Shown here: positions 1 through 64,000 of the stretch, piece after piece | Layout of the letters: each line of letters starts with the position of its first letter | Numbering within the stretch: the stretch's first letter is position 1 | Assembly (NCBI RefSeq): GCF_947387515.1 | Contig: NZ_CANDOB010000001.1 | Location: 806,001 to 870,000 of the forward strand | Source: Alkalihalobacillus sp. CinArs1 | GTDB lineage: Bacteria > Bacillota > Bacilli > Bacillales > Guptibacillaceae | Reading direction: 5' to 3' | Length of the DNA stretch: 64,000 nucleotides | Position numbers and translations under genes: made by a program | The notes under the pieces: model-generated | What the model was told of the DNA's origin: nothing | Seen by the model: only the letters and a program-made list of their open reading frames with translations | Databases searched by the model: none

Positions 1-435
1 TATCGAATACTTAATATCGAACCCATTCAATATTTGCGGCATTTGAGCTGATTGCCCAAATGAATCTGGAAGGTAGCCGATCTTCATTGGCTCACCAAAT
101 TCCTTGGAATCTTTCATTCCATAATAAAGGTTTCGTACGATTGATTCTCCTCCAACGACCATTTCATCCGTTTGCGTATACCACGGGCCAATAATCAATT
201 TACCTGCTTGAATGAGGCGTTTGACGCGGTCTCGTTGGTCAGGACGAATCTCAAAGAAGTCTTCTAGAATTGCGGTTTGTCCATCCAATACATAGTAAGG
301 ATAGTCTGGATCGGTTTCGAGCCTTGTTAAAATTTCTTCCATATTGTTAACGAGTAAAATACGTGATTCTTCCGTTGAGAAATACCATTCTCTGTCCCAG
401 TGCATATGTGGGACGATGTGTACGTTCGCTGCCAT
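1..435 (-). CDS. Alpha-mannosidase, GH38 family (N-terminal part, cut by window edge)
   Basis: This is the first 145 codons of a glycoside hydrolase family 38 enzyme; the rest lies beyond base 1. The start is fixed by GAGGTGA six bases before ATG. Residues 10-17 read HMHWDREW, the GH38 zinc-binding HxD motif, and a PDSFGQS segment near residue 124 matches the DPFGHS-type motif that holds the catalytic Asp and another zinc ligand. There is no signal peptide, so the enzyme is cytoplasmic. It lies 22 bases behind the PTS gene and is very likely co-transcribed with it, so it probably cleaves the phosphorylated or imported mannoside. The arrangement resembles the mngA-mngB pair for mannosyl-glycerate, but the substrate is inferred. 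Confidence 0.9.
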
Positions 436-457
436 GCTGCTTCACCTCGTTTAAAAA

Positions 458-2389
458 TTATGCTGCTTGTTTTAGCGCTTTTTCGTATCCAACTTTATGG
501 ATTTTTTGTTTTCTAGATAGAATTAAGAGAAGAGTTGATATTGCTGCACCAACGATCGCAGCTCCGAACCAGATCACTGCATTCATGACGCCACCTGATC
601 CGCCTTGTAGTAGAGCAAGTGAGAAGATGCCTGCGCCCGGGACATTTAGTCCGATATTCGCGACAGATACGATTGCTCCTGTAACGGCAGAACCTGCGAC
701 TAGAGATGGGATCACGCGAATCGGATCATTGATCATGAACGGAATCGCTCCTTCTGTAATTCCGGCCAAACCTAGTATCCACGTTTGTTTTCCAACTGCT
801 TTTTCACTTTGACTGAACGAACGACTCGCAATGATCGTTGCTGCTGTAACGGAGAATGCCGACACCATCTTTACTGATGCAAAGACAGCGTAAGGAATAA
901 AGTTACCGCTCGCCATCGCACCGATACAGAACGTATAAGCCGCTTTATTAACTGGACCACCTAAATCAAATGAAACGAAACCACCGATTAAAGCACCAAG
1001 AATAATTGCATTTGTACCTGTCATCCCATCAAGCCAACCTAGAAGTGCCCCATTCAACCATGCAACGGGTTCACCGACTACAAACAGCATGATTAAAATC
1101 GTGATGAGTGAGCCAAATACCGGGTAGACCCAGAAGCTCACAAAACCAGCGAATGTTCCGCTCGGCTTAATTTTCTGCTTCATATATTTCAATAGGAAAC
1201 CTGCGAGAAATCCACCTAGCATCCCGCCAAGAAACCCGCTTCCAATCATGTTTGCAGCTACACCTGCTGCAAAACCAGGACCAAGACCAGGCTTATCAGC
1301 GATCGAGTACGCCATATATGCTGCAAGAACGGGTACCATCAGCGTACTTAATAGCAGTCCTCCAAGCGTTTTCACTTGATTCAGCCATGATCCTTCGGTA
1401 GCAAGGAGCTCCTCCATACCAAATCCTTGTGCAATTAATGTTGCAAAAGCTGAAATCATACCACCAGCTACGATGATTGGAATAATGTACGAGATCCCTG
1501 TTAAGATGGAATCTTTGATTTCCGTTTTGAAAGGCTTACCACCTTCTTCTTCATCCATCTCATCTAAATGGTCGATATTTTGGTCATCAGAACGTTTCTT
1601 TTGCAGCACTTTTTCAATCAGCTGTTTTCCTTCTTTCATCGGAGACGCGACATTCGTCTTCACGATCGGTAAGTGCTTATACCGATCTTGGTCCTTCACT
1701 GCTACATCGTTTGCGAAAATGACCCCAACAGCTTCACTTAAGTCTTTCTTCGTATGACGCCCTTCGATTCCATTCGCACCTTGCTTTTCTACTTTCATCC
1801 TTACATTTAGTCCCTCGGCTGCTTTTGAAAGAGCTTCTGCTGCCATGTATGTGTGCGCGATACCTGCAGGACAGGCGGTAACACCTAGAACGAGAGGACG
1901 AGACTCATCTTCTTCCCTAGATACCTTTTCCTCTGCATTGCCTAGCGCATCATAGAGATCTTTTGCTGATTGCACCTTTACTAACCGATCTTTATAAGCT
2001 GGGTCGGAAAGTCGCGTAACTAAATCCGCTAGAAGAGAAACATGCGTCGTACCTGCTTCTGCTTCAGGAATCGCGAGGAGAAAGACGAGGTCTACCTCGT
2101 TAGTCGGGTCGACGCTTTCCCAATCCTCTATCGGCTTTGTTACCGTAGCAACAGCAAAAGCCGCTTCTTTTACACCGGTCGATTTTCCATGTGGAATAGC
2201 AAGTCCACCTTCGAAACCTGTCGGTGAAAGTTTTTCGCGGTCTAACACCGCCTCTAAGTATTGGTTTTTATCTGATAGCTTACCTGCTACGTCTAAGGCT
2301 TCTGTTAATGATTCTATTGCTTCACGTTTTGAAGCGTACTGTTGATTGATCTTAATCAAATCGAGAGAAGTGACGCTTTGTAGGTTCAT
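458..2389 (-). CDS. PTS system fructose-family EIIABC permease
   Basis: A single-chain PTS transporter of 643 residues with domains in the order IIA, IIB, IIC. The IIA phospho-acceptor is His67 in AIPHGKS, the IIB phospho-Cys is Cys173 in VTACPAGIAHT, and residues from about 290 onward are the multi-helix IIC channel. It takes up and phosphorylates a sugar using phosphoenolpyruvate-derived phosphate. The link to a GH38 mannosidase downstream and an RpiR regulator upstream suggests a mannoside such as mannosyl-glycerate rather than free fructose. Two cre-like boxes upstream predict CcpA control. Family assignment is firm; substrate is inferred. Confidence 0.92.
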   Translation of the reverse strand: MNLQSVTSLDLIKINQQYASKREAIESLTEALDVAGKLSDKNQYLEAVLDREKLSPTGFEGGLAIPHGKSTGVKEAAFAVATVTKPIEDWESVDPTNEVDLVFLLAIPEAEAGTTHVSLLADLVTRLSDPAYKDRLVKVQSAKDLYDALGNAEEKVSREEDESRPLVLGVTACPAGIAHTYMAAEALSKAAEGLNVRMKVEKQGANGIEGRHTKKDLSEAVGVIFANDVAVKDQDRYKHLPIVKTNVASPMKEGKQLIEKVLQKKRSDDQNIDHLDEMDEEEGGKPFKTEIKDSILTGISYIIPIIVAGGMISAFATLIAQGFGMEELLATEGSWLNQVKTLGGLLLSTLMVPVLAAYMAYSIADKPGLGPGFAAGVAANMIGSGFLGGMLGGFLAGFLLKYMKQKIKPSGTFAGFVSFWVYPVFGSLITILIMLFVVGEPVAWLNGALLGWLDGMTGTNAIILGALIGGFVSFDLGGPVNKAAYTFCIGAMASGNFIPYAVFASVKMVSAFSVTAATIIASRSFSQSEKAVGKQTWILGLAGITEGAIPFMINDPIRVIPSLVAGSAVTGAIVSVANIGLNVPGAGIFSLALLQGGSGGVMNAVIWFGAAIVGAAISTLLLILSRKQKIHKVGYEKALKQAA

Positions 2390-2407
2390 GTTTATACCCC
2401 CTCATCA

Positions 2408-2421
2408 AGTAATCGCTTACA
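2408..2421 (-). promoter_or_regulatory. cre-like box before the PTS gene
   Basis: On the minus strand TGTAAGCGATTACT matches the CcpA consensus TGWAANCGNTNWCA at 13 of 14 positions. It ends 18 bases before the PTS start codon, a place where CcpA would block transcription. Confidence 0.55.
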
Positions 2422-2460
2422 ACTACAGCTTAAAGGATTTTTTCTTCTATCCCTTATTTT

Positions 2461-2474
2461 TGTTAGCGCATTCA
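2461..2474 (-). promoter_or_regulatory. Second cre-like box upstream of the PTS gene
   Basis: Minus-strand TGAATGCGCTAACA matches the cre consensus at 13 of 14 positions, 53 bases upstream of the first box. Two boxes in one short leader make catabolite control of the mannoside operon more credible. Confidence 0.45.
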
Positions 2475-2494
2475 CAAAACTGATCTCTATAAGA

Positions 2495-2524
2495 GAAGCC
2501 CTGTGTATTTATACACAGAGCTTC
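2495..2524 (-). repeat. Palindrome across the stop codon of the RpiR gene
   Basis: GAAGC and CTGTGTAT pair with ATACACAG and GCTTC around a two-base centre, with one mismatch. The TAA stop of the RpiR gene (2509-2511) lies inside it. No T-run follows, so it is not a standard terminator; it could be an operator or an RNA 3-prime stabiliser. Confidence 0.5.
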
Positions 2525-3240
2525 CTGTAAGCTTCGACTACCTTTCGTCCAACGATCGCCATCGGGACGAAATTCGTAGTATTATATCCTTTTATTTCTT
2601 CCTTAGGTGCATAGCAATACAGCATTAAATCCGCAACCCGACTCAAACGACTTTCACCCATATGACTCATTCCTAAAACCCGTGCACCGCGCTCTTTCGC
2701 ATATTCTGCAAGTTCAACGGTTTGATCCGTGTCTCCTGACTGACTCAAGAGAATAACCAGATCTTTTTTCGTAAAATGGTGTAACGCAGCTATATTTTGA
2801 TGTCTATGTACGGTAAACGTTACGTCTTTATGGAAGGGTTTAATATTCATAACGAGCAGTTCACTAATATAGGAAAGTGCTCCTGCACCGTATACGAGCA
2901 ACCGCTGAGATTGATGCATCCATTCACTCGCAACTTCGATCAGCTTCGGATCTGTTAATTCAAACGTTCGCTCGATTTCATATTGAAACGAATCAGGGTT
3001 TGTCTCCGTTTCTTCCATCTCATCTTTAAGTCGAAGCTTTAACTGAGTAAACCCTTCATACTCTAACTTCTTCATCAATCTCATAATCGAATTCGGAACA
3101 GTATGTGTTTCCTTTGCAAGCTTCTGAATCGACATCTTCACAACATCTCTACGATGCTCGAGCATATATTGAATGATCTGATCTTCTAAATCAGTCAACT
3201 GAAATTCAAATTTGCGATAGCGTTCCTCCAAAGATAACAT
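2509..3240 (-). CDS. MurR/RpiR family transcriptional regulator
   Basis: A 243-residue regulator with an N-terminal RpiR helix-turn-helix (about residues 15-80) and a C-terminal SIS sugar-phosphate-binding domain (about 100-235, with VYGAGALSYI and LLSQSGDT typical of SIS loops). Such proteins sense phosphosugars. It is directly upstream of the PTS-mannosidase pair on the same strand, so it is the likely local regulator and would respond to the phosphosugar the PTS makes. A 119-base gap with cre-like boxes suggests the PTS has its own promoter. Confidence 0.9.
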   Translation of the reverse strand: MLSLEERYRKFEFQLTDLEDQIIQYMLEHRRDVVKMSIQKLAKETHTVPNSIMRLMKKLEYEGFTQLKLRLKDEMEETETNPDSFQYEIERTFELTDPKLIEVASEWMHQSQRLLVYGAGALSYISELLVMNIKPFHKDVTFTVHRHQNIAALHHFTKKDLVILLSQSGDTDQTVELAEYAKERGARVLGMSHMGESRLSRVADLMLYCYAPKEEIKGYNTTNFVPMAIVGRKVVEAYRKLCV

Positions 3241-3332
3241 GACACCATTCCTTCACGCGTAGTCTTACACTTATTTTACCACCGTTGGTTTAGTTGTTGG
3301 AACGACCAGGTTAATCCAGTGAAATTAGGTAC

Positions 3333-3365
3333 AAAAAATCCACCTTACTACAAGATAAGGTGGAT
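3333..3365 (-). terminator. Intrinsic terminator of the DMT-Crp-DMT cluster
   Basis: A perfect 10-bp stem (ATCCACCTTA with TAAGGTGGAT, 8-base loop) is followed on the minus strand by a run of T. Confidence 0.9.
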
Positions 3366-3387
3366 AGATCTATATTTTCATCACGAA

Positions 3388-3852
3388 TTAAGCAGCCTTC
3401 GCAACTTCTTCCTCTTTCTTACCACTCATTTTAAAAATAATCATTCCGGAGACAATCACGATGACCGCTAAAAGCTGTTGAAATGTGAAAGGGACTTGTT
3501 TCAATCCTAAAATGCCGAGTGAGTCTGAAAGAATGGCAAAACCTAACTGTGAAGCCATCACGATCGAAATGGCGAATGTAGGACCTAGGTGGTTAATACT
3601 TTGCACTAAGCAGACCACGACACCGATACCGATCGCACCGATTAACCAGTACCAAGGCTTCATATCTGCAAGCATAAATAGATTTCCACCTTCAACAAAC
3701 AATCCAATCACAAAGGAAGCGAGAAATCCTAGACCTAACACAAGCGTTGTTGTAACTAGGGATCCTGCTCGTTCACTTACTTTACTATTGAAGATATTTT
3801 GCAAACTAACAAATGAGCCAGCGATGACTGCCATTAGTAAACCGATCATCAT
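3388..3852 (-). CDS. DMT superfamily transporter, YdcZ (DUF606) type
   Basis: A 154-residue membrane protein with five predicted helices and a charged C-terminal tail, the size and pattern of the half-length YdcZ/DUF606 transporters. GAGGTGA lies seven bases before the first ATG. It is the last gene of a three-gene set with a Crp/Fnr regulator and a second YdcZ protein of related sequence. Small DMT proteins often work as pairs, so the two may form a hetero-oligomer. The substrate is unknown. Confidence 0.85.
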   Translation of the reverse strand: MMIGLLMAVIAGSFVSLQNIFNSKVSERAGSLVTTTLVLGLGFLASFVIGLFVEGGNLFMLADMKPWYWLIGAIGIGVVVCLVQSINHLGPTFAISIVMASQLGFAILSDSLGILGLKQVPFTFQQLLAVIVIVSGMIIFKMSGKKEEEVAKAA

Positions 3853-3876
3853 TTTATAATCACCTCAAATTGATTG

Positions 3877-4563
3877 CTATTCATATATACTTTGACCGAC
3901 CAACGCTTCAAGACCTTTTCGATCCTTCACTAAAATGCCACCGCTGCTCCGTTCGATCAAACCTTCTTCACAGAACTGTTTAATAATCCGATTAAGGTGG
4001 CGATAGCTCGTTCCGATCAGGTTCGAAGCATCGGTCAAATTGACTTTTTTATCTTGTTCCAATTCATGTTCATCTTCTGTAACTGAGAGAAGGTAGCTTG
4101 CCAGCCTCACATCAACAGATTGCATAAGGTTAAAGCTAAGGGAATTCGATTTGACATAAAATTTATCTGTAATAATTTTGAGCAAGAACTGAAGAAATGC
4201 AGGGTCATCTCCACCGTATTTTCTTAATGCAGTGTAAGGGATCCCTAAGAGATGTACCGTCGAAACCGCTTCGACTGTATTGATCAAGCTGCCTCCGCGT
4301 ACGTATTCGATGTCACCGATCAATTCAATCGGTGTTTTAAAAGAGAGAATAAGCGTCTTTCCTTCTTCTGACGTCGTATAAATCTTGACTTTCCCTTTTA
4401 CAAGAACATATAAATGCTCTGCAGGTCCTCCCTGATCACCGATGCGTTCTCCATGTTCGTACGTATAGAGTGAGAATTTTGAACGGAGTTCTTTATTAAA
4501 GATCGTCTGTAGCTTATACGTTTCAATGTATTCGTCAATTAGTTGATCAACTGTCCTTTTCAT
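3877..4563 (-). CDS. Crp/Fnr family transcriptional regulator
   Basis: A 228-residue protein with an N-terminal cyclic-nucleotide-binding-type beta barrel (about residues 25-130; GERIGDQGGPAEHLYVLVKG) and a C-terminal winged helix (about 165-220; SNLIGTSYRHLNRIIKQF). No Cys cluster for an iron-sulfur centre is seen, so it is not an oxygen-sensing Fnr; the YeiL/Crp branch fits better. It sits between two YdcZ transporters, 24-27 bases from each, and probably controls them. A perfect palindrome at 5079-5092 is a candidate site. Confidence 0.88.
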   Translation of the reverse strand: MKRTVDQLIDEYIETYKLQTIFNKELRSKFSLYTYEHGERIGDQGGPAEHLYVLVKGKVKIYTTSEEGKTLILSFKTPIELIGDIEYVRGGSLINTVEAVSTVHLLGIPYTALRKYGGDDPAFLQFLLKIITDKFYVKSNSLSFNLMQSVDVRLASYLLSVTEDEHELEQDKKVNLTDASNLIGTSYRHLNRIIKQFCEEGLIERSSGGILVKDRKGLEALVGQSIYE

Positions 4564-4590
4564 GAAACTCCATCCCTTCTCTTACTTCTA

Positions 4591-5016
4591 TTAAATGGTT
4601 AGCATAACCACTCCGGCAATCATCATCCCGATACCGATAAACTGTGGAAGCTTCATCTTCTGTTTGACAACACCGAACCAGCCTTTGCTATCGATCACGA
4701 AGGTTAAAAGAAGCTGCGCGATCAATAATGCAGAAATCGTTACCGTGACACCAATCTTTTGAATCGCCGTGATATTACTGAACACCACGATCGCGCCAAA
4801 TGTGCCTCCCATCAAATACAGAGGCTTCACTTGTGTTACACTTCGCCACGTTTTGTTACGAAGACTGATCAAAATCACCAACGCTAACAAAAATCCAACA
4901 AACTGAGTGACCGTTGTCGCCTGCCAGACGCCAACATCTTGACTAATACGCGCGTTCGCAACACCTTGTAACGTAATAAATGCTCCGCCTAAAAGCGCAA
5001 AGATACTTCCTTTCAT
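4591..5016 (-). CDS. DMT superfamily transporter, YdcZ (DUF606) type
   Basis: A 141-residue membrane protein with four to five helices, related to the YdcZ protein at 3388-3852. It begins with ATG behind GAGGGTGAGAAA. It is the first gene of the cluster, so its promoter drives both transporters and the Crp/Fnr regulator between them. The substrate cannot be read from sequence. Confidence 0.85.
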   Translation of the reverse strand: MKGSIFALLGGAFITLQGVANARISQDVGVWQATTVTQFVGFLLALVILISLRNKTWRSVTQVKPLYLMGGTFGAIVVFSNITAIQKIGVTVTISALLIAQLLLTFVIDSKGWFGVVKQKMKLPQFIGIGMMIAGVVMLTI

Positions 5017-5078
5017 TTTCTCACCCTCTTACATGTTTTCTACTTCTTTATTAAAAAGCAAAACACAACGAGCAAGTT

Positions 5079-5092
5079 AGGACATATGTCCT
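5079..5092. promoter_or_regulatory. Palindrome AGGACATATGTCCT, candidate Crp/Fnr operator
   Basis: A perfect 14-bp palindrome lies upstream of the first YdcZ gene. If the -10 is the AATAAA at 5047-5052 (minus strand), its centre is near -45, roughly where a Crp/Fnr activator would sit. It is a candidate site for the regulator encoded in the cluster. Confidence 0.5.
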
Positions 5093-5126
5093 CAGAAGCA
5101 TTTTTTTTATAAAAAACTTAAATCAC

Positions 5127-5160
5127 ATAAAAAAAATCCCCCTTACACGAGTGAGGGAGA
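5127..5160 (-). terminator. Intrinsic terminator of the Fur-box gene
   Basis: TCTCCCTCAC pairs with GTAAGGGGGA (one mismatch and one G-T pair) around a four-base loop, followed on the minus strand by eight T residues. Confidence 0.85.
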
Positions 5161-5168
5161 ATAGGGAC

Positions 5169-5672
5169 TTAAATAGATGTCGGTTCAGGCAAAAGGATTT
5201 TTTTCTTTCCAGTTGTAAGTACGATTATTTCAATGATATCTGGGATTCGTTTAAACATGTGCTTCGAACATTCAATAACGTTTTGCTGGAACTGGTTCAC
5301 CTGGTCTTCAAGTAGATCAACGACATATTTCTGAACGGTTAATTCTTTATCCGTCTGATGAACGATGACGGAATTCAGGCTGAATTCCGTGCCTTGAATC
5401 TCATCAAACCCACGCCAAAACTCACAAAACCACGCTTCTTTATCTTTTGCTTCGGTTAATCCTTGAATAAGGTGATCCATGATTTGTGCTAACTTTATGT
5501 AATAACATCCCTGAGAAGGGAAGAGATCTCGATTTAGTGAAGATTGCTCTGCTTCAATGAATTCAAGAGTAGTCAATAGACTTCTCTGATGTTTCGGTAA
5601 TGCATAAACACGCTTTACGACTTGATCCACAAACATTTGAAGCTCTTGTCTCCAACTATCTGCTTGAATCAT
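5169..5672 (-). CDS. Hypothetical protein under a Fur-type promoter
   Basis: A 167-residue soluble protein that I do not recognise. It is mixed alpha/beta with a helical first half, has no signal peptide or membrane helix, and contains three scattered Cys with no metal-binding spacing. It is a single-gene unit with its own terminator. The promoter carries a perfect Fur box in its spacer, so it is probably expressed under iron starvation. An iron-sparing, siderophore or haem-related role is possible, but nothing in the protein itself shows it. Confidence 0.75.
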   Translation of the reverse strand: MIQADSWRQELQMFVDQVVKRVYALPKHQRSLLTTLEFIEAEQSSLNRDLFPSQGCYYIKLAQIMDHLIQGLTEAKDKEAWFCEFWRGFDEIQGTEFSLNSVIVHQTDKELTVQKYVVDLLEDQVNQFQQNVIECSKHMFKRIPDIIEIIVLTTGKKKILLPEPTSI

Positions 5673-5707
5673 TTAACTCAACTCCATTTCTATGTTAACC
5701 TACCACC

Positions 5708-5737
5708 ATTATAGTTGATAATGATTATCAACGTCAA
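5708..5737 (-). promoter_or_regulatory. SigA promoter with a perfect Fur box in the spacer
   Basis: On the minus strand TTGACG (5732-5737) and TATAAT (5708-5713) are 18 bases apart. The spacer holds TTGATAATGATTATCAA (5715-5731), a perfect 8-1-8 palindrome that contains the classic 7-1-7 Fur box. Bound Fur would block RNA polymerase. Confidence 0.88.
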
Positions 5738-5766
5738 TTGTGTATCGTAAAAACCTAGCCTCTAAT

Positions 5767-5793
5767 AAAAAAGAGACAGCCACTGGCTGCCTC
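5767..5793 (-). terminator. Terminator of the DUF1540 gene
   Basis: A nine-base stem (one mismatch) with a three-base loop is followed on the minus strand by six T residues, just after the DUF1540 stop codon. Confidence 0.85.
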
Positions 5794-5800
5794 TCCAAAC

Positions 5801-5956
5801 TTACATGTTCGGTTCAAATGTTTTACAATCCGTTTCTTCACTATCACGAGCCTTATTCCCTTTGTGACTAACAACAAAAATCTTATCCGCCGTACAAGTC
5901 TCTCCGCCTCTGTTATACACACAGTTACTTACTTCGCAAAGAACATCTTGTGCCAT
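5801..5956 (-). CDS. DUF1540 domain-containing protein
   Basis: A 51-residue protein beginning MAQDVLCEVSNC. The Cys pattern (CEVxNCVYN, GGETCTA, ETDCKTF) is that of DUF1540, a small Cys-rich family common in Firmicutes that probably binds metal; its function is not established. AGAGGTGAT lies just before the ATG and a terminator follows the TAA, so this is a genuine short gene. Confidence 0.88.
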   Translation of the reverse strand: MAQDVLCEVSNCVYNRGGETCTADKIFVVSHKGNKARDSEETDCKTFEPNM

Positions 5957-6099
5957 CAAAAATCACCTCTTTTTTGTTATTAGAATTAACTTTCCAATGG
6001 AAATTCATACATAACGATAAGGTGTAACTACTTTTCATATACCCTCTTTTTCTACATATAATCATTATCGGTTAGAAAACTGAAGAGGAGGAGTGTGGA

Positions 6100-6369
6100 A
6101 TGGACCTCGCACGATTGAATCGCATTCAACATTTAGCTTACGACATTATGGATGAAATGAATAAAGAAGGAAGTTCACAAGATTGCTCCCATTCGAATCA
6201 AGTGATCGATCTTCTGTCGCGTGCAATCGGAAACCTAACGGACCCCAATGGCTCATTTTCAATCGATTACGTAGAAGAAAAAGTTGCAACTGCTCACTAC
6301 TTACTGTTTAAGAATGAGAAGAAGGTTCCTGCATTAATAAGGGAGAAAGGTGTTACGGCTGAAAAATAA
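6100..6369 (+). CDS. Small hypothetical protein, 89 residues
   Basis: I do not recognise this protein. It is soluble, mostly helical by composition, with one Cys and no obvious motif. The start is well supported by a strong GAGGAGGAG ribosome site, and a perfect terminator follows, so it is a stand-alone monocistronic gene. Confidence 0.75.
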   Translation: MDLARLNRIQHLAYDIMDEMNKEGSSQDCSHSNQVIDLLSRAIGNLTDPNGSFSIDYVEEKVATAHYLLFKNEKKVPALIREKGVTAEK

Positions 6370-6380
6370 TGTATAGAAAA

Positions 6381-6422
6381 GCTTACTAAAAAAGCTGGCT
6401 ACTACCAGCTTTTTTAGTAAGC
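6381..6422. terminator. Bidirectional intrinsic terminator
   Basis: A perfect 18-bp inverted repeat (arms begin GCTTACTAAAAAAGC) with a six-base loop. Internal A and T runs let it end both the small plus-strand gene and the convergent sugar operon. Confidence 0.9.
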
Positions 6423-6431
6423 AAATTGTTA

Positions 6432-7175
6432 TTAAATTTTACTTACAACATTTCCGTATCGGATCATCTTCTCGTCTACGATAACAGTTAAGTTAGGATG
6501 ACCTTTCAGTACAGAAGCAGGAAAGTCTTCCATTTTTTCTGTTTCAAGGAACTTACGATAGGCATCTGCTTTACCCTCTCCAGAAATAACGAGAAGAATT
6601 TCTCGGCTTTCCATCATCGTTTGAAGTCCCATTGTAATCGCAGCCCGAGGTACCTCGTCAAACGAAGAAAAATGCTTTGCATTTATCTTCTTCGTTTCTT
6701 CTGTTAACTCAACAAGGTGGGTTGTTGAATCAAACGAAGTGCCTGGCTCATTAAAGCCAATATGACCGTTGTGACCTATTCCTAGGATTAGAAGGTCGAG
6801 TGGTCCTTTCTGTTTAATTACCTTGTCATATCGTTCACACTCTCGTTGAACATCTACTACCGTTCCATCTGGAATATAAGTGTTTTCTTCCTGAATGTCG
6901 ATATGGTCAAAAAGGTGATCGTGCATATAAGCATGATAGCTGTTTGGGTGTCTTCTGTTTAGTCCGATGTATTCATCGATATTAATCGTAGTACAATTAT
7001 GATATGTTGTCCCATTCTGCTTGTAATCCTTTACCAACTCCAAATAAATGCCGACCGGTGTATTTCCTGTTGGAAGTCCAAGCACGAGATCTTTCTTTTT
7101 TCGTAGTCGATCGATTACGAGCTCTCCAGCTCGTTCATTAGCTTCATCTTTATTTTTGGCCATGATAAATTTCAT
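6432..7175 (-). CDS. nagB: Glucosamine-6-phosphate deaminase family protein (NagB-like)
   Basis: A 247-residue NagB-type isomerase/deaminase. GLPTGNTP (33-40) is the phosphate loop, DEY (67-69) holds the catalytic Asp, and GIGHNGHIGFNEPG (132-145) holds the active-site His and Glu. NagB converts glucosamine-6-phosphate to fructose-6-phosphate and ammonia. It is the last gene of a long catabolic operon that has a kinase, an isomerase and an aldolase but no NagA deacetylase, so the true substrate may be another amino-sugar phosphate. AAAGGTGAT precedes the ATG. Confidence 0.85.
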   Translation of the reverse strand: MKFIMAKNKDEANERAGELVIDRLRKKKDLVLGLPTGNTPVGIYLELVKDYKQNGTTYHNCTTINIDEYIGLNRRHPNSYHAYMHDHLFDHIDIQEENTYIPDGTVVDVQRECERYDKVIKQKGPLDLLILGIGHNGHIGFNEPGTSFDSTTHLVELTEETKKINAKHFSSFDEVPRAAITMGLQTMMESREILLVISGEGKADAYRKFLETEKMEDFPASVLKGHPNLTVIVDEKMIRYGNVVSKI

Positions 7176-7192
7176 TACCGATCACCTTTCTG

Positions 7193-8143
7193 TTATTTCT
7201 TCACAGTATTAAATTCTGTAGCGATTTTTTCAAGGTTATTGAATATTTCTGAATCTATAGTAAGATTGAAAACTTCCGAAATGACCTGTGTCCAACCGTG
7301 GATAAAATAAATCCAACCGTCTTCTACATGCAGGTTTTTTGTATCACGCTGACTGTTTGCCTGTTGCATGAACAGCAAATCACCACGATAATTTAGCTCC
7401 CAAACAAGACTACCTACTGGAAAATCTGCGTTATTCGTCAAGGGAGATCCTGGACGGTCCTTACCAAGTCCTGTTGCGTTTACAATCAGGGAATACGGCT
7501 TCACGTTCTCCATGACTAAATCATTCGAAGTAGACTCAGTGGCTAGATTATAATCGATTGGTATATCATCTCTAATTGACTTCATAATGCGCTCCATGGA
7601 AGCTAATCTCGGCTGACTTCGATTCGTAACATGAAGCTTAGATGGGACATTTTCACCATTGTTTTTCTCAAGAAGATTAGAGGCAATGGCGATGGCACTC
7701 CCACCTGCCCCCATGATAAAGGCTTCACCGCTGTATTCCTCCCAGAAGTCATCCGGTATAAAGGATTGCATTGAAAGGCCACTCGAGATATGGTCCTTTG
7801 CATGTCCAATTAATTTTCCGTCACGTTTTGAAATACAGGAAAGCTCACCAAATAGTTCTGCGTATGGATCAAGTTCATCAAACAAATTTTTTGCAGCGTT
7901 ATATAAATCAATTTTATGCGTAGTTACGAGCGCTCCCAAGGAAAGTTCGTCATCTTTTAAAAATTGAACGACGTTACGGTAAACCTCAGGATCCTCGTGA
8001 ATGTCAATATCGATTCCTTTAATGACAACATCATGAAGCCCTAGTGCCTCTGCCCATAATGGAAAGAGCTTCATGATAGACGATTTTGATGTGGTGACTC
8101 CAATAAAGTAAAACGTTGGCTGCGTTGCTTTTTCTAGTTTCAT
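7193..8143 (-). CDS. Shikimate/quinate dehydrogenase family protein (AroE-like)
   Basis: A 316-residue member of the shikimate dehydrogenase family, longer than the usual 270-290. The catalytic Lys is seen in VTTHKIDLYNAA and the Rossmann loop in IMGAGGSAIAIASNL; NATGLGKDRPGSP is the nicotinamide-side motif. It is embedded between a sugar ABC permease and a NagB-like gene, not with aromatic amino acid genes, so it most likely oxidises or reduces a polyol or cyclitol intermediate of the local pathway. AAGGAGGAAACGGGAG precedes the ATG. Confidence 0.82.
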   Translation of the reverse strand: MKLEKATQPTFYFIGVTTSKSSIMKLFPLWAEALGLHDVVIKGIDIDIHEDPEVYRNVVQFLKDDELSLGALVTTHKIDLYNAAKNLFDELDPYAELFGELSCISKRDGKLIGHAKDHISSGLSMQSFIPDDFWEEYSGEAFIMGAGGSAIAIASNLLEKNNGENVPSKLHVTNRSQPRLASMERIMKSIRDDIPIDYNLATESTSNDLVMENVKPYSLIVNATGLGKDRPGSPLTNNADFPVGSLVWELNYRGDLLFMQQANSQRDTKNLHVEDGWIYFIHGWTQVISEVFNLTIDSEIFNNLEKIATEFNTVKK

Positions 8144-8162
8144 CTCCCGTTTCCTCCTTTAG

Positions 8163-9152
8163 TTATGAACGTCTTTTCTGAAGTTGATCAAAGAACACAA
8201 CAGCTAGTAATAGAACACCGATTGCAATCTGTAACCAGAAAGGCTGGATACCCAGTAGATTCCCTGCGTTTCGTAGAGTTGACATGATGAAAGAGCCAAT
8301 AACCGTTCCAATGATGCTACCTTGTGCTCCGAAAAGACTTGCACCACCGATAACAGCTGAAGCGATCGCATCAAGCTCGTAGCCTTCACCTGCCGTAGGA
8401 ATGCCACTCGCAAGGCGCGTCGTCAATAGAAAACCAGCTATGGCGGAAAGTACACCTGCAATTCCATAGGCACCGTATGTAGTAATCCTGACGTTCACAC
8501 CCGAGAGACGGGCAGATTCTTCGCTGCTTCCAATGCTGAATAAATTACGCCCAAAAACCGTATAACGAATCATAAGTGCTCCTAGCACTGCAATAATGAG
8601 AAGGATGAAAAGCAGAGAAGGGATTCCTAAAATAGATAGCTCAGCAATTTTCGTGACTTCACTAGGCAGTCCGCTTATGATTCGTCCATCACTTGTTAAT
8701 AACGTAGCACCACGAACAATCGTCATCGTACCGAGAGTCGCAATAAACGGCGTTATCTTCGCATCGTAAACTAGCATGCCGTTGAGCACTCCAATCATTA
8801 ATCCAACAAGTATTATGGCAAGAATGGTTACCCAGACTGAGGTACCTGACACAAGAAGCTGTGCAGATATGACACTCGATATACCTAGCGTTGCTCCAAC
8901 TGATAAGTCGATTCCTTTCGTAATGATAACGAGTGTCTGAGCAATCGCTACGATTCCGATAATTGCGGTTTGTCTTCCTAAGTTTGATAGATTGTCAACT
9001 GATAGAAAGTTAGGATTCAAGAAGAACATCACAACCCACATTGCTAGTAAGACAAGAGGCAGAGAAGCTTTCGAGAGCCAGGCGTTCCACTTTAGAGTTC
9101 CCTTTTTTTCTGAATAACTTTTTACACCAACTGTTGTACTTGTCTTTTCCAT
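8163..9152 (-). CDS. Sugar ABC transporter permease, RbsC type
   Basis: A multi-helix membrane permease of the ribose/xylose importer family (BPD_transp_2), about 329 residues. A longer reading frame starts with GTG at 9170, but AGGAGGGAATGTA lies just before the ATG at 9152, which I take as the start. The conserved GANLxG-like region appears as IDLSVGATLGISSVISAQ, and EGYELDAIASAVIGG is the usual cytoplasmic coupling motif. It forms an importer with the ATPase and lipoprotein encoded upstream. Confidence 0.9.
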   Translation of the reverse strand: MEKTSTTVGVKSYSEKKGTLKWNAWLSKASLPLVLLAMWVVMFFLNPNFLSVDNLSNLGRQTAIIGIVAIAQTLVIITKGIDLSVGATLGISSVISAQLLVSGTSVWVTILAIILVGLMIGVLNGMLVYDAKITPFIATLGTMTIVRGATLLTSDGRIISGLPSEVTKIAELSILGIPSLLFILLIIAVLGALMIRYTVFGRNLFSIGSSEESARLSGVNVRITTYGAYGIAGVLSAIAGFLLTTRLASGIPTAGEGYELDAIASAVIGGASLFGAQGSIIGTVIGSFIMSTLRNAGNLLGIQPFWLQIAIGVLLLAVVFFDQLQKRRS

Positions 9153-9173
9153 TACATTCCCTCCTATCACGTT

Positions 9174-10655
9174 TTATTTGTAAGCTGCTTTCATAATCGC
9201 CATGTCATCAAAAGATTCTCGGTCAAATTCACCTGTAATTCTTCCGTCGCTCATGACCAAGATTCGATCCGCTACCTCCATTATTTCAGGGAGGTAAGAT
9301 GAGCAGTAGATAACCGACTTTCCTTCATCTGCTAGTTTTCTAGATATCTTAAAAATGTCACGCCTTGCTCCTACATCGATTCCAGCTGTCGGTTCATCAA
9401 GAAGAAGCACCTTCGTATTCGGATGAATCCATTTCGCTACGACGACCTTCTGTTGATTCCCTCCACTCAAGCCATCGATGTGTTGTTCAAGAGAACTGTA
9501 CTTCACGTTGAAATCCTCCAAAAGAGCGAGCGCATGCTCTCTTTCAAATCCACCACGAATGAAACCTTTCTTTGAGAAACTTCGGTATGTCGCAACATTT
9601 GCATTAACGTGGATTGGCATCCTTGGTAGATAGCCTTCTGTTGTTCGGTCTTCAGGTACAAAGCCGATTCCTCGTTTAATGGAATCAGAAGGTGACTTAG
9701 GTTTGAAAGCCTCTCCGTTTAATTTAACTTTGCCAGACTGTGCTTTCATTTCACCGAAGACACCTTTTAATAGCTCACTTTTTCCTGCACCAATCAGACC
9801 AAAGAGCCCCACAACTTCTCCTTTATTAATCTGAAACGAAACATCACTATAGTACGGTTTATGGTTCAATCCTTGAACGGATATTGCCTCGTCTCCTAGC
9901 TGTGACTCTGTATACACGTCATCATTTCTATGAACCTTGCCTGATATGGCTTCAATCAACTCATCGTTACTAAGATCAGACACATTCTTCGTCCAGATTT
10001 TGTTCCCGTCTCTTAGAACCGTCGCTCGATTACATATCGCGAAAACTTCCTCGATTTTGTGCGATATGTAGACGATGGAGACACCCTTCTTGACCAACTC
10101 TCGTAAAATATCAAAAAGGCGCTGCACATCATCTTCCGCTAACAGTGCAGTTGGCTCATCAAGGATAAGCACGTTAGCATCTTTTGATAGAGCTTTAGCA
10201 ATTGCTACGATTTCTTGATCAGCTATTTTTAAACTCTTTACAAGGGTAGACGGGTTAAGGTTGATACCAGCTTTTTTCAAAGCCTTGTTCGTCATCTCAC
10301 TCCCCTTTTGGTAATCAACCATCCCATATTTTTTCGGCAAGTTCCCCATCAGGACGTTTTCCATGACTGAGACACCTGGTGCGAGCTTCAAGTCCTGATA
10401 TACAACTGAAATGCCTAGCTGCTCAAGCTCTTTAACGGGGATAAAGGAATGTGACTTACCATTAACTAAAATTTTCCCTTTATCAGGTCGATATGCACCT
10501 GTAAGGATTTTGATAAGCGTACTCTTTCCTGCACCATTTTCACCAAGGAGTGCATGAATTTCTCCTGGCTTAACTTCGAAGTCCACTCCCTTTAAAGCAT
10601 ACGTACCGTTAAAAGACTTCACGATTTTGTCCATGTGAATCAGTGACGTTCCGAT
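9174..10655 (-). CDS. Sugar ABC transporter ATP-binding protein, RbsA type
   Basis: A tandem ATPase with two nucleotide-binding domains: Walker A GENGAGKST in the first half and GLIGAGKSE in the second, with LSGGNQQKV as the second signature. The start is uncertain. The GTG at 10700 lies inside a hairpin without a ribosome site, and the ATG at 10634 has none nearby. AAGGAGGGAG at 10661-10670 points to a non-standard ATC at 10655 or 10658, which also gives the expected RbsA-like N-terminus. The protein powers uptake with the permease and lipoprotein of the same operon. Confidence 0.85.
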   Translation of the reverse strand: MGTSLIHMDKIVKSFNGTYALKGVDFEVKPGEIHALLGENGAGKSTLIKILTGAYRPDKGKILVNGKSHSFIPVKELEQLGISVVYQDLKLAPGVSVMENVLMGNLPKKYGMVDYQKGSEMTNKALKKAGINLNPSTLVKSLKIADQEIVAIAKALSKDANVLILDEPTALLAEDDVQRLFDILRELVKKGVSIVYISHKIEEVFAICNRATVLRDGNKIWTKNVSDLSNDELIEAISGKVHRNDDVYTESQLGDEAISVQGLNHKPYYSDVSFQINKGEVVGLFGLIGAGKSELLKGVFGEMKAQSGKVKLNGEAFKPKSPSDSIKRGIGFVPEDRTTEGYLPRMPIHVNANVATYRSFSKKGFIRGGFEREHALALLEDFNVKYSSLEQHIDGLSGGNQQKVVVAKWIHPNTKVLLLDEPTAGIDVGARRDIFKISRKLADEGKSVIYCSSYLPEIMEVADRILVMSDGRITGEFDRESFDDMAIMKAAYK

Positions 10656-10676
10656 GATTACTCCCTCCTTTAGATT

Positions 10677-10704
10677 CCCGTTGAGTGTTGTAACACTCAA
10701 CGGG
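10677..10704 (-). repeat. Intercistronic hairpin between the sugar-binding protein and ATPase genes
   Basis: CCCGTTGAGTGTT pairs perfectly with AACACTCAACGGG. No T-run follows, so it is probably an mRNA stabiliser or processing site that keeps the binding-protein message in excess, as is common for ABC importers. Confidence 0.7.
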
Positions 10705-10724
10705 TGTTCTATTCTTTCAAAGCC

Positions 10725-11726
10725 TTATCGTTTGTCAGGGTAAAGAAGCTTCTGTATCTCATCTTCATCAAAGTTTTCCATTGTTACGATTGTCGCACCT
10801 GTATCGATTTCTTGTTCAGTTGACTCTCCAGAAAGATCCTTTAGCACTGTATTGACGCCTTCATATCCCATACCGAATGGATCTTGTACGATAAGAGCAT
10901 CGATTGCGCCTGATTTTAGCGCGTTGATCTCTTCTTTGTCACCGTCATATGCGATAACTGGAACTTCTTCTATGAGGTCTCGTTCTGTAATTGCTCGTGC
11001 AACGCCGATCCCTGTATGATTGTTGTCAGCGAAGAAGCCAAGTAAATCTGGGTGGCTTGTTAAGAGGTCCTCAGCTGCACCAAGTGCTTTCGTAATATCA
11101 TTATCAACATAGCGAACTTCGAGCGGTTCGATATCAGGAGCAAGTTCTTCAAGGCGATCAATGAAGCCCTTATCACGGTCGATCAACACTTGAACGCCAG
11201 CCATCGCACTGATAATCGCTACTTTTCCTTTTAGTTCCTTTCCTTGTGCTTCAAGGTTTTCAACAAACTGTTCAGCACCCAAAGCTCCTCCTTTAACATT
11301 ATCTGTCGCAAGGAAGCTTACAAATTTCTCTGTATTCACTCGGTTATCTACTAACACAACTGGAATGCCTTTATCCATCGCTTTCTCAATGCCAGGTACA
11401 CTCGCATCAGAGCTCGTTGAAGCGATTACGATACCGTCCGGATTTTGTGAGATCACATTCTCAAGGATGGCAATCTGCTTATCAATATCGGCTTCTGATG
11501 GAGGTCCATACGTTGTAACGTTTACTTTATCTCCTTGATCCTCAGCTGCTTTTTCAGCTCCCTGCAAGACCGTTTGCCAGAAGTCAGAGTCTGTCGCCTT
11601 TACGATTACAGCAATTTCTTTCTTACCATCACTTGAAGAACCTTCTACACTTTTACTCGATTCGCTACAGGCAGTTGCAGCAACAAGTACTAAGACTAAA
11701 GTGATGAGCATGATTATTTTTCTCAT
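10725..11726 (-). CDS. Sugar-binding lipoprotein of an ABC importer, RbsB type
   Basis: A 333-residue periplasmic-binding-protein type I (ribose-binding family) lipoprotein. The signal peptide ends at the lipobox AATAC with Cys20. The fold is visible in the repeated IAVIVKATDSDFWQTVLQGAEKA start and the VAIISAMAGV, GFFADNNHTGIG and PVIAYDGDKEE segments. It captures a sugar outside the membrane and delivers it to the permease. Its ligand is unknown; the operon enzymes suggest a hexose derivative or sugar acid. Confidence 0.92.
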   Translation of the reverse strand: MRKIIMLITLVLVLVAATACSESSKSVEGSSSDGKKEIAVIVKATDSDFWQTVLQGAEKAAEDQGDKVNVTTYGPPSEADIDKQIAILENVISQNPDGIVIASTSSDASVPGIEKAMDKGIPVVLVDNRVNTEKFVSFLATDNVKGGALGAEQFVENLEAQGKELKGKVAIISAMAGVQVLIDRDKGFIDRLEELAPDIEPLEVRYVDNDITKALGAAEDLLTSHPDLLGFFADNNHTGIGVARAITERDLIEEVPVIAYDGDKEEINALKSGAIDALIVQDPFGMGYEGVNTVLKDLSGESTEQEIDTGATIVTMENFDEDEIQKLLYPDKR

Positions 11727-11767
11727 AGAATCAATCTCCTTTTTTATTTGATAAAGAAATCTAGAAA

Positions 11768-12424
11768 CTATGCATATATGGTAGAGTGCCTTTCAGATGC
11801 CACTTTGTTTACTAGAAGTCTCACATAGTCGGCAATAAGTACTCCATCAAGACCAGCTCCTCCTGCTTTTGTTAAATGACTTCCGATGCCTACTGCTACT
11901 GCCCCTGCTTCAAACCAGTCCTTAATGTTGTTCTCATCTACGCCTCCTGTAGGCATAACATTTAACTGTGGTAGAGGACCTTTCAAATTCTTAATGTGCT
12001 TAGGTCCACCGAGGTCTCCTGGAAACAGCTTGACGATATCACAACCTGCTTCAAGAGCTTGTACGGCTTCCTTCACTGAAATTACTCCAGGCATCACTGG
12101 CACCTGGTAGCGATGACACGCCTTTACGATGTCCTCATTAAAATGCGGGCTAACAATAAAGGCTGCCCCTGCATGAATACCGCTCACGGCAGTCTCACGA
12201 TCAAGCACGGTTCCTAATCCGATGATAGCTTCCTCTGCCCAAGAAAGAGTCTTCATCTCCTTTATGAGATCAATCGCTCCAGGAACTGTCATGGTAATCT
12301 CAATTGCTTTAATTCCACCTTCAACTGCGGCTTTTGCTACCTTTAATACCTCTTCTCGATTGCCCCTAAGAACCGCCACGACACCAGTTTCAACAAGGGA
12401 CGTGAGAGTTTGCGTTTTTTTCAT
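11768..12424 (-). CDS. 2-dehydro-3-deoxy-phosphogluconate aldolase family (KDPG/KHG aldolase)
   Basis: A 218-residue class I aldolase of the Eda family. Glu42 in IEITMT and the Schiff-base Lys132 in DIVKLFPGDLGG are present, as is the phosphate-binding MPTGGV segment. It cleaves a 2-keto-3-deoxy sugar-acid phosphate to pyruvate and an aldehyde such as glyceraldehyde-3-phosphate. In this operon it is the likely last step after kinase, isomerase and dehydrogenase reactions. Confidence 0.9.
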   Translation of the reverse strand: MKKTQTLTSLVETGVVAVLRGNREEVLKVAKAAVEGGIKAIEITMTVPGAIDLIKEMKTLSWAEEAIIGLGTVLDRETAVSGIHAGAAFIVSPHFNEDIVKACHRYQVPVMPGVISVKEAVQALEAGCDIVKLFPGDLGGPKHIKNLKGPLPQLNVMPTGGVDENNIKDWFEAGAVAVGIGSHLTKAGGAGLDGVLIADYVRLLVNKVASERHSTIYA

Positions 12425-12457
12425 ACATGGTCTCTCCTCTCTAAATACAATCTAACT

Positions 12458-13405
12458 TTAAGATGGAGCCATCGCTTTTCTCAGACTTTCATAATAAGCC
12501 ATCACATTGTCAGTTGACCTCAACGTCATCCTCTGAACTGCCTCTACACTTGCAGCAGCATTATGAGGTGTCAAAATCACATTGTCTAATTCAAAAAGCG
12601 GCGAGTTGGTAGGAGGCTCTTCTTCAAACACATCAAGTGCAGCACCTTTTATTTCTCCGTCTCGTAGCGCTTCGTATAGATGAAGCTCGTTAATGACTCC
12701 GCCTCGCGCTGTATTGATTAAGAGACAATTCTTTTTCATTTTTTTTAAACGATTACAATCGATCATGTACCTAGTTTCTTTTGTTAGTGGAAGATGCATC
12801 GACACAATATCACTTTCTCTAATTACATCTTCTAAGCTCACCAACGTAACACCTAACTCTTGAGCAAGCTGTTCGTTTGGAAATGGGTCATAAGCAATGA
12901 CATTCATATTGAATCCTTTAGCTCGCTTAGCTACGGCTGCTCCAATGGATCCAAGTCCCATAAGCCCTAGTGTTTTTCCAAAAATCTCTACACCCACTGT
13001 CTTATTCCACGTTCCTTCTTGTACAAGTTCGAAATGGCTTCTTGCAATATGCCTTGAAAGAGAAAGCATCAGTCCAAACGCATAGTCTGCAACCGCTTCT
13101 GTGTTTACACCTGGTGTATTTAACACCTCTATTCCGCATTTTCTAGCTGCCTCACAATCGATGTTGTCAATTCCAACACCGTATTTGGAGATTACTTTTA
13201 ATTCCTTTGCATTCTGAATTACTTTTTTTGAGATATGATCCGTACCAACAAGCAGCACCTCAACACCCTCGAGATAAGTAATGAGATCCTCTTCCGAATG
13301 TGGTCCTGCTTTTCGAACAACCTCATATCCTTCCTTCTTCCAGTACTCATATATTTTAGGATGGTACAATCCATAAGACCTCGGCGTAATCAACACCCTT
13401 TTCAA
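12458..13405 (-). CDS. D-2-hydroxyacid dehydrogenase (phosphoglycerate dehydrogenase family)
   Basis: An NAD-dependent D-isomer 2-hydroxyacid dehydrogenase of about 315 residues. The Rossmann loop is GLGSIGAAVAKRAKGF; catalytic Arg (NTARGG), Glu (FEEEPP) and His (TPHNA) are present. The frame runs open to 13528, but that would read through a palindromic operator and lacks a ribosome site there. AGAGGTGAT just before GTG (13408) and TTG (13405) sets the start; I prefer TTG. It would interconvert a 2-keto and a 2-hydroxy sugar acid in the pathway. Confidence 0.88.
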   Translation of the reverse strand: MKRVLITPRSYGLYHPKIYEYWKKEGYEVVRKAGPHSEEDLITYLEGVEVLLVGTDHISKKVIQNAKELKVISKYGVGIDNIDCEAARKCGIEVLNTPGVNTEAVADYAFGLMLSLSRHIARSHFELVQEGTWNKTVGVEIFGKTLGLMGLGSIGAAVAKRAKGFNMNVIAYDPFPNEQLAQELGVTLVSLEDVIRESDIVSMHLPLTKETRYMIDCNRLKKMKKNCLLINTARGGVINELHLYEALRDGEIKGAALDVFEEEPPTNSPLFELDNVILTPHNAAASVEAVQRMTLRSTDNVMAYYESLRKAMAPS

Positions 13406-13427
13406 CACAATCACCTCTAATCTTTTT

Positions 13428-13443
13428 GTAATGACGTCATTAC
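13428..13443. promoter_or_regulatory. GntR-type operator, perfect palindrome GTAATGACGTCATTAC
   Basis: This 16-bp perfect palindrome lies between the cupin gene and the dehydrogenase gene. Its GTAATGAC half-sites are the same as in the operator at 16431-16456 before the GntR gene. It suggests a second, internal regulated promoter for the dehydrogenase, aldolase and transporter genes. Confidence 0.75.
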
Positions 13444-13466
13444 CAGTTAAGGCAAAAAATTTTCGG

Positions 13467-14060
13467 TCACTTTCTATCTCTGTTATATCTCGGATTATTA
13501 ACGATCGTTGGCTCTCCATCTTTCTCAATGGACAGTTTTACAAAACCTTCCGTTTCAATACCTCCATAGTCATGACCTGCATCACCAGGGTAAGCAGCGA
13601 AGAAAACAAACGGTTCATTCCCAGTATTCACCGTGCGATGTGCCCATTCAGGAGCAACATACGCGACTGAACCAGGAATCATCTCAATATAATCAAACTC
13701 ACCATCTTGCGTTTGCAAGATTAGTTGTCCTTTCCCCTTTAAACAGAAGTAAATTTCAGCTCGATCTAACACTTCGTGATAATGTCCTTTCGTCATGAAG
13801 TACTCGTCACCAACTTTTCCAGGATACAAAATCGTCACACAGTGCTGTATATGTGCGATCGTTTCCGGAACCTCCACGTTGAACACTTCATATATCAATG
13901 GGTTTTCTTCAAGCAATGCATCTGCAGCATCTTGATCAAGATACATCTTGTTCATGTGTGAAAGCTTTCGAGTAACCACTCTTCCTTTTGGATCAAGTTC
14001 ACCTGTTTCGAAATTGAACATCGTTGAAAAAGATTTAAACTTGCTAGTTAACTCTGTCAT
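13467..14060 (-). CDS. Cupin-type glucose-6-phosphate isomerase family protein
   Basis: A 197-residue protein of the archaeal-type cupin phosphoglucose isomerase family. The metal-binding cupin motif is seen in TKGHYHEVLDRAEIYFCLKG and PEWAHRTVN (His, His, Glu and His ligands). It would interconvert aldose and ketose phosphates. Its ATG overlaps the end of the kinase gene by 17 bases, so translation is coupled. Finding a cupin PGI in this setting suggests a sugar-specific isomerase rather than a glycolytic one. Confidence 0.85.
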   Translation of the reverse strand: MTELTSKFKSFSTMFNFETGELDPKGRVVTRKLSHMNKMYLDQDAADALLEENPLIYEVFNVEVPETIAHIQHCVTILYPGKVGDEYFMTKGHYHEVLDRAEIYFCLKGKGQLILQTQDGEFDYIEMIPGSVAYVAPEWAHRTVNTGNEPFVFFAAYPGDAGHDYGGIETEGFVKLSIEKDGEPTIVNNPRYNRDRK

Positions 14061-15582
14061 ATGGCTTCACTCCTAACTGATTTAATTGGTTATACAAAGG
14101 CTTGAGCTGATTGTATGCGTTTTCAAAATATACTGATAATTCTTCGTATACGTGTTGATTCAACTCATTTGGAAGATGCATCTCTGTCTGTTTTACCCAA
14201 TCCTTTCCTGATGAGAAATCCTTAAGTAACCCAACTCCTACCCCTCCAGCTATAGCTGCTCCCATCGAAGTCGCTTCTTCAAGTTTTTGAGGCACTAGAA
14301 TATCTACTCCGTAAAGATCGGCTAAAACTTGCCGCCATATTGGACTCTTAGCTCCTCCTCCAAGTATCCATAGATTTCGAATAGGTAGCCCAGCTTTTAG
14401 GAACGTATCTAATACAATTTTCAGATTGAAGCCAACACCTTCCATTACCGCTCTGGCTAGATCTCCTCGGTTATGCTTCATGTGCAGTCCGACAAACGCG
14501 CCTCTTGCATCAGGGTCCCACCTTGGAGAGCGTTCTCCTAACAAGTAAGGTAAATACAGCAACTTATTTGCACCTGCAATTGATCTACCTGCTTCTTGGT
14601 TGATAATATCGTAAACGGACGAGGCTTCTTCTTTTTGATAAAATTGCTCCTTCAACCAGTTTAAAGATGCTCCTCCAGTTTGCATCGTTCCGTTCGGAGA
14701 GTATTTCGAACTGTCTAAATGAATCCATGTATACGTTTTCATTTCTGGGTCAAAAACAGGTGCATTAGATGCAGTTGCAATCCAGGAAGAAGAACCGATG
14801 TAGTTAAAAGCCTCCCCTTCTTCCATTACCCCCGCACCAACTGCCGCACAAACCCCGTCTCCTCCACCTAACACAACGGGTGTGCCAGCAAATAACCCCG
14901 TTTCTGCCGCAGCTTTTTGTGTTACCTCCCCAACCACTTTCGTTGAAGGATAAAGAGGAGGAAGTTTTCTACTATCAATTCCCCAGGCTGAAATGATGTC
15001 CTCTGACCATTCTTTCGTCGTTATATTTAATAGATTTGTACCAGAAGCATCTGAATAATCCGTCGCGAAAATGCCTGTTAACCGATGAACCAGGAAATCC
15101 TTAGCTTGCAAAAATTTATACGTCGATCGATAAAGCTCAGGACGATGTTTTTTGAGCCAGACTATTTTGGCACCTGAATAAGATGAAGAGATTCGGTGTC
15201 CTGTTATGTAGTAGCCTTCTTCCATCCCAATCTTATTAAGTAGCTCATCAGCTTCCACTCCCGCCCGCATATCAGCCCATATGATTGCACGCCCTAACGG
15301 ATCTCCTTGCCTATCAACTCCAAGACAGCCCATCATCATTCCGCTAAAGGTTACACAGGCTATTTCCTCGTTTGATATGTTTGCTTTAGTAAGTAAAGAA
15401 CGAGTTGTCACGCAGACAGCTCTCCACCAATCCTCTGGAGCCTGCTCAGCCCACCCAACTTCAGGATAATACGTTTCATATCCGTAGAATTCACTAACAA
15501 GTACATCGCCAGTACTGGAGAACAAAGTAGATTTGTTTCCTGTTGTACCGATATCATGAGCTAGTATGACACCCTTACTCAT
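14044..15582 (-). CDS. FGGY family carbohydrate kinase
   Basis: A 512-residue sugar kinase with the N-terminal phosphate motif AHDIGTTGNKST and the C-terminal FGGY ATP-binding segment LWILGGGAKSPIWRQVLADLYG. The family covers xylulokinase, gluconokinase and related enzymes; the exact sugar cannot be assigned. It phosphorylates the imported sugar. It lies 18 bases after the GntR gene and overlaps the cupin isomerase. Confidence 0.9.
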   Translation of the reverse strand: MSKGVILAHDIGTTGNKSTLFSSTGDVLVSEFYGYETYYPEVGWAEQAPEDWWRAVCVTTRSLLTKANISNEEIACVTFSGMMMGCLGVDRQGDPLGRAIIWADMRAGVEADELLNKIGMEEGYYITGHRISSSYSGAKIVWLKKHRPELYRSTYKFLQAKDFLVHRLTGIFATDYSDASGTNLLNITTKEWSEDIISAWGIDSRKLPPLYPSTKVVGEVTQKAAAETGLFAGTPVVLGGGDGVCAAVGAGVMEEGEAFNYIGSSSWIATASNAPVFDPEMKTYTWIHLDSSKYSPNGTMQTGGASLNWLKEQFYQKEEASSVYDIINQEAGRSIAGANKLLYLPYLLGERSPRWDPDARGAFVGLHMKHNRGDLARAVMEGVGFNLKIVLDTFLKAGLPIRNLWILGGGAKSPIWRQVLADLYGVDILVPQKLEEATSMGAAIAGGVGVGLLKDFSSGKDWVKQTEMHLPNELNQHVYEELSVYFENAYNQLKPLYNQLNQLGVKPYDRVN

Positions 15583-15600
15583 GCAACCCCTCCTACATGA

Positions 15601-16347
15601 TTATGTGTTCGATTGATAAGGTACTCTCACTGTAAAATTACTCAAATCTCCGCGATACCTTGCAATCGAATACTCAAAGACCTCATCATTCTCTAAATAA
15701 CCTCTTGTCTTAATCAACTGAATTGCACTAGTCGAGTCGACTGCAAGAAGATCAGCGTCTTCTTTATTAGCATTTGAGGCTTCAATCACACGATCCGCAT
15801 AGCCAATTTGAAATTGATACTTCTTTTCTAGCGTTTTATAAAGTGAATACTGCTCAAGGTCTTCATCAATAAGTCCTTCCGCTAACTTTACTGGAATATA
15901 CGTTGTGACGATTACATAAGGTTCTCCATTTACGCATCGCAGTCTTTCTAAGCGATAGAACTGTTCAAAGTTTCCTTCGAATACTTCTTCAAGAGTCGAA
16001 TCAACTCCAACAACTTCCTTTTTTAAAACTGTAGTGGAAAAATCAAGTCCCTTCTCAGCCATTTCCTCTGAAAAACTCGTTAAATTTTGTAGAAACCACT
16101 GGCTAATCTTCTGTTTCGCTACATAAGTTCCTCTTCCATGCTCCTTTCGTAGAAAGCCTTCTGAGACTAGTTCGTTGATCGCCTGCCTTACAGTAGGCCT
16201 ACTAATCTCATAAATTTCGCCAAGTTCTCTCTCAGAAGGAATCAGCTCACCGGTTTCTAAGTCCCCCGATTTAATCCGCTCCTTCAAAATTTCTTTCAAC
16301 TGATAATACAAAGGAATTGGAACATCCTTTTGAATTCTACGTGTCAT
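15601..16347 (-). CDS. GntR family regulator, HutC type
   Basis: A 248-residue regulator with a winged helix (about residues 8-75, ERELGEIYEISRPTVRQAIN) and a C-terminal UTRA ligand-binding domain. Three ATGs occur at the start; AAGGTGG spaced nine bases before the third (16347) makes that one most likely. It is the first gene of the sugar operon and has a striking operator immediately upstream, so it probably represses its own operon and responds to a phosphosugar. Confidence 0.9.
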   Translation of the reverse strand: MTRRIQKDVPIPLYYQLKEILKERIKSGDLETGELIPSERELGEIYEISRPTVRQAINELVSEGFLRKEHGRGTYVAKQKISQWFLQNLTSFSEEMAEKGLDFSTTVLKKEVVGVDSTLEEVFEGNFEQFYRLERLRCVNGEPYVIVTTYIPVKLAEGLIDEDLEQYSLYKTLEKKYQFQIGYADRVIEASNANKEDADLLAVDSTSAIQLIKTRGYLENDEVFEYSIARYRGDLSNFTVRVPYQSNT

Positions 16348-16363
16348 TCCCATCATCCACCTT

Positions 16364-16391
16364 TTTATTAGAATAGTTTCATTCTAATAAA
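16364..16391. promoter_or_regulatory. Inverted repeat in the leader of the GntR operon
   Basis: TTTATTAGAAT and ATTCTAATAAA form a perfect 11-bp inverted repeat with a six-base spacer, directly before the ribosome site of the GntR gene. It differs in sequence from the GTAATGAC operator and could be a second operator or a translational hairpin. Confidence 0.5.
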
Positions 16392-16430
16392 ACTTCATCA
16401 TGTTTGCATCTCAACAGAGATTAGTTTGTA

Positions 16431-16456
16431 GGTAATGACGTAATGTCGTCATTACC
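16431..16456. promoter_or_regulatory. GntR operator: inverted GGTAATGACG half-sites
   Basis: GGTAATGACG and CGTCATTACC form a perfect 10-bp inverted repeat with a six-base spacer. The spacer also creates a third related octamer, GTAATGTC. The site begins about where transcription would start from the promoter at 16472-16500, so a bound repressor would block it. Confidence 0.8.
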
Positions 16457-16471
16457 AGTTGCTATATACTA

Positions 16472-16500
16472 ATTTAAACATCATCTTGGAAATAGGTCAA
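16472..16500 (-). promoter_or_regulatory. Probable SigA promoter of the GntR-led sugar operon
   Basis: On the minus strand TTGACC (16495-16500) and TTAAAT (16472-16477) are 17 bases apart, immediately upstream of the GTAATGAC operator. Confidence 0.6.
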
Positions 16501-16513
16501 TACATTGTATGAA

Positions 16514-16538
16514 ATATTCTGAATTTAATTCAGAATAT
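16514..16538. repeat. Perfect 12-bp palindrome in the 16.35-16.62 kb gap
   Basis: ATATTCTGAATT and AATTCAGAATAT are separated by one base. It lies just upstream of the sugar-operon promoter and 85 bases after the lyase gene. It has no T-run or GC-rich stem, so an operator is more likely than a terminator. Confidence 0.55.
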
Positions 16539-16622
16539 ACTATCAAAACACCTCACCCGTAACTACAGAAGAAACAGGTGTGGTGCTGTCTCATTAAGAA
16601 TAAAACTCAAGCCATGCCAAGG

Positions 16623-18110
16623 TTATCTTAAAATCTCATTTCTTAAATTCTCTTTCACAAACTGGACCTTATACGAAAACGTCTCCACCATTTCTTCTAC
16701 ATTTCCCCATTTCACTTTGCGATCCTTTACCATGCTTCCTACTACCTCAGGGTTCGGCCCCCCTGTAACGCTCCTTCGTTCAACGAAGGTTTTTGGATCG
16801 CAAATGTTTTTCCAGTCTTCTTCAGAAAGTTTTACGTCACCAATCCACTCATTCACTTCATCAGTGGTCACTTCATATAACTCCTTCTTTACCTCTGTTG
16901 CTTTTTTACTTACGAAGCTTGATAGCTGATGAGCTTTTCGGAAAGGCACGTCATAATCTCTTGCTAAGACGTCGGCTAACTCGGTAATCGTGATCATATT
17001 TGTTTTTGCTTGCTGTAGTGCGCGCTCTTTATCGAATTTCATTGTTGTCATAACCGCTGTGAGGAGTTTTATCACACGATTAGCTTTATGAAAGCCATTA
17101 TATAGATGTGGCTGGAGATCATCTTCAGTATCCACGATATCGCCATATGGTGTGTTATGAATCATTTGAACCACGCTTAATCCTTCGCCGACTGCGCTAC
17201 TAGCAAGAGCTCTTGAATGTTCCAAGGATACTGGATTTCTCTTCTGCGGCATAATGCTACTTACTTGCACATATGCATCAGAAACTTTGAGTAAGCCTAC
17301 TTCATTGGATGCCATACGAAGAAGTTCTTGAATCCATCTTCCTATGTTCGTCATGACGCTTACTAACGTAAGAGCTGTTTCAAGCAAATAATCTCCAGTT
17401 CCAATCGCGTCATAAGAATTCTCCATCATGTCATTAAATCCCAAAAGCTCCACCATGCGTTCACGACTGATAGGAAATCCAGTTGTCGTAATGGCAGCTG
17501 CCCCCATCGGTGAACGGTTCACTGTATAGTAAGCTTGCCATAAACGATCAACGTCTCTTGAAAGATTATCCGAAATCGCTAGTAAATAATGACCGAATGT
17601 TGTAGGTTGAGCAGGCTGAGTGTGAGTGTGGGCCGGCATGATTGTATGGACGTGGTCTTTTGCTTGCGGAACAAGCGATTGCCCTAGTTTTTGTACATTA
17701 TCCAAAAGTTCAAGTATATGATCACGTAGTACGATCCGATACATGGCTTCACCCATGTCATTTCGACTTCTAGCAATATGCATTTTCCCTGCCAAATCGT
17801 GTCCTATTAACTTCGCTATTTCTGCTTCTACGAGAAAGAAAAGGTCTTCATACTCTGGCATATAGTTCAGTAATTTTCTTTCCATACTTGCAACTTGATT
17901 GATCCCGTCTAAGATCTTCTTTGCTTCAACAACTGAAATAATCTGTTGTTCTTTCAGCATTATTGTATGAGCACGATGAATCATAAACATCGCATCAAAC
18001 AAGTAGTCGCGCTGATCTTTGAAAACAGGTTTTAGCAGCTCGTCTACGTATGTTTTGCCAGGAAAACAGTCTCCATCCTCTAATTCAAAATCTATCTTTC
18101 GCTTATTCAC
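16623..18110 (-). CDS. Argininosuccinate lyase family protein (aspartase/fumarase superfamily)
   Basis: About 495 residues, starting at GTG behind GGGGTGA; a longer frame to 18155 would overlap the permease gene. The superfamily signature is SSIMPQKRNPVSLEHSR, and HIARSRND and HTHTQPAQPTTFGHY match the active-site regions of argininosuccinate lyases. It is longer than usual ArgH (about 460) and is not with argG. Instead it is the last gene of an ABC-importer operon under a ROK regulator. It probably cleaves an imported N-substituted aspartate or similar C-N adduct to fumarate; an aminopolycarboxylate (EDDS-lyase-like) role is one possibility. Confidence 0.82.
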   Translation of the reverse strand: MNKRKIDFELEDGDCFPGKTYVDELLKPVFKDQRDYLFDAMFMIHRAHTIMLKEQQIISVVEAKKILDGINQVASMERKLLNYMPEYEDLFFLVEAEIAKLIGHDLAGKMHIARSRNDMGEAMYRIVLRDHILELLDNVQKLGQSLVPQAKDHVHTIMPAHTHTQPAQPTTFGHYLLAISDNLSRDVDRLWQAYYTVNRSPMGAAAITTTGFPISRERMVELLGFNDMMENSYDAIGTGDYLLETALTLVSVMTNIGRWIQELLRMASNEVGLLKVSDAYVQVSSIMPQKRNPVSLEHSRALASSAVGEGLSVVQMIHNTPYGDIVDTEDDLQPHLYNGFHKANRVIKLLTAVMTTMKFDKERALQQAKTNMITITELADVLARDYDVPFRKAHQLSSFVSKKATEVKKELYEVTTDEVNEWIGDVKLSEEDWKNICDPKTFVERRSVTGGPNPEVVGSMVKDRKVKWGNVEEMVETFSYKVQFVKENLRNEILR

Positions 18111-18126
18111 GTTTTCACCCCGTTTG

Positions 18127-19812
18127 CTAGAGCGTATTTTCAGATTTAACTCCAAAGAATTTATACGAAATAATCATTACGATCGCGATAAGCCCAACCT
18201 GAATCATGCCATAAGCTGCCGCTTGTCCAAGGTTAAACATCCTTAGCTGGTTCATAATCTCGATTGATATAGGTCTGTTATCTAACGTATAGAGTAAGAC
18301 CGAGGTTGGGAATTCGCCTACCGCCTGTACGAAGGCAAGTAACGTTCCACTTAAAACCCCCGGCATGATTATTGGTAACACGACTCTTCGGAACGTATAG
18401 AGCCATCTCGCCCCAAGGTTCTGTGCCGCTTCTTCAATCGAATCATCCATTTGCTCAAGTACAGCATTTGTTGACCTCACGACAAGCGGGATAAACCGTA
18501 TAAAGTATGCAAGTGGTAAAATCCAGAACGTCCCAACTAGTACTTGACCAAAAGAGAAAATCGACTTACTGTTGAACGCTAAAATAAGATTCATTCCAAC
18601 AACGGTTGCTGGTAATGCCCAAGGAAGCATAACTAGAATATCAAGTAAGTTCTTACCGAAGAATTTTCTTTTCACAAGGGCATAGGAAGTGATGATACCG
18701 AACACAAAACAGCCTAAACAAGCAAAGAAAGCCATAATCAAACTATTCCGCACCGGGTCCCAAATATTTGGATCCTCGAATAACAAACGATAGTTTTCTA
18801 GATTGAAAGTGGACGGATACTTCTGCCACGTCCAGGATCCTTCTGGTACAAAGGATAAGATCGCTAAAACTGCATGTGGTAATAATAGGACGATCATCGC
18901 TACGACGCCAAGGAACACCATCACCCATTTTAGAAGAGGGTTATTAACCTCGCTTCGGTGTGCACCTATCCCTTTTGATCCCATCCGATAGTCTCTTCGA
19001 CTTTGGAACCATCTCATAAATAAGAGGAAAGTAATCGAAACAGCTGAGAGAATAACAGATTGCGTTGCGGCCATTTCTAGATCTCCATTAATTTTTGAGA
19101 AGTAGATTTGAAGACTTAGCACTCGGTAGCCACCAGCAAGTAAAAACGGTGCACTAAAGGAAGCCATCGAAACCATGAACACAAGGAGAGATGCAGCAAC
19201 TAATGCAGGTGTTAATAGCGGAAACGTTACTTTCCAAAACACCCCAAGACGTCCTGACCCAAGATTGGCTGCTGACTCTTCAAGTGACGGATCTACATTG
19301 TTAAGTGCGGACGATACCGTCATATAAAAATATGGGTACATCGTATAGGCGTGAACGAGTAGAATACCTGTCACACCACCAATGCTAAACGGAACTTCTT
19401 CTAAATTCAGTAAGTCTTGAAGGGCTACTGGTATAATGCCCGCCTCTCCGTACAACCACATAAATGCCATAACACCGACAAGTGAAGGCAAGACAATCGG
19501 CATGATAGCAATCCCTGAGAAAAAGGAGCGTCCAGGAAAATTATATCGTGTAAAAATAAAAGCAAGCGGTACTCCTATACATGCGCTTAGCAAAACTGAT
19601 AACAAGGATATGTAAACCGAATTCCATAACGCTTCTAAATTAGCCTTTGCTTTTGGGCCAAAGAAATCTACATAGTTTTGTAGGGTAAAGGAGCCATTCT
19701 TTCTAAAACTCTCAATAAACGTTTCGATCGTTGGGTATAAGACGTAGCCAACAAGAACTAGTATAATAGGGATTAGTAGAAGGATTGTTTTTCTTCTCTC
19801 TGCATTTAACAT
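18127..19812 (-). CDS. ABC transporter permease, Fe3+/2-aminoethylphosphonate type (FbpB-like)
   Basis: A 561-residue permease with two fused membrane halves of about six helices each. Each half carries an EAA-type coupling loop (EESAANLGSGRLGVFWKVTFP and a matching EEAAQNLGARWL region). This fused layout is typical of FbpB/PhnV importers for ferric iron, thiamine or phosphonates. It pairs with the ATPase and binding lipoprotein upstream. The gap to the lyase gene is 16 bases. Confidence 0.88.
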   Translation of the reverse strand: MLNAERRKTILLLIPIILVLVGYVLYPTIETFIESFRKNGSFTLQNYVDFFGPKAKANLEALWNSVYISLLSVLLSACIGVPLAFIFTRYNFPGRSFFSGIAIMPIVLPSLVGVMAFMWLYGEAGIIPVALQDLLNLEEVPFSIGGVTGILLVHAYTMYPYFYMTVSSALNNVDPSLEESAANLGSGRLGVFWKVTFPLLTPALVAASLLVFMVSMASFSAPFLLAGGYRVLSLQIYFSKINGDLEMAATQSVILSAVSITFLLFMRWFQSRRDYRMGSKGIGAHRSEVNNPLLKWVMVFLGVVAMIVLLLPHAVLAILSFVPEGSWTWQKYPSTFNLENYRLLFEDPNIWDPVRNSLIMAFFACLGCFVFGIITSYALVKRKFFGKNLLDILVMLPWALPATVVGMNLILAFNSKSIFSFGQVLVGTFWILPLAYFIRFIPLVVRSTNAVLEQMDDSIEEAAQNLGARWLYTFRRVVLPIIMPGVLSGTLLAFVQAVGEFPTSVLLYTLDNRPISIEIMNQLRMFNLGQAAAYGMIQVGLIAIVMIISYKFFGVKSENTL

Positions 19813-19818
19813 CCTACA

Positions 19819-20898
19819 TCACTCCTTTGCCACTGGAACGATTCGAACCTGTTCGGGAGGAAGTTGAACATAAACATCAGATCCTTCTTGTAGATATGTG
19901 CTCGGACCCCGGTTCAAATCAGTCACTTTCAATGTGGCGCGACCTTCATTGACTTTTATGAAACTATGAACGGATTCTCCTGTGAATTGAACAAGATCTA
20001 CTTTTCCCTTTAGTGCATTCACTTCTTCTATATTTGTTTTTGATAAGGTGATCGCTTCGGGGCGAACGGACATTTTTAACGTTTGATTCTTTAACGATTC
20101 ATCCTCACTGGGAGCATCCGTATGAACAAGAAGGTTTAATTCCTCACAAAAAAAGCCTTCGTCACGTTTGGTCACTGCAAACAAATTCGTTTCTCCAATA
20201 AACTCTGCAACAAAATCATTTACCGGCTGATTATAAATTTCTGTTGGCGTCCCAATCTGTTGGCAATTTCCAACGTTGAATACCGCGATTCGGTCACTCA
20301 TCGTGAGTGCTTCAACTTGGTCATGTGTTACATAAATAGTGGTGATTCCATACTCACGCTGCAAGCGGAGAATTTCATTTCTCATTTCATCTCGTAACCT
20401 CGCATCAAGGTTACTTAATGGCTCATCAAGTAATAAGATATCTGGTTCAATGACGAGTGCCCTTGCTAAAGCCACCCGCTGTTGCTGACCTCCACTTAAC
20501 TGACTAACCTGACGATCAATAAAAGGCTTCAAGCGCACTTTCTCTAATACATCTTCTACTCTTCTTTTCACTTCACTTTTGTTCACTTTTCTTACTTTCA
20601 ATCCGAAGGCTACATTTTCAAAAACTGTCATATGAGGAAAAAGGGCATAGTTTTGAAAAACCATGCCCGTATTTCTTTTTTCAGGTGACACTGTCGTCAT
20701 ATCTCGATCATCGAATTTTACCTTTCCAGCTGAAGGGTAATAAAATCCTGCGATCATCCTAAGGGTTGTTGTTTTACCACATCCACTTGGCCCAAGGAAA
20801 GTAAAGAACTCCCCTTCTTTAATCGTGATATCCAACTCTTTAACGGCAGTGATATCGCCAAATTGTTTTGTAATCTTAGATAAGGTTACTGCTGTCAT
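19819..20898 (-). CDS. ABC transporter ATP-binding protein, PotA/FbpC type
   Basis: About 359 residues: Walker A GPSGCGKTT, signature LSGGQQQRVALARAL, Walker B ILLLDEPLSNLD, and a C-terminal TOBE-like domain. GAGGAG nine bases before the ATG at 20898 supports that start over the in-frame TTG codons just upstream. It energises the FbpB-like permease six bases downstream. Confidence 0.9.
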   Translation of the reverse strand: MTAVTLSKITKQFGDITAVKELDITIKEGEFFTFLGPSGCGKTTTLRMIAGFYYPSAGKVKFDDRDMTTVSPEKRNTGMVFQNYALFPHMTVFENVAFGLKVRKVNKSEVKRRVEDVLEKVRLKPFIDRQVSQLSGGQQQRVALARALVIEPDILLLDEPLSNLDARLRDEMRNEILRLQREYGITTIYVTHDQVEALTMSDRIAVFNVGNCQQIGTPTEIYNQPVNDFVAEFIGETNLFAVTKRDEGFFCEELNLLVHTDAPSEDESLKNQTLKMSVRPEAITLSKTNIEEVNALKGKVDLVQFTGESVHSFIKVNEGRATLKVTDLNRGPSTYLQEGSDVYVQLPPEQVRIVPVAKE

Positions 20899-20924
20899 GA
20901 CCAACAACTCCTCTTTCTGGAGAT

Positions 20925-22007
20925 CTATTCTTCTTTTTGCTTCTCACTGTTTTTAATGTTGTTGTCCCAGTGTTCCATCCACTCATCAGACTTTTCTTGG
21001 AAAACTTCCCAGTCGATTTCCATCGCATTGATTTCAGTTTCCTCGATCCAACTTGGTAGGTCACTAATATCATTTCTAGTTGGAATTCTGTAGTATTTTT
21101 CGGCTAGTAGCTTAGCTGCTTCTTCTGAATTTACAAACTCATAAAAAGCTTTCGCTGCCTCTGGATGTGGTGCTCCATCGACAATCGCAATTCCTTCTGT
21201 TAAGACTGGTGTTCCACTCTCAGGAATTACATAGCTAAACGGATAACCCTTTTCTTCAGCTAACATAACGGTATCCGGCATATTCCAAACAGAAAGATTC
21301 CCTACACCTTTTGCGACCTGGTTGTACATGATCTCAGGGTTCGCTGCATATTCTTTCGTGTTCTCATCTAATTTCTGGAGCCACTCATACCCAGCATCCG
21401 GGCTTTCAGTTTCTTTATAATCCCTATAGATCATCGAGGAGTAAATCGTACGCATCGTTCCAGAAGCAAGTGGATAACGAATAATCAGTTCATCTTCCCA
21501 TTTAGGATCTACGAGGTCATCCCAGTCCTTTGGCGCATCTTCTTCAGAGATTTCTTTGTTGTTGTAAAGAATGACTTCAGGGGTTTGAGAAGTCCCTGAC
21601 CAATACCAATCTTCGTCATGATACATAGCATCTAATGCGTCTGCATAGCTTGGCTCATATTTCTGCAAAAGCTCATCTGATTTAGCTTCATCAAACATCA
21701 CTTGGGGAGCACCCCACCAAATGTCAGCTTGCGTATTATTTTTTTCTGAACGAACTCTGTCTAATATCTCTTGTGAGCCAAGATCGAGAAACTCCATATC
21801 AACATCGTATTCCGCTTCAAACTGCTTCTCAAATTCGCTTAAAATATCCTTTCCGTGCGGGGAATAAACAACGACTTTATCCTCTAAATCCCCTTCATTA
21901 CCAGAGCTATCTCCATCTCCACTTGCTTGTTCATTCCCTGCCATACAGCCTGATAAGATAAGGCCAACCATTGTTACGAATATCATCCATCGAAATTGAC
22001 GTTTCAT
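20925..22007 (-). CDS. Extracellular solute-binding lipoprotein (AfuA/FbpA type)
   Basis: A 360-residue lipoprotein; signal peptide with lipobox LSGC (Cys21), then an acidic Gly/Ser linker and a type II binding fold (VVVYSPHGKDILSEFEKQFE). The family binds ferric iron, phosphonates, thiamine or carboxylates. The absence of the usual paired Tyr motif cannot be judged reliably by eye. Its operon partners suggest an anionic organic substrate cleaved later by the lyase. Its very acidic sequence fits a salt-tolerant host. Confidence 0.88.
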   Translation of the reverse strand: MKRQFRWMIFVTMVGLILSGCMAGNEQASGDGDSSGNEGDLEDKVVVYSPHGKDILSEFEKQFEAEYDVDMEFLDLGSQEILDRVRSEKNNTQADIWWGAPQVMFDEAKSDELLQKYEPSYADALDAMYHDEDWYWSGTSQTPEVILYNNKEISEEDAPKDWDDLVDPKWEDELIIRYPLASGTMRTIYSSMIYRDYKETESPDAGYEWLQKLDENTKEYAANPEIMYNQVAKGVGNLSVWNMPDTVMLAEEKGYPFSYVIPESGTPVLTEGIAIVDGAPHPEAAKAFYEFVNSEEAAKLLAEKYYRIPTRNDISDLPSWIEETEINAMEIDWEVFQEKSDEWMEHWDNNIKNSEKQKEE

Positions 22008-22025
22008 AAACTCACTTCCCCCTTC

Positions 22026-23189
22026 TTATAATTGAATGATCGAATTATGTTCTTCAAGGAATAATGCCGCTGCCCCAACAATGCCGGCTTCCTTTCCAAA
22101 CGTGGACGGTACAATTTTGCAGCTCTGTGGTGTGAAATGCTCAACAATTTCAATTAACGAATGCTTATAGTCCTCGAATGACTCGCTAACACCACCTCCT
22201 AAAATAACGAGATCTGGATCGAATAAAGACACATAATTTGCAATACCATATCCTAAATGTTCGATGGCGTTTTCAATTACTTCTTTCGCATCCTCATCCC
22301 CTTTTCTCCAACTCATAAAGGCTTCTTTTGCCGTTAGTCGTATGTTCTTTATTTCTGATAACTTATTTCCGATCGATGAACCACTTGCAACGCTCTCAAG
22401 AAACCCATAACCTTCATAAGTTGGATGATAGCTCTTAGCACTTTGATAATCTGTTACTATGTATCCCATCTCCCCTGCACTGTAATTACTGCCTCGAAAC
22501 AGCTTGCCATTAAGAATCATGCCGCTGCCTATCCCAGTTCCTACAGCAATGAAAATAATATTTTGAAGTGCCTTACCAGCACCAAGCCACTTTTCACCAA
22601 GAACACTTGTATTCACATCATTTTCAACATAAACCGGATAAGGGAAGTATTCACTCGCTATTTTTCGAACGGGATAACGTTTCCAATTCAAACTTGGAGC
22701 GTCTAACACGATGCCATGTTCTACATTGGTTACACCGGGCACCCCAATCCCCATCCCAAGAATATCCTGATTACTTAAATCGAGATCATAGAGCATACTC
22801 GCTACCTCTTCTTGCAAGCGATCAAACAAACCCTTTTTAAGATGTTCGTTTGTTGAAAATTCTCGATACGCGTGAACTTCTCCATTTAAACACGCTACTC
22901 CAGCGGCTACTTTTGTGCCCCCTATATCAACCCCGATCACGTAGGCAGCTCGAGGATTAAAAACAAGATGAACAGGTTTGCGGCCACCGCTAATCGTTGA
23001 TTCGCCTGGCCCTTTTTCCTCAATCCATCCCTCTTGCAACAGCTGTTCGACAATCATTGATACTGATGGTTTACTAATTTGAAGCCTTTTTGATATTTGT
23101 GAACGAGAAATCGGCTCAAAGTCCCGAATACATTTCAACACGAGTTGCTTATTCGTATTTTTGATAGATGCGGCATCGCTCTTTTGCAT
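22026..23189 (-). CDS. ROK family transcriptional repressor (XylR/NagC type)
   Basis: A 387-residue protein with an N-terminal winged helix (SQISKRLQISKPSVSMIVEQLL) and a C-terminal ROK sugar-kinase-like domain (GVDIGGTKVAAG, GIGVPGVTN). The zinc motif CxCGxxGCxE of active ROK kinases is absent, and GEMGY replaces the usual GE(M/L)GH, so it is a sensor and not a kinase. It is first in the ABC-importer and lyase operon and divergent from the PIG-L gene, with similar operators before both. Confidence 0.9.
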   Translation of the reverse strand: MQKSDAASIKNTNKQLVLKCIRDFEPISRSQISKRLQISKPSVSMIVEQLLQEGWIEEKGPGESTISGGRKPVHLVFNPRAAYVIGVDIGGTKVAAGVACLNGEVHAYREFSTNEHLKKGLFDRLQEEVASMLYDLDLSNQDILGMGIGVPGVTNVEHGIVLDAPSLNWKRYPVRKIASEYFPYPVYVENDVNTSVLGEKWLGAGKALQNIIFIAVGTGIGSGMILNGKLFRGSNYSAGEMGYIVTDYQSAKSYHPTYEGYGFLESVASGSSIGNKLSEIKNIRLTAKEAFMSWRKGDEDAKEVIENAIEHLGYGIANYVSLFDPDLVILGGGVSESFEDYKHSLIEIVEHFTPQSCKIVPSTFGKEAGIVGAAALFLEEHNSIIQL

Positions 23190-23233
23190 AGATGTGTACT
23201 CCTTTATAAATGATAAAAATGGCAGTACGGTCT

Positions 23234-23260
23234 TTAGTTAGTTAACAAAACTTACTAACG
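23234..23260. promoter_or_regulatory. ROK operator near the repressor gene
   Basis: TTAGTTAGTTAA and TTACTAACGA form an inverted repeat whose half-site is GTTAGTNA, resembling the XylR operator class (TTAGTTTGTT). It lies about 45 bases upstream of the ROK start. Confidence 0.65.
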
Positions 23261-23443
23261 ATTACTTTCTTTTATAAAGCGCACAAGCAAAAATGTAAAA
23301 TACTGTTTATTAGCATTCTCGTTCATAGAGAGTAAAGATGCTCATTTATGCTTCAATATTCTTTATCTTGGTTTAAATTTAGAAAATTTTATTTATTTTG
23401 TTAAATCATTACTATCGAACTATCCAAACAGTACGAAAGTAGG

Positions 23444-23473
23444 TTCCAATTATTGGATGATTCTGCCTATAAT
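23444..23473 (+). promoter_or_regulatory. Probable promoter of the PIG-L gene
   Basis: TTCCAA (23444-23449) and a perfect TATAAT (23468-23473) are 18 bases apart, followed at once by the second ROK operator. The remaining sequence of the 23190-23535 gap is AT-rich and shows nothing else clear. Confidence 0.65.
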
Positions 23474-23478
23474 GGTTT

Positions 23479-23506
23479 TAAGTTAGTTACGATGCATTAC
23501 TAACTA
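23479..23506. promoter_or_regulatory. ROK operator at the PIG-L transcription start
   Basis: AGTTAGTTA and TACTAACT form an inverted repeat with an eight-base centre, matching the half-site of the operator at 23234. It covers the expected start of transcription from the TATAAT at 23468, a repressor position. Confidence 0.7.
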
Positions 23507-23535
23507 ATTTCACTTAGAGATGAAGGAGGATTTAT

Positions 23536-26064
23536 TTGAAGAACCTGGGGAAAGTATTTTTATCGTTGTTTTTAATCATGTCTGCCTTTGGTACAAGTTC
23601 TACCCTAAGTTTTGCAAAAGAGTCGTCTAACAACGATTTAGCTCTATGGGAATCTGTTGTACCTTTAACAACAACAGCAAGCTTCATGAATACAGGGGCT
23701 CATCCTGATGATGAGAGAAGTCATTTCCTTGCTTATTTATCACGTGGACAAGGTGTCGATACGTCCTTTCTTCTATCTACTCGTGGTCAAGGCGGTCAAA
23801 ATGAAATCGGTAGCGAGCTCGGGGACGCACTCGGTATTATCCGAACAAACGAATTACAAGCTTCCTCCAAAGTCCTTGGCATTGAAACCTTCTTCTTAAA
23901 CGAAGACTTCGAAGATAGCATCAAAGACTTCGGTTTCTCCAAAACACCCGAAGAAACATTGAACAAGTGGGGAGAAACGGAGACGTATGAGCGCCTCATT
24001 CAGTATATCCGTACCTTTAAACCCGATATCATCATGCCCTCATTCCGTAACGTAGACAGCCAGCATGGTCATCACCGCGCCATGACGTTACTTACTCAAA
24101 AAGCTTTCGAAGATGCAGCAAATCCTTCCATTTTCCCCGAGCAGCTTGAAAATGGACTAACCACTTGGCAAATAAAGAAACTCTACCTCCCTGCTGAAAC
24201 AGAAGCCCAAACCACTACCTCTATCCAGATCGGTATTTACGACGAACATTATGACATGACCTACCCACAGCTTGGCGAAAAAGCGCGTTACTTACATGAA
24301 TCACAAGGCATGGGAAGAGATGTTGGAGATGGACCAGAAACTGTAGATTTACAGCTCGTTAAATCAACTGTTAGCGATATACCAGAACATGAAGATAGCA
24401 CCTTCGAAAACATCCCTTACGATTTCGCAGAATACGCCAGGGTTCTTTCGAAAAGCGGTAATAAGTACAAACAAAAACTTATTCACCTTCAAAAGGATCT
24501 GGAACAAGTAAAAAGTGCGTATCCGAACCATAAAGAAGTTCTTTCTCGATCAGAAAAAGCTTACAATCAACTCCAAAAGCTTATCAAGAAGATCGAGAAA
24601 GACAAGAAGCTATCTGATGATTTAAGAAACACACTACACCATAAACTTCTAGTAAAGGAAGAACAACTAACAAACACGATGTTTACCGCAGCACAGCTAC
24701 AAGTCGATGTTGAGGTTGTTGATCCGCAGTTAACTCCGGACGATACAACAAACGTAAGTGTTTCGATTACAAATAATGGTTCATCTAAAATCAAACGCCT
24801 ATCGGCTTCTCTTTCCACTCCTGAAGACTGGATAGTAAAGGGGAAGCACCACTCTTCATCGTTAGCACCTGGAGATCAACTAACGTTTGACTTCAACGTC
24901 AAAGCAACATCAACAGACTATTATGAGGCGTACGCACAAAGCGCAATTAAAGCCAATATCAGCTTTAAAACAAAAGGGAAATCCGCTACAAAAACCTTTA
25001 CGCCAGAAAAACGAGTTGCTTTGCTACCAGAAGTATCCGTCAAACCATCTCCTAAGAATTTAGTTATAAACACCAAAGACATAGATGAAAACGTAACAAT
25101 GGATGTAGACATCGTGAAGTTTGCAGAAGGAGCTTTAGAAACAGACGTCGGACTTCAAATACCTGAAGGATGGACATCTGAGCCTGAAATACAGTCTGTT
25201 TCCTTTGCATCAGATGAACAGGCAAAAACCATTTCGTTTACACTAACCCCTTCAGATACTGTTGAAGAAGGCGAATTTAAGATCGTGCCTAAGGCCGAAG
25301 TCGGAAACGAAACGATCAGTAAAAACGTCCAAATGATCAAGTACGACCACATCGGGACAAATTATTATGTATCCGATGCGTCTGTGAGCGGCGTAGCATT
25401 CCCACTTGAATACCCAGCGAATCTCAAAATCGGTTATGTAGATAGTGGGTTTGATAAAGTAGCCGATCAATTATCTAACGTTGGCATGGATATTACACAA
25501 TTAACCGAGCAAGATTTAGCTACAGGGGACCTCTCTCAATATGATACGATCGTCACTGGCATAAGAGCGTATCTTTCAAGAGAAGATTTGCTGCAGCATA
25601 ATGAGCGGTTATTGGAATATGTGAACAATGGTGGTCACCTTGTCGTACAATACAATAAACCATGGGATAACTGGGACACGAACAAAACCGCTCCATATGA
25701 GCTCGAAATCGGACAACCTTCCATCGAGTGGCGCGTTACAGATGAAGACGCTCCGATTAACGTATTAAAACCTGAAGCACCGATTTTTAATTATCCAAAT
25801 AAAATCAATCAATCTGATTGGGATAACTGGGTACAAGAACGAGGACTTTATTTCCCGATGAATTGGTCAGAGGAGTTTGAAACATACGTAAGCGTTGCGG
25901 ATCCAGGTGAAGAGCCATTCGAAGGCGGGATCTTGAAGGCTGATTATGGAGAAGGTACTTACATCTATACGAACTTAGTTTGGTACCGTCAGATTCAGAA
26001 CCAAGTTCCTGGTGGGTATCGCATTTTTACTAACTTGGTAAGCTATCCTTACTATGAAGAATAA
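23536..26064 (+). CDS. Secreted PIG-L family deacetylase, multidomain
   Basis: An 842-residue exported protein: signal peptide (residues 1-27), then a PIG-L/LmbE deacetylase domain with zinc motif AHPDDE (55-60) and HGHHRA near 175, then beta-sandwich domains resembling NEW3/CARDB repeats (about 390-620), and a C-terminal alpha/beta domain like the GATase/ThuA fold (YDTIVTGIRAYL, NNGGHLVVQYNKP). It starts with TTG behind AAGGAGGA. Family members remove N-acetyl groups from amino sugars. Placement opposite a ROK repressor suggests it trims an extracellular substrate before import of a product. Confidence 0.88.
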   Translation: MKNLGKVFLSLFLIMSAFGTSSTLSFAKESSNNDLALWESVVPLTTTASFMNTGAHPDDERSHFLAYLSRGQGVDTSFLLSTRGQGGQNEIGSELGDALGIIRTNELQASSKVLGIETFFLNEDFEDSIKDFGFSKTPEETLNKWGETETYERLIQYIRTFKPDIIMPSFRNVDSQHGHHRAMTLLTQKAFEDAANPSIFPEQLENGLTTWQIKKLYLPAETEAQTTTSIQIGIYDEHYDMTYPQLGEKARYLHESQGMGRDVGDGPETVDLQLVKSTVSDIPEHEDSTFENIPYDFAEYARVLSKSGNKYKQKLIHLQKDLEQVKSAYPNHKEVLSRSEKAYNQLQKLIKKIEKDKKLSDDLRNTLHHKLLVKEEQLTNTMFTAAQLQVDVEVVDPQLTPDDTTNVSVSITNNGSSKIKRLSASLSTPEDWIVKGKHHSSSLAPGDQLTFDFNVKATSTDYYEAYAQSAIKANISFKTKGKSATKTFTPEKRVALLPEVSVKPSPKNLVINTKDIDENVTMDVDIVKFAEGALETDVGLQIPEGWTSEPEIQSVSFASDEQAKTISFTLTPSDTVEEGEFKIVPKAEVGNETISKNVQMIKYDHIGTNYYVSDASVSGVAFPLEYPANLKIGYVDSGFDKVADQLSNVGMDITQLTEQDLATGDLSQYDTIVTGIRAYLSREDLLQHNERLLEYVNNGGHLVVQYNKPWDNWDTNKTAPYELEIGQPSIEWRVTDEDAPINVLKPEAPIFNYPNKINQSDWDNWVQERGLYFPMNWSEEFETYVSVADPGEEPFEGGILKADYGEGTYIYTNLVWYRQIQNQVPGGYRIFTNLVSYPYYEE

Positions 26065-26103
26065 TATAGGCTAACCCTTCAATGTTTAAATGGTAACAAG
26101 TAT

Positions 26104-26150
26104 AAAAAAACACCTTCAAAGTTGTATATCATGCTTTGAAGGTGTTTTTA
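26104..26150. terminator. Bidirectional terminator between the PIG-L and betA genes
   Basis: A long stem (AAAAACACCTTCAAAG with CTTTGAAGGTGTTTTT) and a 12-base loop with A and T runs on both sides serve the convergent genes. Confidence 0.92.
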
Positions 26151-26183
26151 AATTCAGTGAAAAATTACTGGTTCTCTATCTTA

Positions 26184-27866
26184 TTACTCAGTTACTGTTC
26201 CTGCATCAGCTGGATGTACACCATGACGATAGAAGTCGGCATCAATTGGATCCAGTGGCTTACGTCCAAGAATAAGATCAGCAGCCTTTTCTGCCAGCAT
26301 GAGTACAGGTGCGTGGATATTTCCGTTTGTTACATATGGCATTGCAGAGGCATCGACTACGCGAAGGCCTTCTACACCGTGTACCTTCATTGTTTCTGGG
26401 TCCACAACAGCCATTGGGTCTGTCTTAGGTCCCATCTTACACGTACATGATGGGTGAAGTGCCGTCTCAGCATCTTCTCTTACCCAATCAAGGATCTCCT
26501 CATCTGTTTGGACAGAAGGTCCTGGGGAAATTTCGCCGCCATTGTATTTTTGCATAGCAGGTTGAGACATGATGTTACGAGTAACGCGAATTGCCTCTAC
26601 CCACTCACGCTTGTCCTGTTCAGTGGAAAGGTAGTTGTATACCATGCTTGGATGCTCTTTCGGATCTTTCGAGCGAATTTTTAGTGAACCACGAGCGTCA
26701 GAGTACATCGGTCCGATGTGAACTTGGAAGCCGTGTTTCGTTTCTGCTTTTTGACCATCGTAACGTACCGCTACAGGCAGGAAGTGGAACATCAAGTTCG
26801 GGTACTCAACATCCTCATTTGAACGGACGAATCCTCCACCTTCGAAGTGGTTCGTTGCGGCTGGGCCTGTACGATTAAGCATCCACTGCAAACCAATCCA
26901 TGGCATACGAGCTTTGCTTAAGTTAGGCTGTTCAGAAACTGGTTCTGGACATGTGTGCTGCACATAAACTTCTAGGTGATCCTGAAGATTTTCACCAACA
27001 CCTGGAAGATCTACAATCGGATCGATTCCAAGGGAACGAAGGTGTTTAGCGTCACCGATTCCATTTAGTTGAAGCATTTGCGGCGTCGCGATCGCACCAC
27101 CTGAAAGAATAACTTCACCAGCTTTAACTTGATGCGTTTGTCCGTTGCGACGGTACGTTAACCCTGTCGCACGTTTCCCATCAAAATCAATGCCCGTTAC
27201 AAAAGCACGTGTACGAACCGTCAAGTTTTCACGGTCCATGAATGGGTGTAGATACGCACGTGAAGCAGATAGACGTTGACCTTTGTAGACATGCTTATCA
27301 AACGGTCCAAATCCTTCCTGACGGAAACCGTTCACATCTGGAGTACGTGAATAACCAGCTTCTACACCTGCATTAAAAAATGCTTGGAATAGTGGATTTT
27401 TTGCAGGTCCACGCTCTAGTTTAATCGGTCCATCGTGACCGCGAAGCTCATCGTCTGGAGATGCTAGCGCATTTTCCAAGCGTTTGAAATATGGAAGGCA
27501 GTGTGCGAAGTTCCAGCTATCCATACCTTCGTCAGCACCCCAACGTTCATAGTCCATTGGGTTTCCTCGTTGGTAGATCATTCCGTTGATGGAACTAGAT
27601 CCTCCAAGTACTTTTCCTCGTGCATGTGGGATGTTGCGCCCCTTCATGTAAGGCTCTGGGTCTGTTTCGTATTGCCAATCATATAAATCTTTTCCAGATG
27701 GGAAAGGAAGAGCTGCTGGCATTTGAATTAAAAGATCCCAAGAATAGTCACTACGCCCAGCTTCTAATACAAGCACGCTTTTCTTTCCATCTTCACTTAG
27801 ACGGTTACCGAGTACAGAACCTGCACTACCGCCGCCTACGACTACGTAATCATATGATTCCATCAT
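26184..27866 (-). CDS. betA: Choline dehydrogenase, GMC oxidoreductase
   Basis: A 560-residue FAD enzyme of the GMC family. The FAD-binding [18 protein letters not shown] motif is at residues 8-25, [14 protein letters not shown] is GMC signature 1, and the catalytic His lies in the [16 protein letters not shown] region. It oxidises choline to betaine aldehyde (and can go on to glycine betaine). It follows the aldehyde dehydrogenase gene by 138 bases and both are governed by GbsR. Bacillus subtilis uses the unrelated alcohol dehydrogenase GbsB here. Confidence 0.93.
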
Positions 27867-28004
27867 ATTCTGTTCCTCCTTGATGTTGAAAATAGGAGAA
27901 GTAGTAGAAACAACGTCTACTCCCTTACCTATTACATGTATTTACTAGTTTGGTATGTTGTATGGTTAGCCTTCGTCGGCTTTTGTTAATTAATAATCGG
28001 TATC

Positions 28005-29477
28005 TTAGAACCAGTTGATCGTTTCTGGCTTCAGGTTTTGGAAGATATGCTTTGTTTCTGTATATTCCTCTAAACCAAGCTTTCCAAGTTCACGTCCGAT
28101 ACCAGATTGCTTGAATCCACCCCACGGTGCGTGAGGGAAATAGAGGTTGAATTCATTGATCCAAACTGTACCCATACGCATTTTCGCAGCACAGCGTTCA
28201 GCTTTCGCAATATCGGTTGTAAAGACGCCTCCAGCAAGGCCGTAAATGGAATCATTCGATAGCTTGATCGCATCTTCTTCTGTACGGAATTTCTCAACTG
28301 TGATGACAGGGCCAAATCCTTCTTCCTGCACCACTTTCATATCTGTTGTGCATTCAGTTAAGATCGTAGGCAAATAGAAGAAACCGTTTTGCAATTCAGG
28401 GTCTTCAGGACGTTTGCCGCCTACTTCTACTTTTGCACCTTCTTGAATTCCTGCTTCTACATACTTTTCTACTTTCGCAAGATGCTCTGCAGAAATAAGA
28501 GGACCCATCTGCGTATCTTCGTCAAATCCGCTTCCAAGCTTGAACTTCTTCACTCGCTCTACAAGCGCATTAACAAATTCATCGTGAATGCTTTCTTCTA
28601 CAATCAGTCTTGTACCAGCTGAACAAATTTGTCCTGCATGGAAGAATACTCCGTTAAGAGCTTGATCGACTGCTAGATCAAAATCAGCATCTGCAAAGAT
28701 CACGTTTGGGTTCTTCCCGCCAAGCTCGAGTGCGAGCTTCTTCACATTTGTGCTCGCAGATTGCATAATCTTTTTCCCTGTGGCAATACCACCGGTGAAG
28801 GAGATAAGATCAACATCTTCATTGATAGAAAGCTCTGCACCTACTGTGTGACCTGAACCAAGAACAAGGTTAGCAACACCAGCAGGCACTCCAGCTTCTT
28901 CAATTAGTTCAAATACTTTGATATGAGTGAGTGGTGTAATCTCACTTGGCTTAATGATCAACGTATTACCTGTCGCAAGTGCTGGAGCTAGTTTCCAAGA
29001 TGCTTGAAGAAGAGGATAATTCCACGGTGTAATTTGCCCGCAAACTCCTACTGGTTCACGCACAACTTTACTGATGGAATTCGGGACAGGAGAATCGATG
29101 AGCTCTCCACCGTCTTTATCCGCAAGTTCCGCAAAATAACGGAACACCCCTGCGATATCATCCATGTCTCCGCGGCTTTCTTCGAATGTTTTACCTGTAT
29201 CCAACGATTCTAAGTGAGCTAACTCCTCTTTGTCTCTTTCAATGAGCTCAGCAATTCTTCTAACGATTGCCCCTCGTTCAGTCGCTGGTGTCGTAGACCA
29301 TTCGCCGTTATCAAAAGCTTCTCTTGCAGCAGCGATCGCAGCTTTTGCATCGGATTCATTTCCTTCTGGAACAACAGCGATCTCTTCCTGATTAAATGGG
29401 TTAATGATCGAACGTAATTTTCCAGAGTTCGCACCGACCCATTTTCCGTTTATGTATTGTTGTAGTTTAAGATCCAT
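28005..29477 (-). CDS. betB: Betaine-aldehyde dehydrogenase
   Basis: A 490-residue NAD-dependent aldehyde dehydrogenase, the same length as GbsA. The catalytic Glu (LELGGKNPN) and Cys (AGQICSAG) motifs and the NAD-binding TGGIATGK loop are present. It converts betaine aldehyde to the osmoprotectant glycine betaine in the cytoplasm. The frame opens upstream at 29492, but GGAGTTGATAGAT places the start at the ATG at 29477. It is divergent from gbsR. Confidence 0.93.
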   Translation of the reverse strand: MDLKLQQYINGKWVGANSGKLRSIINPFNQEEIAVVPEGNESDAKAAIAAAREAFDNGEWSTTPATERGAIVRRIAELIERDKEELAHLESLDTGKTFEESRGDMDDIAGVFRYFAELADKDGGELIDSPVPNSISKVVREPVGVCGQITPWNYPLLQASWKLAPALATGNTLIIKPSEITPLTHIKVFELIEEAGVPAGVANLVLGSGHTVGAELSINEDVDLISFTGGIATGKKIMQSASTNVKKLALELGGKNPNVIFADADFDLAVDQALNGVFFHAGQICSAGTRLIVEESIHDEFVNALVERVKKFKLGSGFDEDTQMGPLISAEHLAKVEKYVEAGIQEGAKVEVGGKRPEDPELQNGFFYLPTILTECTTDMKVVQEEGFGPVITVEKFRTEEDAIKLSNDSIYGLAGGVFTTDIAKAERCAAKMRMGTVWINEFNLYFPHAPWGGFKQSGIGRELGKLGLEEYTETKHIFQNLKPETINWF

Positions 29478-29531
29478 ATCTATCAACTCCAATTTCGAAG
29501 TAAATTAATTATATTAAAAATTTATTTAACA

Positions 29532-29550
29532 CAATTAACGTTAACACGTC
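29532..29550 (+). promoter_or_regulatory. Candidate GbsR box, copy 1
   Basis: CAATTAACGTTAACACGTC is matched at 16 of 19 positions by a second copy at 29671-29689. It lies about 55 bases before the betB start codon. One copy sits before each divergent gene, as expected for a regulator that controls the target and itself. Confidence 0.6.
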
Positions 29551-29666
29551 TTATTTTTGGTGTCAAAATAAAATCTTAAGTACATAACCAAAGATTTAAG
29601 CCTCTCTAAGATGGGTATAATGAGTAGTATCCTCACTATCTCTATTCATTTTTTAACATCTTGTGT

Positions 29667-29689
29667 TTGACATTTAATGTGAACACGTC
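29667..29689 (+). promoter_or_regulatory. gbsR -35 box with candidate GbsR box, copy 2
   Basis: A perfect TTGACA (29667-29672) overlaps CATTTAATGTGAACACGTC (29671-29689), the second copy of the repeat. A protein bound here would cover the gbsR promoter. The -10 is weak (near 29691). Confidence 0.55.
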
Positions 29690-29763
29690 AACAATTAGTT
29701 CATAAATAAAATTCAATAACTTTTTAACTCGATTTACTTTTCTATAAAGGAGCGACCTATTTT

Positions 29764-30303
29764 ATGAGTGAATCTATTGAAAGACTAGAAGAAGCCAAAG
29801 ATAAAGTTATTGGCACGATAGCGGAGACAATGGATTTGTACGGGGTAACACCAGCTGCGGCCAATTTATACGCAACGATGTATTTCAAAGATCAGATGAC
29901 TCTTGATGAAATGCGAACAGAACTCGGCATGAGCAAACCAAGCATGAGTACGAGCGTTCGAAGACTACAAGAAATTAAGATGGTAAAAAAAACATTCACA
30001 CGCGGCTCGAGGAAACATACATACGTAGCAGAGAAGAATTTCTTCCGCTCTTTTATGGCATTTTATTGTCAGATGTGGGAACGCGAAGCGAAAATGAATA
30101 TGGAAGCCATCGAAGAAGCACAAGAAGAATTCATCGAAGTCATCAAAGATTCGAGCAGCACTCCAGAAATCGTTGCAGAAGCAAAATCATACTATGATCA
30201 ACTAGAAGAATCGAAGACCTACTATCGTTGGTTGGAGAATTTAGTTGAAAGCATTCGAAGCGGGCAAATATTCGAATTCTTACCGAAAGATCCACAAGAT
30301 TAA
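29764..30303 (+). CDS. gbsR: GbsR family choline-responsive repressor
   Basis: A 179-residue MarR-superfamily regulator of GbsR/OpcR type, nearly the same length as B. subtilis GbsR. The winged helix is MRTELGMSKPSMSTSVRRLQEIKMV. GbsR senses choline and releases the betaine-synthesis genes. It is divergent from betB and betA, and a strong terminator follows. Confidence 0.9.
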   Translation: MSESIERLEEAKDKVIGTIAETMDLYGVTPAAANLYATMYFKDQMTLDEMRTELGMSKPSMSTSVRRLQEIKMVKKTFTRGSRKHTYVAEKNFFRSFMAFYCQMWEREAKMNMEAIEEAQEEFIEVIKDSSSTPEIVAEAKSYYDQLEESKTYYRWLENLVESIRSGQIFEFLPKDPQD

Positions 30304-30311
30304 CGATCAAG

Positions 30312-30352
30312 AAAAGGTAGCCTATAGCAATGAGCTATAGGCTACCTTTTTT
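30312..30352. terminator. Bidirectional terminator after gbsR
   Basis: AAAAGGTAGCCTATAGC and GCTATAGGCTACCTTTT form a perfect 17-bp stem with a five-base loop, serving gbsR and the convergent tetR gene. Confidence 0.92.
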
Positions 30353-30375
30353 ATTGGAATAGAAATTCACTCCTA

Positions 30376-30963
30376 TCATCCATGCTTGATTCCATTCCAG
30401 AATATGCGCCATGCATTTTTCAAACGCTCCTCATACTCAACTTCTGAATAATAGAAAAGCTGCTCTAAGCTACCATCAAGTAAACATAAATAAGCATCGA
30501 TCACTTGATCTTCCTTCGCTCGAATATCTCCTTTCCGCTTCCCCTCTTTAACGATCTCCATTAATACTTCCGTTAAGGCTTTTTCTGATTCGATAAACTG
30601 TTCATTGTAGGTATCATTTACTTTTAGCGAAGGGAAGAGCATGAATCTCTTAAATAATAGACCAAGATCTTCATTCTTAAGATAAGCAGAGTTATCTTTC
30701 AACAAATAATACAGTTGCTGCTCTGTTGTCATGTTCCTGAACTTCTCAACTCTTTCTTTTAGAAAAAGGCGATAGTCTCTATTTACTTTTTGAAGCATTC
30801 CGAGAAAGAGATCTTCTTTGCTATCAAAATGGGCGTATAAAGATGGCTTCTTTATTCCAACACATTGTGCGATTTTCGTTAAAGACGTCCCTTCAAATCC
30901 ATTTCTAGCAAACAGCGGCAAAGCTGCTTTTTCTATTTTTTCAACCATTGGTGTAGATGACAT
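30376..30963 (-). CDS. TetR/AcrR family regulator
   Basis: About 195 residues with an N-terminal TetR helix-turn-helix (FEGTSLTKIAQCVGIKKPSLYAHF) and a helical ligand domain. AAGGAGTGGCTAAC before the ATG at 30963 favours this start over an upstream ATG at 30990. It is divergent from the choline-type transporter gene and may regulate it, although no clear operator is visible. Confidence 0.85.
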   Translation of the reverse strand: MSSTPMVEKIEKAALPLFARNGFEGTSLTKIAQCVGIKKPSLYAHFDSKEDLFLGMLQKVNRDYRLFLKERVEKFRNMTTEQQLYYLLKDNSAYLKNEDLGLLFKRFMLFPSLKVNDTYNEQFIESEKALTEVLMEIVKEGKRKGDIRAKEDQVIDAYLCLLDGSLEQLFYYSEVEYEERLKNAWRIFWNGIKHG

Positions 30964-31365
30964 GTTAGCCACTCCTTGCTTTTTGTCCAAGCATCATTCA
31001 TACCATACTACATTTCCCCTCTAGCGTAAAAACGGGTGCGCCTGGAATAACGAAGGCTCATTGCAGATTACTCAGACACCGGTTTGACAAAAAAAATCTC
31101 TTCCTGTAGCATTTACAATTAATTGCGTTAAGAAAATATTTAACATACTTAATTTTTTGTACAAAAAGGAGTGGAGCGTTACTTAAAAAGTATGAAACTC
31201 GTTGTCCTCTTGATTTGATAAGGATTCCGTAGTAACGAGTTAACAAAGTATGAAATGAAACCGTTGTTTTATAAAAATTGCATCATGAAGGAAGAAAGTG
31301 TCTTATTGCAGAGATACGCCTGAAAAAGGTTTTAAATTAAAACTATTTCGAGGGGTGATGATATT
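30964..31365 (+). promoter_or_regulatory. Promoter and long leader of the choline-type transporter gene
   Basis: TTGACA (31084-31089) and TAGCAT (31107-31112) are 17 bases apart, which gives a leader of about 245 bases. The leader contains AACTCGTT (31196-31203) pairing with AACGAGTT (31234-31241), and the repeated string AAAGTATGAAA at both ends of that hairpin. No known riboswitch class is recognised. Confidence 0.5.
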
Positions 31366-33000
31366 TTGACTAAACGAAAAGGAAACCTGTTAAAAGCAGG
31401 AGTTTTTGTAACAGCCATTGTCATTATGTTTATTTACTTAGGAGCAACAAATTCAGATATCAACTGGGGTTCATTTATTTCGATGCTCGCCTTTTACGGG
31501 GTGATCTATTATATTGGGGCCTTTATGGCCAGTAACAAATCCGAGTCAGCATCCGATATGATGGTAGCTAAACGATCGTTACCACTATGGATCTCTATGT
31601 TTACGATGGCTGCAACTTGGGTCGGCGGCGGATACATATCAGGAACAGCAGAATCAACGTATTCCTTTGGATTAGCATGGGCCCAGGCCCCCTGGGGGTA
31701 CGCACTGAGCTTAATTATCGGCGGTATTTTCTACGCTAGAAAAATGCGTCGCTATGAATTCATGACCATGATCGATCCACTCGAACAGCGCTTTGGAAAG
31801 AAAGTTGCTGGTGTATTATACATCCCAGCACTTTTAGGAGAAGTCTTTTGGAGTGGTGCGATTCTAACTGCTTTAGGGACTACATTTGGAACGATTCTAG
31901 GACTTGACTTCCAAACATCGATTATCCTATCAGCCATTATCGCGATTGCCTACACAGTGGTGGGAGGCATGTGGTCCGTTGCTTTTACGGACGTTTTTCA
32001 AATGCTCGCCGTCATGATCGGCTTATTCTTAGTACTACCATTTGCACTATCAGAAGTAGGCGGATTAAGTTCCGTTTGGAGTAATTACCAAACAGACATG
32101 GGAAGTTATGCAAGTCTCTTTCCCCCTCTAGACGGCTGGAAGGATCCTGAATGGGGGAACTATTACTGGAACTGGTGGGACTTTGCCCTACTCCTTATTT
32201 TCGGAGGGATCCCATGGCAAGTATACTTTCAGCGTGTGCTTTCAGCTAAGACTGAGAAAACAGCTATGTGGCTTTCCATCACAGCAGGGTTTATCTGTAT
32301 TCTAGCAGCAGTCCCTGCAGTGATCATCGGAGCGATCGGGTTAGATACCGACTGGGCAAGCCTTGGCGTAAATGCACCTGATAATCCAGCGATGATCCTC
32401 CCTTATGTGCTGCAATATTTAACGCCTGATATTATTGGAGCAATTGGATTAGGAGCACTCGCAGCTGCCGTTATGTCATCGATGGATTCGTCCATCTTAT
32501 CAGCGTCTTCCATGGCTGCTTGGAATGTGTATCGACCACTGTTCAAACCAAAAGCTTCAAGTGATCAGCTTAAGAAAATGATCAAACGTTCCATCATCCT
32601 TGTTGGAATTGCAGCGACGATCATCGCATTGAATGTGAAAAGTGTTTATGCCTTATGGTATCTTGCTGCTGATCTTGTATACGTTATTCTATTTCCACAG
32701 CTCACAACCGCACTGTTCTTTAAAGGAGCAAATAAATATGGGGCAGTTGCAGGTTTAATCGTTTCCTTCGTTTTACGTCTAGGCGGGGGAGAGCCGATCA
32801 TCGGACTTCCTGTATTCTTGCCATATCCAATGATCGAAGCAGGCACAGTACTCTTTCCATTCCGAACACTCGCAATGGTTTCTGGCTTAGTGACAATTAT
32901 TGTTGTGTCTAAATTGACTAAAAAAGTTTGTCCACCTAAGCCATTGTTGATGCCGGCAGAGAGAAAGAATGGAAATGAAAAGATTGAGAAGATCGCCTGA
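31366..33000 (+). CDS. Sodium:solute symporter closely related to the choline transporter CHT1
   Basis: A 544-residue SSS-family (SLC5) transporter with about 13 helices. Segments such as TWVGGGYISGTAE, GLAWAQAPWGYALSLI, GGIPWQVYFQRVLS and MSSMDSSILSASSM match the animal high-affinity choline transporter SLC5A7 almost word for word, far more closely than PutP or PanF. With betA, betB and gbsR next door, Na+-driven choline uptake is the natural role. It starts with TTG behind GAGGGGTGATG. Confidence 0.88.
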   Translation: MTKRKGNLLKAGVFVTAIVIMFIYLGATNSDINWGSFISMLAFYGVIYYIGAFMASNKSESASDMMVAKRSLPLWISMFTMAATWVGGGYISGTAESTYSFGLAWAQAPWGYALSLIIGGIFYARKMRRYEFMTMIDPLEQRFGKKVAGVLYIPALLGEVFWSGAILTALGTTFGTILGLDFQTSIILSAIIAIAYTVVGGMWSVAFTDVFQMLAVMIGLFLVLPFALSEVGGLSSVWSNYQTDMGSYASLFPPLDGWKDPEWGNYYWNWWDFALLLIFGGIPWQVYFQRVLSAKTEKTAMWLSITAGFICILAAVPAVIIGAIGLDTDWASLGVNAPDNPAMILPYVLQYLTPDIIGAIGLGALAAAVMSSMDSSILSASSMAAWNVYRPLFKPKASSDQLKKMIKRSIILVGIAATIIALNVKSVYALWYLAADLVYVILFPQLTTALFFKGANKYGAVAGLIVSFVLRLGGGEPIIGLPVFLPYPMIEAGTVLFPFRTLAMVSGLVTIIVVSKLTKKVCPPKPLLMPAERKNGNEKIEKIA

Positions 33001-33054
33001 TTTAGGTTGTACCTAATCAATGAAGCAAAATGGAATAGGTTAAAAGCATAAAAT

Positions 33055-33103
33055 AAAGCACCTCACATAATGAGCCTACTAGCATTAAGTGAGGTGCTTT
33101 TTA
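33055..33103 (+). terminator. Terminator of the choline-type transporter gene
   Basis: AAAGCACCTCAC pairs with GTGAGGTGCTTT and is followed by a T-run. Confidence 0.88.
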
Positions 33104-33154
33104 TGTTTGATTCATACTCAAATTACAAACCACCACGTTAAAATGGGAAGTCCC

Positions 33155-33622
33155 TTACCCTCTCTCTTTTGCTACCTGCGTATCACGAATATTTTTCTGA
33201 ATCGTTATGGCTGCAAATAAACTAAGAACGAATGACATTCCGTAAAATCCTTTTTCACTTAAGATGATACTTCCAGCGTTATAAAGTCCGATTGCCATCA
33301 AAGAGATCGCGATAATTACTGCAAACCAACTTAGTCCATAATAAATGCCCGAGACAGGGATATCTTCTTCCTTGTCTCTAACCGCTTTTTGCAGGGAAAC
33401 AGCTGCATACAGCCCAAATACCAATACAGCAAAGTAATACCCCTTCTCATTCAGTTCCATCCCAGCATTAAAAAGACCGATTAAATAAGCGGAAACACCG
33501 ATGACCAAAGCTGCCCAGCTTGCCCCTTTAAAAGCTGCAGTCGGTTCCCCTTCTTTTCTTTCCACCTTCACCTTTGGCTTTTTTTCATCCTTCACTAACG
33601 GGTTACCATTTACTTCTGACAT
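33155..33622 (-). CDS. YiaA/YiaB two-helix domain membrane protein
   Basis: A 155-residue protein with a charged N-terminus and two copies of a two-helix unit: AALVIGVSAYLIGLFNAG with NEKGYYFAVLVFGLYAAVSLQK, then AVIIAISLMAIGLYNAG with SEKGFYGMSFVLSLFAAITIQK. This repeat defines the YiaA/YiaB family of inner-membrane proteins, whose function is unknown. It is a single gene between two terminated units. Confidence 0.88.
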   Translation of the reverse strand: MSEVNGNPLVKDEKKPKVKVERKEGEPTAAFKGASWAALVIGVSAYLIGLFNAGMELNEKGYYFAVLVFGLYAAVSLQKAVRDKEEDIPVSGIYYGLSWFAVIIAISLMAIGLYNAGSIILSEKGFYGMSFVLSLFAAITIQKNIRDTQVAKERG

Positions 33623-33777
33623 TACCCGCCCCCCTTTTTACTATACGTAGGCTATTTTACTATCCTACACCGACTATTATAGCAATATTTTACATTTTAA
33701 CACTATTATTGTATGAATTTTTTGTTATTTATAAATAAGACGAGTTTATATCCTCTATTTAAATTAATCTTCAAGAT

Positions 33778-33793
33778 TGTGATACTTATCACA
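33778..33793. promoter_or_regulatory. Fnr box upstream of the DoxX gene
   Basis: TGTGATACTTATCACA is a perfect 7-2-7 palindrome matching the Bacillus Fnr site TGTGA-N6-TCACA. With the -10 GATAAT at 33815-33820 the expected start is near 33827, so the box is centred at -41.5, the standard Fnr activation position. Confidence 0.75.
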
Positions 33794-33860
33794 GAAGACG
33801 GTTTAAGGATTGGCGATAATAAACATGTGATCAGACTATTAAAGTAGGAGCGTGAGAAAA

Positions 33861-34367
33861 ATGTTTATTCAATTTCTAAGAGAAAACAAAGTAGCTTCTG
33901 GTATTCTATTGTTCATACGTTTATACCTAGGTTATCAATGGATAACTGCTGGCTGGGGAAAGATCACAGGTGGTTTTGATGCAAATGGCTATCTTCAAGG
34001 AGCAGTTGCGAAGGCTACCGGTGAACATCCTGCTGTGCAAGGATGGTGGGCTGCATTCTTAGAAGGGTTTGCGATCCCAAATGTCGAGCTTTTTAATGTA
34101 CTAGTTGCTTGGGGAGAATTGCTTGTTGGACTTGGCCTAATTCTTGGTACCTTCACAACCCTTGCAGCATTAATGGGAGTTATCATGAATTTTGCCTTCC
34201 TATTTAGTGGAACAACAAGCACGAACCCGATGATGGTGATCCTTGGAGTGCTCATCTTAATTGCAGGTTACAATGCTGCTAAGATTGGTCTTGATCGATG
34301 GGTAATCCCATTTATTAAACAAGGTTTCTACATGCGTCAGGTTAAGCCTGCGCTTGAGCATAAATAA
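33861..34367 (+). CDS. DoxX family membrane protein
   Basis: A 168-residue protein with four helices and the DoxX pattern (FIRLYLGYQWITAGWGKITGG, VAWGELLVGLGLILGTFTTLAALMG). The ATG at 33861 lies ten bases after AGGAG. DoxX proteins are integral membrane proteins linked to respiration, thiol and oxidative-stress complexes, but the reaction is unknown. The promoter carries an Fnr box at -41.5, so it is probably induced by oxygen limitation. Confidence 0.88.
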   Translation: MFIQFLRENKVASGILLFIRLYLGYQWITAGWGKITGGFDANGYLQGAVAKATGEHPAVQGWWAAFLEGFAIPNVELFNVLVAWGELLVGLGLILGTFTTLAALMGVIMNFAFLFSGTTSTNPMMVILGVLILIAGYNAAKIGLDRWVIPFIKQGFYMRQVKPALEHK

Positions 34368-34401
34368 AGAAGACTGCTGTTAAAAGCAAAATCCAGTTAT
34401 T

Positions 34402-34443
34402 AAAAAAGGTGCCGATCATTAGACTTCAATGATCGGCACCTTT
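34402..34443. terminator. Bidirectional terminator between the DoxX and copB genes
   Basis: AAAGGTGCCGATCATT and AATGATCGGCACCTTT form a perfect stem with a seven-base loop and flanking A and T runs. Confidence 0.92.
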
Positions 34444-34480
34444 CATTCATGTGAGAATTAACTATGAGCTTATATGAATG

Positions 34481-36514
34481 TCACGTTTTCAATAATTTTG
34501 CATTAATTGCAACAATGATCGTACTTAATGACATGAGTACAGCTCCTACAGCTGGACTTAGTACTATACCGATGGGATATAATACCCCTGCTGCGAGTGG
34601 AATTGCGATAATATTGTATCCAGCTGCCCACCAGAGGTTTTGAATCATCTTCCTATAAGTCGCTTTCGAGAGATTGATAATTGATACGACATCTTCAGGA
34701 TTGCTCTTAACAAGCACGATGTCTGCAGTTTCCATCGCAACATCTGTTCCGGCACCGATCGCAATACCAAGGTCTGCATTGGCTAAGGCAGGAGCATCAT
34801 TCACGCCGTCACCTGTCATCGCCACCTTTAATCCTTTTTCTTTCACTTTCTTGATTTGCTCCGCTTTTTCATGGGGCAATACTTCTGCATATACATCGTT
34901 CAATTCTAACTGCTCTGCAACCCAGTTTGCTACTTGCTGGTTATCGCCTGTTAACATCATAGAGGATACGTTTATTTTCTTTAACTGGTGTATGGCATTT
35001 TTTGCACTTTCACGAATAATGTCTGCTAAAGCGATCATTGCTTCCAATTTTCCATCAACCAAGACGAAAACCACTGTTTTCCCCTGTTCAGAAAGCTCGG
35101 TAAACGTTTCATTTCGATAGTCAATTCCCTCATCATTCATATACCCAGGACTTACGACCATCACTTTCTTACCTTCAACCGTACCTTCTAACCCCTTCCC
35201 TGTAATGGATTGAAAATCTTCTACTTCCTTCACTGATAGGCTCCTCTTATTCGTTTCTTCAACGATCCCCCGTGCGATAGGATGTTCAGATTCCATCTCA
35301 ACGGATGCGGCTAGTTGAATGACTTCATCTTCACTCATGGTTTCAGGGATGACCTCCGTCACACCAAACCTTCCTTCAGTAAGGGTACCAGTCTTATCAA
35401 ACACGACAGCATCTATTTGTCTCGCACTTTCAAAGCTAGTTCGGTTTCGAATCAGCAGTCCCTGCTTTGCAGATAAAGCTGTGGATCTTGCAACCACTAA
35501 GGGTGCAGCTAACCCTAATGCGTGTGGACATGCGATTACCATTACCGTAACCATACGTTCGAGCGCATATACAAAATCATAGCCAAGTAAAAGCCAGACA
35601 AACAAAGTTGTAAAACCGGCTCCAAGAGCTAAGTAGAACAGCCACTTTGCAGCCCGGTCAGAGAAATTCTGAGTTTTTGACTTTGATGCTTGTGCGTCCT
35701 TCACCATTGTTACAACTTGTGATAGATAGCTATCTTCCCCAGTTTTTTCAACTTTGACTGTTAATGATCCTTCTCCGTTGATCGATGCTCCAATCACACT
35801 GTCTTCTTTACTTTTCTCAACAGGAACAGATTCTCCTGTTAACATCGATTCGTCTATAGAGGATTTCCCTTTGATGATTTCTCCATCTACTGGTACTTTC
35901 TCACCTGGTTTGATAAGGACGTGATCTCCTTCTTGTAACTCAGTTGTTGGAACATCTTTAATCCCTCCATCTTCTTCGATCCGATGAGCTTCAGAAGGCA
36001 TGAGCTTGACCAATTCTTCTAACGCTTTCGATGCTCCCATAACCGATTTCATTTCGATCCAATGCCCAAGTAGCATGATATCGATTAGGGTTGCGAGTTC
36101 CCAGAAGAAGTTTTTACCGGATAGCCCGAATACTGTGAGTGAACTATATCCGTAAGCAACAACGATCGCAAGAGCAATCAGCGTCATCATTCCAGGGTTT
36201 TTTTCTTTCAATTCACTCCATGCCCCTGTTAGAAATGGCCATCCTCCATAAAAAAAGATAAAGGTTGAAAGGGCAAACAAAATGTACAAGTCACCTGTGA
36301 ACCTCAAATCGATATTTGCAAAGTCTTGCAACATCGGCGATAAAATAAGAACAGGTATCGTAATCACTAACGAAATATAAAATCGTTTTTTGAAATCTTC
36401 TACCATATGGGCGTGGTGTGAGGTGTGATCGTGGCCGTGTTCCTCCCCATGGTTATGTCCTGAATGTTCATGTTCTGAATTGCTATGTTTATGTTCATGA
36501 TTTGAATGCTCCAT
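34481..36514 (-). CDS. copB: Copper-exporting P-type ATPase, CopB class
   Basis: A 677-residue P1B ATPase. The first 37 residues are very rich in His and replace the usual HMA domain. The membrane metal site is CPH ([13 protein letters not shown]), the mark of CopB-type pumps, rather than CPC. The phosphorylation site [13 protein letters not shown] and GDGVNDAP are all present. It exports copper ions from the cytoplasm. Its promoter has the tandem 11-bp repeat, and the adjacent two-component genes on the same strand likely control it. Confidence 0.92.
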
Positions 36515-36558
36515 ATGATCCTCCCTCTTATATATAGGTATTATCCTCTCCCTTTTTC

Positions 36559-36590
36559 TACATACCCAATAATTATCGAGAAATGATCAA
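36559..36590 (-). promoter_or_regulatory. Tandem 11-bp repeat promoter of copB
   Basis: On the minus strand TTGATCATTTC (36580-36590) is followed directly by TCGATAATTAT (36569-36579), then four bases and TATGTA as a -10 (36559-36564). This is the weakest-starting copy, but it keeps the TTTC-TCGATA core seen at the sensor kinase promoter. Confidence 0.6.
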
Positions 36591-36602
36591 GAAAATGCGA
36601 AA

Positions 36603-36628
36603 TTAAAAAACTGCCTAGTCAAGGCAGA
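36603..36628 (-). terminator. Terminator of the two-component operon
   Basis: CTGCC pairs with GGCAG (minus strand, seven-base loop plus adjoining pairs), followed by six T residues. It lies about 100 bases after the response-regulator stop. Confidence 0.7.
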
Positions 36629-36725
36629 GTAAAATACTTGAAGAGTTTGTTATGGTTAGTTGCATTTCTCAGTAATCATAGAGATTTTCCTTCCTATAGC
36701 ATAAGCTGACTTGAAAGCTCCTTAA

Positions 36726-37412
36726 TTACTCCACTTTCCACTTATACCCAACTCCCCATACAGTTTTTAGATGCTCTTCTATTTGAAAGCCGGATTGACG
36801 GCACTTCTCTCGAAGGTTTCGGATATGGGAATCAATTGTCCGGCCTTCTGTACTAGACTCGAAGCCCCAAATCATTTGGATAAGGTGGTCTCTACTGAAG
36901 ACCCGATTTGGGTTTTTCATAAAAAGTCCTAGAAGGTTAAATTCTATTGGAGTCATCGTTATAGTACTCCCTTGATAGGAAACGGTATGAGTATCCTTGT
37001 CCCATCTTAATCCTTTAACATCAAGTGTATTTTCATCTCCTTGATGAAACCGTCTGAAAACAGCTTCGATTCTTGCGAGAAGAACTTTTTCATCGAATGG
37101 CTTTGTAATATAGTCATCTGCCCCTAGTTTCAGCCCTTTAACGATATCGTTCGATTGATCCCTTGCCGTTAGCATGATGATTGGTACTTTTGAAAAGGCT
37201 CGTATCTCTTTACATGTGGACCACCCATCCATTTCAGGCATCATCACATCTAACAACACAAGATCAATCTTATTCTTTTTTAATATATCTAAAGCTTTTA
37301 GACCTGAATTTACCTTATACGTCATGTAACCTTTTGGCTTCAAAAATAACTCGATTAACTCTACCATTCGTTCTTCATCATCTACGATTAAAACGCGTTG
37401 CATGTTATTCAA
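36726..37412 (-). CDS. OmpR/PhoB family response regulator
   Basis: A 228-residue regulator with a receiver domain (phospho-acceptor Asp55 in VLLDVMMPE, Lys in ITKPFD) and a C-terminal OmpR winged helix (SRDHLIQMIWG, GRTIDSHIRNLREK). It overlaps the sensor gene by eight bases. It lies beside copB and the Cys-rich copper-store gene. OmpR-type regulators bind direct repeats spaced by 11 bp, which is exactly the pattern found at eight promoters of this island, so I infer it is a copper-responsive activator of those genes. Confidence 0.9.
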   Translation of the reverse strand: MNNMQRVLIVDDEERMVELIELFLKPKGYMTYKVNSGLKALDILKKNKIDLVLLDVMMPEMDGWSTCKEIRAFSKVPIIMLTARDQSNDIVKGLKLGADDYITKPFDEKVLLARIEAVFRRFHQGDENTLDVKGLRWDKDTHTVSYQGSTITMTPIEFNLLGLFMKNPNRVFSRDHLIQMIWGFESSTEGRTIDSHIRNLREKCRQSGFQIEEHLKTVWGVGYKWKVE

Positions 37413-38790
37413 CTCCTGGAATCACAATTTTGATCTTTGTACCTTTGTTAACCTCGCTCGAAGCTGAGATTGTTCCCTCATGTTTTTCGATAATCTCCTT
37501 TGCAATCGCAAGACCCAATCCCGATCCACCGTACTTCCGTGATCGTGATTTATCCACTCGGTATAGGCGATCAAAGATAAATGGGAGATCTTCCTTCGGT
37601 ATACCTTCTCCCTCATCTATAATCTCTACCTGTAGATCCTTTCTTACTTGATTAGCTTCGATGCGGACACTTTTGCCTTTTTCAGAGTAATGAAGAGCAT
37701 TATCTAAAAGGTTGAGCAAGACTTGAGTAAATCTTTCAGGATCTAAAGTAATGATGATTTCTTTTTGACATGAGGTAAAAAGATTTATCTCTTTGTTTTC
37801 ATATGCTGGCATCACTTTTGCTCTCACCTGATTGATAAGGGAGCAGATTTCTACTTTTTGGCGTTCGATTAAGAAACCCTTCTGATCCATTTTCGCCATA
37901 TCGAATAAGTCTTTAACAAGGTTAGTAAGGTTTCCAGATTCCTCTTTTATAATTGTAAGGTATCGTTTTCTTTCTTCAAGCGTTAGGTTGTCCCGTTTTG
38001 CTATATCGGCGTAACCGCTTAAATACGTTAACGGTGTTCGTAGTTCGTGAGAAATACTAGCCAGAAAGTCACTACGCTCGTTCTTTAAACGAAGTAAGTC
38101 GTTAGATAATGTTTGAATGGCTTTTGCGAGTTCTCCGAGTTCATCATCACGATCCTCGATCAAATACACATCATGCTCTCCACTACTCATTTTCTGCGTT
38201 GCTTCTTTCATATGTATCAAGGGCTTTGTAATAATCCTTGATAGGTAAATGATAGTTATAACGGTTAGAAATAATGCTAACCCTGTAACGATTAGAAATT
38301 GGACAGTCAATTTATCACGAATATCTCTTATTCCTTCCGTATTGAGAAACATATATACATACCCTACAGATACTCCATTGATTGTTACTGGAGAAACCGT
38401 AGAAACATATGGAGCCTTTCCCCAATCTCCCTCGATTATTCCATCTTTCACTGAGGTGTGATCAACAGATTGAATAATCGATTTTATAGATGGTGTAATC
38501 GTATTAGAATGGTCGAGAATGGAATTTGTGGCATCCGTAATGACGACTTGAGTCTCAGCTTCAGATTCCATCAATGTTACATGAGCTCTCGTAGCTTCAT
38601 CAAAATGCTTTTCTAAAACATCTCGATGACTATTCCCCCGCGCCATCAAGGAATCAGTTTCTACCATCACACGTTGGTTAAGAAAGCCAAAATATAAAAC
38701 TACAAAGAGTATGCCTTCTAATAAAATAATGCTCGTTAGAAACAAAAAGCCTAATTTTGTAGCTAATTTATTCTTTCGCTTAAATAACAT
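37405..38790 (-). CDS. Sensor histidine kinase, probably copper or envelope responsive
   Basis: A 461-residue kinase: helix 1 (about 14-36), an extracellular sensor domain (40-160), helix 2 (162-184), HAMP, HisKA with His248 in SISHELRTP, and HATPase (DEGEGIPKEDLPFIFDRLYR, GGSGLGLAI). The extracellular domain has no Cys and several His and Met. It is co-translated with the response regulator, and its own promoter bears the tandem repeat, implying autoregulation. Copper as the signal is inferred from its neighbours. Confidence 0.9.
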   Translation of the reverse strand: MLFKRKNKLATKLGFLFLTSIILLEGILFVVLYFGFLNQRVMVETDSLMARGNSHRDVLEKHFDEATRAHVTLMESEAETQVVITDATNSILDHSNTITPSIKSIIQSVDHTSVKDGIIEGDWGKAPYVSTVSPVTINGVSVGYVYMFLNTEGIRDIRDKLTVQFLIVTGLALFLTVITIIYLSRIITKPLIHMKEATQKMSSGEHDVYLIEDRDDELGELAKAIQTLSNDLLRLKNERSDFLASISHELRTPLTYLSGYADIAKRDNLTLEERKRYLTIIKEESGNLTNLVKDLFDMAKMDQKGFLIERQKVEICSLINQVRAKVMPAYENKEINLFTSCQKEIIITLDPERFTQVLLNLLDNALHYSEKGKSVRIEANQVRKDLQVEIIDEGEGIPKEDLPFIFDRLYRVDKSRSRKYGGSGLGLAIAKEIIEKHEGTISASSEVNKGTKIKIVIPGVE

Positions 38791-38810
38791 AATGAACCCC
38801 TTTACGATTT

Positions 38811-38842
38811 ATCCTACCACTAGTATATCGAGAAAATGTGCA
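38811..38842 (-). promoter_or_regulatory. Tandem 11-bp repeat promoter of the two-component operon
   Basis: Minus strand: TGCACATTTTC (38832-38842) then TCGATATACTA (38821-38831), four bases, then TAGGAT (38811-38816) as -10. It predicts that the regulator activates its own operon. Confidence 0.7.
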
Positions 38843-38883
38843 TGCCACTTCTATATACCTAATTAGACTTTATTAAAAAAACA

Positions 38884-38931
38884 CAAAAAAAGCTACAGCC
38901 CATTATCGTAGCGAATCCGGGCTGTAACTTT
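38884..38931 (-). terminator. Terminator of the four-helix copper-store gene
   Basis: TTACAGCCC pairs with GGGCTGTAG on the minus strand and a run of seven T residues follows. Confidence 0.85.
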
Positions 38932-38950
38932 CTTGTTTGAAGAGGCTTAT

Positions 38951-39280
38951 TTACGCTGCTAGCTTCTTACATTCTTCTGCGCATTTAAAGCAAGCGTCTG
39001 CGCAATCTTGGCAATGCTTATGATCATGCTTCTTACACTCATTCCCACACGCTTCACAAATAGCTGCACAAGCTTGAGCAAGTTCAGCTACAAATGGTGT
39101 ACCTCTAACTAGTGCTTGTTCAAGGAATCCACAAATATCTGCACATTCTCGATCCATTCGAATACATTCAGCCATCATCTTAACATCATCTTCTTTTAAG
39201 CAAGAATCGTAACAGTGGTTACATGCAGTCATACATTCGTGAAGAGTTTCAATGATTGTTCCATATTTTTCGTGTGACAT
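38951..39280 (-). CDS. Four-helix bundle Cys-rich copper-binding protein (Csp/DUF326)
   Basis: A 109-residue cytoplasmic protein with 13 or so Cys lining four helices (ECMTACNHCYDSC, CADICGF, ACAAICEACGNEC, CQDCADACFKCAEEC), the pattern of the Csp3 copper-storage proteins. Csp proteins bind many Cu(I) ions through Cys thiolates. AAGGAGGAATTTGATT sets the ATG at 39280; a longer frame to 39376 has no ribosome site. It sits beside the copper sensor genes and is divergent from the MATE gene. Confidence 0.9.
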   Translation of the reverse strand: MSHEKYGTIIETLHECMTACNHCYDSCLKEDDVKMMAECIRMDRECADICGFLEQALVRGTPFVAELAQACAAICEACGNECKKHDHKHCQDCADACFKCAEECKKLAA

Positions 39281-39389
39281 AATCAAATTCCTCCTTAGTA
39301 TTTGTTTACACTTGGGTATTTTGCCTAAAATAACAAAATTAAAACGTGGTTCTGAAAAAAATTGCCATTTAGTCAAACTTCATGTTTTG

Positions 39390-39425
39390 TGCACACTTTC
39401 TCCATACTTTAAGGTTAATTATATT
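39390..39425 (+). promoter_or_regulatory. Tandem 11-bp repeat upstream of the MATE gene
   Basis: TGCACACTTTC (39390-39400) then TCCATACTTTA (39401-39411). The base-exact 4-bp spacing gives a poor -10 (TAATTA); TATATT at 39420-39425 is a better -10 with eight bases of spacing. Confidence 0.6.
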
Positions 39426-39458
39426 CGTTACATCTATAAATAAGGAGCTGGAGAAAAA

Positions 39459-40910
39459 ATGTCCATGATGAACAATTCAGAGGAAATTGACAGCATTGGT
39501 GCTACTTCAAATGGAAAAAAAGTAAAAATCATCTTACTCCTTGCATTCCCAGCGATTATAGAGAACTTTTTCCAAACGATTCTGGGTTTTGTAGATACTT
39601 ATTTTGTATCAAAGTTAGGTTTGATCGAAGTATCCGCTGTCGGAGTATCTAATGCCTTACTAGCTATTTACTTTGCTTTATTCATGGCTCTTGGCGTAGC
39701 CGCCAACGTATATATCGCGAATTTTATAGGTGCAAATAAAATTGAGAAAGCGAGACACATTGCTCAGCAGGCGATTATTATTGCAGTTGCGTTCGGTATT
39801 ATAACGGGACTCATCACCTTGTTTTTTGCTGAACCTCTACTTAAACTGATGGGTATAGAGGAAAATGTTCTTGATGCAGGTACTACATACTTTCGTATCG
39901 TTGCGATTCCTTCGGTTTTCATGTCATTAATGTTCGTGATCAGTGCAATTTTGAGAGGTGCAGGCGATACGAAATCTCCTATGAAGGTTAGTATCGTTAT
40001 CAATGGCATCAATGTAGGGTTAGATTACATCTTGATCTTTGGATTTTGGATGATACCCGCGTATGGATTAACTGGTGCTGCAATTGCGACAGTAGTAGCC
40101 AGAATGATCGGCGCAATCGGTTTACTATTGTATACACAGAGAGTAAAAATTTTGAAATTCAAAAGACATTATTGGAAACCAGATTTCATTCATTTAAAAG
40201 AATTGATGGAATTAGGTAGTCCTGCTGCAGGAGAGCGATTGATTATGCGGGCAGGTCAAATTATTTATTTCGGCTTTGTGGTAGCTCTTGGAACAAATGT
40301 TTTTGCAGCACATCAAATTGCAGGAAACATTGAGGTTTTCTCCTATATGATGGGATATGGGTTCGCCACTGCAGCAACAATTCTCGTGGGGCAGCAAATA
40401 GGTGCAGGGCGTCTTAAGGAAGCGAAGCAGTTTGCAAAACTTAGTTTGTATCTAGCGATAGGTGTGATGACATTATTCGGTGGAGTTCTATTCTTTGCAG
40501 GAGAATGGGCAGGTGCGTTCTTCTCTGATGATCCTAACGTGATAAATAATATTGGTATAGCATTGAAAGTTTCGGGTGTTTTCCAACCATTTCTTGCAGC
40601 TGTATTAATTTTAACCGGTGCTTTTCAAGGTGCAAATAACACTAAATTCCCAATGTACTTAACCGGCATCGGAATGTGGGCAATTCGTACATTGTTTGTA
40701 TATTTACTCGGTATAAAATTAAATATGGGATTGATGGGGGTATGGATTGCGATAGGCCTCGACATCGGATTCAGAGCGATCGTCCTTGCTATTTACTTTA
40801 GTCGAGACAAATGGATTATTCAAAAAGTGGAACCTAAAGAAGACCCAGAAGCACATTGCCATCCAAAGACAACCAAAGAAGATTTACCTGCTTGTGTAAA
40901 TAGTTACTAA
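39459..40910 (+). CDS. MATE family efflux transporter
   Basis: A 483-residue MATE (NorM/DinF superfamily) exporter with 12 helices; AFPAIIENFFQTILGFVDTYFVSKLG is the typical first repeat and a related segment begins the second half. MATE pumps use Na+ or H+ gradients to export cationic drugs or metabolites. Its C-terminus has Cys and His residues (EAHCHPK). It is placed inside the copper island and carries the tandem-repeat promoter, so it may export a compound made under copper stress; the substrate is unknown. Confidence 0.9.
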   Translation: MSMMNNSEEIDSIGATSNGKKVKIILLLAFPAIIENFFQTILGFVDTYFVSKLGLIEVSAVGVSNALLAIYFALFMALGVAANVYIANFIGANKIEKARHIAQQAIIIAVAFGIITGLITLFFAEPLLKLMGIEENVLDAGTTYFRIVAIPSVFMSLMFVISAILRGAGDTKSPMKVSIVINGINVGLDYILIFGFWMIPAYGLTGAAIATVVARMIGAIGLLLYTQRVKILKFKRHYWKPDFIHLKELMELGSPAAGERLIMRAGQIIYFGFVVALGTNVFAAHQIAGNIEVFSYMMGYGFATAATILVGQQIGAGRLKEAKQFAKLSLYLAIGVMTLFGGVLFFAGEWAGAFFSDDPNVINNIGIALKVSGVFQPFLAAVLILTGAFQGANNTKFPMYLTGIGMWAIRTLFVYLLGIKLNMGLMGVWIAIGLDIGFRAIVLAIYFSRDKWIIQKVEPKEDPEAHCHPKTTKEDLPACVNSY

Positions 40911-40944
40911 TGACATAGCCAGTAAATGAGAATTACCTTTACAC

Positions 40945-40984
40945 AAAAAAACTGATCCAGGACTCCTCCTGGATCAGTTTTTTT
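40945..40984. terminator. Bidirectional terminator after the MATE gene
   Basis: AAACTGATCCAGG and CCTGGATCAGTTT form a perfect stem with a six-base loop, with A and T runs on both sides. Confidence 0.92.
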
Positions 40985-40999
40985 AAAACCATATTTTAA

Positions 41000-42121
41000 T
41001 TAATGGCCTCGACCGGATTCAGAGACGATTTCTAACTTATCATCGATAATGCCCTGTGTTTGAAATGAAACTTCTTGAACAGTACCTATAAGGTAAGCAT
41101 GATTATAAGGGCCTGTAGTAGGATCATCTTGGAAAGTTGGTTTTATTAAGGCTAAGAAGTTATATAGCTCTTCTGTCAATTCTCCATTTTCTAACCAAAG
41201 AAGCGGAGCGTGTTTACCAAGATGTGAGAATGGAGCAGCTGGGATTGCTTGGTCTGAATGTGCACTAGAGATGAGCGAAATCCCTCTACCTGGTTCGCTG
41301 CCCCCCCATCCAAAGCCGGTTTGCTCGTCCTTAAATTTTGCGAAAGCTACGGATGTAGAAACAGGGTCATCTCCTGCAATTCGATTTACTTTTCCGAATT
41401 CCGTTAGCTGTTCCTCTAACTCCCTACTTAACACCTTCTCAGGCCCTAGAAGATATAAATGAGCGTCATGATTTCGCTTCGCTAATGCTCTCTTTGTTTC
41501 ATCTGGAATAGAGTCATTTTTAACGTACAAAATCGGTTCTTGCATATGAGCAATCCAATTAGAAGCGATTAATGAATAGTCCTTTGCCTCTTCTTCTTCT
41601 GATACGATGATGATACTTTTCGGATATTCGCTATTTGTTATCGTTACATATCGTTCATCAATCTCCGCAGCAAACCCTGCTGAACTAGTAAAAGGAATTT
41701 TCTCCACCTTATACTCTTCTAGCTGACTATATACTTTTTCAGGAGCATCTCCAACAACCATAATCTGAGTCTCCTCAACGTTGCCTTTAGGTTTTAATCG
41801 ATTAACTTCATTTAATACATCGACTGGCAATTCCTTATGATCGTAATACATAACTGGCCCATTATTAGGATGATGTACTAAATCTACGGAGGCAAGTCCG
41901 ATTTGCCACTTATCGAGCGGTAATAGAATAACGGTCCCAGGTCTATTGTTAGCATGGGTCGATGGCCATATCGTTTGAGAAACTAGTATGGAAGTTGTTA
42001 CAGGATCATTGCTCGCTAGCCTAGTTACATTTTTAGTATTCAATGTTTGAAGATTCCAGGACGCTAATTCGTTTAACTCTTCTGGAGCGTGTGCAAATTG
42101 TTTTTTTTCTTCAACTTTCAT
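41000..42121 (-). CDS. Cell-wall-binding repeat 2 related protein without signal peptide
   Basis: A 373-residue protein with two clear internal repeats: VTRLASNDPVTTSILVSQ near residue 33 and VNRIAGDDPVSTSVAFA near residue 245. These match the start of the CW_binding_2 repeat (RxxGxDRyxTA) of surface proteins. Unlike those, it has no signal peptide and begins with a charged, soluble sequence, so it appears cytoplasmic. It follows asnB by 56 bases in the same operon. Function unknown; a role in handling cell-wall precursors or glutamine-type amides is only a guess. Confidence 0.7.
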   Translation of the reverse strand: MKVEEKKQFAHAPEELNELASWNLQTLNTKNVTRLASNDPVTTSILVSQTIWPSTHANNRPGTVILLPLDKWQIGLASVDLVHHPNNGPVMYYDHKELPVDVLNEVNRLKPKGNVEETQIMVVGDAPEKVYSQLEEYKVEKIPFTSSAGFAAEIDERYVTITNSEYPKSIIIVSEEEEAKDYSLIASNWIAHMQEPILYVKNDSIPDETKRALAKRNHDAHLYLLGPEKVLSRELEEQLTEFGKVNRIAGDDPVSTSVAFAKFKDEQTGFGWGGSEPGRGISLISSAHSDQAIPAAPFSHLGKHAPLLWLENGELTEELYNFLALIKPTFQDDPTTGPYNHAYLIGTVQEVSFQTQGIIDDKLEIVSESGRGH

Positions 42122-42177
42122 GTTAATCCCTCCTATATAAGATTCATAAGAGGGTATCCCCGGTTTATTTGCAGAAA

Positions 42178-44088
42178 CTATGCATTTTGGAATTCAGTTT
42201 TTTGATCGACATATGAAGAAGCCTTCCACATATGTAAACCATTGCTTTCTACAAACAACTGATGCCATATCATGTAAACGAGAGTTGTCCAGAGCTTACG
42301 GCTATTGTCTTTTCGTCCACTTCGATGTTCTTCAAGGAGCCTAAAGACTTCTGCTTTATTAAATAGATATTCTGTATTACTTTCTGTGATCAGTTGACTT
42401 GCCCATGGATAGATTTCGTTCTTAAGCCAATGTCTAATCGGGACAGGGAACCCTAACTTCTTTCTATCTAGAACATGTACGGGAATCACTTCTTTCATAG
42501 CCTGGCGTAATAAATATTTTGTCGTGTTATTTGCGATATTATGGGTTGTAGATAATTGAGAAGCGATCTTAAATACTTCTTTATCTAGAAACGGAACCCT
42601 TAACTCCAATGAATGAGCCATGGTCATCTTATCAGCTTTAACAAGAATATCGCCTCTCATCCACGTACAGATATCAATATACTGCATCTTCTTCACGAGA
42701 TCATAATTCTTTGCCTTTTCATAAAATGGCTCTGTAACTTTTCTGTAATCTAGTTTAGAATCATACTGCTTTAATAATCTACTTTTTTCTACTTCTTTAA
42801 ATATTTTTGCGTTACCAAGGTAACGGTCTTCAAGTGAGGTACAGCCTCTTTCAATAAAGCTTTTCCCTTTTGTGCCCTCAGGAAGCATGTTAGCGAATGA
42901 GGTTAAGATTTTTTTCGCTTGACCCGGAAGATGGTTAAAGGCTCTTAGCGATTGAGGCTCTCGATAAATGTTGTAACCTCCAAACAATTCATCCGCCCCC
43001 TCACCTGACAGCACAACTTTTACATATTTACTTGCTTCCCTTGCTACGAAATAAAGAGGAATTGCCGCCGGATCAGCAACCGGATCATCCATATGCCAAA
43101 TAATCCTCGGAAGTTCCCTAATGAAGTCTTCTGGGGTGATTTTATAGTGAATATTTTCTACGCCCAATGCCTCTGCTGTTTCTTTTGCCACATCGATTTC
43201 ACTATAGCCTTCTCTTTCAAAACCAACTGTGAACGTTTTGATCGAGGGGTTAAATTCTTTTGCGATTGCAACAATACTTGTTGAGTCAATCCCTCCAGAA
43301 AGGAAGGCACCTACTGGAACATCACTTCTCATATGAGCCTTAACCGAATGTCGTAAACTCTTCTGAATTTGTTTCATTTGTGTTTGTGACTCTGTAGCAG
43401 AAACGTGAAATGCAGGTTCCCAGTACGTTGTTACCTCTAACGGGTGACCTACTTTCTTTTTTATATAGTGACCAGGCTGAACTTTATGAATTTCATCTAA
43501 CATTGTCTCTGGCTCAGGTACATATTGATAGGAAAAGTAATGATGTAGTGACTCCTTGTTCACCTTATTGTTATAAGGTGTCATTAGTAAACTTTTTTGT
43601 TCGGATGCGAAATAAATTTTATCATTTGTTTGCATCATGTATAACGGCTTGATGCCGAATCGATCTCTTGCGCAGAACAGTTCCTTATTCTGTTTGTCCC
43701 ATATCACAAAAGCAAACATTCCTCGTAAATCCTCTAGGCACTTCTCTTTTTTTTGAGCATATAGAGCAAGTAATACTTCTGTATCTGTATCGGTATTAAA
43801 CGATAATCCGAGCTGTGTTAACTGTTTTCTAAGCTCAATGTGATTGTAAATTTCGCCATTAAATATAATCCAATAACGTTCATCTTCAAATGATAACGGC
43901 TGATGCCCGCTTTCGAGATCAACAATGCTAAGTCTTCTGAACCCAAAGCGAACGTGATTGTCTGTGTAGAAACCTTCATCATCTGGTCCTCGGTGGGTGA
44001 TGACCCGATTCATGTTCATTAACTTATATTTTTCTATTTCACTAACTTCTTCGTCTTGATCTTGAATATATCCAATAAACCCGCACAT
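42178..44088 (-). CDS. asnB: Asparagine synthase (glutamine-hydrolysing)
   Basis: A 636-residue class II enzyme. The N-terminal glutaminase domain begins MCGFIGYI, leaving Cys2 as the nucleophile after Met removal; the synthetase domain has the ATP motif LSGGIDSTSIVA. It makes asparagine, or amidates another carboxylate, using glutamine and ATP. The AsnB family includes cell-wall-amidating members. Its promoter carries a version of the tandem repeat, so it may be induced with the copper genes. Confidence 0.92.
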   Translation of the reverse strand: MCGFIGYIQDQDEEVSEIEKYKLMNMNRVITHRGPDDEGFYTDNHVRFGFRRLSIVDLESGHQPLSFEDERYWIIFNGEIYNHIELRKQLTQLGLSFNTDTDTEVLLALYAQKKEKCLEDLRGMFAFVIWDKQNKELFCARDRFGIKPLYMMQTNDKIYFASEQKSLLMTPYNNKVNKESLHHYFSYQYVPEPETMLDEIHKVQPGHYIKKKVGHPLEVTTYWEPAFHVSATESQTQMKQIQKSLRHSVKAHMRSDVPVGAFLSGGIDSTSIVAIAKEFNPSIKTFTVGFEREGYSEIDVAKETAEALGVENIHYKITPEDFIRELPRIIWHMDDPVADPAAIPLYFVAREASKYVKVVLSGEGADELFGGYNIYREPQSLRAFNHLPGQAKKILTSFANMLPEGTKGKSFIERGCTSLEDRYLGNAKIFKEVEKSRLLKQYDSKLDYRKVTEPFYEKAKNYDLVKKMQYIDICTWMRGDILVKADKMTMAHSLELRVPFLDKEVFKIASQLSTTHNIANNTTKYLLRQAMKEVIPVHVLDRKKLGFPVPIRHWLKNEIYPWASQLITESNTEYLFNKAEVFRLLEEHRSGRKDNSRKLWTTLVYMIWHQLFVESNGLHMWKASSYVDQKTEFQNA

Positions 44089-44128
44089 CTAGCTGCACTC
44101 CTTTAATCAATCGTACTTATACATCTTA

Positions 44129-44160
44129 AAGATAAGATGTAAATCAGAAGATTTTGTGCA
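44129..44160 (-). promoter_or_regulatory. Tandem-repeat-like promoter of asnB
   Basis: Minus strand: TGCACAAAATC (44150-44160), then a diverged TTCTGATTTAC (44139-44149), four bases, then TATCTT as -10 (44129-44134). The first half fits well and the second poorly. Confidence 0.5.
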
Positions 44161-44201
44161 GATACACATACGGTTTTGTTACATTTTTCACAAATTGTGC
44201 C

Positions 44202-44240
44202 CTTTTCTAAAACAAGGTGCGGATACTAGTTTTAGAAAAG
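44202..44240. repeat. Perfect 12-bp inverted repeat upstream of asnB
   Basis: CTTTTCTAAAAC and GTTTTAGAAAAG flank a 15-base centre. It lies about 115 bases upstream of asnB and is not followed by a T-run, so it is a possible operator. Confidence 0.5.
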
Positions 44241-44261
44241 CGCTTTGTTGAAAGCTACAAA

Positions 44262-44290
44262 AAATCACACTCACGACACGAGTGCGATTT
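44262..44290 (-). terminator. Terminator of the membrane cupredoxin pair
   Basis: AAATCGCACTC pairs with GAGTGTGATTT on the minus strand, with further T residues after it. Confidence 0.8.
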
Positions 44291-44371
44291 AGCTTATGGT
44301 TAAGTCTCAAAATTTATAAGGTTAGCCACTCACTTGTAATTTCATTTGAGATAAGTCTACAATCATACCAA

Positions 44372-44890
44372 CTATGAAACAACCATACTACCAAACATAC
44401 CTGCCTCCTTATGTCCTGGAACTGAACATACAAATTGATAAGTCCCTTTTGGCAATAAAACGTTTTCTATCGCCTCCTCACCTGGTTGAACATGGAGGTG
44501 TACAAGCTTACCATTAGAATTTGTAATTTCTAAGTCGTGCTCAATGTTCCCCTCATTCTTCAAAATCAATGTGAATGGTCTTCCCTCTTCAACACGTATA
44601 ATGGCTGGAGAATACGAAAAATCCGTGGCAATTACTACAGTTGGTCGATTAAATTCAGTGTTATTCTTATGAGCACCTAATGAGCCCTTCTCATGCTCAT
44701 GTACAGAAACTGAACTTCCCTCCCCTTCGCTTTTAACGTCACCAATTTCAAAATTAAATTGTTCAAAAGTATAAAAAAACAATCCAAACATAGCAACAAG
44801 AAGCAAAGGATTTCTCATCACCAATGGCAATTTAATAGCGAGCACATTATATAAAAGATAAATTAGGATGAGCGAAAAGCATATAAACAT
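44372..44890 (-). CDS. Membrane-anchored cupredoxin
   Basis: A 172-residue protein with two N-terminal helices (about 1-20 and 28-44), a linker, and a plastocyanin-like domain (about 80-172). The type 1 copper ligands are visible as His in NIEHDLEI and Cys, His, Met in CSVPGHKEAGM. It carries electrons or copper outside the membrane. Its ATG directly follows the stop of the preceding membrane-protein gene, so the two are translationally coupled. Confidence 0.88.
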   Translation of the reverse strand: MFICFSLILIYLLYNVLAIKLPLVMRNPLLLVAMFGLFFYTFEQFNFEIGDVKSEGEGSSVSVHEHEKGSLGAHKNNTEFNRPTVVIATDFSYSPAIIRVEEGRPFTLILKNEGNIEHDLEITNSNGKLVHLHVQPGEEAIENVLLPKGTYQFVCSVPGHKEAGMFGSMVVS

Positions 44891-45262
44891 TCAAAACATA
44901 TAATTGAGCAGTATAGGTACTTGATTGGATAAAATCATTTCTCCAAGCATTGCTCCCATCATGCCACCCATCATCCCTGACAAACTTCCGTCAAGGACAG
45001 CCATGATTGTAAAGGGTAAACCAGTAATGAACCCTCCGACCAGTCCAATTAACACACCAATCATCGTTGCAAGAAGGAGTCCTTGTGAAGTTAAAACTCC
45101 AGCAATCACTCCACCTAATAATCCTATTATCATTCCAAAGGACATAGCTGTCATCATTCCGGTGTGCGGTGATAATTTGGATTTATTTGTAAAGATTATT
45201 TTCAACACCCATACAATCATGATTAATACGAGGATTATTTCTGCAATGGCAATTACACTCAT
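44891..45262 (-). CDS. Small Gly/Met-rich membrane protein
   Basis: A 123-residue integral membrane protein with four helices; the later ones are rich in Gly and Met (GMMGGMMGAMLGEM). GGGGGAAGGGGAA before the ATG at 45262 sets the start; a longer frame to 45316 has no ribosome site. I do not recognise a named family. Coupling with the cupredoxin gene suggests they form one membrane unit for copper or electron handling. Confidence 0.75.
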   Translation of the reverse strand: MSVIAIAEIILVLIMIVWVLKIIFTNKSKLSPHTGMMTAMSFGMIIGLLGGVIAGVLTSQGLLLATMIGVLIGLVGGFITGLPFTIMAVLDGSLSGMMGGMMGAMLGEMILSNQVPILLNYMF

Positions 45263-45340
45263 TTCCCCTTCCCCCTTAACGGTTGTCCTTAGTAAGAGTA
45301 TATAAAGATTACACATCAGACATGACTGGAGTTAGGTTCA

Positions 45341-45389
45341 AAAAAAAGCAAATGTCCAACAGCTCTATATTGCTGTTAAACATTTGCTT
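45341..45389 (-). terminator. Terminator of the first multicopper oxidase gene
   Basis: GCAAATGT and ACAGC pair with GCTGT and ACATTTGC, with a T-run on the minus strand. Confidence 0.85.
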
Positions 45390-45419
45390 CATTCGTAACA
45401 AGCATAATTAAGCTAGCCT

Positions 45420-46970
45420 TTACTCTGGCATGTTCTCAACATCTCCACTACTCTGATAGAATTCTTCAAAGTTGTTATATTTTACAAGAGACATCATACC
45501 GTTTGAGGCATGGTGTAAATCATGACAATGAAATAACCAATTACCAGGGTTATCTGCTAAAAAAGCAACTTCATAGGTTTCTCCTGGTTTAACGTTAAGA
45601 GTATCTTTAATAATTGGTGCTCCACTAATTGCTTTCCCATTTTCACTTAGAACCTGAAAGAAGTGACCGTGTAGGTGCATAGGGTGCACTGAATTATCTT
45701 CACTATTGTTTGTTAAAGTAACTTTCACTTTGTCGTCTTTGTTTACATTTAACGGTGGAACATCAGGAAATGTCTCATCATTAATCGTCCACTCCATGTT
45801 CATCGATTTATGATTCATTTTGACACCTAGATCCATTTCGTACTCTACATCAAATTGATCATCAAGTGTAAAAGGCCCATCTTCCTTTTCCCCAAGCTTC
45901 CCTAAGCCTATTACCTTATCTACATCTTCTCGATGACTTTGCATTTTAGAAGAGTTTTCATTCTCAAAGACAACATCAATTTTCACTGAGTTTTTTCCTT
46001 CAATTTCATCATGGCTATCGATCGTGAAGTTGCCGTCGTCACTATTTGCTTTAAATTCAATATCATAACGCTCCCCAGGTGCGACTTCTATTAAAGAGGA
46101 CGATTGCGTTTTAGGATTGTTTATTTTCTGACCATCTACGTGGGTGATTTGATAGTCTACTGGAATGTGTATCTTGTGTGCCATGTAACCAGCATTAATA
46201 AATCTTAATTTAATTTTTTCGCCATGGGCTACTTTTAGGCTCTTAATCCCTTCAGAGGCTTTTCCATTTATTGTTATTAAATCGTAAGAGCTCATATCAT
46301 GTTCCATCATCTCATTCATATTTCCCATATCATCATTGCTGCCCATGCTACTATGATCTTCTTCTTCATTCATCATGCTATGTTCATCTGTATCTTTAAT
46401 GCCAGACTCCCACTCATCAAGAACTAACGTAAATTCTTTGTCCGCACTAACCCCATCTCTAGGCTCAACAATAAGTGTTCCGTAAAGCCCCTTATCGATT
46501 TGATTTACCCCATCCTGATGAGAGTGGTACCAGTAAGTCCCAGGGTCTTCAGCAACAAATTCATACACATACGAGTCCCCAGGTAATACTGCATCTTGTG
46601 TTACTCCAGGGATGCCATCCTGTTTATTTGATAGAGGAACCCCGTGCCAGTGAATAGAAGTAGGCTCTTCTAACTTATTTTTTAATGTGACACGTATGGC
46701 TTCTCCTTCTGTAATGCGTAGTTCTTCACCAGGTACTGTTCCATTAAACGTCCAAACCGGAAGTGTGTTTTCTGAATCAAATTCCCATGTCGACTCATCA
46801 GCAATCAAGGTAAATTCGTTTACTTTCTTTCCAGTGAGATCTTCCTCTTTTGCTTCCACTTTTCCCTGATTGCTATTGGTTGTTGAGGTCTTTTGAGCAG
46901 AATTATTTCCAGCACAAGCTGTTAATACGATTAATAATAATAAAAGCATAGATAGTATTGCTTTTTTCAT
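45420..46970 (-). CDS. Multicopper oxidase, lipoprotein
   Basis: A 516-residue three-domain laccase-like oxidase with a lipobox (LTACAG). The four copper motifs are HWHGVPL, YWYHSHQ, HPMHLHGH and WLFHCHDLHHASNGMM. A Met/His/Asp-rich insert (about 230-265) resembles the copper-binding loop of CueO/CopA oxidases. It oxidises Cu(I) or organic substrates outside the membrane with oxygen. GGAGGTGTAATC sets the ATG at 46970. The promoter has the clearest tandem repeat in the island. Confidence 0.93.
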   Translation of the reverse strand: MKKAILSMLLLLLIVLTACAGNNSAQKTSTTNSNQGKVEAKEEDLTGKKVNEFTLIADESTWEFDSENTLPVWTFNGTVPGEELRITEGEAIRVTLKNKLEEPTSIHWHGVPLSNKQDGIPGVTQDAVLPGDSYVYEFVAEDPGTYWYHSHQDGVNQIDKGLYGTLIVEPRDGVSADKEFTLVLDEWESGIKDTDEHSMMNEEEDHSSMGSNDDMGNMNEMMEHDMSSYDLITINGKASEGIKSLKVAHGEKIKLRFINAGYMAHKIHIPVDYQITHVDGQKINNPKTQSSSLIEVAPGERYDIEFKANSDDGNFTIDSHDEIEGKNSVKIDVVFENENSSKMQSHREDVDKVIGLGKLGEKEDGPFTLDDQFDVEYEMDLGVKMNHKSMNMEWTINDETFPDVPPLNVNKDDKVKVTLTNNSEDNSVHPMHLHGHFFQVLSENGKAISGAPIIKDTLNVKPGETYEVAFLADNPGNWLFHCHDLHHASNGMMSLVKYNNFEEFYQSSGDVENMPE

Positions 46971-47003
46971 GATTACACCTCCATCTGGTATCTTGCAAAA
47001 TGT

Positions 47004-47035
47004 ATTATATGGAATAATTGTGCAGAGACTGTGCA
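47004..47035 (-). promoter_or_regulatory. Tandem 11-bp repeat promoter of the first multicopper oxidase
   Basis: Minus strand: TGCACAGTCTC (47025-47035), TGCACAATTAT (47014-47024), four bases, then a perfect TATAAT (47004-47009). There is no good -35, as expected where an activator replaces it. The rest of the gap to 47273 holds one terminator and AT-rich sequence. Confidence 0.75.
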
Positions 47036-47066
47036 TCATAATTGTATTTTTGGACATAAATTGACC

Positions 47067-47115
47067 AAAAAAATACCCCTATTCCATCGGTAGATCACCA
47101 ATAAAATAGGGTTAA
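47067..47115 (-). terminator. Terminator-like hairpin after the broken cupredoxin gene
   Basis: AACCCTATT and AATAGGGGT pair across a long loop and seven T residues follow on the minus strand. Confidence 0.6.
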
Positions 47116-47273
47116 CCCATCTAACTAGTCGTCATAAAAAATTTGAGATGAAGAGGCTTCTGAAACATTACTTATAATCAATTAATTTAGAATAAATACT
47201 TTACTATGTTTCCAATTTAAAAGTATTTGATGACAAGCGAATAGATAAGGGTAGGGGGCAGCATTAAAAACAC

Positions 47274-47825
47274 TTATTCCTTAACAATGATTTTACCAAC
47301 CATACCAGCTTCTTTATGTCCTTCTACACTGCAGTAGATTTCATATTCGCCTGCTTCAGAAGGTGTGAACACAAGTTTGTTGCTTTGTCCTGCATCTGCA
47401 CTTACGTGTAAAGAAAAGTCGTCTCCGTGTTTATGGCCACTTTCCATGCCATCATCTTCGTGACCTTCTTCTTGTTCTTTCATTGCAACTGGCATATCTT
47501 TTACCACCCAATCATGAAATGCATTTCCTTGATTGGATAGGGTTAATTCAACTTTCTCCCCTTTTTCAAGAGTTAAGTTAGAAGGTTCATACCCAAACTC
47601 AACACTTGAAACCTCAATTTTCCTAACTTCATCTTCCGTTTTCTGAGTTTTAGACTTAACCTCTTCTGGTGCTTTTTCTGATACCTTTTCTTCAGAAGAA
47701 GCTTGCTCTGCATTCGAATTGGATCCTTCAGTTGCTGCCTCTTACGAACTTGAATCGTTAGTACACGCTGCTACTACCATTACCAGTATAATGGATAGCA
47801 TCGTAAGTAGTAATTTCTTACTCAT
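47274..47825 (-). pseudogene. Cupredoxin lipoprotein interrupted by a TAA codon
   Basis: The frame starts at ATG 47825 behind an AGGAGG site and reads a lipoprotein signal (lipobox VAAC), then TNDSSS, then an in-frame TAA at 47742-47744. After the stop the same frame continues without a shift for 156 codons through a Glu-rich linker and a complete cupredoxin domain with His (FHDW) and Cys, His, Met ligands (CSVEGHKEAGM). Only one codon is wrong. It is either a recent nonsense mutation or a base-calling error. The remaining frame could restart at GTG 47507, but that would lack the export signal and the His ligand. Confidence 0.85.
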
Positions 47826-47977
47826 ACTAAACTGACCTCCTGTGGAATGTGATCTATGTCGTTAAGTATACCTACCGTGACAAGAATCGACATTACCTCA
47901 AAAGGATATGTTCTTAGTTAAAATAGGAGTAAAAAAATACTCCCCCTCCTTCTCCTCCTAAACTCCTAAAGTAAGTG

Positions 47978-48009
47978 TGCATAATTTCTCCACAATTTTT
48001 TAGTAATCT
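47978..48009 (+). promoter_or_regulatory. Tandem 11-bp repeat promoter of ccdA
   Basis: TGCATAATTTC (47978-47988) then TCCACAATTTT (47989-47999), four bases, then TAATCT (48004-48009) as -10. The rest of the 47826-48126 gap shows no other clear feature. Confidence 0.7.
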
Positions 48010-48126
48010 TTGTGCTAACGCTTTAATAATTATAGGATACTCGTTAGAGAATAGATTTAAGTCATCTATCAATCTGGTTCTAGTACATTATTAAATGTGA
48101 TGTCATCTATTATTGGAGGTGAAGGG

Positions 48127-48837
48127 ATGGTTGATGTTAGCATTTTCCTTGCCTTTGGAGCTGGCCTACTTTCGTTCATTTCTCCCTGTTGTTTACCGCT
48201 ATATCCAGCTTTTCTATCATACATTACAGGAATTTCTGTTGATGAAATCAAAGAAGGAAATGGTATGTTACAGCGTAGAGCTATCTTTCATACACTCTTC
48301 TTTCTACTAGGTTTTTCTATCATTTTCGTTGTACTTGGCCTATCTACATCCTTAATAGGGACGTTGTTTATTACATATAACAACTTAATTAGAGAGATAG
48401 GCGCTGTAATTATTTTCTTCTTTGGACTAGTGGTAGTAGGTATATATAAGCCTGCCTTTCTAATGGGAGAAAAAAAAGTGGCGTTTAGAAATCGTCCTTC
48501 TGGATATTTCGGTTCTAGTATGATTGGAATGGGATTTGCAGCCGGTTGGACTCCTTGTACAGGACCTATTCTAGCAGCTGTCATCGCGATGGGTGTTTCG
48601 AACCCAAGTCAAGGCTTAGTCTACATGATCGCTTATACAGCAGGTTTTTCGGTACCATTTTTAGTGATGTCCTTCTTTATTGGTAGGATGAAATGGATTA
48701 AAAAGCACAATAGAAAAATCATAAAGGTAGGCGGTTATACAATGATGTTCATGGGGGTATTTTTATATTTTGATCTCATGACAAAGTTAACGTCATTTTT
48801 AGCAGGGCGTTTCTTTGATGGTTTTACTGGATTTTAA
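48127..48837 (+). CDS. ccdA: Cytochrome c biogenesis protein CcdA
   Basis: A 236-residue membrane thiol-disulfide transporter with six helices. The two redox Cys regions are ISPCCLPLYP and GWTPCTGPIL. CcdA passes electrons from cytoplasmic thioredoxin to extracytoplasmic thiol proteins. GGAGGTGAAGGG before the ATG at 48127 selects that start over an upstream frame start at 48097. Its promoter has the tandem repeat, which links thiol reduction to the copper response. Confidence 0.92.
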   Translation: MVDVSIFLAFGAGLLSFISPCCLPLYPAFLSYITGISVDEIKEGNGMLQRRAIFHTLFFLLGFSIIFVVLGLSTSLIGTLFITYNNLIREIGAVIIFFFGLVVVGIYKPAFLMGEKKVAFRNRPSGYFGSSMIGMGFAAGWTPCTGPILAAVIAMGVSNPSQGLVYMIAYTAGFSVPFLVMSFFIGRMKWIKKHNRKIIKVGGYTMMFMGVFLYFDLMTKLTSFLAGRFFDGFTGF

Positions 48838-48840
48838 TTA

Positions 48841-48873
48841 AAAAAGGCTGAGATCACACGGCTCAGCCTTTTT
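48841..48873. terminator. Bidirectional terminator after ccdA
   Basis: AAAAAGGCTGAG and CTCAGCCTTTTT form a perfect stem with a nine-base loop. Confidence 0.9.
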
Positions 48874-48906
48874 GTTATGTTTAATTAAAAGTAACTGCTC
48901 GGTATC

Positions 48907-49587
48907 TCACTGATCTGAAGGCTTACCTCGTACGATTCCTTCTTGTATTGCTTTAACAGCAGCTTCAGAGCGATTAGATACCTGTAATTTTGAAAGCGTG
49001 TTTTGAAGGTGCTTTTTTACTGTATGTGGACTTATATGAAGCTCATCCGCAATAACCTTGTTCGTATTTCCTTGAGCTACTAGCTCTAATATTTCTTTTT
49101 CTCTTATGCTTAATTGATATTTGTTTTCCGAAGAGTACTCTAGTTCTTTTGACATAAGAGCGAATTCTTTTAGAACTTTTTCAGCTAGTCCTTTTGAGAA
49201 AGCTGCTTCCCCTTGATAAGCGGATTTAAGATAACTAAACAAGTCTTCCATATTTACGTTCTTTAAAAGATAGCCATTCGCGCCATTTTTAATCGCTTTG
49301 AATAAGTCATCGTCTTCATCAGAGATTGTAAGGACAATGATTCTGACGTTTGGGTCAAATTCCCTAATTAGTCTTGTAGCTTCAATTCCATCCATCTCTG
49401 GCATTTGAAGGTCCATTAAAATTAGATCCGGCTTTTTGGCTAATGCGATTTCAACTACTTCTTCTCCGTTTGTCGCTTCACCAACGACAGTAAAATGAGG
49501 CTGCATTTTAAGTAATTGAACGATTCCTTTTCTTAAAACCTCATAATCGTCACAAACTACGATCGTTATGTTATCCACTCTTATCAT
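48907..49587 (-). CDS. NarL/LuxR family response regulator
   Basis: A 226-residue regulator with a receiver domain (Asp59 in ILMDLQMPEMDG) and a LuxR-type helix-turn-helix (SIREKEILELVAQGNTNKVIADELHISPHTVKKHL). It overlaps the sensor kinase gene by 17 bases, so it forms a two-component pair with it. Its position between ccdA and a Rieske gene suggests control of redox functions. Confidence 0.92.
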   Translation of the reverse strand: MIRVDNITIVVCDDYEVLRKGIVQLLKMQPHFTVVGEATNGEEVVEIALAKKPDLILMDLQMPEMDGIEATRLIREFDPNVRIIVLTISDEDDDLFKAIKNGANGYLLKNVNMEDLFSYLKSAYQGEAAFSKGLAEKVLKEFALMSKELEYSSENKYQLSIREKEILELVAQGNTNKVIADELHISPHTVKKHLQNTLSKLQVSNRSEAAVKAIQEGIVRGKPSDQ

Positions 49588-51238
49588 CCTTTACAAGCGG
49601 GACTGTTAATACAACTTCCGTTCCACTTCCGATTGAAGAAATAATCTCTACCGCCCCTTTAATCAGCTCAGCCCGTTCTTCTATGGTTTTCAGTCCATAG
49701 GATTCCCCATTATCCCTAGGAGACCTTTCAAATCCTATCCCATCATCCTTAATCCGGATGACGATATTCTCTTTCATTTCCGAGAACGACATCTGAATAG
49801 TAGAAGCAGCAGCATGTTTCTGAATGTTGATTAAAACCTCTTGTATAATTCTAATGATATGCATTTTTACATACTCGCTAAAATATACTTTTTCCGTCTC
49901 TTTTGGTGGATGGTAATAAATACGATAATCAGAATTGTTATTATACTGCTTCACAATCTTTGATAGTAACAGGGTGATAGGCTCCGATACATCATTGGTA
50001 AATCGCAGGTCAAACAAATACTGTCGAATTTCATTGTAAGACCGATCGATCATATCTTGTAAGTTTTCGATGGTCCTATTTATCTGTTTCCGCTCAGTGA
50101 GTTGTTCACCGTTAAGTAAATAGTACAACTGTTGTGAAGCGATGTTCATGGAACTAATCGCTTGAGCTAACCCATCGTGTAACTCTCTTGATAAGCGCTC
50201 TCTCTCTTCTAATATAGCAGCATTCCGTAATCGCTCGTATTGCAGCACATTCTCGAGTGAGATCGCAAGCGTATTTCGTATATGTTTCAGAGTAGTGGGT
50301 GGAAGGGAATTCTCCCCATACAAATATAAATATCCAATATCGTTCCCATTACTCTCAAGGGAATAAAACTTAATAGCCTGGTCATTTTCAAAATAGATTA
50401 CTTCTTCATTTAAACGTTCGCTTATTGTCATTTCTTCGAGTATAGAAAGGGAGTCATCGCTATCTGTTGAAGCCAAAAATTGAAGCTTATTATTTTCTGA
50501 TATTACGATTCCAGCATTCTCTGTCTGGAGTAATTTATTTATTAAATCTAGAACACTTTTCAACTGTGTTTTTTTATCTTCAGCCAATTCTCGTATCGAT
50601 AGAATTTCTCTTGAAATTTTATACAGCATTTCTGTTTCATACTGTTTTTGAGCTGTTTCTTGATATAAAGTTTTAATCACATTCTCCATTTCTTTTCTAG
50701 ACGAAAGATCCCTGACTGTGACCACAGTATGATGCAATGGATCATTATGGTCGATATGAGTAATACTGTAACTGACAGGTATAGTTGTACCATCCTCGTT
50801 TCGTAAAGACCCTTCCTTGATCTTCTTAACCCCTAAATTAAAGTCTTCGATTAGTGTTTCTGCCTGAAGAAGATCCATAATATATTTTGAAGCAATGCAA
50901 TCTTGCTCATTTAACCCACATAGATTCTTTGCTCCTGGGTTCATATCAGTGAGGAATCCAGTCTGATCAAATACAAATATCCCATCGATACTTGAATCAA
51001 ATATTTGCTTTGCTTCTCTTTCTTTTTTATATTTTATTTTTTCAAGTTTTTCAATTTTATTAAAAACGAGATTTCCAACAAGGATGGCACCCACGATAAA
51101 CAAAATAGTTGAGATAAAGAAATCTACGTCATGGCTAATCAAACCGACCATGAATTTATGACGGAATAGTTCGAAAATAATGATTAGAGCACTACTAGAA
51201 AGTATAGCCACGTATTTGAACTTCTTATAATTTTTCAT
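49571..51238 (-). CDS. Sensor histidine kinase, NarX/HPK7 type with PAS domain
   Basis: A 555-residue kinase: two N-terminal helices (about 10-27 and 40-58), a PAS domain (about 75-185), a GAF-like central region, HisKA_3 with His354 in SRELHDGLAQA, and HATPase (IRIKDDGIGFE). Very little of it lies outside the membrane, so the signal is probably sensed in the membrane or by the PAS domain. It pairs with the NarL-type regulator downstream. Confidence 0.9.
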   Translation of the reverse strand: MKNYKKFKYVAILSSSALIIIFELFRHKFMVGLISHDVDFFISTILFIVGAILVGNLVFNKIEKLEKIKYKKEREAKQIFDSSIDGIFVFDQTGFLTDMNPGAKNLCGLNEQDCIASKYIMDLLQAETLIEDFNLGVKKIKEGSLRNEDGTTIPVSYSITHIDHNDPLHHTVVTVRDLSSRKEMENVIKTLYQETAQKQYETEMLYKISREILSIRELAEDKKTQLKSVLDLINKLLQTENAGIVISENNKLQFLASTDSDDSLSILEEMTISERLNEEVIYFENDQAIKFYSLESNGNDIGYLYLYGENSLPPTTLKHIRNTLAISLENVLQYERLRNAAILEERERLSRELHDGLAQAISSMNIASQQLYYLLNGEQLTERKQINRTIENLQDMIDRSYNEIRQYLFDLRFTNDVSEPITLLLSKIVKQYNNNSDYRIYYHPPKETEKVYFSEYVKMHIIRIIQEVLINIQKHAAASTIQMSFSEMKENIVIRIKDDGIGFERSPRDNGESYGLKTIEERAELIKGAVEIISSIGSGTEVVLTVPLVKDDKSG

Positions 51239-51301
51239 TAAGAGGCCTCCGGAAAGACAAGTGCTTTCTATCAGTATACATGATGAGAAGTATAAAGAAA
51301 C

Positions 51302-51333
51302 TCCACAAAAAATGCAAAGAGAGGGGATATAGT
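51302..51333 (+). promoter_or_regulatory. Tandem 11-bp repeat promoter of the Rieske gene
   Basis: TCCACAAAAAA (51302-51312) then TGCAAAGAGAG (51313-51323), four bases, then TATAGT (51328-51333) as -10, about 30 bases before the start codon. Confidence 0.6.
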
Positions 51334-51365
51334 GCCTATATATGTATTTTTATGGGAGGGATTGG

Positions 51366-51878
51366 ATGTTTGCAGAGCAGAAAATGACTAGACGTAAGTT
51401 TCTGAAGTATTCTTCTAATACCATATTAGCCTCAATCGTTGCACTTTGTGGCTTATCGATTATTACGACAGCCTGCGCTGCACCTAAAGGGATAACAGAA
51501 GGGGCAATGATTAAACTTGGTTCTCTAAAAGAACTAAGGAAAGGTCCCCTACCAAAAAAAGTTGAGTATTCAGCTACTTTACAAGATGGTTGGACTGAAC
51601 GGGAAACAAAGGGCTTTGTCTACATTTCGAAAAATGTTGACGATGAACTGATCATTATGTCACCAGTTTGCACACACCTTGGTTGTACAGTCCCTTTCGC
51701 AGATGAAGCCCAAAGGATGAACAATATTGAGTTTTTCTGCCCTTGTCATGGTGGTCAGTATGACGAAGCAGGTATGAATATAGGCGGTCCACCTCCTCGG
51801 CCACTCGATATTTTCAATCCGATTGTAAAAGGTGATGAGGTTTACATCAATATATTGAATGTAACTGAAAGAACGTAA
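51366..51878 (+). CDS. Rieske 2Fe-2S protein, Tat-exported
   Basis: A 170-residue Rieske protein. A twin-arginine signal (TRRKFLK) is followed by a hydrophobic stretch and a Cys (TTACA) that could be lipidated. The cluster ligands are in CTHLGC and CPCHGG, and PPPRPL follows as usual. It transfers electrons at the outer face of the membrane. GGGAGGGA before the ATG at 51366 chooses this start. It is not with cytochrome b genes, so it is not part of a standard bc complex operon. Confidence 0.9.
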   Translation: MFAEQKMTRRKFLKYSSNTILASIVALCGLSIITTACAAPKGITEGAMIKLGSLKELRKGPLPKKVEYSATLQDGWTERETKGFVYISKNVDDELIIMSPVCTHLGCTVPFADEAQRMNNIEFFCPCHGGQYDEAGMNIGGPPPRPLDIFNPIVKGDEVYINILNVTERT

Positions 51879-52047
51879 TGGATTTTGTTCTTTTAGAAAG
51901 GTTTATTCGTAAAGATTGTTGCTTTTAAATTTGAAAAGGATCAATTTACTTTTTATGGTATTATGGCTACAAGAGAATCTTCAGGAAACTCGGCAAATTT
52001 AATGGAAGTTTAGAATTTCATTTCTATAAAAACAAGGAGAGAAGAAT

Positions 52048-52302
52048 TTGAATGCATTCGCTTGGAGTCTATTGATAATACATTCAGTCATCTTATTACT
52101 ATGGGTAATGAATTCTGGATACCTATTTTCATTGATTGGGATAGTTATTTGGCTTATTGCGGTGGCAGTAGGATTTATTGTTCAGAAACAAATAAAAGAA
52201 CAATTATTATTAAAGAAGCTGTTGTTATCATCTAGTTTCTTTATGACGTTTCTTAGTTTAATTACTGTAGGTATTTACTTTGTAACAAGTTCAATGCCAT
52301 AA
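52048..52302 (+). CDS. Small membrane protein, three helices
   Basis: An 84-residue hydrophobic protein with three helices and one short charged loop (QKQIKEQLLLKK). It starts with TTG seven bases after AAGGAGA. I do not recognise the family. It is separated from the Rieske gene by 169 bases. Confidence 0.65.
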   Translation: MNAFAWSLLIIHSVILLLWVMNSGYLFSLIGIVIWLIAVAVGFIVQKQIKEQLLLKKLLLSSSFFMTFLSLITVGIYFVTSSMP

Positions 52303-52368
52303 CTGTATTTCTGCACCTATCAGGTGGATGGCAAAAATAGCAAGAATCTATAAGAAAAGAGCTTTTAG

Positions 52369-52411
52369 AAAAAGAAATGGAGAGAGGTGTGCCCTCTCTC
52401 CATTTCTTTTT
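52369..52411. terminator. Bidirectional terminator after copZ
   Basis: AAAAAGAAATGGAGAGAGG and its exact complement form a 19-bp stem with a five-base loop and T-runs on both strands. Confidence 0.93.
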
Positions 52412-52422
52412 CATTCTGATAT

Positions 52423-52629
52423 TTACTTCACATCATACCCTTGCTCTTCTACTGCTTCATTCATATCAGATACAGTGACTTTAGCTGAATCGTACGATAC
52501 ATCTGCCTTTCCTTGCTTCAGATCAACCTCAACTCCTGAAACACCCTCTAACTCGGTTAATGCTGTTTCAACTGCCGATTTGCAGTGGTTGCACGTCATA
52601 CCTTCAATTTTGATCGTTGTTTGTTCCAT
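52423..52629 (-). CDS. copZ: Copper chaperone CopZ
   Basis: A 68-residue HMA-domain protein with the Cu(I) site GMTCNHC (Cys13 and Cys16). It carries Cu(I) to CopA in the cytoplasm. It follows copA in a csoR-copA-copZ operon. Confidence 0.95.
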   Translation of the reverse strand: MEQTTIKIEGMTCNHCKSAVETALTELEGVSGVEVDLKQGKADVSYDSAKVTVSDMNEAVEEQGYDVK

Positions 52630-52656
52630 GTTTAAAATCTCCCTTCAAGAATGAAA

Positions 52657-55062
52657 TTATAATTTAACTCGCTTCAATCGAAGTGAGTTCGTTACAACTG
52701 ATACAGAACTGAATGCCATTGCGGCTCCAGCTACCCATGGTGCTAATAGACCGATTGCAGCGATCGGGATACCGATTGAGTTATAGAATAGTGCCCAGAA
52801 TAAGTTTTGGCGAATGTTTTTCATCGTTTTTCGACTTAAGTTGATCGCCTTTGGAATATGCGCTAAGTCTCCTCCAACAAGGGTAACATCAGCTGTTTCG
52901 ATCGCAACGTCGGTACCTGTTCCGATCGCCATCCCTATATCAGCCGTTGCAAGAGCTGGTGCATCGTTGATCCCGTCACCAACCATGGCAACTCGTTTCC
53001 CTTGACCTTGCAACTCTTTTACTTTGTTTGCTTTGTCTTCTGGAAGAACTTCTGCATAAATACCTGTGATGTTCACTTGTTTTCCAATTGCTTCTGCTGT
53101 GCGTTTATTATCTCCAGTAATCATGTAAACATCGATACCGAGATTGCGTAATTCTTGTATCGCTTGTTTCGATGTTTCTTTCACTGTATCAGCAACGGCG
53201 ATGATACCGCTAATGTTTTGCTCGATGGCGATGAACATAGCGGTCTTTCCTTCTGTTTCATAAGCTGCCATCACTTCTTCATGTTCCGTGTACTGAATAT
53301 TTTCTCGTTCCATTAATTTTCTCGTTCCGACCAGTACCCTCTTACCGTCGATCAGAGACGTAATACCGTGCCCCGGAATCGCTTCGAAACTCTCAGCTTC
53401 ATCCACTTTGATTTGTTTTTGTTCACCGTATTGAACGATCGACCTAGCAAGTGGATGCTCCGAGGCCTTTTCTGCGGCTACAAGATAGGATAAAACTTCT
53501 TGTTCTTCTCCTTCAAACACTTTGAAGTCCGTTACTTCCGGTTTCCCTTTCGTAATCGTTCCTGTTTTATCTAACAAGATCGCGTCGACTTTGTGTGTGC
53601 CCTCAAGAAATTCGCCGCCTTTGAACAGCACGCCTATTTCAGCACCTTTCCCTGTGCCTACCATGATCGAAGTAGGTGTTGCTAGACCAAGTGCACATGG
53701 ACAAGCAATCACGAGAACGGCAATCGCAACTTCTAGTGCCTGAGGTAAATCGTATGGGTTCACCCATAAATACCAGACAAGGAACGTTACGAAGGCAATA
53801 CCAACAACGATCGGAACAAAAATGCCTGAGATGATATCTGCCATTCTTTGAATTGGGGCTTTTGAACCTTGAGCTTCTTCTACAATTTTAATGATCCCTG
53901 CTAATGCAGTATCACTTCCTACTTTCTCAGCCGTGATCGTCAAAGTACCATTTTCATTAATGGTTGAACCGATGACCGCATCACCGTTAGTTTTTTCAAT
54001 AGGGATCGACTCTCCGGTAATCATGGATTCATCTACTGAGGACTTCCCTTTTTGGACGCTGCCATCAACTGGAATCTTTTCACCCGGCCGGACGATGATC
54101 GTATCACCAACGACTACCTGATCGACTGGAACCTTCACTTCTTCACCGTCTCGTAAAACACTCGCTTCTTTCGCCTGCAGGTTGAGAAGCTTCGTGATCG
54201 CTTGCGTCGTCCTGCCCTTGGCAAGATCTTCAAACAGCTTCCCAACAAGAATTAGTGTGATTAAAACAGCACTCGTTTCAAAATACAATTCCGGATGGTA
54301 CCCTGGCGTAAGGAGTAATCGAATACCCTCCACCACACTATAAAAGTAAGCAGCTGATGTCCCAAGAGCTACGAGGACATCCATGTTGGCACTCTTATTA
54401 ATAAGGGCACGGTAAGCACCTACGTAAAACGGAGCACCAATATAGAACTGTACAGGAGTAGCCAATAGAAATTGAAACCAAGGGTTCATGAAAAGGTCAG
54501 GCAGCGGAAGAGCAACATCGAACGGAAGATGAGCAATCATGGTGTATAGTAACGGTAGTGAAAGCAAGACCGATATACCAAGCTTTACTTTTTTCTTTTT
54601 TATTTCTTCTTCCTTGTGAGATTTCTTCTCTTCTCGATCTTCTTTAACGACAGCATCATATCCTAATTTCTTTACCTTCTCGATGATCTCATCAACCGTA
54701 ATGGCACCAGGCTGATACGCGACAACACCGGATTCTGTTGTCAGGTTTACCGAAGCTGACGCTACTCCAGAGGTTCGGTTCAATCCTTTTTCGACCCTGG
54801 TTGAACAAGCAGCACATGTCATCCCATGGATGTCTAACTCAACTTGTTCTTTACGAACCCCGTATCCTAACTTTTCTATTTTGTTGACGATGTCTGAAGG
54901 GTTAACTTTTTGTTCGTCGAACTGAACATCCGCTCTTTCCATCGCAAGGTTTACATTCGCTTCAACACCGTCCATTTTGTTTAGTACCTTCTCAATGCGC
55001 TGCGAACATGAAGCACATGTCATACCTGTTATATCGAGTGACGTTTTCTTTACAGCATCCAT
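52657..55062 (-). CDS. copA: Copper-exporting P-type ATPase CopA
   Basis: An 801-residue P1B-1 ATPase with two N-terminal HMA domains (GMTCASC and GMTCAAC, about 6-70 and 74-140), membrane metal site CPC ([13 protein letters not shown]), TGES, phosphorylation site DKTGTITKG and GDGINDAP. It exports Cu(I). It lies between csoR and copZ with gaps of 12 and 27 bases and is derepressed when CsoR binds copper. It is the second copper ATPase of the window, of a different class from CopB. Confidence 0.95.
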
Positions 55063-55074
55063 TTTATCACCTTC

Positions 55075-55404
55075 TTATTTGGAGAATTGTTGGATCACTT
55101 TCATCAATTCCTCTATATGATGATCACCATTTCCTTCTTGAATCGAACTTGCCACGCAAGTTTTTGTATGCCTTTCGAGTAAGGTATACCCTACTTTCTT
55201 TAAAGCAGCTTGAATCGCTGATAATTGAATCAGAATATCCACACAATAACGATCATCACCGACCATTTTCTGAATCCCACGAATTTGCCCCTCTATTCGC
55301 TTCAAGCGATTTTGCAGCTGCTGCTTTTCTTCTTCGGTCCGATTCTCAGATGGCTGTTTATCTGGTTGAAGCTCAAGATCCAAATCTTTATTCATAGTGG
55401 TCAT
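55075..55404 (-). CDS. csoR: Copper-sensing repressor CsoR
   Basis: A 109-residue helical repressor (DUF156 family). The Cu(I) ligands are Cys54, His79 and Cys83, the C-H-C set of true CsoR proteins. The N-terminus has an unusual extra charged stretch of about 25 residues. It is first in the csoR-copA-copZ operon and has a matching operator in its own promoter. Confidence 0.94.
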   Translation of the reverse strand: MTTMNKDLDLELQPDKQPSENRTEEEKQQLQNRLKRIEGQIRGIQKMVGDDRYCVDILIQLSAIQAALKKVGYTLLERHTKTCVASSIQEGNGDHHIEELMKVIQQFSK

Positions 55405-55427
55405 CTCCTTTTTATTATTATATTTAC

Positions 55428-55456
55428 AATATACCCCCGTAAGGTATATTAGTCAA
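55428..55456 (-). promoter_or_regulatory. csoR promoter with CsoR operator
   Basis: Minus strand TTGACT (55451-55456) and TATATT (55428-55433) are 17 bases apart. The spacer and -10 hold ATATACC and GGTATAT arms (55429-55449) around a C-rich centre, reading TACCTTACGGGGGTA, which is the CsoR site pattern. Confidence 0.85.
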
Positions 55457-55503
55457 GTTATATATCCACTATTTTATTGAATAATATTTATATATGATTA
55501 TTT

Positions 55504-55518
55504 TACCCTGAGGGGGTA
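55504..55518. promoter_or_regulatory. Second CsoR-like operator
   Basis: TACCCTGAGGGGGTA resembles the operator at 55429-55449 and lies about 55 bases upstream of the csoR promoter. Two sites could give stronger repression or serve a second transcript. Confidence 0.55.
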
Positions 55519-55534
55519 CTGGTTTAAACATAAC

Positions 55535-55562
55535 AAAAAAGGGCAATCGAATGACAGCCCTT
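55535..55562 (-). terminator. Terminator of the glutaredoxin-like operon
   Basis: AAGGGC pairs with GCCCTT across a 12-base loop, with further T residues after it on the minus strand. Confidence 0.8.
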
Positions 55563-55566
55563 CTCG

Positions 55567-55848
55567 CTACCTTCCTCCAAGAAGAAGCGACGTAATCTCT
55601 TCTTCATTGTTTTCAAAGCCGGTAAACGTGTATTGTTTTCTATTTAGTCCCCATAGTGAAGTTGCAGTGATGATGATACCTGGAACGATTCGATTTCCAA
55701 GTTGATCGATCATGTCACTTTCTTTATGGGGAGAAGACGATAAATCGTGCTCTTCATATGCGATCGATGAAGTTGAAAGAAACTCTTTCAATTTTTGGCA
55801 ATCTCCTCAAGTGGGTCTTGTATAAACAGTTACGCTCGTTATATTCAT
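55567..55848 (-). CDS. Glutaredoxin-like protein with in-frame TGA: candidate selenoprotein
   Basis: From ATG 55848 (AGGAGAGG site) the frame reads MNITSVTVYTRPT, then TGA (55807-55809), then GDCQKLKEFL and on to a TAA at 55567, giving 93 residues. The fold is glutaredoxin-like, with the cis-Pro segment RIVPGII. The TGA sits precisely at the first Cys of the CxxC motif, so the site would be Sec-Gly-Asp-Cys. Starting 15 bases after the TGA there is a perfect 8-bp hairpin with loop GUU. It is the last gene of an operon with a CcdA-like protein and an F510_1955 lipoprotein. The alternative is a single-base nonsense mutation of Cys. Confidence 0.75.
55773..55791 (-). promoter_or_regulatory. Candidate bacterial SECIS hairpin
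   Basis: TTGAAAGA and TCTTTCAA pair perfectly around the loop GTT (minus strand). The loop is 23 bases after the TGA and begins with G, which fits the known range and loop rule for bacterial SECIS elements read by SelB. Confidence 0.6.
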
Positions 55849-55877
55849 CTACATTCCTCTCCTAACTGCTGATTTCG

Positions 55878-56609
55878 TTAAAACCAGTATGTGATCGCAT
55901 CGAGGGTCCCGATCACAATCAGTGTCACACCTGCAATTCTTTGTAGAACCAACCCGATCTTTCTACTTCTTTTCATTAATGATCCACTTAAACCGAAATA
56001 CCAGATTAAAAACATCGCGAAAATAAAAGGTAAAGATGTCCCAATAGCAAAAGTAGCTGGCAGCACTGCACCGTAAGGACTAGCGAGGACAAGAGGCATC
56101 AGTAAGATAAAAAACAATGAAAACATGGTAGGACAAAACCCTAAAGAAAAGCTTCCTCCCATTAGAAATGCGCCCCACTTCCCCTTCTTCAAAAACTTTT
56201 CAGGAACTTCACCTAGCTTTAAATTCCAATTCATTTTGAATACCCCTAATAGGTATAAACCGATTAAGATGACAAGCGGTCCGAAAAACTTCCTTGCCAA
56301 GGGTAAAACCTTTGTAAGGCTTTGCTGAAACTCTTGACCAAGCATCCAAACGATCAGGCCAAGCGTCGAAAAAACAACGATCTTACCCAGTATGAACGAC
56401 AACACTTCGCCCCAAGCGATTCCTTTTTGAAATGAACGATTTCCATAGAACGTGATCGCGCCAATATTTCCTGTGAACTGACAAGGGGCAGTCGCGCCGA
56501 GCACTCCTAGAATAAAAGCGGATAACAAAGGAATCGAATTCGTCTGGTAGGCGAGTGTTGTGAGAGGCCCACTAAGCAGTTGACTCAATGAATTAAAAAC
56601 TTCATACAT
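55878..56609 (-). CDS. CcdA/DsbD-family membrane protein
   Basis: A 243-residue membrane protein with six helices. Two redox Cys positions fit the CcdA family: GATAPCQFTGN and LGFCPTMF. It would pass reducing power across the membrane. It is 29 bases upstream of the glutaredoxin-like gene, which could be its cytoplasmic electron donor, and 26 bases after the F510_1955 gene. Its sequence differs clearly from the CcdA at 48127. Confidence 0.87.
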   Translation of the reverse strand: MYEVFNSLSQLLSGPLTTLAYQTNSIPLLSAFILGVLGATAPCQFTGNIGAITFYGNRSFQKGIAWGEVLSFILGKIVVFSTLGLIVWMLGQEFQQSLTKVLPLARKFFGPLVILIGLYLLGVFKMNWNLKLGEVPEKFLKKGKWGAFLMGGSFSLGFCPTMFSLFFILLMPLVLASPYGAVLPATFAIGTSLPFIFAMFLIWYFGLSGSLMKRSRKIGLVLQRIAGVTLIVIGTLDAITYWF

Positions 56610-56635
56610 ACTAAGACTCCTTACTTAAGCCTTGC

Positions 56636-57610
56636 TTACTCAACAATCTCACCATTTTTAACGAGCGCTTTCCATTCTTCACCGAGATTTGTTGTTTTAT
56701 AAATCGACTCACTTGTCGTATGAAAAACAATCTCCTCCTCATTTTGAGGATTGACAGCAATATAATCGATCGTATCGACCTCATCACTTGGCATCGCGAG
56801 TTCCTGCTCATCTCCGTTACTTAGATCTTGAATGACTAATTTATTATTCTCTTTAGCATAAATTAGATGGTTTTCCATAAAAGAAACAGCGCTAACTGAT
56901 ATTTCATCAGAAACTCGGTCGAACGAACTTCCTTTATCACTTGAAACATATAAGCCCTTAGGAGATGTTAAGGCTAATACGTTTGAATCTACCGGGTGTG
57001 TGGCTATACCCGATAATCGATCAGGTGCGCCATTCAATTCAACTGGCTCCCATTCTTTTGCATCTTCACTAAAGTAAACCCCGATATCCATCTCACTGTT
57101 CTTTTGCTGATTCACTGCATAAATCGCATGACTCTCATAACCTACAGTAAGATAATGAAAATCTGATTCCCCCTGGAAACCTAGCTCATTTATTGTATTT
57201 CCTCTATCTGTACTCTTGATTAAACCGAGTGGATTAGGAAGGTCAGATCCCTCTCCGGGGTGGCCGCTACTATAAAAACCGTCAGAAACAGCGTTAAAGC
57301 CCATGTAATCATTTTTATTATCTTTCGCTGCATACCAGGAATCTTCGAAATAAATGATCGGACCATTATGAGTTGCAATCATCAATTCATTCCGATCCCC
57401 TGGATATCCGATTCCATGAACGTGTTCGATTTTCTGACCTTTTAATTCACTAAAGAAATTAGAATCGTTTAACGAAATAAGCTTTGTTTCGCCTTCTTCA
57501 ACCTCAACAACTTCTGGATTGTCTTCTGGATTCGCTTCCTCATCATTCTGACAACCTGCACTAATGAGCAAAATTGTTGTTCCTAGAATTGTAAACCATT
57601 TCTTATTCAA
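56636..57610 (-). CDS. F510_1955-type lipoprotein (BNR/sortilin-like beta propeller)
   Basis: A 324-residue lipoprotein (lipobox ISAGC) with BNR-type beta-propeller repeats (GLIKSTDRGNT, VYFSEDAKEW, LYVSSDKGSSF, IYKTTNLGEEW). The family is often labelled glycosylhydrolase but shows no hydrolase active site here. It starts with TTG behind AAAGGATGA and leads the operon with the CcdA-like and glutaredoxin-like genes. The partnership suggests a role in extracellular metal or thiol chemistry. Confidence 0.85.
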   Translation of the reverse strand: MNKKWFTILGTTILLISAGCQNDEEANPEDNPEVVEVEEGETKLISLNDSNFFSELKGQKIEHVHGIGYPGDRNELMIATHNGPIIYFEDSWYAAKDNKNDYMGFNAVSDGFYSSGHPGEGSDLPNPLGLIKSTDRGNTINELGFQGESDFHYLTVGYESHAIYAVNQQKNSEMDIGVYFSEDAKEWEPVELNGAPDRLSGIATHPVDSNVLALTSPKGLYVSSDKGSSFDRVSDEISVSAVSFMENHLIYAKENNKLVIQDLSNGDEQELAMPSDEVDTIDYIAVNPQNEEEIVFHTTSESIYKTTNLGEEWKALVKNGEIVE

Positions 57611-57651
57611 GTTATAATCATCCTTTTCGTATAGTAAAGACTTTCATTCAT

Positions 57652-57683
57652 ACACTAACAAAAAAATATTGAGAAATTGTGCA
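57652..57683 (-). promoter_or_regulatory. Tandem 11-bp repeat promoter of the F510_1955 operon
   Basis: Minus strand: TGCACAATTTC (57673-57683), TCAATATTTTT (57662-57672), four bases, then TAGTGT (57652-57657) as a weak -10. It would place the candidate selenoprotein operon in the same regulon as copB. Confidence 0.65.
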
Positions 57684-57726
57684 AGATATTATTTGTTATA
57701 AAGTAGCAATAACAAACAAATCAAGC

Positions 57727-57758
57727 AAGCACCTACCTTGTTAATGCGATAGGTGCTT
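57727..57758 (-). terminator. Terminator-like hairpin after ydhK
   Basis: AAGCACCTA and TAGGTGCTT form a perfect 9-bp stem with a T-rich sequence after it on the minus strand. Confidence 0.6.
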
Positions 57759-57782
57759 AAAAAAGATCCAGCTACAACACTT

Positions 57783-58358
57783 TTATTCTACAGTTAATTC
57801 TGATTCTGTCACCCACTTATGATTCATTACTTCTTCGCCTCCTGTAGTCGGCGTATAATCTACCATGTAAACAGTCGTAGGATGAGCAGATTCGATGACA
57901 GCTTCAGCTCCGTTCATACCCTTCTTATGTGAAGCTGCTAGCGTAACTTCACTTCCCTCTTTTAAGCTCTTAACGCCAGCATCTTTTATTTCCTCATGTA
58001 TTATCCATTTGTGGTCATTTACTATTTCACCACCTGTAGTAGGCTTATAAGAAATTACATATGCTGTCGTTTGATATGCACCTTTAATCGTAGCTTCAGC
58101 ACCATTCATTCCTTTCATATGATTTGCTTTGATGATGGCTTTGCTACCAACCTCAAAGGTTGGATTATTCGCTTCCTTCAATCCCTCGGGAATATCACCA
58201 GACCCTGAGTGGTTCATATCATCCATACTTTCTTGTGAATTAGAGTTCATGTTTGAAGATTCATTTGTACTCTCTTTCATACCTTCATTAACACCGCACG
58301 CAGCTAATAGTAATACGAGCATAAAAAGTGTTATAGCTATTTCGCTTTTTAAATTCAT
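57783..58358 (-). CDS. ydhK: YdhK family lipoprotein (DUF1541)
   Basis: A 191-residue lipoprotein (lipobox LLAACG) with a Met/Asn/Ser-rich linker and two DUF1541 repeats, each with KGMNGAEA and TTGGE-V-N/D-HKW. AGGAGGAGAACA sets the ATG at 58358. YdhK proteins accompany copper and multicopper-oxidase genes in Bacillaceae but have no proven reaction. It follows the second multicopper oxidase on the same strand. Confidence 0.88.
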   Translation of the reverse strand: MNLKSEIAITLFMLVLLLAACGVNEGMKESTNESSNMNSNSQESMDDMNHSGSGDIPEGLKEANNPTFEVGSKAIIKANHMKGMNGAEATIKGAYQTTAYVISYKPTTGGEIVNDHKWIIHEEIKDAGVKSLKEGSEVTLAASHKKGMNGAEAVIESAHPTTVYMVDYTPTTGGEEVMNHKWVTESELTVE

Positions 58359-58518
58359 TGTTCTCCTCCTGTTTCCGTTATCTAACATTTATTTTAAAGT
58401 CTATATTTACCCAAAAATTTAATCATTAACCAGGATAGCTTACTGTCATATCTTTTTCACGAAAGAATGGTTGGAATAATCCAAAAGATGTCTTGCTATT
58501 GTATGAAAATTATTCAGC

Positions 58519-60045
58519 TCAATTCGGCTGATTCTTGTGATCTCCACCAAGATCAAAAGGTGAATAAACACCTTTATAATCTACAATCGTTACCATTCCA
58601 CGATCAGCATGGTTATTATCATGACAGTGAAACAGCCATTCTCCTTGATTGTCAGCTTTAAAATATAGCGTGTATTCTTCTCCAGGCTTAACATGGAGAA
58701 GGTCTTTTACAATCGGGGCATCGTAGTTGGTTCCATTCTTTGCAGCAACTTGAAACCTGTGCCCATGCAAATGCATAGGGTGATTCATATTACCAGAATT
58801 CGTTATCTTTACTTTCACGATATCTCCTTCTTTTACACTGATAGGAGGCGTTTCTGGAAACACGTGATCATTGATTTGAAAAGCTACGCCATCCCCCATG
58901 TCCATCCCCATGTTTAAATCCATGTTATACGTCACGTCCGGCTCAGGTACTTCTTCAAAAATGATTTCTTCACTTCCAAATGAAGTGCCAGTTGCCACTT
59001 CGGATGATGAAGGGGATCGATTGCTTTGCACAGAATCATCATTCCTACTAGAAACCACTGGAATAATTATATCATCTGCATGTTCTTCATTAGCGTTTTC
59101 TTGAATGACTCTAGGTTCACTAGTCTGTCTCGTGTATGATACGTCAATTCGTTCCCCTGGAGCAATTTCCAGCACGCTCGAGGTGCGATCCGCATTCTTA
59201 ACTTCTTCACCATCCACCTCGATCACTTTCATAGAATTCTTTGGAAAAACCAATTGATGCTGCTGGTAACCTGCATTCACAAAGCGTAACCTAGCCGTTT
59301 CTCCTTCTTTCATTACAAGTGGTTCAATGGCCTGTCCCGCTTTTCCATTCACTGTAAACGTATCATACATTTGTTCTGTATCAGATTCACCGTTTCCTGA
59401 CATCGCACCCTTCATCATACCGCCCATGTTCGTAATATCTCTTTTCTCCTGATTGACGGCCCATTCATCAAGCATATAAAACTCGTCTTTGTCATACTCT
59501 TTCTGTTTCTCTTCAATAACAAACGAACCATAGAGACCTTTATCTACCTGCTTGGAGCTATGCTGATGAGAATGGTACCAGTACGTTCCTGCATCGTTTG
59601 CAAGAAATTCATAAGTAAAGGACTCACCCGGCTGCACAGCATCCTGTGTTAATCCTGGGACACCATCCATTTTATTTGGCAGAATCATCCCATGCCAGTG
59701 AATCGTAACCGGAACCTCTAGTTCGTTTTTCAGGTGAATACGAACGTAGTCTCCTTCCGTAACGCGCAAAGGCTCACCAGGCACAGTACCGTTGTAGGTC
59801 CAGGCATTTACTTTTTCACCACCACCGATATTCCATTCCGTTTTCTCCGCGGTGAGATCGAATTCCTTCACAGACCGATCCTCTGGTTCTTGTGCATTCA
59901 CTTCAAGAATACTTGTCTCCCCTTGTTTCACACCATCTGGTAAAGTAGGATCGCTACTACTAGAAAAGGGAGAGTTAATGAAAACCGCTCCTCCTATAAT
60001 CAGTAGAATGACGATCATGAGCGATCCGATAACGATTCTTTTCAT
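58519..60045 (-). CDS. Multicopper oxidase, membrane anchored
   Basis: A 508-residue three-domain oxidase with an N-terminal hydrophobic helix (about 5-25). Copper motifs are HWHGMIL, YWYHSHQ, HPMHLHGH and WLFHCHDNNHADRGM. It is a paralogue of the oxidase at 45420, with a shorter Met-rich loop and no lipobox, so it is probably held by a membrane helix. It may oxidise Cu(I) or phenolics outside the cell. It ends the run permease - SHOCT protein - oxidase, followed by ydhK. Confidence 0.92.
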   Translation of the reverse strand: MKRIVIGSLMIVILLIIGGAVFINSPFSSSSDPTLPDGVKQGETSILEVNAQEPEDRSVKEFDLTAEKTEWNIGGGEKVNAWTYNGTVPGEPLRVTEGDYVRIHLKNELEVPVTIHWHGMILPNKMDGVPGLTQDAVQPGESFTYEFLANDAGTYWYHSHQHSSKQVDKGLYGSFVIEEKQKEYDKDEFYMLDEWAVNQEKRDITNMGGMMKGAMSGNGESDTEQMYDTFTVNGKAGQAIEPLVMKEGETARLRFVNAGYQQHQLVFPKNSMKVIEVDGEEVKNADRTSSVLEIAPGERIDVSYTRQTSEPRVIQENANEEHADDIIIPVVSSRNDDSVQSNRSPSSSEVATGTSFGSEEIIFEEVPEPDVTYNMDLNMGMDMGDGVAFQINDHVFPETPPISVKEGDIVKVKITNSGNMNHPMHLHGHRFQVAAKNGTNYDAPIVKDLLHVKPGEEYTLYFKADNQGEWLFHCHDNNHADRGMVTIVDYKGVYSPFDLGGDHKNQPN

Positions 60046-60125
60046 TCCATTTCACCTCTATATTGTTCGTTTATAATTATCGCCACGTTAATAGGAGCTC
60101 ACCTTTCAAGATGAACTCCATTACC

Positions 60126-60353
60126 TCAGTCATTCAGCTTTCTTTTTAAACGGTCATATTCTTCTTCCGAAATCTCACCTTTCGCGAAACGCGCCTTTAA
60201 CGTTTCATTTGAGTTCGTTGAAGGAGACTTACGCGATCTCGGTTTCATCATCCAAAAAACAATTATAACGATCGCAATGATAATAAGAATCAAGAGAAGA
60301 CCGAAACCAAAGAAGCCGCCTCCCATTCCACCCATTCCACCGCCATTCATCAT
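60126..60353 (-). CDS. SHOCT domain small membrane protein
   Basis: A 75-residue protein: Gly/Met-rich N-terminus (GGGMGGMGGG), one helix (about 16-36), and a C-terminal SHOCT motif (LKARFAKGEISEEEYDRLKRKL). SHOCT proteins are small oligomerising units often encoded next to multicopper oxidases; the role is unknown. It lies 22 bases after the permease gene. Confidence 0.9.
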   Translation of the reverse strand: MMNGGGMGGMGGGFFGFGLLLILIIIAIVIIVFWMMKPRSRKSPSTNSNETLKARFAKGEISEEEYDRLKRKLND

Positions 60354-60375
60354 ATTGTCTCACTCCTTATTTGAC

Positions 60376-61683
60376 TTACTCTTCACTTTTGTACTTTAAG
60401 AAAAAATGTTCACCGATAAAGATGAATACAATAAACACAATCGAAACTGCGACGATCAACCAGTCAGTCGTCGCTTTCACCCACATAAATGCGACTAGTA
60501 CAATCGCATCGAGCGTTAAAGCAGTCAGCACGATTCCTGTTTTAGCATTTACTTTTTCTCGTAAGTGCTTAAAGACTCCCCAATGAACGATCATATCCAT
60601 CACGAGGTAAAGAATCGCACCTACAGAAGCAATTCTGCTTAAGTCGAATACAACTGCTAATACCATTGCAAGGACAACAGTATAGACGAGCGTATGCTTT
60701 TGAATACGCCCTGGCATACCGAAGTGCTTATGTGGAATCAGCTTCATGTCAGTTAACATCGCGAGCATTCGAGAAACTGCAAACACGCTTGCAATAATTC
60801 CAGAAATCGTTGCTATGATTGCGATCGCTACCGTAAACCAAACACCATATTCCCCAAACGCGGGTCTTGCAGCTTCCGCTAAGGAATAATCTTTTGCCGT
60901 AATAATGTCACTTAGCGGCAGGTTACTCGATACTGCCCATGCAATGAGTAGATAAACGACTAAGCTGATAAGGATTGAAGCGATAATCGCTCGACCCACG
61001 TTCTTTTTTGGCTTTACGATCTCTGAACCGCTATTCGTGATGGTCGTGAAACCTTTAAACGATAGAATCGTTAATGCAACTGCTGCTATGATGCTAGCTA
61101 AAGTAGATTCAGGCGTTCCGCTGCCACCTTCTGCAGGAGTAATGGAAAAACCTGCGGCCCATAATCCTCCCATTGCAAAAATGACTAAGCCAAGTATTTT
61201 TAATAGCGACACAATCGAAGTAAATGTTTGAATAAAACTGTTCCCCGAAATGTTTACTAAGAAAGCAAATAACAACAAGCCAACCCCTAGCACAGGCACA
61301 AGATAGCTTGTTTCGTCGACGTTAAACATCTGCAGCGTATACGTACCGAATGTTCGAGCGACAAGGCTTTGATTGATCACCATCGAAACAGCCATCAGCA
61401 TAGCAGCTGATGCAGTCAACGTCCCTTTTCCGTAGGCTTTAACAAGAAACATTCCGATTCCGCCTGCTGAAGGGTATTCGTTACTCATCTTCACATATGA
61501 ATAAGCACTAAACCCTGTGACAATCCCACCTGCAATAAAAATCAGTGGAAACCATATACCAGCAAGTTCGGCCACTTGACCAAGTAACGCGAAGATTCCT
61601 GCACTGATCATGACCCCGGTCCCTAATCCAATTGCTCCTATTAAAGACAAACTGTTTTCTTTGTATTCTCCCAATACTCTCAC
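60376..61683 (-). CDS. APC family amino acid permease
   Basis: A 435-residue transporter with 12 helices and the APC start motif (GAIGLGTGVMISAGIFALLGQ). Substrate unknown. The GTG at 61683 has only a weak ribosome site; a TTG three codons later is an alternative start. It heads the group permease - SHOCT - multicopper oxidase. Confidence 0.88.
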   Translation of the reverse strand: MRVLGEYKENSLSLIGAIGLGTGVMISAGIFALLGQVAELAGIWFPLIFIAGGIVTGFSAYSYVKMSNEYPSAGGIGMFLVKAYGKGTLTASAAMLMAVSMVINQSLVARTFGTYTLQMFNVDETSYLVPVLGVGLLLFAFLVNISGNSFIQTFTSIVSLLKILGLVIFAMGGLWAAGFSITPAEGGSGTPESTLASIIAAVALTILSFKGFTTITNSGSEIVKPKKNVGRAIIASILISLVVYLLIAWAVSSNLPLSDIITAKDYSLAEAARPAFGEYGVWFTVAIAIIATISGIIASVFAVSRMLAMLTDMKLIPHKHFGMPGRIQKHTLVYTVVLAMVLAVVFDLSRIASVGAILYLVMDMIVHWGVFKHLREKVNAKTGIVLTALTLDAIVLVAFMWVKATTDWLIVAVSIVFIVFIFIGEHFFLKYKSEE

Positions 61684-61810
61684 CCCACTATCATTCTCTC
61701 TCTTAGCTCCTTCCCACCATTTATGCAGATTTCATGCATTTTTTACTTTTCCTTGTTGCATAACCTAAAAGGTGAAATCTTATAAAGAACGTTAAAACAT
61801 ATCTAATAAT

Positions 61811-61851
61811 AAAAAAGGTTCCGATCATCATGCGATGATCGGAACCTTTTT
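61811..61851. terminator. Terminator of ltaS
   Basis: AAAAAGGTTCCGATCATC pairs with GATGATCGGAACCTTTTT around a four-base loop, with T-runs on both strands. Confidence 0.93.
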
Positions 61852-61863
61852 ATCAAGTAAGGC

Positions 61864-63834
61864 TTAGTTCTTCTGTTTTTCTTGTGATTGTGGTGCTTCT
61901 TTTTTAGGATCTAGTTGATTAACGTTGTAGTTGTAATCTTCACGATTAACGGGCTCGAAACCTTCTGGATTGTAGAAGCGCAGGAGATCGCCGTAAACAA
62001 CTTTATCAGAGAGTTCAAGAGACTCTTCGACAAACTTGCCAGGCTGTTCACATGCTTCACCATCTACTTTTTCACCTGTAGGATTCTCGTAGCATTTTTC
62101 GTTTACGGAAGTGACCTCAGGTGTTACGAAGTCACCATTTCGAAACGGTACAATTTCACGGTGATCTTCTGATAGAAGATCTGAACCGAATGAAATGAAC
62201 TCATCTGTTTCTACCCCTAACAAATGTAGAACAGTGTCTCGAATATCGATATGCCCGCCGTATTCGTGTACCTGCTTTCCTTCAAGCCCAGGTGCGGTAA
62301 TGAAAAGTGGCACACGCTTCAATTGTGCATTTTCGTACGGATTGATTTCTTTATCCATTACTTCACTCATGGCTTTGTTGTGGTTATCCGAAATACCATA
62401 GTGATCTCCATACATGACGATCATCGTATTATCATAAAGACCAGATTTCTTCAGGTCATTAAAGAATTGTTCGATCGATTCGTCCATGTATTTCGCCGTC
62501 TGGAAGTAACCATTTACCACTGCATCATCTGTTTCAGGTGTAGGGAAATCAACATCTCCCTCATCCATTGTAAATGGGAAGTGGTTCGATAGCGTAAGCA
62601 TCTTCGCATGGAACGGTTGCTCTAGACTTTCAAGATAAGGCATGGACTGTTTAAAGAATGGCTTATCTTTCAGACCATAGTTATGAACATCCTGCTCGTT
62701 CATATCATAGTAGCTTGAGTCAAAGAACTTCTGAATACCAAATGACTTATACATTTCGTCACGGTTCCAGAACGTTTTCCCGTTTCCGTGTAGAGAAGAA
62801 GTTGAATAGCCTTTTTGTTCAAGAATCGCAGGCTGCGCTTGATACGTATTACGCGCTTTCTCCATCGCTACAGATCCACTTGGTAACGGATAAAGTGAAT
62901 TCGCCAACATAAATTCTGCGTCAGACGTTTTCCCCTGTCCAACTTGTTGGAAAATGTTATCAAAATAGAACGTATTCTGATCTTCAACGAGACTATTTAA
63001 GAACGGTGTTACTTCTTTTCCATTTACTTCTTTTCCAATCACAAAGCTTTGGAGGGATTCGAGTGAAATATAAACCACATTCATTCCTTCAGCTTTACCG
63101 AAGTACTCAGGATTCGGTTCCGTTCTGTTTGCTTCAACAAAGTTGATTACTTCCGTTAAATCATCACTGCTAGCTAAAGCACTTTGTGAATTTGATTTAA
63201 TCGTTTTAACCGCATCGATGACTTGATAGTTAAACTGTCCAAGATACTTCACAAGGTACGTACGATCAAACGAACGAGTCAGAAGCTGCGGACGATCCGT
63301 CTCAGCTAGACCAAGATTGACTACAAAAAAGACTGCTGCTGATGCAAAGATCATGGCGATCTTCTTTCTTTTCAAAGATGCCTGTGGTTTCACAACCTTA
63401 AACAGGATCAATCCAAGGATTAGCAGTGTATCAATAAAGTAGAAAACATCTGTAAATTGCATCAACGCAAATGCACTGTCTTTTAACTCTCCTGCATCAT
63501 TCGAGTGCATCACGGTTGGTAACGTAATGAAATCATTAAAGAATCGATAGTAAACAACATTTGCATAAAGGACAAATGAGAGCAAGAAATCAATAATCAG
63601 CATTGCCCACAATCGTTTACGTCCTTTAAAGAATAATGCAAACCCAAAGAAGAACAATAATGAACTTATTGGATTTAATAAAAGTAAAAATGATTGAATA
63701 CCGTTCTTGATACCCAATTCAAATTCCGTTTGATAGATTGCATAGGTTTTTAACCAGAATAATAGAATGACGCCAAAGAACAATGTCCACGGCTTATTCA
63801 ACTGGCCTTTTAATTGTTCAAACATGACTGTCAT
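61864..63834 (-). CDS. ltaS: Lipoteichoic acid synthase family protein
   Basis: About 656 residues: five N-terminal helices (to about residue 190) and an extracellular sulfatase-fold domain. The catalytic Thr is in GQGKTSDAEF and metal ligands are in MYGDHYG. It polymerises glycerol phosphate from phosphatidylglycerol onto a glycolipid anchor outside the membrane. AGGAGG (63838-63842) is three bases from the ATG at 63834 and 12 from the ATG at 63825, so the start is uncertain by three codons. Bacillaceae often have several paralogues. Confidence 0.92.
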   Translation of the reverse strand: MTVMFEQLKGQLNKPWTLFFGVILLFWLKTYAIYQTEFELGIKNGIQSFLLLLNPISSLLFFFGFALFFKGRKRLWAMLIIDFLLSFVLYANVVYYRFFNDFITLPTVMHSNDAGELKDSAFALMQFTDVFYFIDTLLILGLILFKVVKPQASLKRKKIAMIFASAAVFFVVNLGLAETDRPQLLTRSFDRTYLVKYLGQFNYQVIDAVKTIKSNSQSALASSDDLTEVINFVEANRTEPNPEYFGKAEGMNVVYISLESLQSFVIGKEVNGKEVTPFLNSLVEDQNTFYFDNIFQQVGQGKTSDAEFMLANSLYPLPSGSVAMEKARNTYQAQPAILEQKGYSTSSLHGNGKTFWNRDEMYKSFGIQKFFDSSYYDMNEQDVHNYGLKDKPFFKQSMPYLESLEQPFHAKMLTLSNHFPFTMDEGDVDFPTPETDDAVVNGYFQTAKYMDESIEQFFNDLKKSGLYDNTMIVMYGDHYGISDNHNKAMSEVMDKEINPYENAQLKRVPLFITAPGLEGKQVHEYGGHIDIRDTVLHLLGVETDEFISFGSDLLSEDHREIVPFRNGDFVTPEVTSVNEKCYENPTGEKVDGEACEQPGKFVEESLELSDKVVYGDLLRFYNPEGFEPVNREDYNYNVNQLDPKKEAPQSQEKQKN

Positions 63835-63843
63835 CAGCCTCCT

Positions 63844-63859
63844 AGCGGAATGCACCGCT
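63844..63859 (-). repeat. Small hairpin before the ltaS ribosome site
   Basis: AGCGG and CCGCT pair around a six-base loop, ending next to the Shine-Dalgarno sequence. It might modulate translation. Confidence 0.4.
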
Positions 63860-63914
63860 TAATATGATTTATGAAATAAATGTAAATTAATTGGATAATG
63901 ATTAATACTCGAGT

Positions 63915-63943
63915 ATGATACGACCATATTGAGTTAATGTCAA
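63915..63943 (-). promoter_or_regulatory. SigA promoter of ltaS
   Basis: Minus strand TTGACA (63938-63943) and TATCAT (63915-63920) are exactly 17 bases apart. Confidence 0.8.
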
Positions 63944-64000
63944 ATATGTATTGAAGGATGTATTTAATAAATTTTTGAGTAGATATTGCTAAAAGTTTTC

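Follow-up and report, generated by a model that had tools for sequence, protein, structure and literature searches.

Glutaredoxins that carry selenocysteine (Sec) in a UxxC motif are included in the selenoprotein tallies of two reviews (PMC13188914 and PMC9312934, in the sections available to us), the former of which also lists an enzyme of Clostridium oremlandii among its references, and the accessible part of a survey from 2006 credits Alkaliphilus, Moorella and Geobacter with selenoproteins of the glutaredoxin kind (PMC1794560). No mention of glutaredoxin was found in the main text of PMC5029168, and within the main texts of the open-licence literature no work on a Sec-glutaredoxin of Bacillales was found by title or by the start of the abstract.

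The gene described here lies in a stretch of 64,000 nucleotides from Alkalihalobacillus sp. CinArs1 (hereafter the window) and would encode a protein of the same family as the known Sec-glutaredoxins, with UxxC at the same place. The branch it represents differs from these in its YTRPTUxDC-type motif, in its Bacillales-type hosts and, in part, in its copper loci, while its C terminus is longer than that of distant relatives in the phylum. Our sole comparison with a studied Sec-Grx enzyme, the glutaredoxin chain 7c10 (PDB), gave a weak match (E 4.8e-4). Sequence comparison with solved structures gave relatives under the names glutaredoxin, glutaredoxin 3, NrdH and thioredoxin; the thioredoxin-named chains 3zij and 3zit, of 78 residues and with no selenocysteine in the name given, match over residues 5-65 and are presumably Bacillus NrdH-like proteins.

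Among the NCBIfam models, GlrX_YruB (TIGR02196) was the best match of the window protein, at 51.6 bits and below the cut-off of 88.55, which was passed by all three scanned members of a set of nine distant TGA-containing homologues. The Uxx-star models NF041212, NF041211, NF047338 and NF041114 cover, according to their NCBIfam descriptions, small Grx-like (seleno)proteins; the first three were matched at E 0.001 or better with scores under their cut-offs (40.0 against 66, 34.5 against 100 and 23.7 against 97), and NF041114 was not matched at E 0.001. The window protein matched 12 NCBIfam models and stayed under the cut-off of each, and the same holds for four other TGA members with full score tables, so that the comparison comprises five TGA members, with nine further entries of alignment A2, among them five TGA forms, outside it and 10 of the 20 TGA forms of the order unscanned. 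Within the known Sec-glutaredoxins, the window gene thus represents a new branch that is apparently unmodelled, and not a new kind. For bacteria of this type, the branch provides a selenoprotein that is small and open to testing, that occurs naturally with either Sec or Cys, and whose hairpin is unusually invariant.

Reading frame, hairpin and selenocysteine machinery

On the minus strand of the window, a frame of 93 codons plus stop extends from ATG to TAG (Table 1) and is open throughout apart from one TGA at codon 14, the site of the first Cys in the glutaredoxin CxxC motif. The protein begins at this ATG and leads through MNITSVTVYTRPT-U-GDCQKLKEFLS, and a ribosome-binding sequence is located 7 bases 5' of the start codon. 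When a residue was assumed at the TGA, the protein matched the Pfam family Glutaredoxin (PF00462) with an E-value of 8.9e-12 and 45.5 bits, above the gathering cut-off of 22.9. An AlphaFold model based on 14 aligned sequences reached a mean pLDDT of 93.7, with secondary structure elements in the order E-H-E-H-E-E-H and residue 14 directly before helix 1 (15-26); P56 is invariant across the 14 aligned rows. The model is consistent with a thioredoxin-like fold in which the active site lies where helix 1 begins and the proline of the cis-Pro motif is in place.

Table 1 Coordinates of the features discussed; positions refer to the window unless another locus (L) is given
Feature	Position	Strand	Basis
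Predicted glutaredoxin-like selenoprotein gene	55567..55848	-	frame, Pfam PF00462, AlphaFold model
Ribosome-binding site AGGAGAGG	55856..55863	-	sequence reading
TGA codon 14, predicted selenocysteine of UxxC; Cys in non-Sec homologues	55807..55809	-	homologue codons
Cys17 (TGC), presumed resolving Cys of UxxC	55798..55800	-	homologue codons
Putative SECIS hairpin, stem TTGAAAGA / TCTTTCAA, loop GTT, 15-base spacer after TGA	55773..55791	-	
Hairpin, first stem strand TTGAAAGA	55791-55784	-	
Hairpin, loop GTT	55783-55781	-	
Hairpin, second stem strand TCTTTCAA	55780-55773	-	
Open reading frame in the mechanical list, TTG start, last 74 residues	55567-55791	-	
DsbD_2/CcdA-type membrane protein, directly upstream	55878..56609	-	PF13386 E 1.3e-19
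CsoR/RicR-type metal-sensing repressor, downstream	55075..55404	-	PF02583 E 7.1e-31; NCBIfam best match RicR, below cut-off
Copper-translocating P-type ATPase (CopA)	52657..55062	-	TIGR01511 629.8 bits, cut-off 397
CopZ copper chaperone	52423..52629	-	NF033795 103.6 bits, cut-off 91
Multicopper oxidase, upstream, same cluster	58519..60045	-	best match TIGR01480, 209.8 bits, below cut-off 478.95
selD with in-frame TGA, same genome	L024 (contig C2) 5464-6513	-	
PhnD/PhnE/PhnC-like ABC transporter, same genome	L024 (contig C2) 2971-5430	+	
Symporter 3' of Sec glutaredoxin, same strand as it	L120 6773-8161; L117 6927-8315		
AhpC-type peroxiredoxin frame with TGA (G045)	L115 8723-9322	+	
Public plasmid annotations starting past the TGA, active site lost	L170 5043-5282; L171 5064-5258		

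Bacterial SECIS elements lie just downstream of the UGA and carry a G near the start of the loop. Judged by this general rule, the hairpin that follows codon 14 has both features. A preliminary description of this DNA had claimed an intact frame from a good ribosome site, interrupted solely by the TGA of codon 14, a hairpin of 8 perfect base pairs and a GTT loop 15 bases past the TGA, and a gene-caller report limited to the last 74 residues; the frame and the hairpin are present as claimed, and the mechanical list of open reading frames indeed holds those 74 residues only, while the stop codon, given there as TAA, is TAG. The same description had also argued that a fitting hairpin would hardly arise by chance. 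In the window, counted on both strands and in any frame, a perfect Watson-Crick 8-bp stem (loop 3-14, stem start 9-31 bases after the TGA) follows 37 of 2658 TGA trinucleotides, or 226 with G-U pairs allowed, so the hairpin alone is only mildly unusual and weak proof; it is the presence of the hairpin in all 20 TGA homologues of the order (see below) that raises it above chance.

The source genome (4.03 Mb, 11 contigs) contains a tRNA-Sec scoring 55.8 bits against an Rfam cut-off of 47 (the other 13 of the 14 matches were under the family cut-off and were left out), which ARAGORN likewise calls tRNA-SeC with anticodon TCA. About 400 bases away on the opposite strand lies selB (365 bits, cut-off 242), and selD (413 bits, cut-off 125) and selA (560 bits, cut-off 268) are both found within 8 kb; sub-cut-off matches of the SelB, SelA and SelD profiles were left out. 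With each of the four components expected of a host of bacterial selenoproteins above its family cut-off, the organism is, by its genes, equipped to make selenocysteine, and within the genus selA and tRNA-Sec exceeded their cut-offs in each of the 14 genomes searched. The selD frame itself contains an in-frame TGA (STKGG-U-GCK) at what we take to be the SelD active-site position, followed by a strong predicted hairpin, and SelD of this genome is probably a selenoprotein as well.

Between selB and selD, we also observed a PhnD/PhnE/PhnC-like ABC transporter, whose binding protein matches the putative selenate-binding family TIGR04553 under its cut-off and which may possibly serve selenium uptake. 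A search of the genome with the SECIS model R1, which finds elements of the same type and leaves room for selenoproteins with other SECIS (selD is absent from its list), returned the gene itself as the only strong match (E 1e-9); at four weak partial matches (E 0.18 to 7.2), no similar combination of TGA and hairpin was seen by eye within 120 bases.

Homologues with TGA or Cys and alternative readings of the codon

Within the genus, the gene is carried by only 3 of 14 genomes and is therefore accessory; all three have the TGA, the two relatives being 75-80% identical, and a homologue in one genome of another genus of the same family (51% identical) has it too. In a sample of 397 genomes of the order (match threshold E 1e-12 or better), homologues were detected in 45 genomes at 48 loci. 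The codon aligned to position 14, read in all 48, is TGA in 20 loci, TGC or TGT in 28 and nothing else, so that an in-frame UGA is aligned to the Cys of homologues, as expected of a selenoprotein; nine of the 20 TGA genomes belong to one genus. Codon 17 is TGC or TGT in every TGA locus and in 23 of the 28 Cys loci, with Ser in the remaining five. A tree of the 48 proteins (93 columns) did not group the Sec rows into one clade and contained four changes between the Sec and Cys states, at least two of them forced by well-supported branches. Our interpretation is that Sec was lost repeatedly; the topology by itself is compatible with either direction, and loss is favoured over gain solely because the hairpin looks homologous.

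All eight hairpin pairs are formed in 19 of the TGA loci and six in the remaining one (G376, without the two outer pairs), whereas the 28 Cys loci form 2-6 of 8 pairs at the equivalent place. Across the 20 TGA loci, the two outer pairs vary on both sides (GC/UA/UG and CG/UA/GC). The covariation score of this alignment was 0.262 compared with a shuffled mean of 0.123, and 11 cells were changed on both sides compared with 2.9 after shuffling, both values being reached in none of 500 shuffles, with kinship among the loci ignored. The count of pairs with two-sided change and the count of further pair types were no better than shuffles, which attained the same values in 341 and 86 of 500 cases, respectively, and five of the eight pairs are invariant and uninformative on structure. 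Codons 22-24 inside the hairpin are GAG, TTT and CTT in all 20 TGA loci without exception. Further 3' in these genes, GAG makes up 22% of the Glu, TTT 72% of the Phe and CTT 32% of the Leu codons; because these codons are fixed against such usage, protein constraint alone does not account for the frozen hairpin core.

The selA gene, by which alone the Sec machinery was judged across the order sample, exceeded its cut-off in 181 of the 397 genomes, compared with the few selenoproteins (three proteins of three families) given for Bacillales in the part of the 2006 survey accessible to us (PMC1794560). It is present in all 20 genomes with the TGA form as opposed to 11 of the 25 with the Cys form, an association for which Fisher tests that treat related genomes as independent gave p-values of 8e-8 (compared with all other genomes) and 3e-5 (compared with the Cys genomes).

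In a sample of 398 genomes of the phylum (threshold E 1e-14), 15 matches were obtained, of which 13 loci were kept after removal of the window's own genome and of one already in the order count (G097), 12 from other classes and one from the same class. TGA occupies the same codon in nine of these 13, all nine from other classes, and Cys in the other four. All nine distant TGA loci, which we call 'Clostridia-like', show GAAAGA, three loop bases and TCTTTC at the same distance from the TGA. The TGA and hairpin core held in common argue that the window gene and these relatives probably descend from a single ancestor, a Sec glutaredoxin that already had its SECIS.

Named public records, which may derive from the same strains or species as some genomes of the order sample, contain the TGA form as well. 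Among named genome contigs, a scan gave one relative, Bacillus sp. NTK071, with a product 77-80% identical to that of the window; its 300 bases around the TGA are identical to those of G011, and it was not counted as an additional genome. Plasmid records with a match numbered 99, of which 91 are from Staphylococcus; the three that were read, none of them Staphylococcus, are plasmids of Cytobacillus pseudoceanisediminis BNO1, Cytobacillus firmus CK19 and Mesobacillus foraminis Bac44, each with the TGA and the hairpin, the latter reduced to its six inner pairs in Bac44. The annotated CDS begins at the codon directly after the TGA in CK19 and 42 bases after it, in frame, in Bac44, while no gene is given at the locus in the self-described incomplete table of BNO1. 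Two of the three plasmid records read thus start the gene past the TGA, which leaves a database protein without its active site, and Sec-glutaredoxin genes of this branch are easily cut short by gene callers.

Taken together, we consider it nearly certain, on the comparative evidence, that the UGA is read as selenocysteine in a glutaredoxin-type protein, and three other readings were weighed against this one. If the gene were an ordinary Cys glutaredoxin, one base changed by nonsense mutation or misread in sequencing would suffice to give the TGA, which is one base from the TGT or TGC of the 28 Cys loci, but the same TGA recurs in 20 genomes of the order, in nine of the 13 distant loci and in the named records, the frame stays open beyond it, and the full hairpin accompanies TGA and not Cys; conservation of the TGA rules such a pseudogene out as far as can reasonably be asked. 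It is just as hard to believe that the UGA is a true stop and that a 74-residue protein is made from the TTG at 55791. That open reading frame exists and the two plasmid annotations likewise start past the TGA, yet the hairpin opens with this codon, which reads TTG in only four of the 20 TGA loci (GTG in 2, GCG in 13, GGG in 1), so that 14 of them have no start codon at the site; moreover, neither strand 1 nor the active site would be part of such a product, while the residues directly ahead of the TGA are conserved as protein. Read-through with another amino acid, such as Cys or Trp, could still give a working protein and is compatible with the sequence as such; we regard it as very unlikely given selA in all 20 TGA genomes, a hairpin with the position and shape of a SECIS by the general rule given above, and a selD whose own TGA presumably also marks an active site. 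The interpretation of the UGA as selenocysteine in the preliminary description is therefore supported by the Sec machinery, the Cys homologues and the conservation of TGA and hairpin. The computational checks it had proposed gave tRNA-Sec, selA, selB and selD in the genome, Cys at position 14 in 28 of 28 non-TGA loci, and TGA and hairpin kept in close and distant relatives alike; of the findings it had named as fatal, a genome without selB or tRNA-Sec is contradicted by the presence of both, and a misread TGT or TGC at codon 14 by the same TGA in 20 genomes of the order.

Gene neighbourhood and possible function

The minus-strand gene order in the window is multicopper oxidase, lipoprotein-like gene, F510_1955 protein, DsbD_2 protein, Sec-glutaredoxin gene, CsoR-type repressor, CopA and CopZ, and it is kept in both relatives of the genus. 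Besides the window, two TGA loci out of 19 have a DsbD_2/CcdA-type gene directly upstream, and both belong to the same genus. The window proteins served as tblastn probes on stretches no longer than 13 kb, some of them cut short by contig ends. One or more of CsoR, CopA, CopZ and multicopper oxidase were found near seven of the 19 other TGA loci (eight of 20 with the window) and near 17 of the 20 Cys loci examined, drawn from 25 Cys genomes, with a CopA homologue near 15 of these 20; all of these are raw counts.

At UGA codon 14, SelB loaded with Sec-tRNA-Sec would bind the GAAAGA-GUU-UCUUUC hairpin 15 bases downstream of the codon, leading to insertion of selenocysteine. The resulting selenol, located where helix 1 begins and partnered by Cys17 in the UxxC motif, may attack disulfides or metal-thiolate adducts, and Cys17 would resolve the intermediate. 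The protein could accordingly be viewed as a selenol/thiol reductase, probably serving copper homeostasis, and thiol redox upkeep in copper stress appears a likely setting because the gene sits between a DsbD_2/CcdA-like gene and csoR-copA-copZ and because CopA recurs near Cys loci. Bacilli generally use bacillithiol and not glutathione, so that electrons are probably supplied by bacillithiol or by thioredoxin reductase.

For the copper role as such, we see the arguments as evenly balanced. That the selenoprotein instead serves general thiol or cystine redox, with the copper genes as mere neighbours on a shared island, is a serious though somewhat less convincing proposal: the same tblastn probes found no copper neighbour at 12 of the 20 TGA loci, including nine of one genus, and a GltP/DctA-like symporter comes next in both loci read of that genus's nine (one of them scanned). 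Against it, copper neighbours recur in varied gene orders at both Cys and TGA loci, both G045 and G376 have a CueO-like multicopper oxidase adjoining the gene, and in G131 a CsoR-type gene lies near it (all below NCBIfam cut-offs). Only tentatively do we extend the copper reading to a widespread, unmodelled Bacillales-type branch of Sec-glutaredoxins dedicated to copper or metal stress, in which the selenol might have been kept as better than Cys against Cu(I)-thiolate or disulfide damage, with a hairpin core unchanged since the split from other classes and several lineages having lost it in reverting to Cys.

Two further observations concern neighbours of the TGA loci. The symporter 3' of the Sec glutaredoxin, on the same strand in both loci read, resembles GltP/DctA below cut-off in L120, and our guess is that it is a cystine carrier. 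In G045, about 2 kb from the glutaredoxin, an AhpC-type peroxiredoxin frame contains a TGA (FTFV-TGA-PTE) at the site of what looks, to us, like the peroxidatic Cys, making it a candidate for a second selenoprotein.
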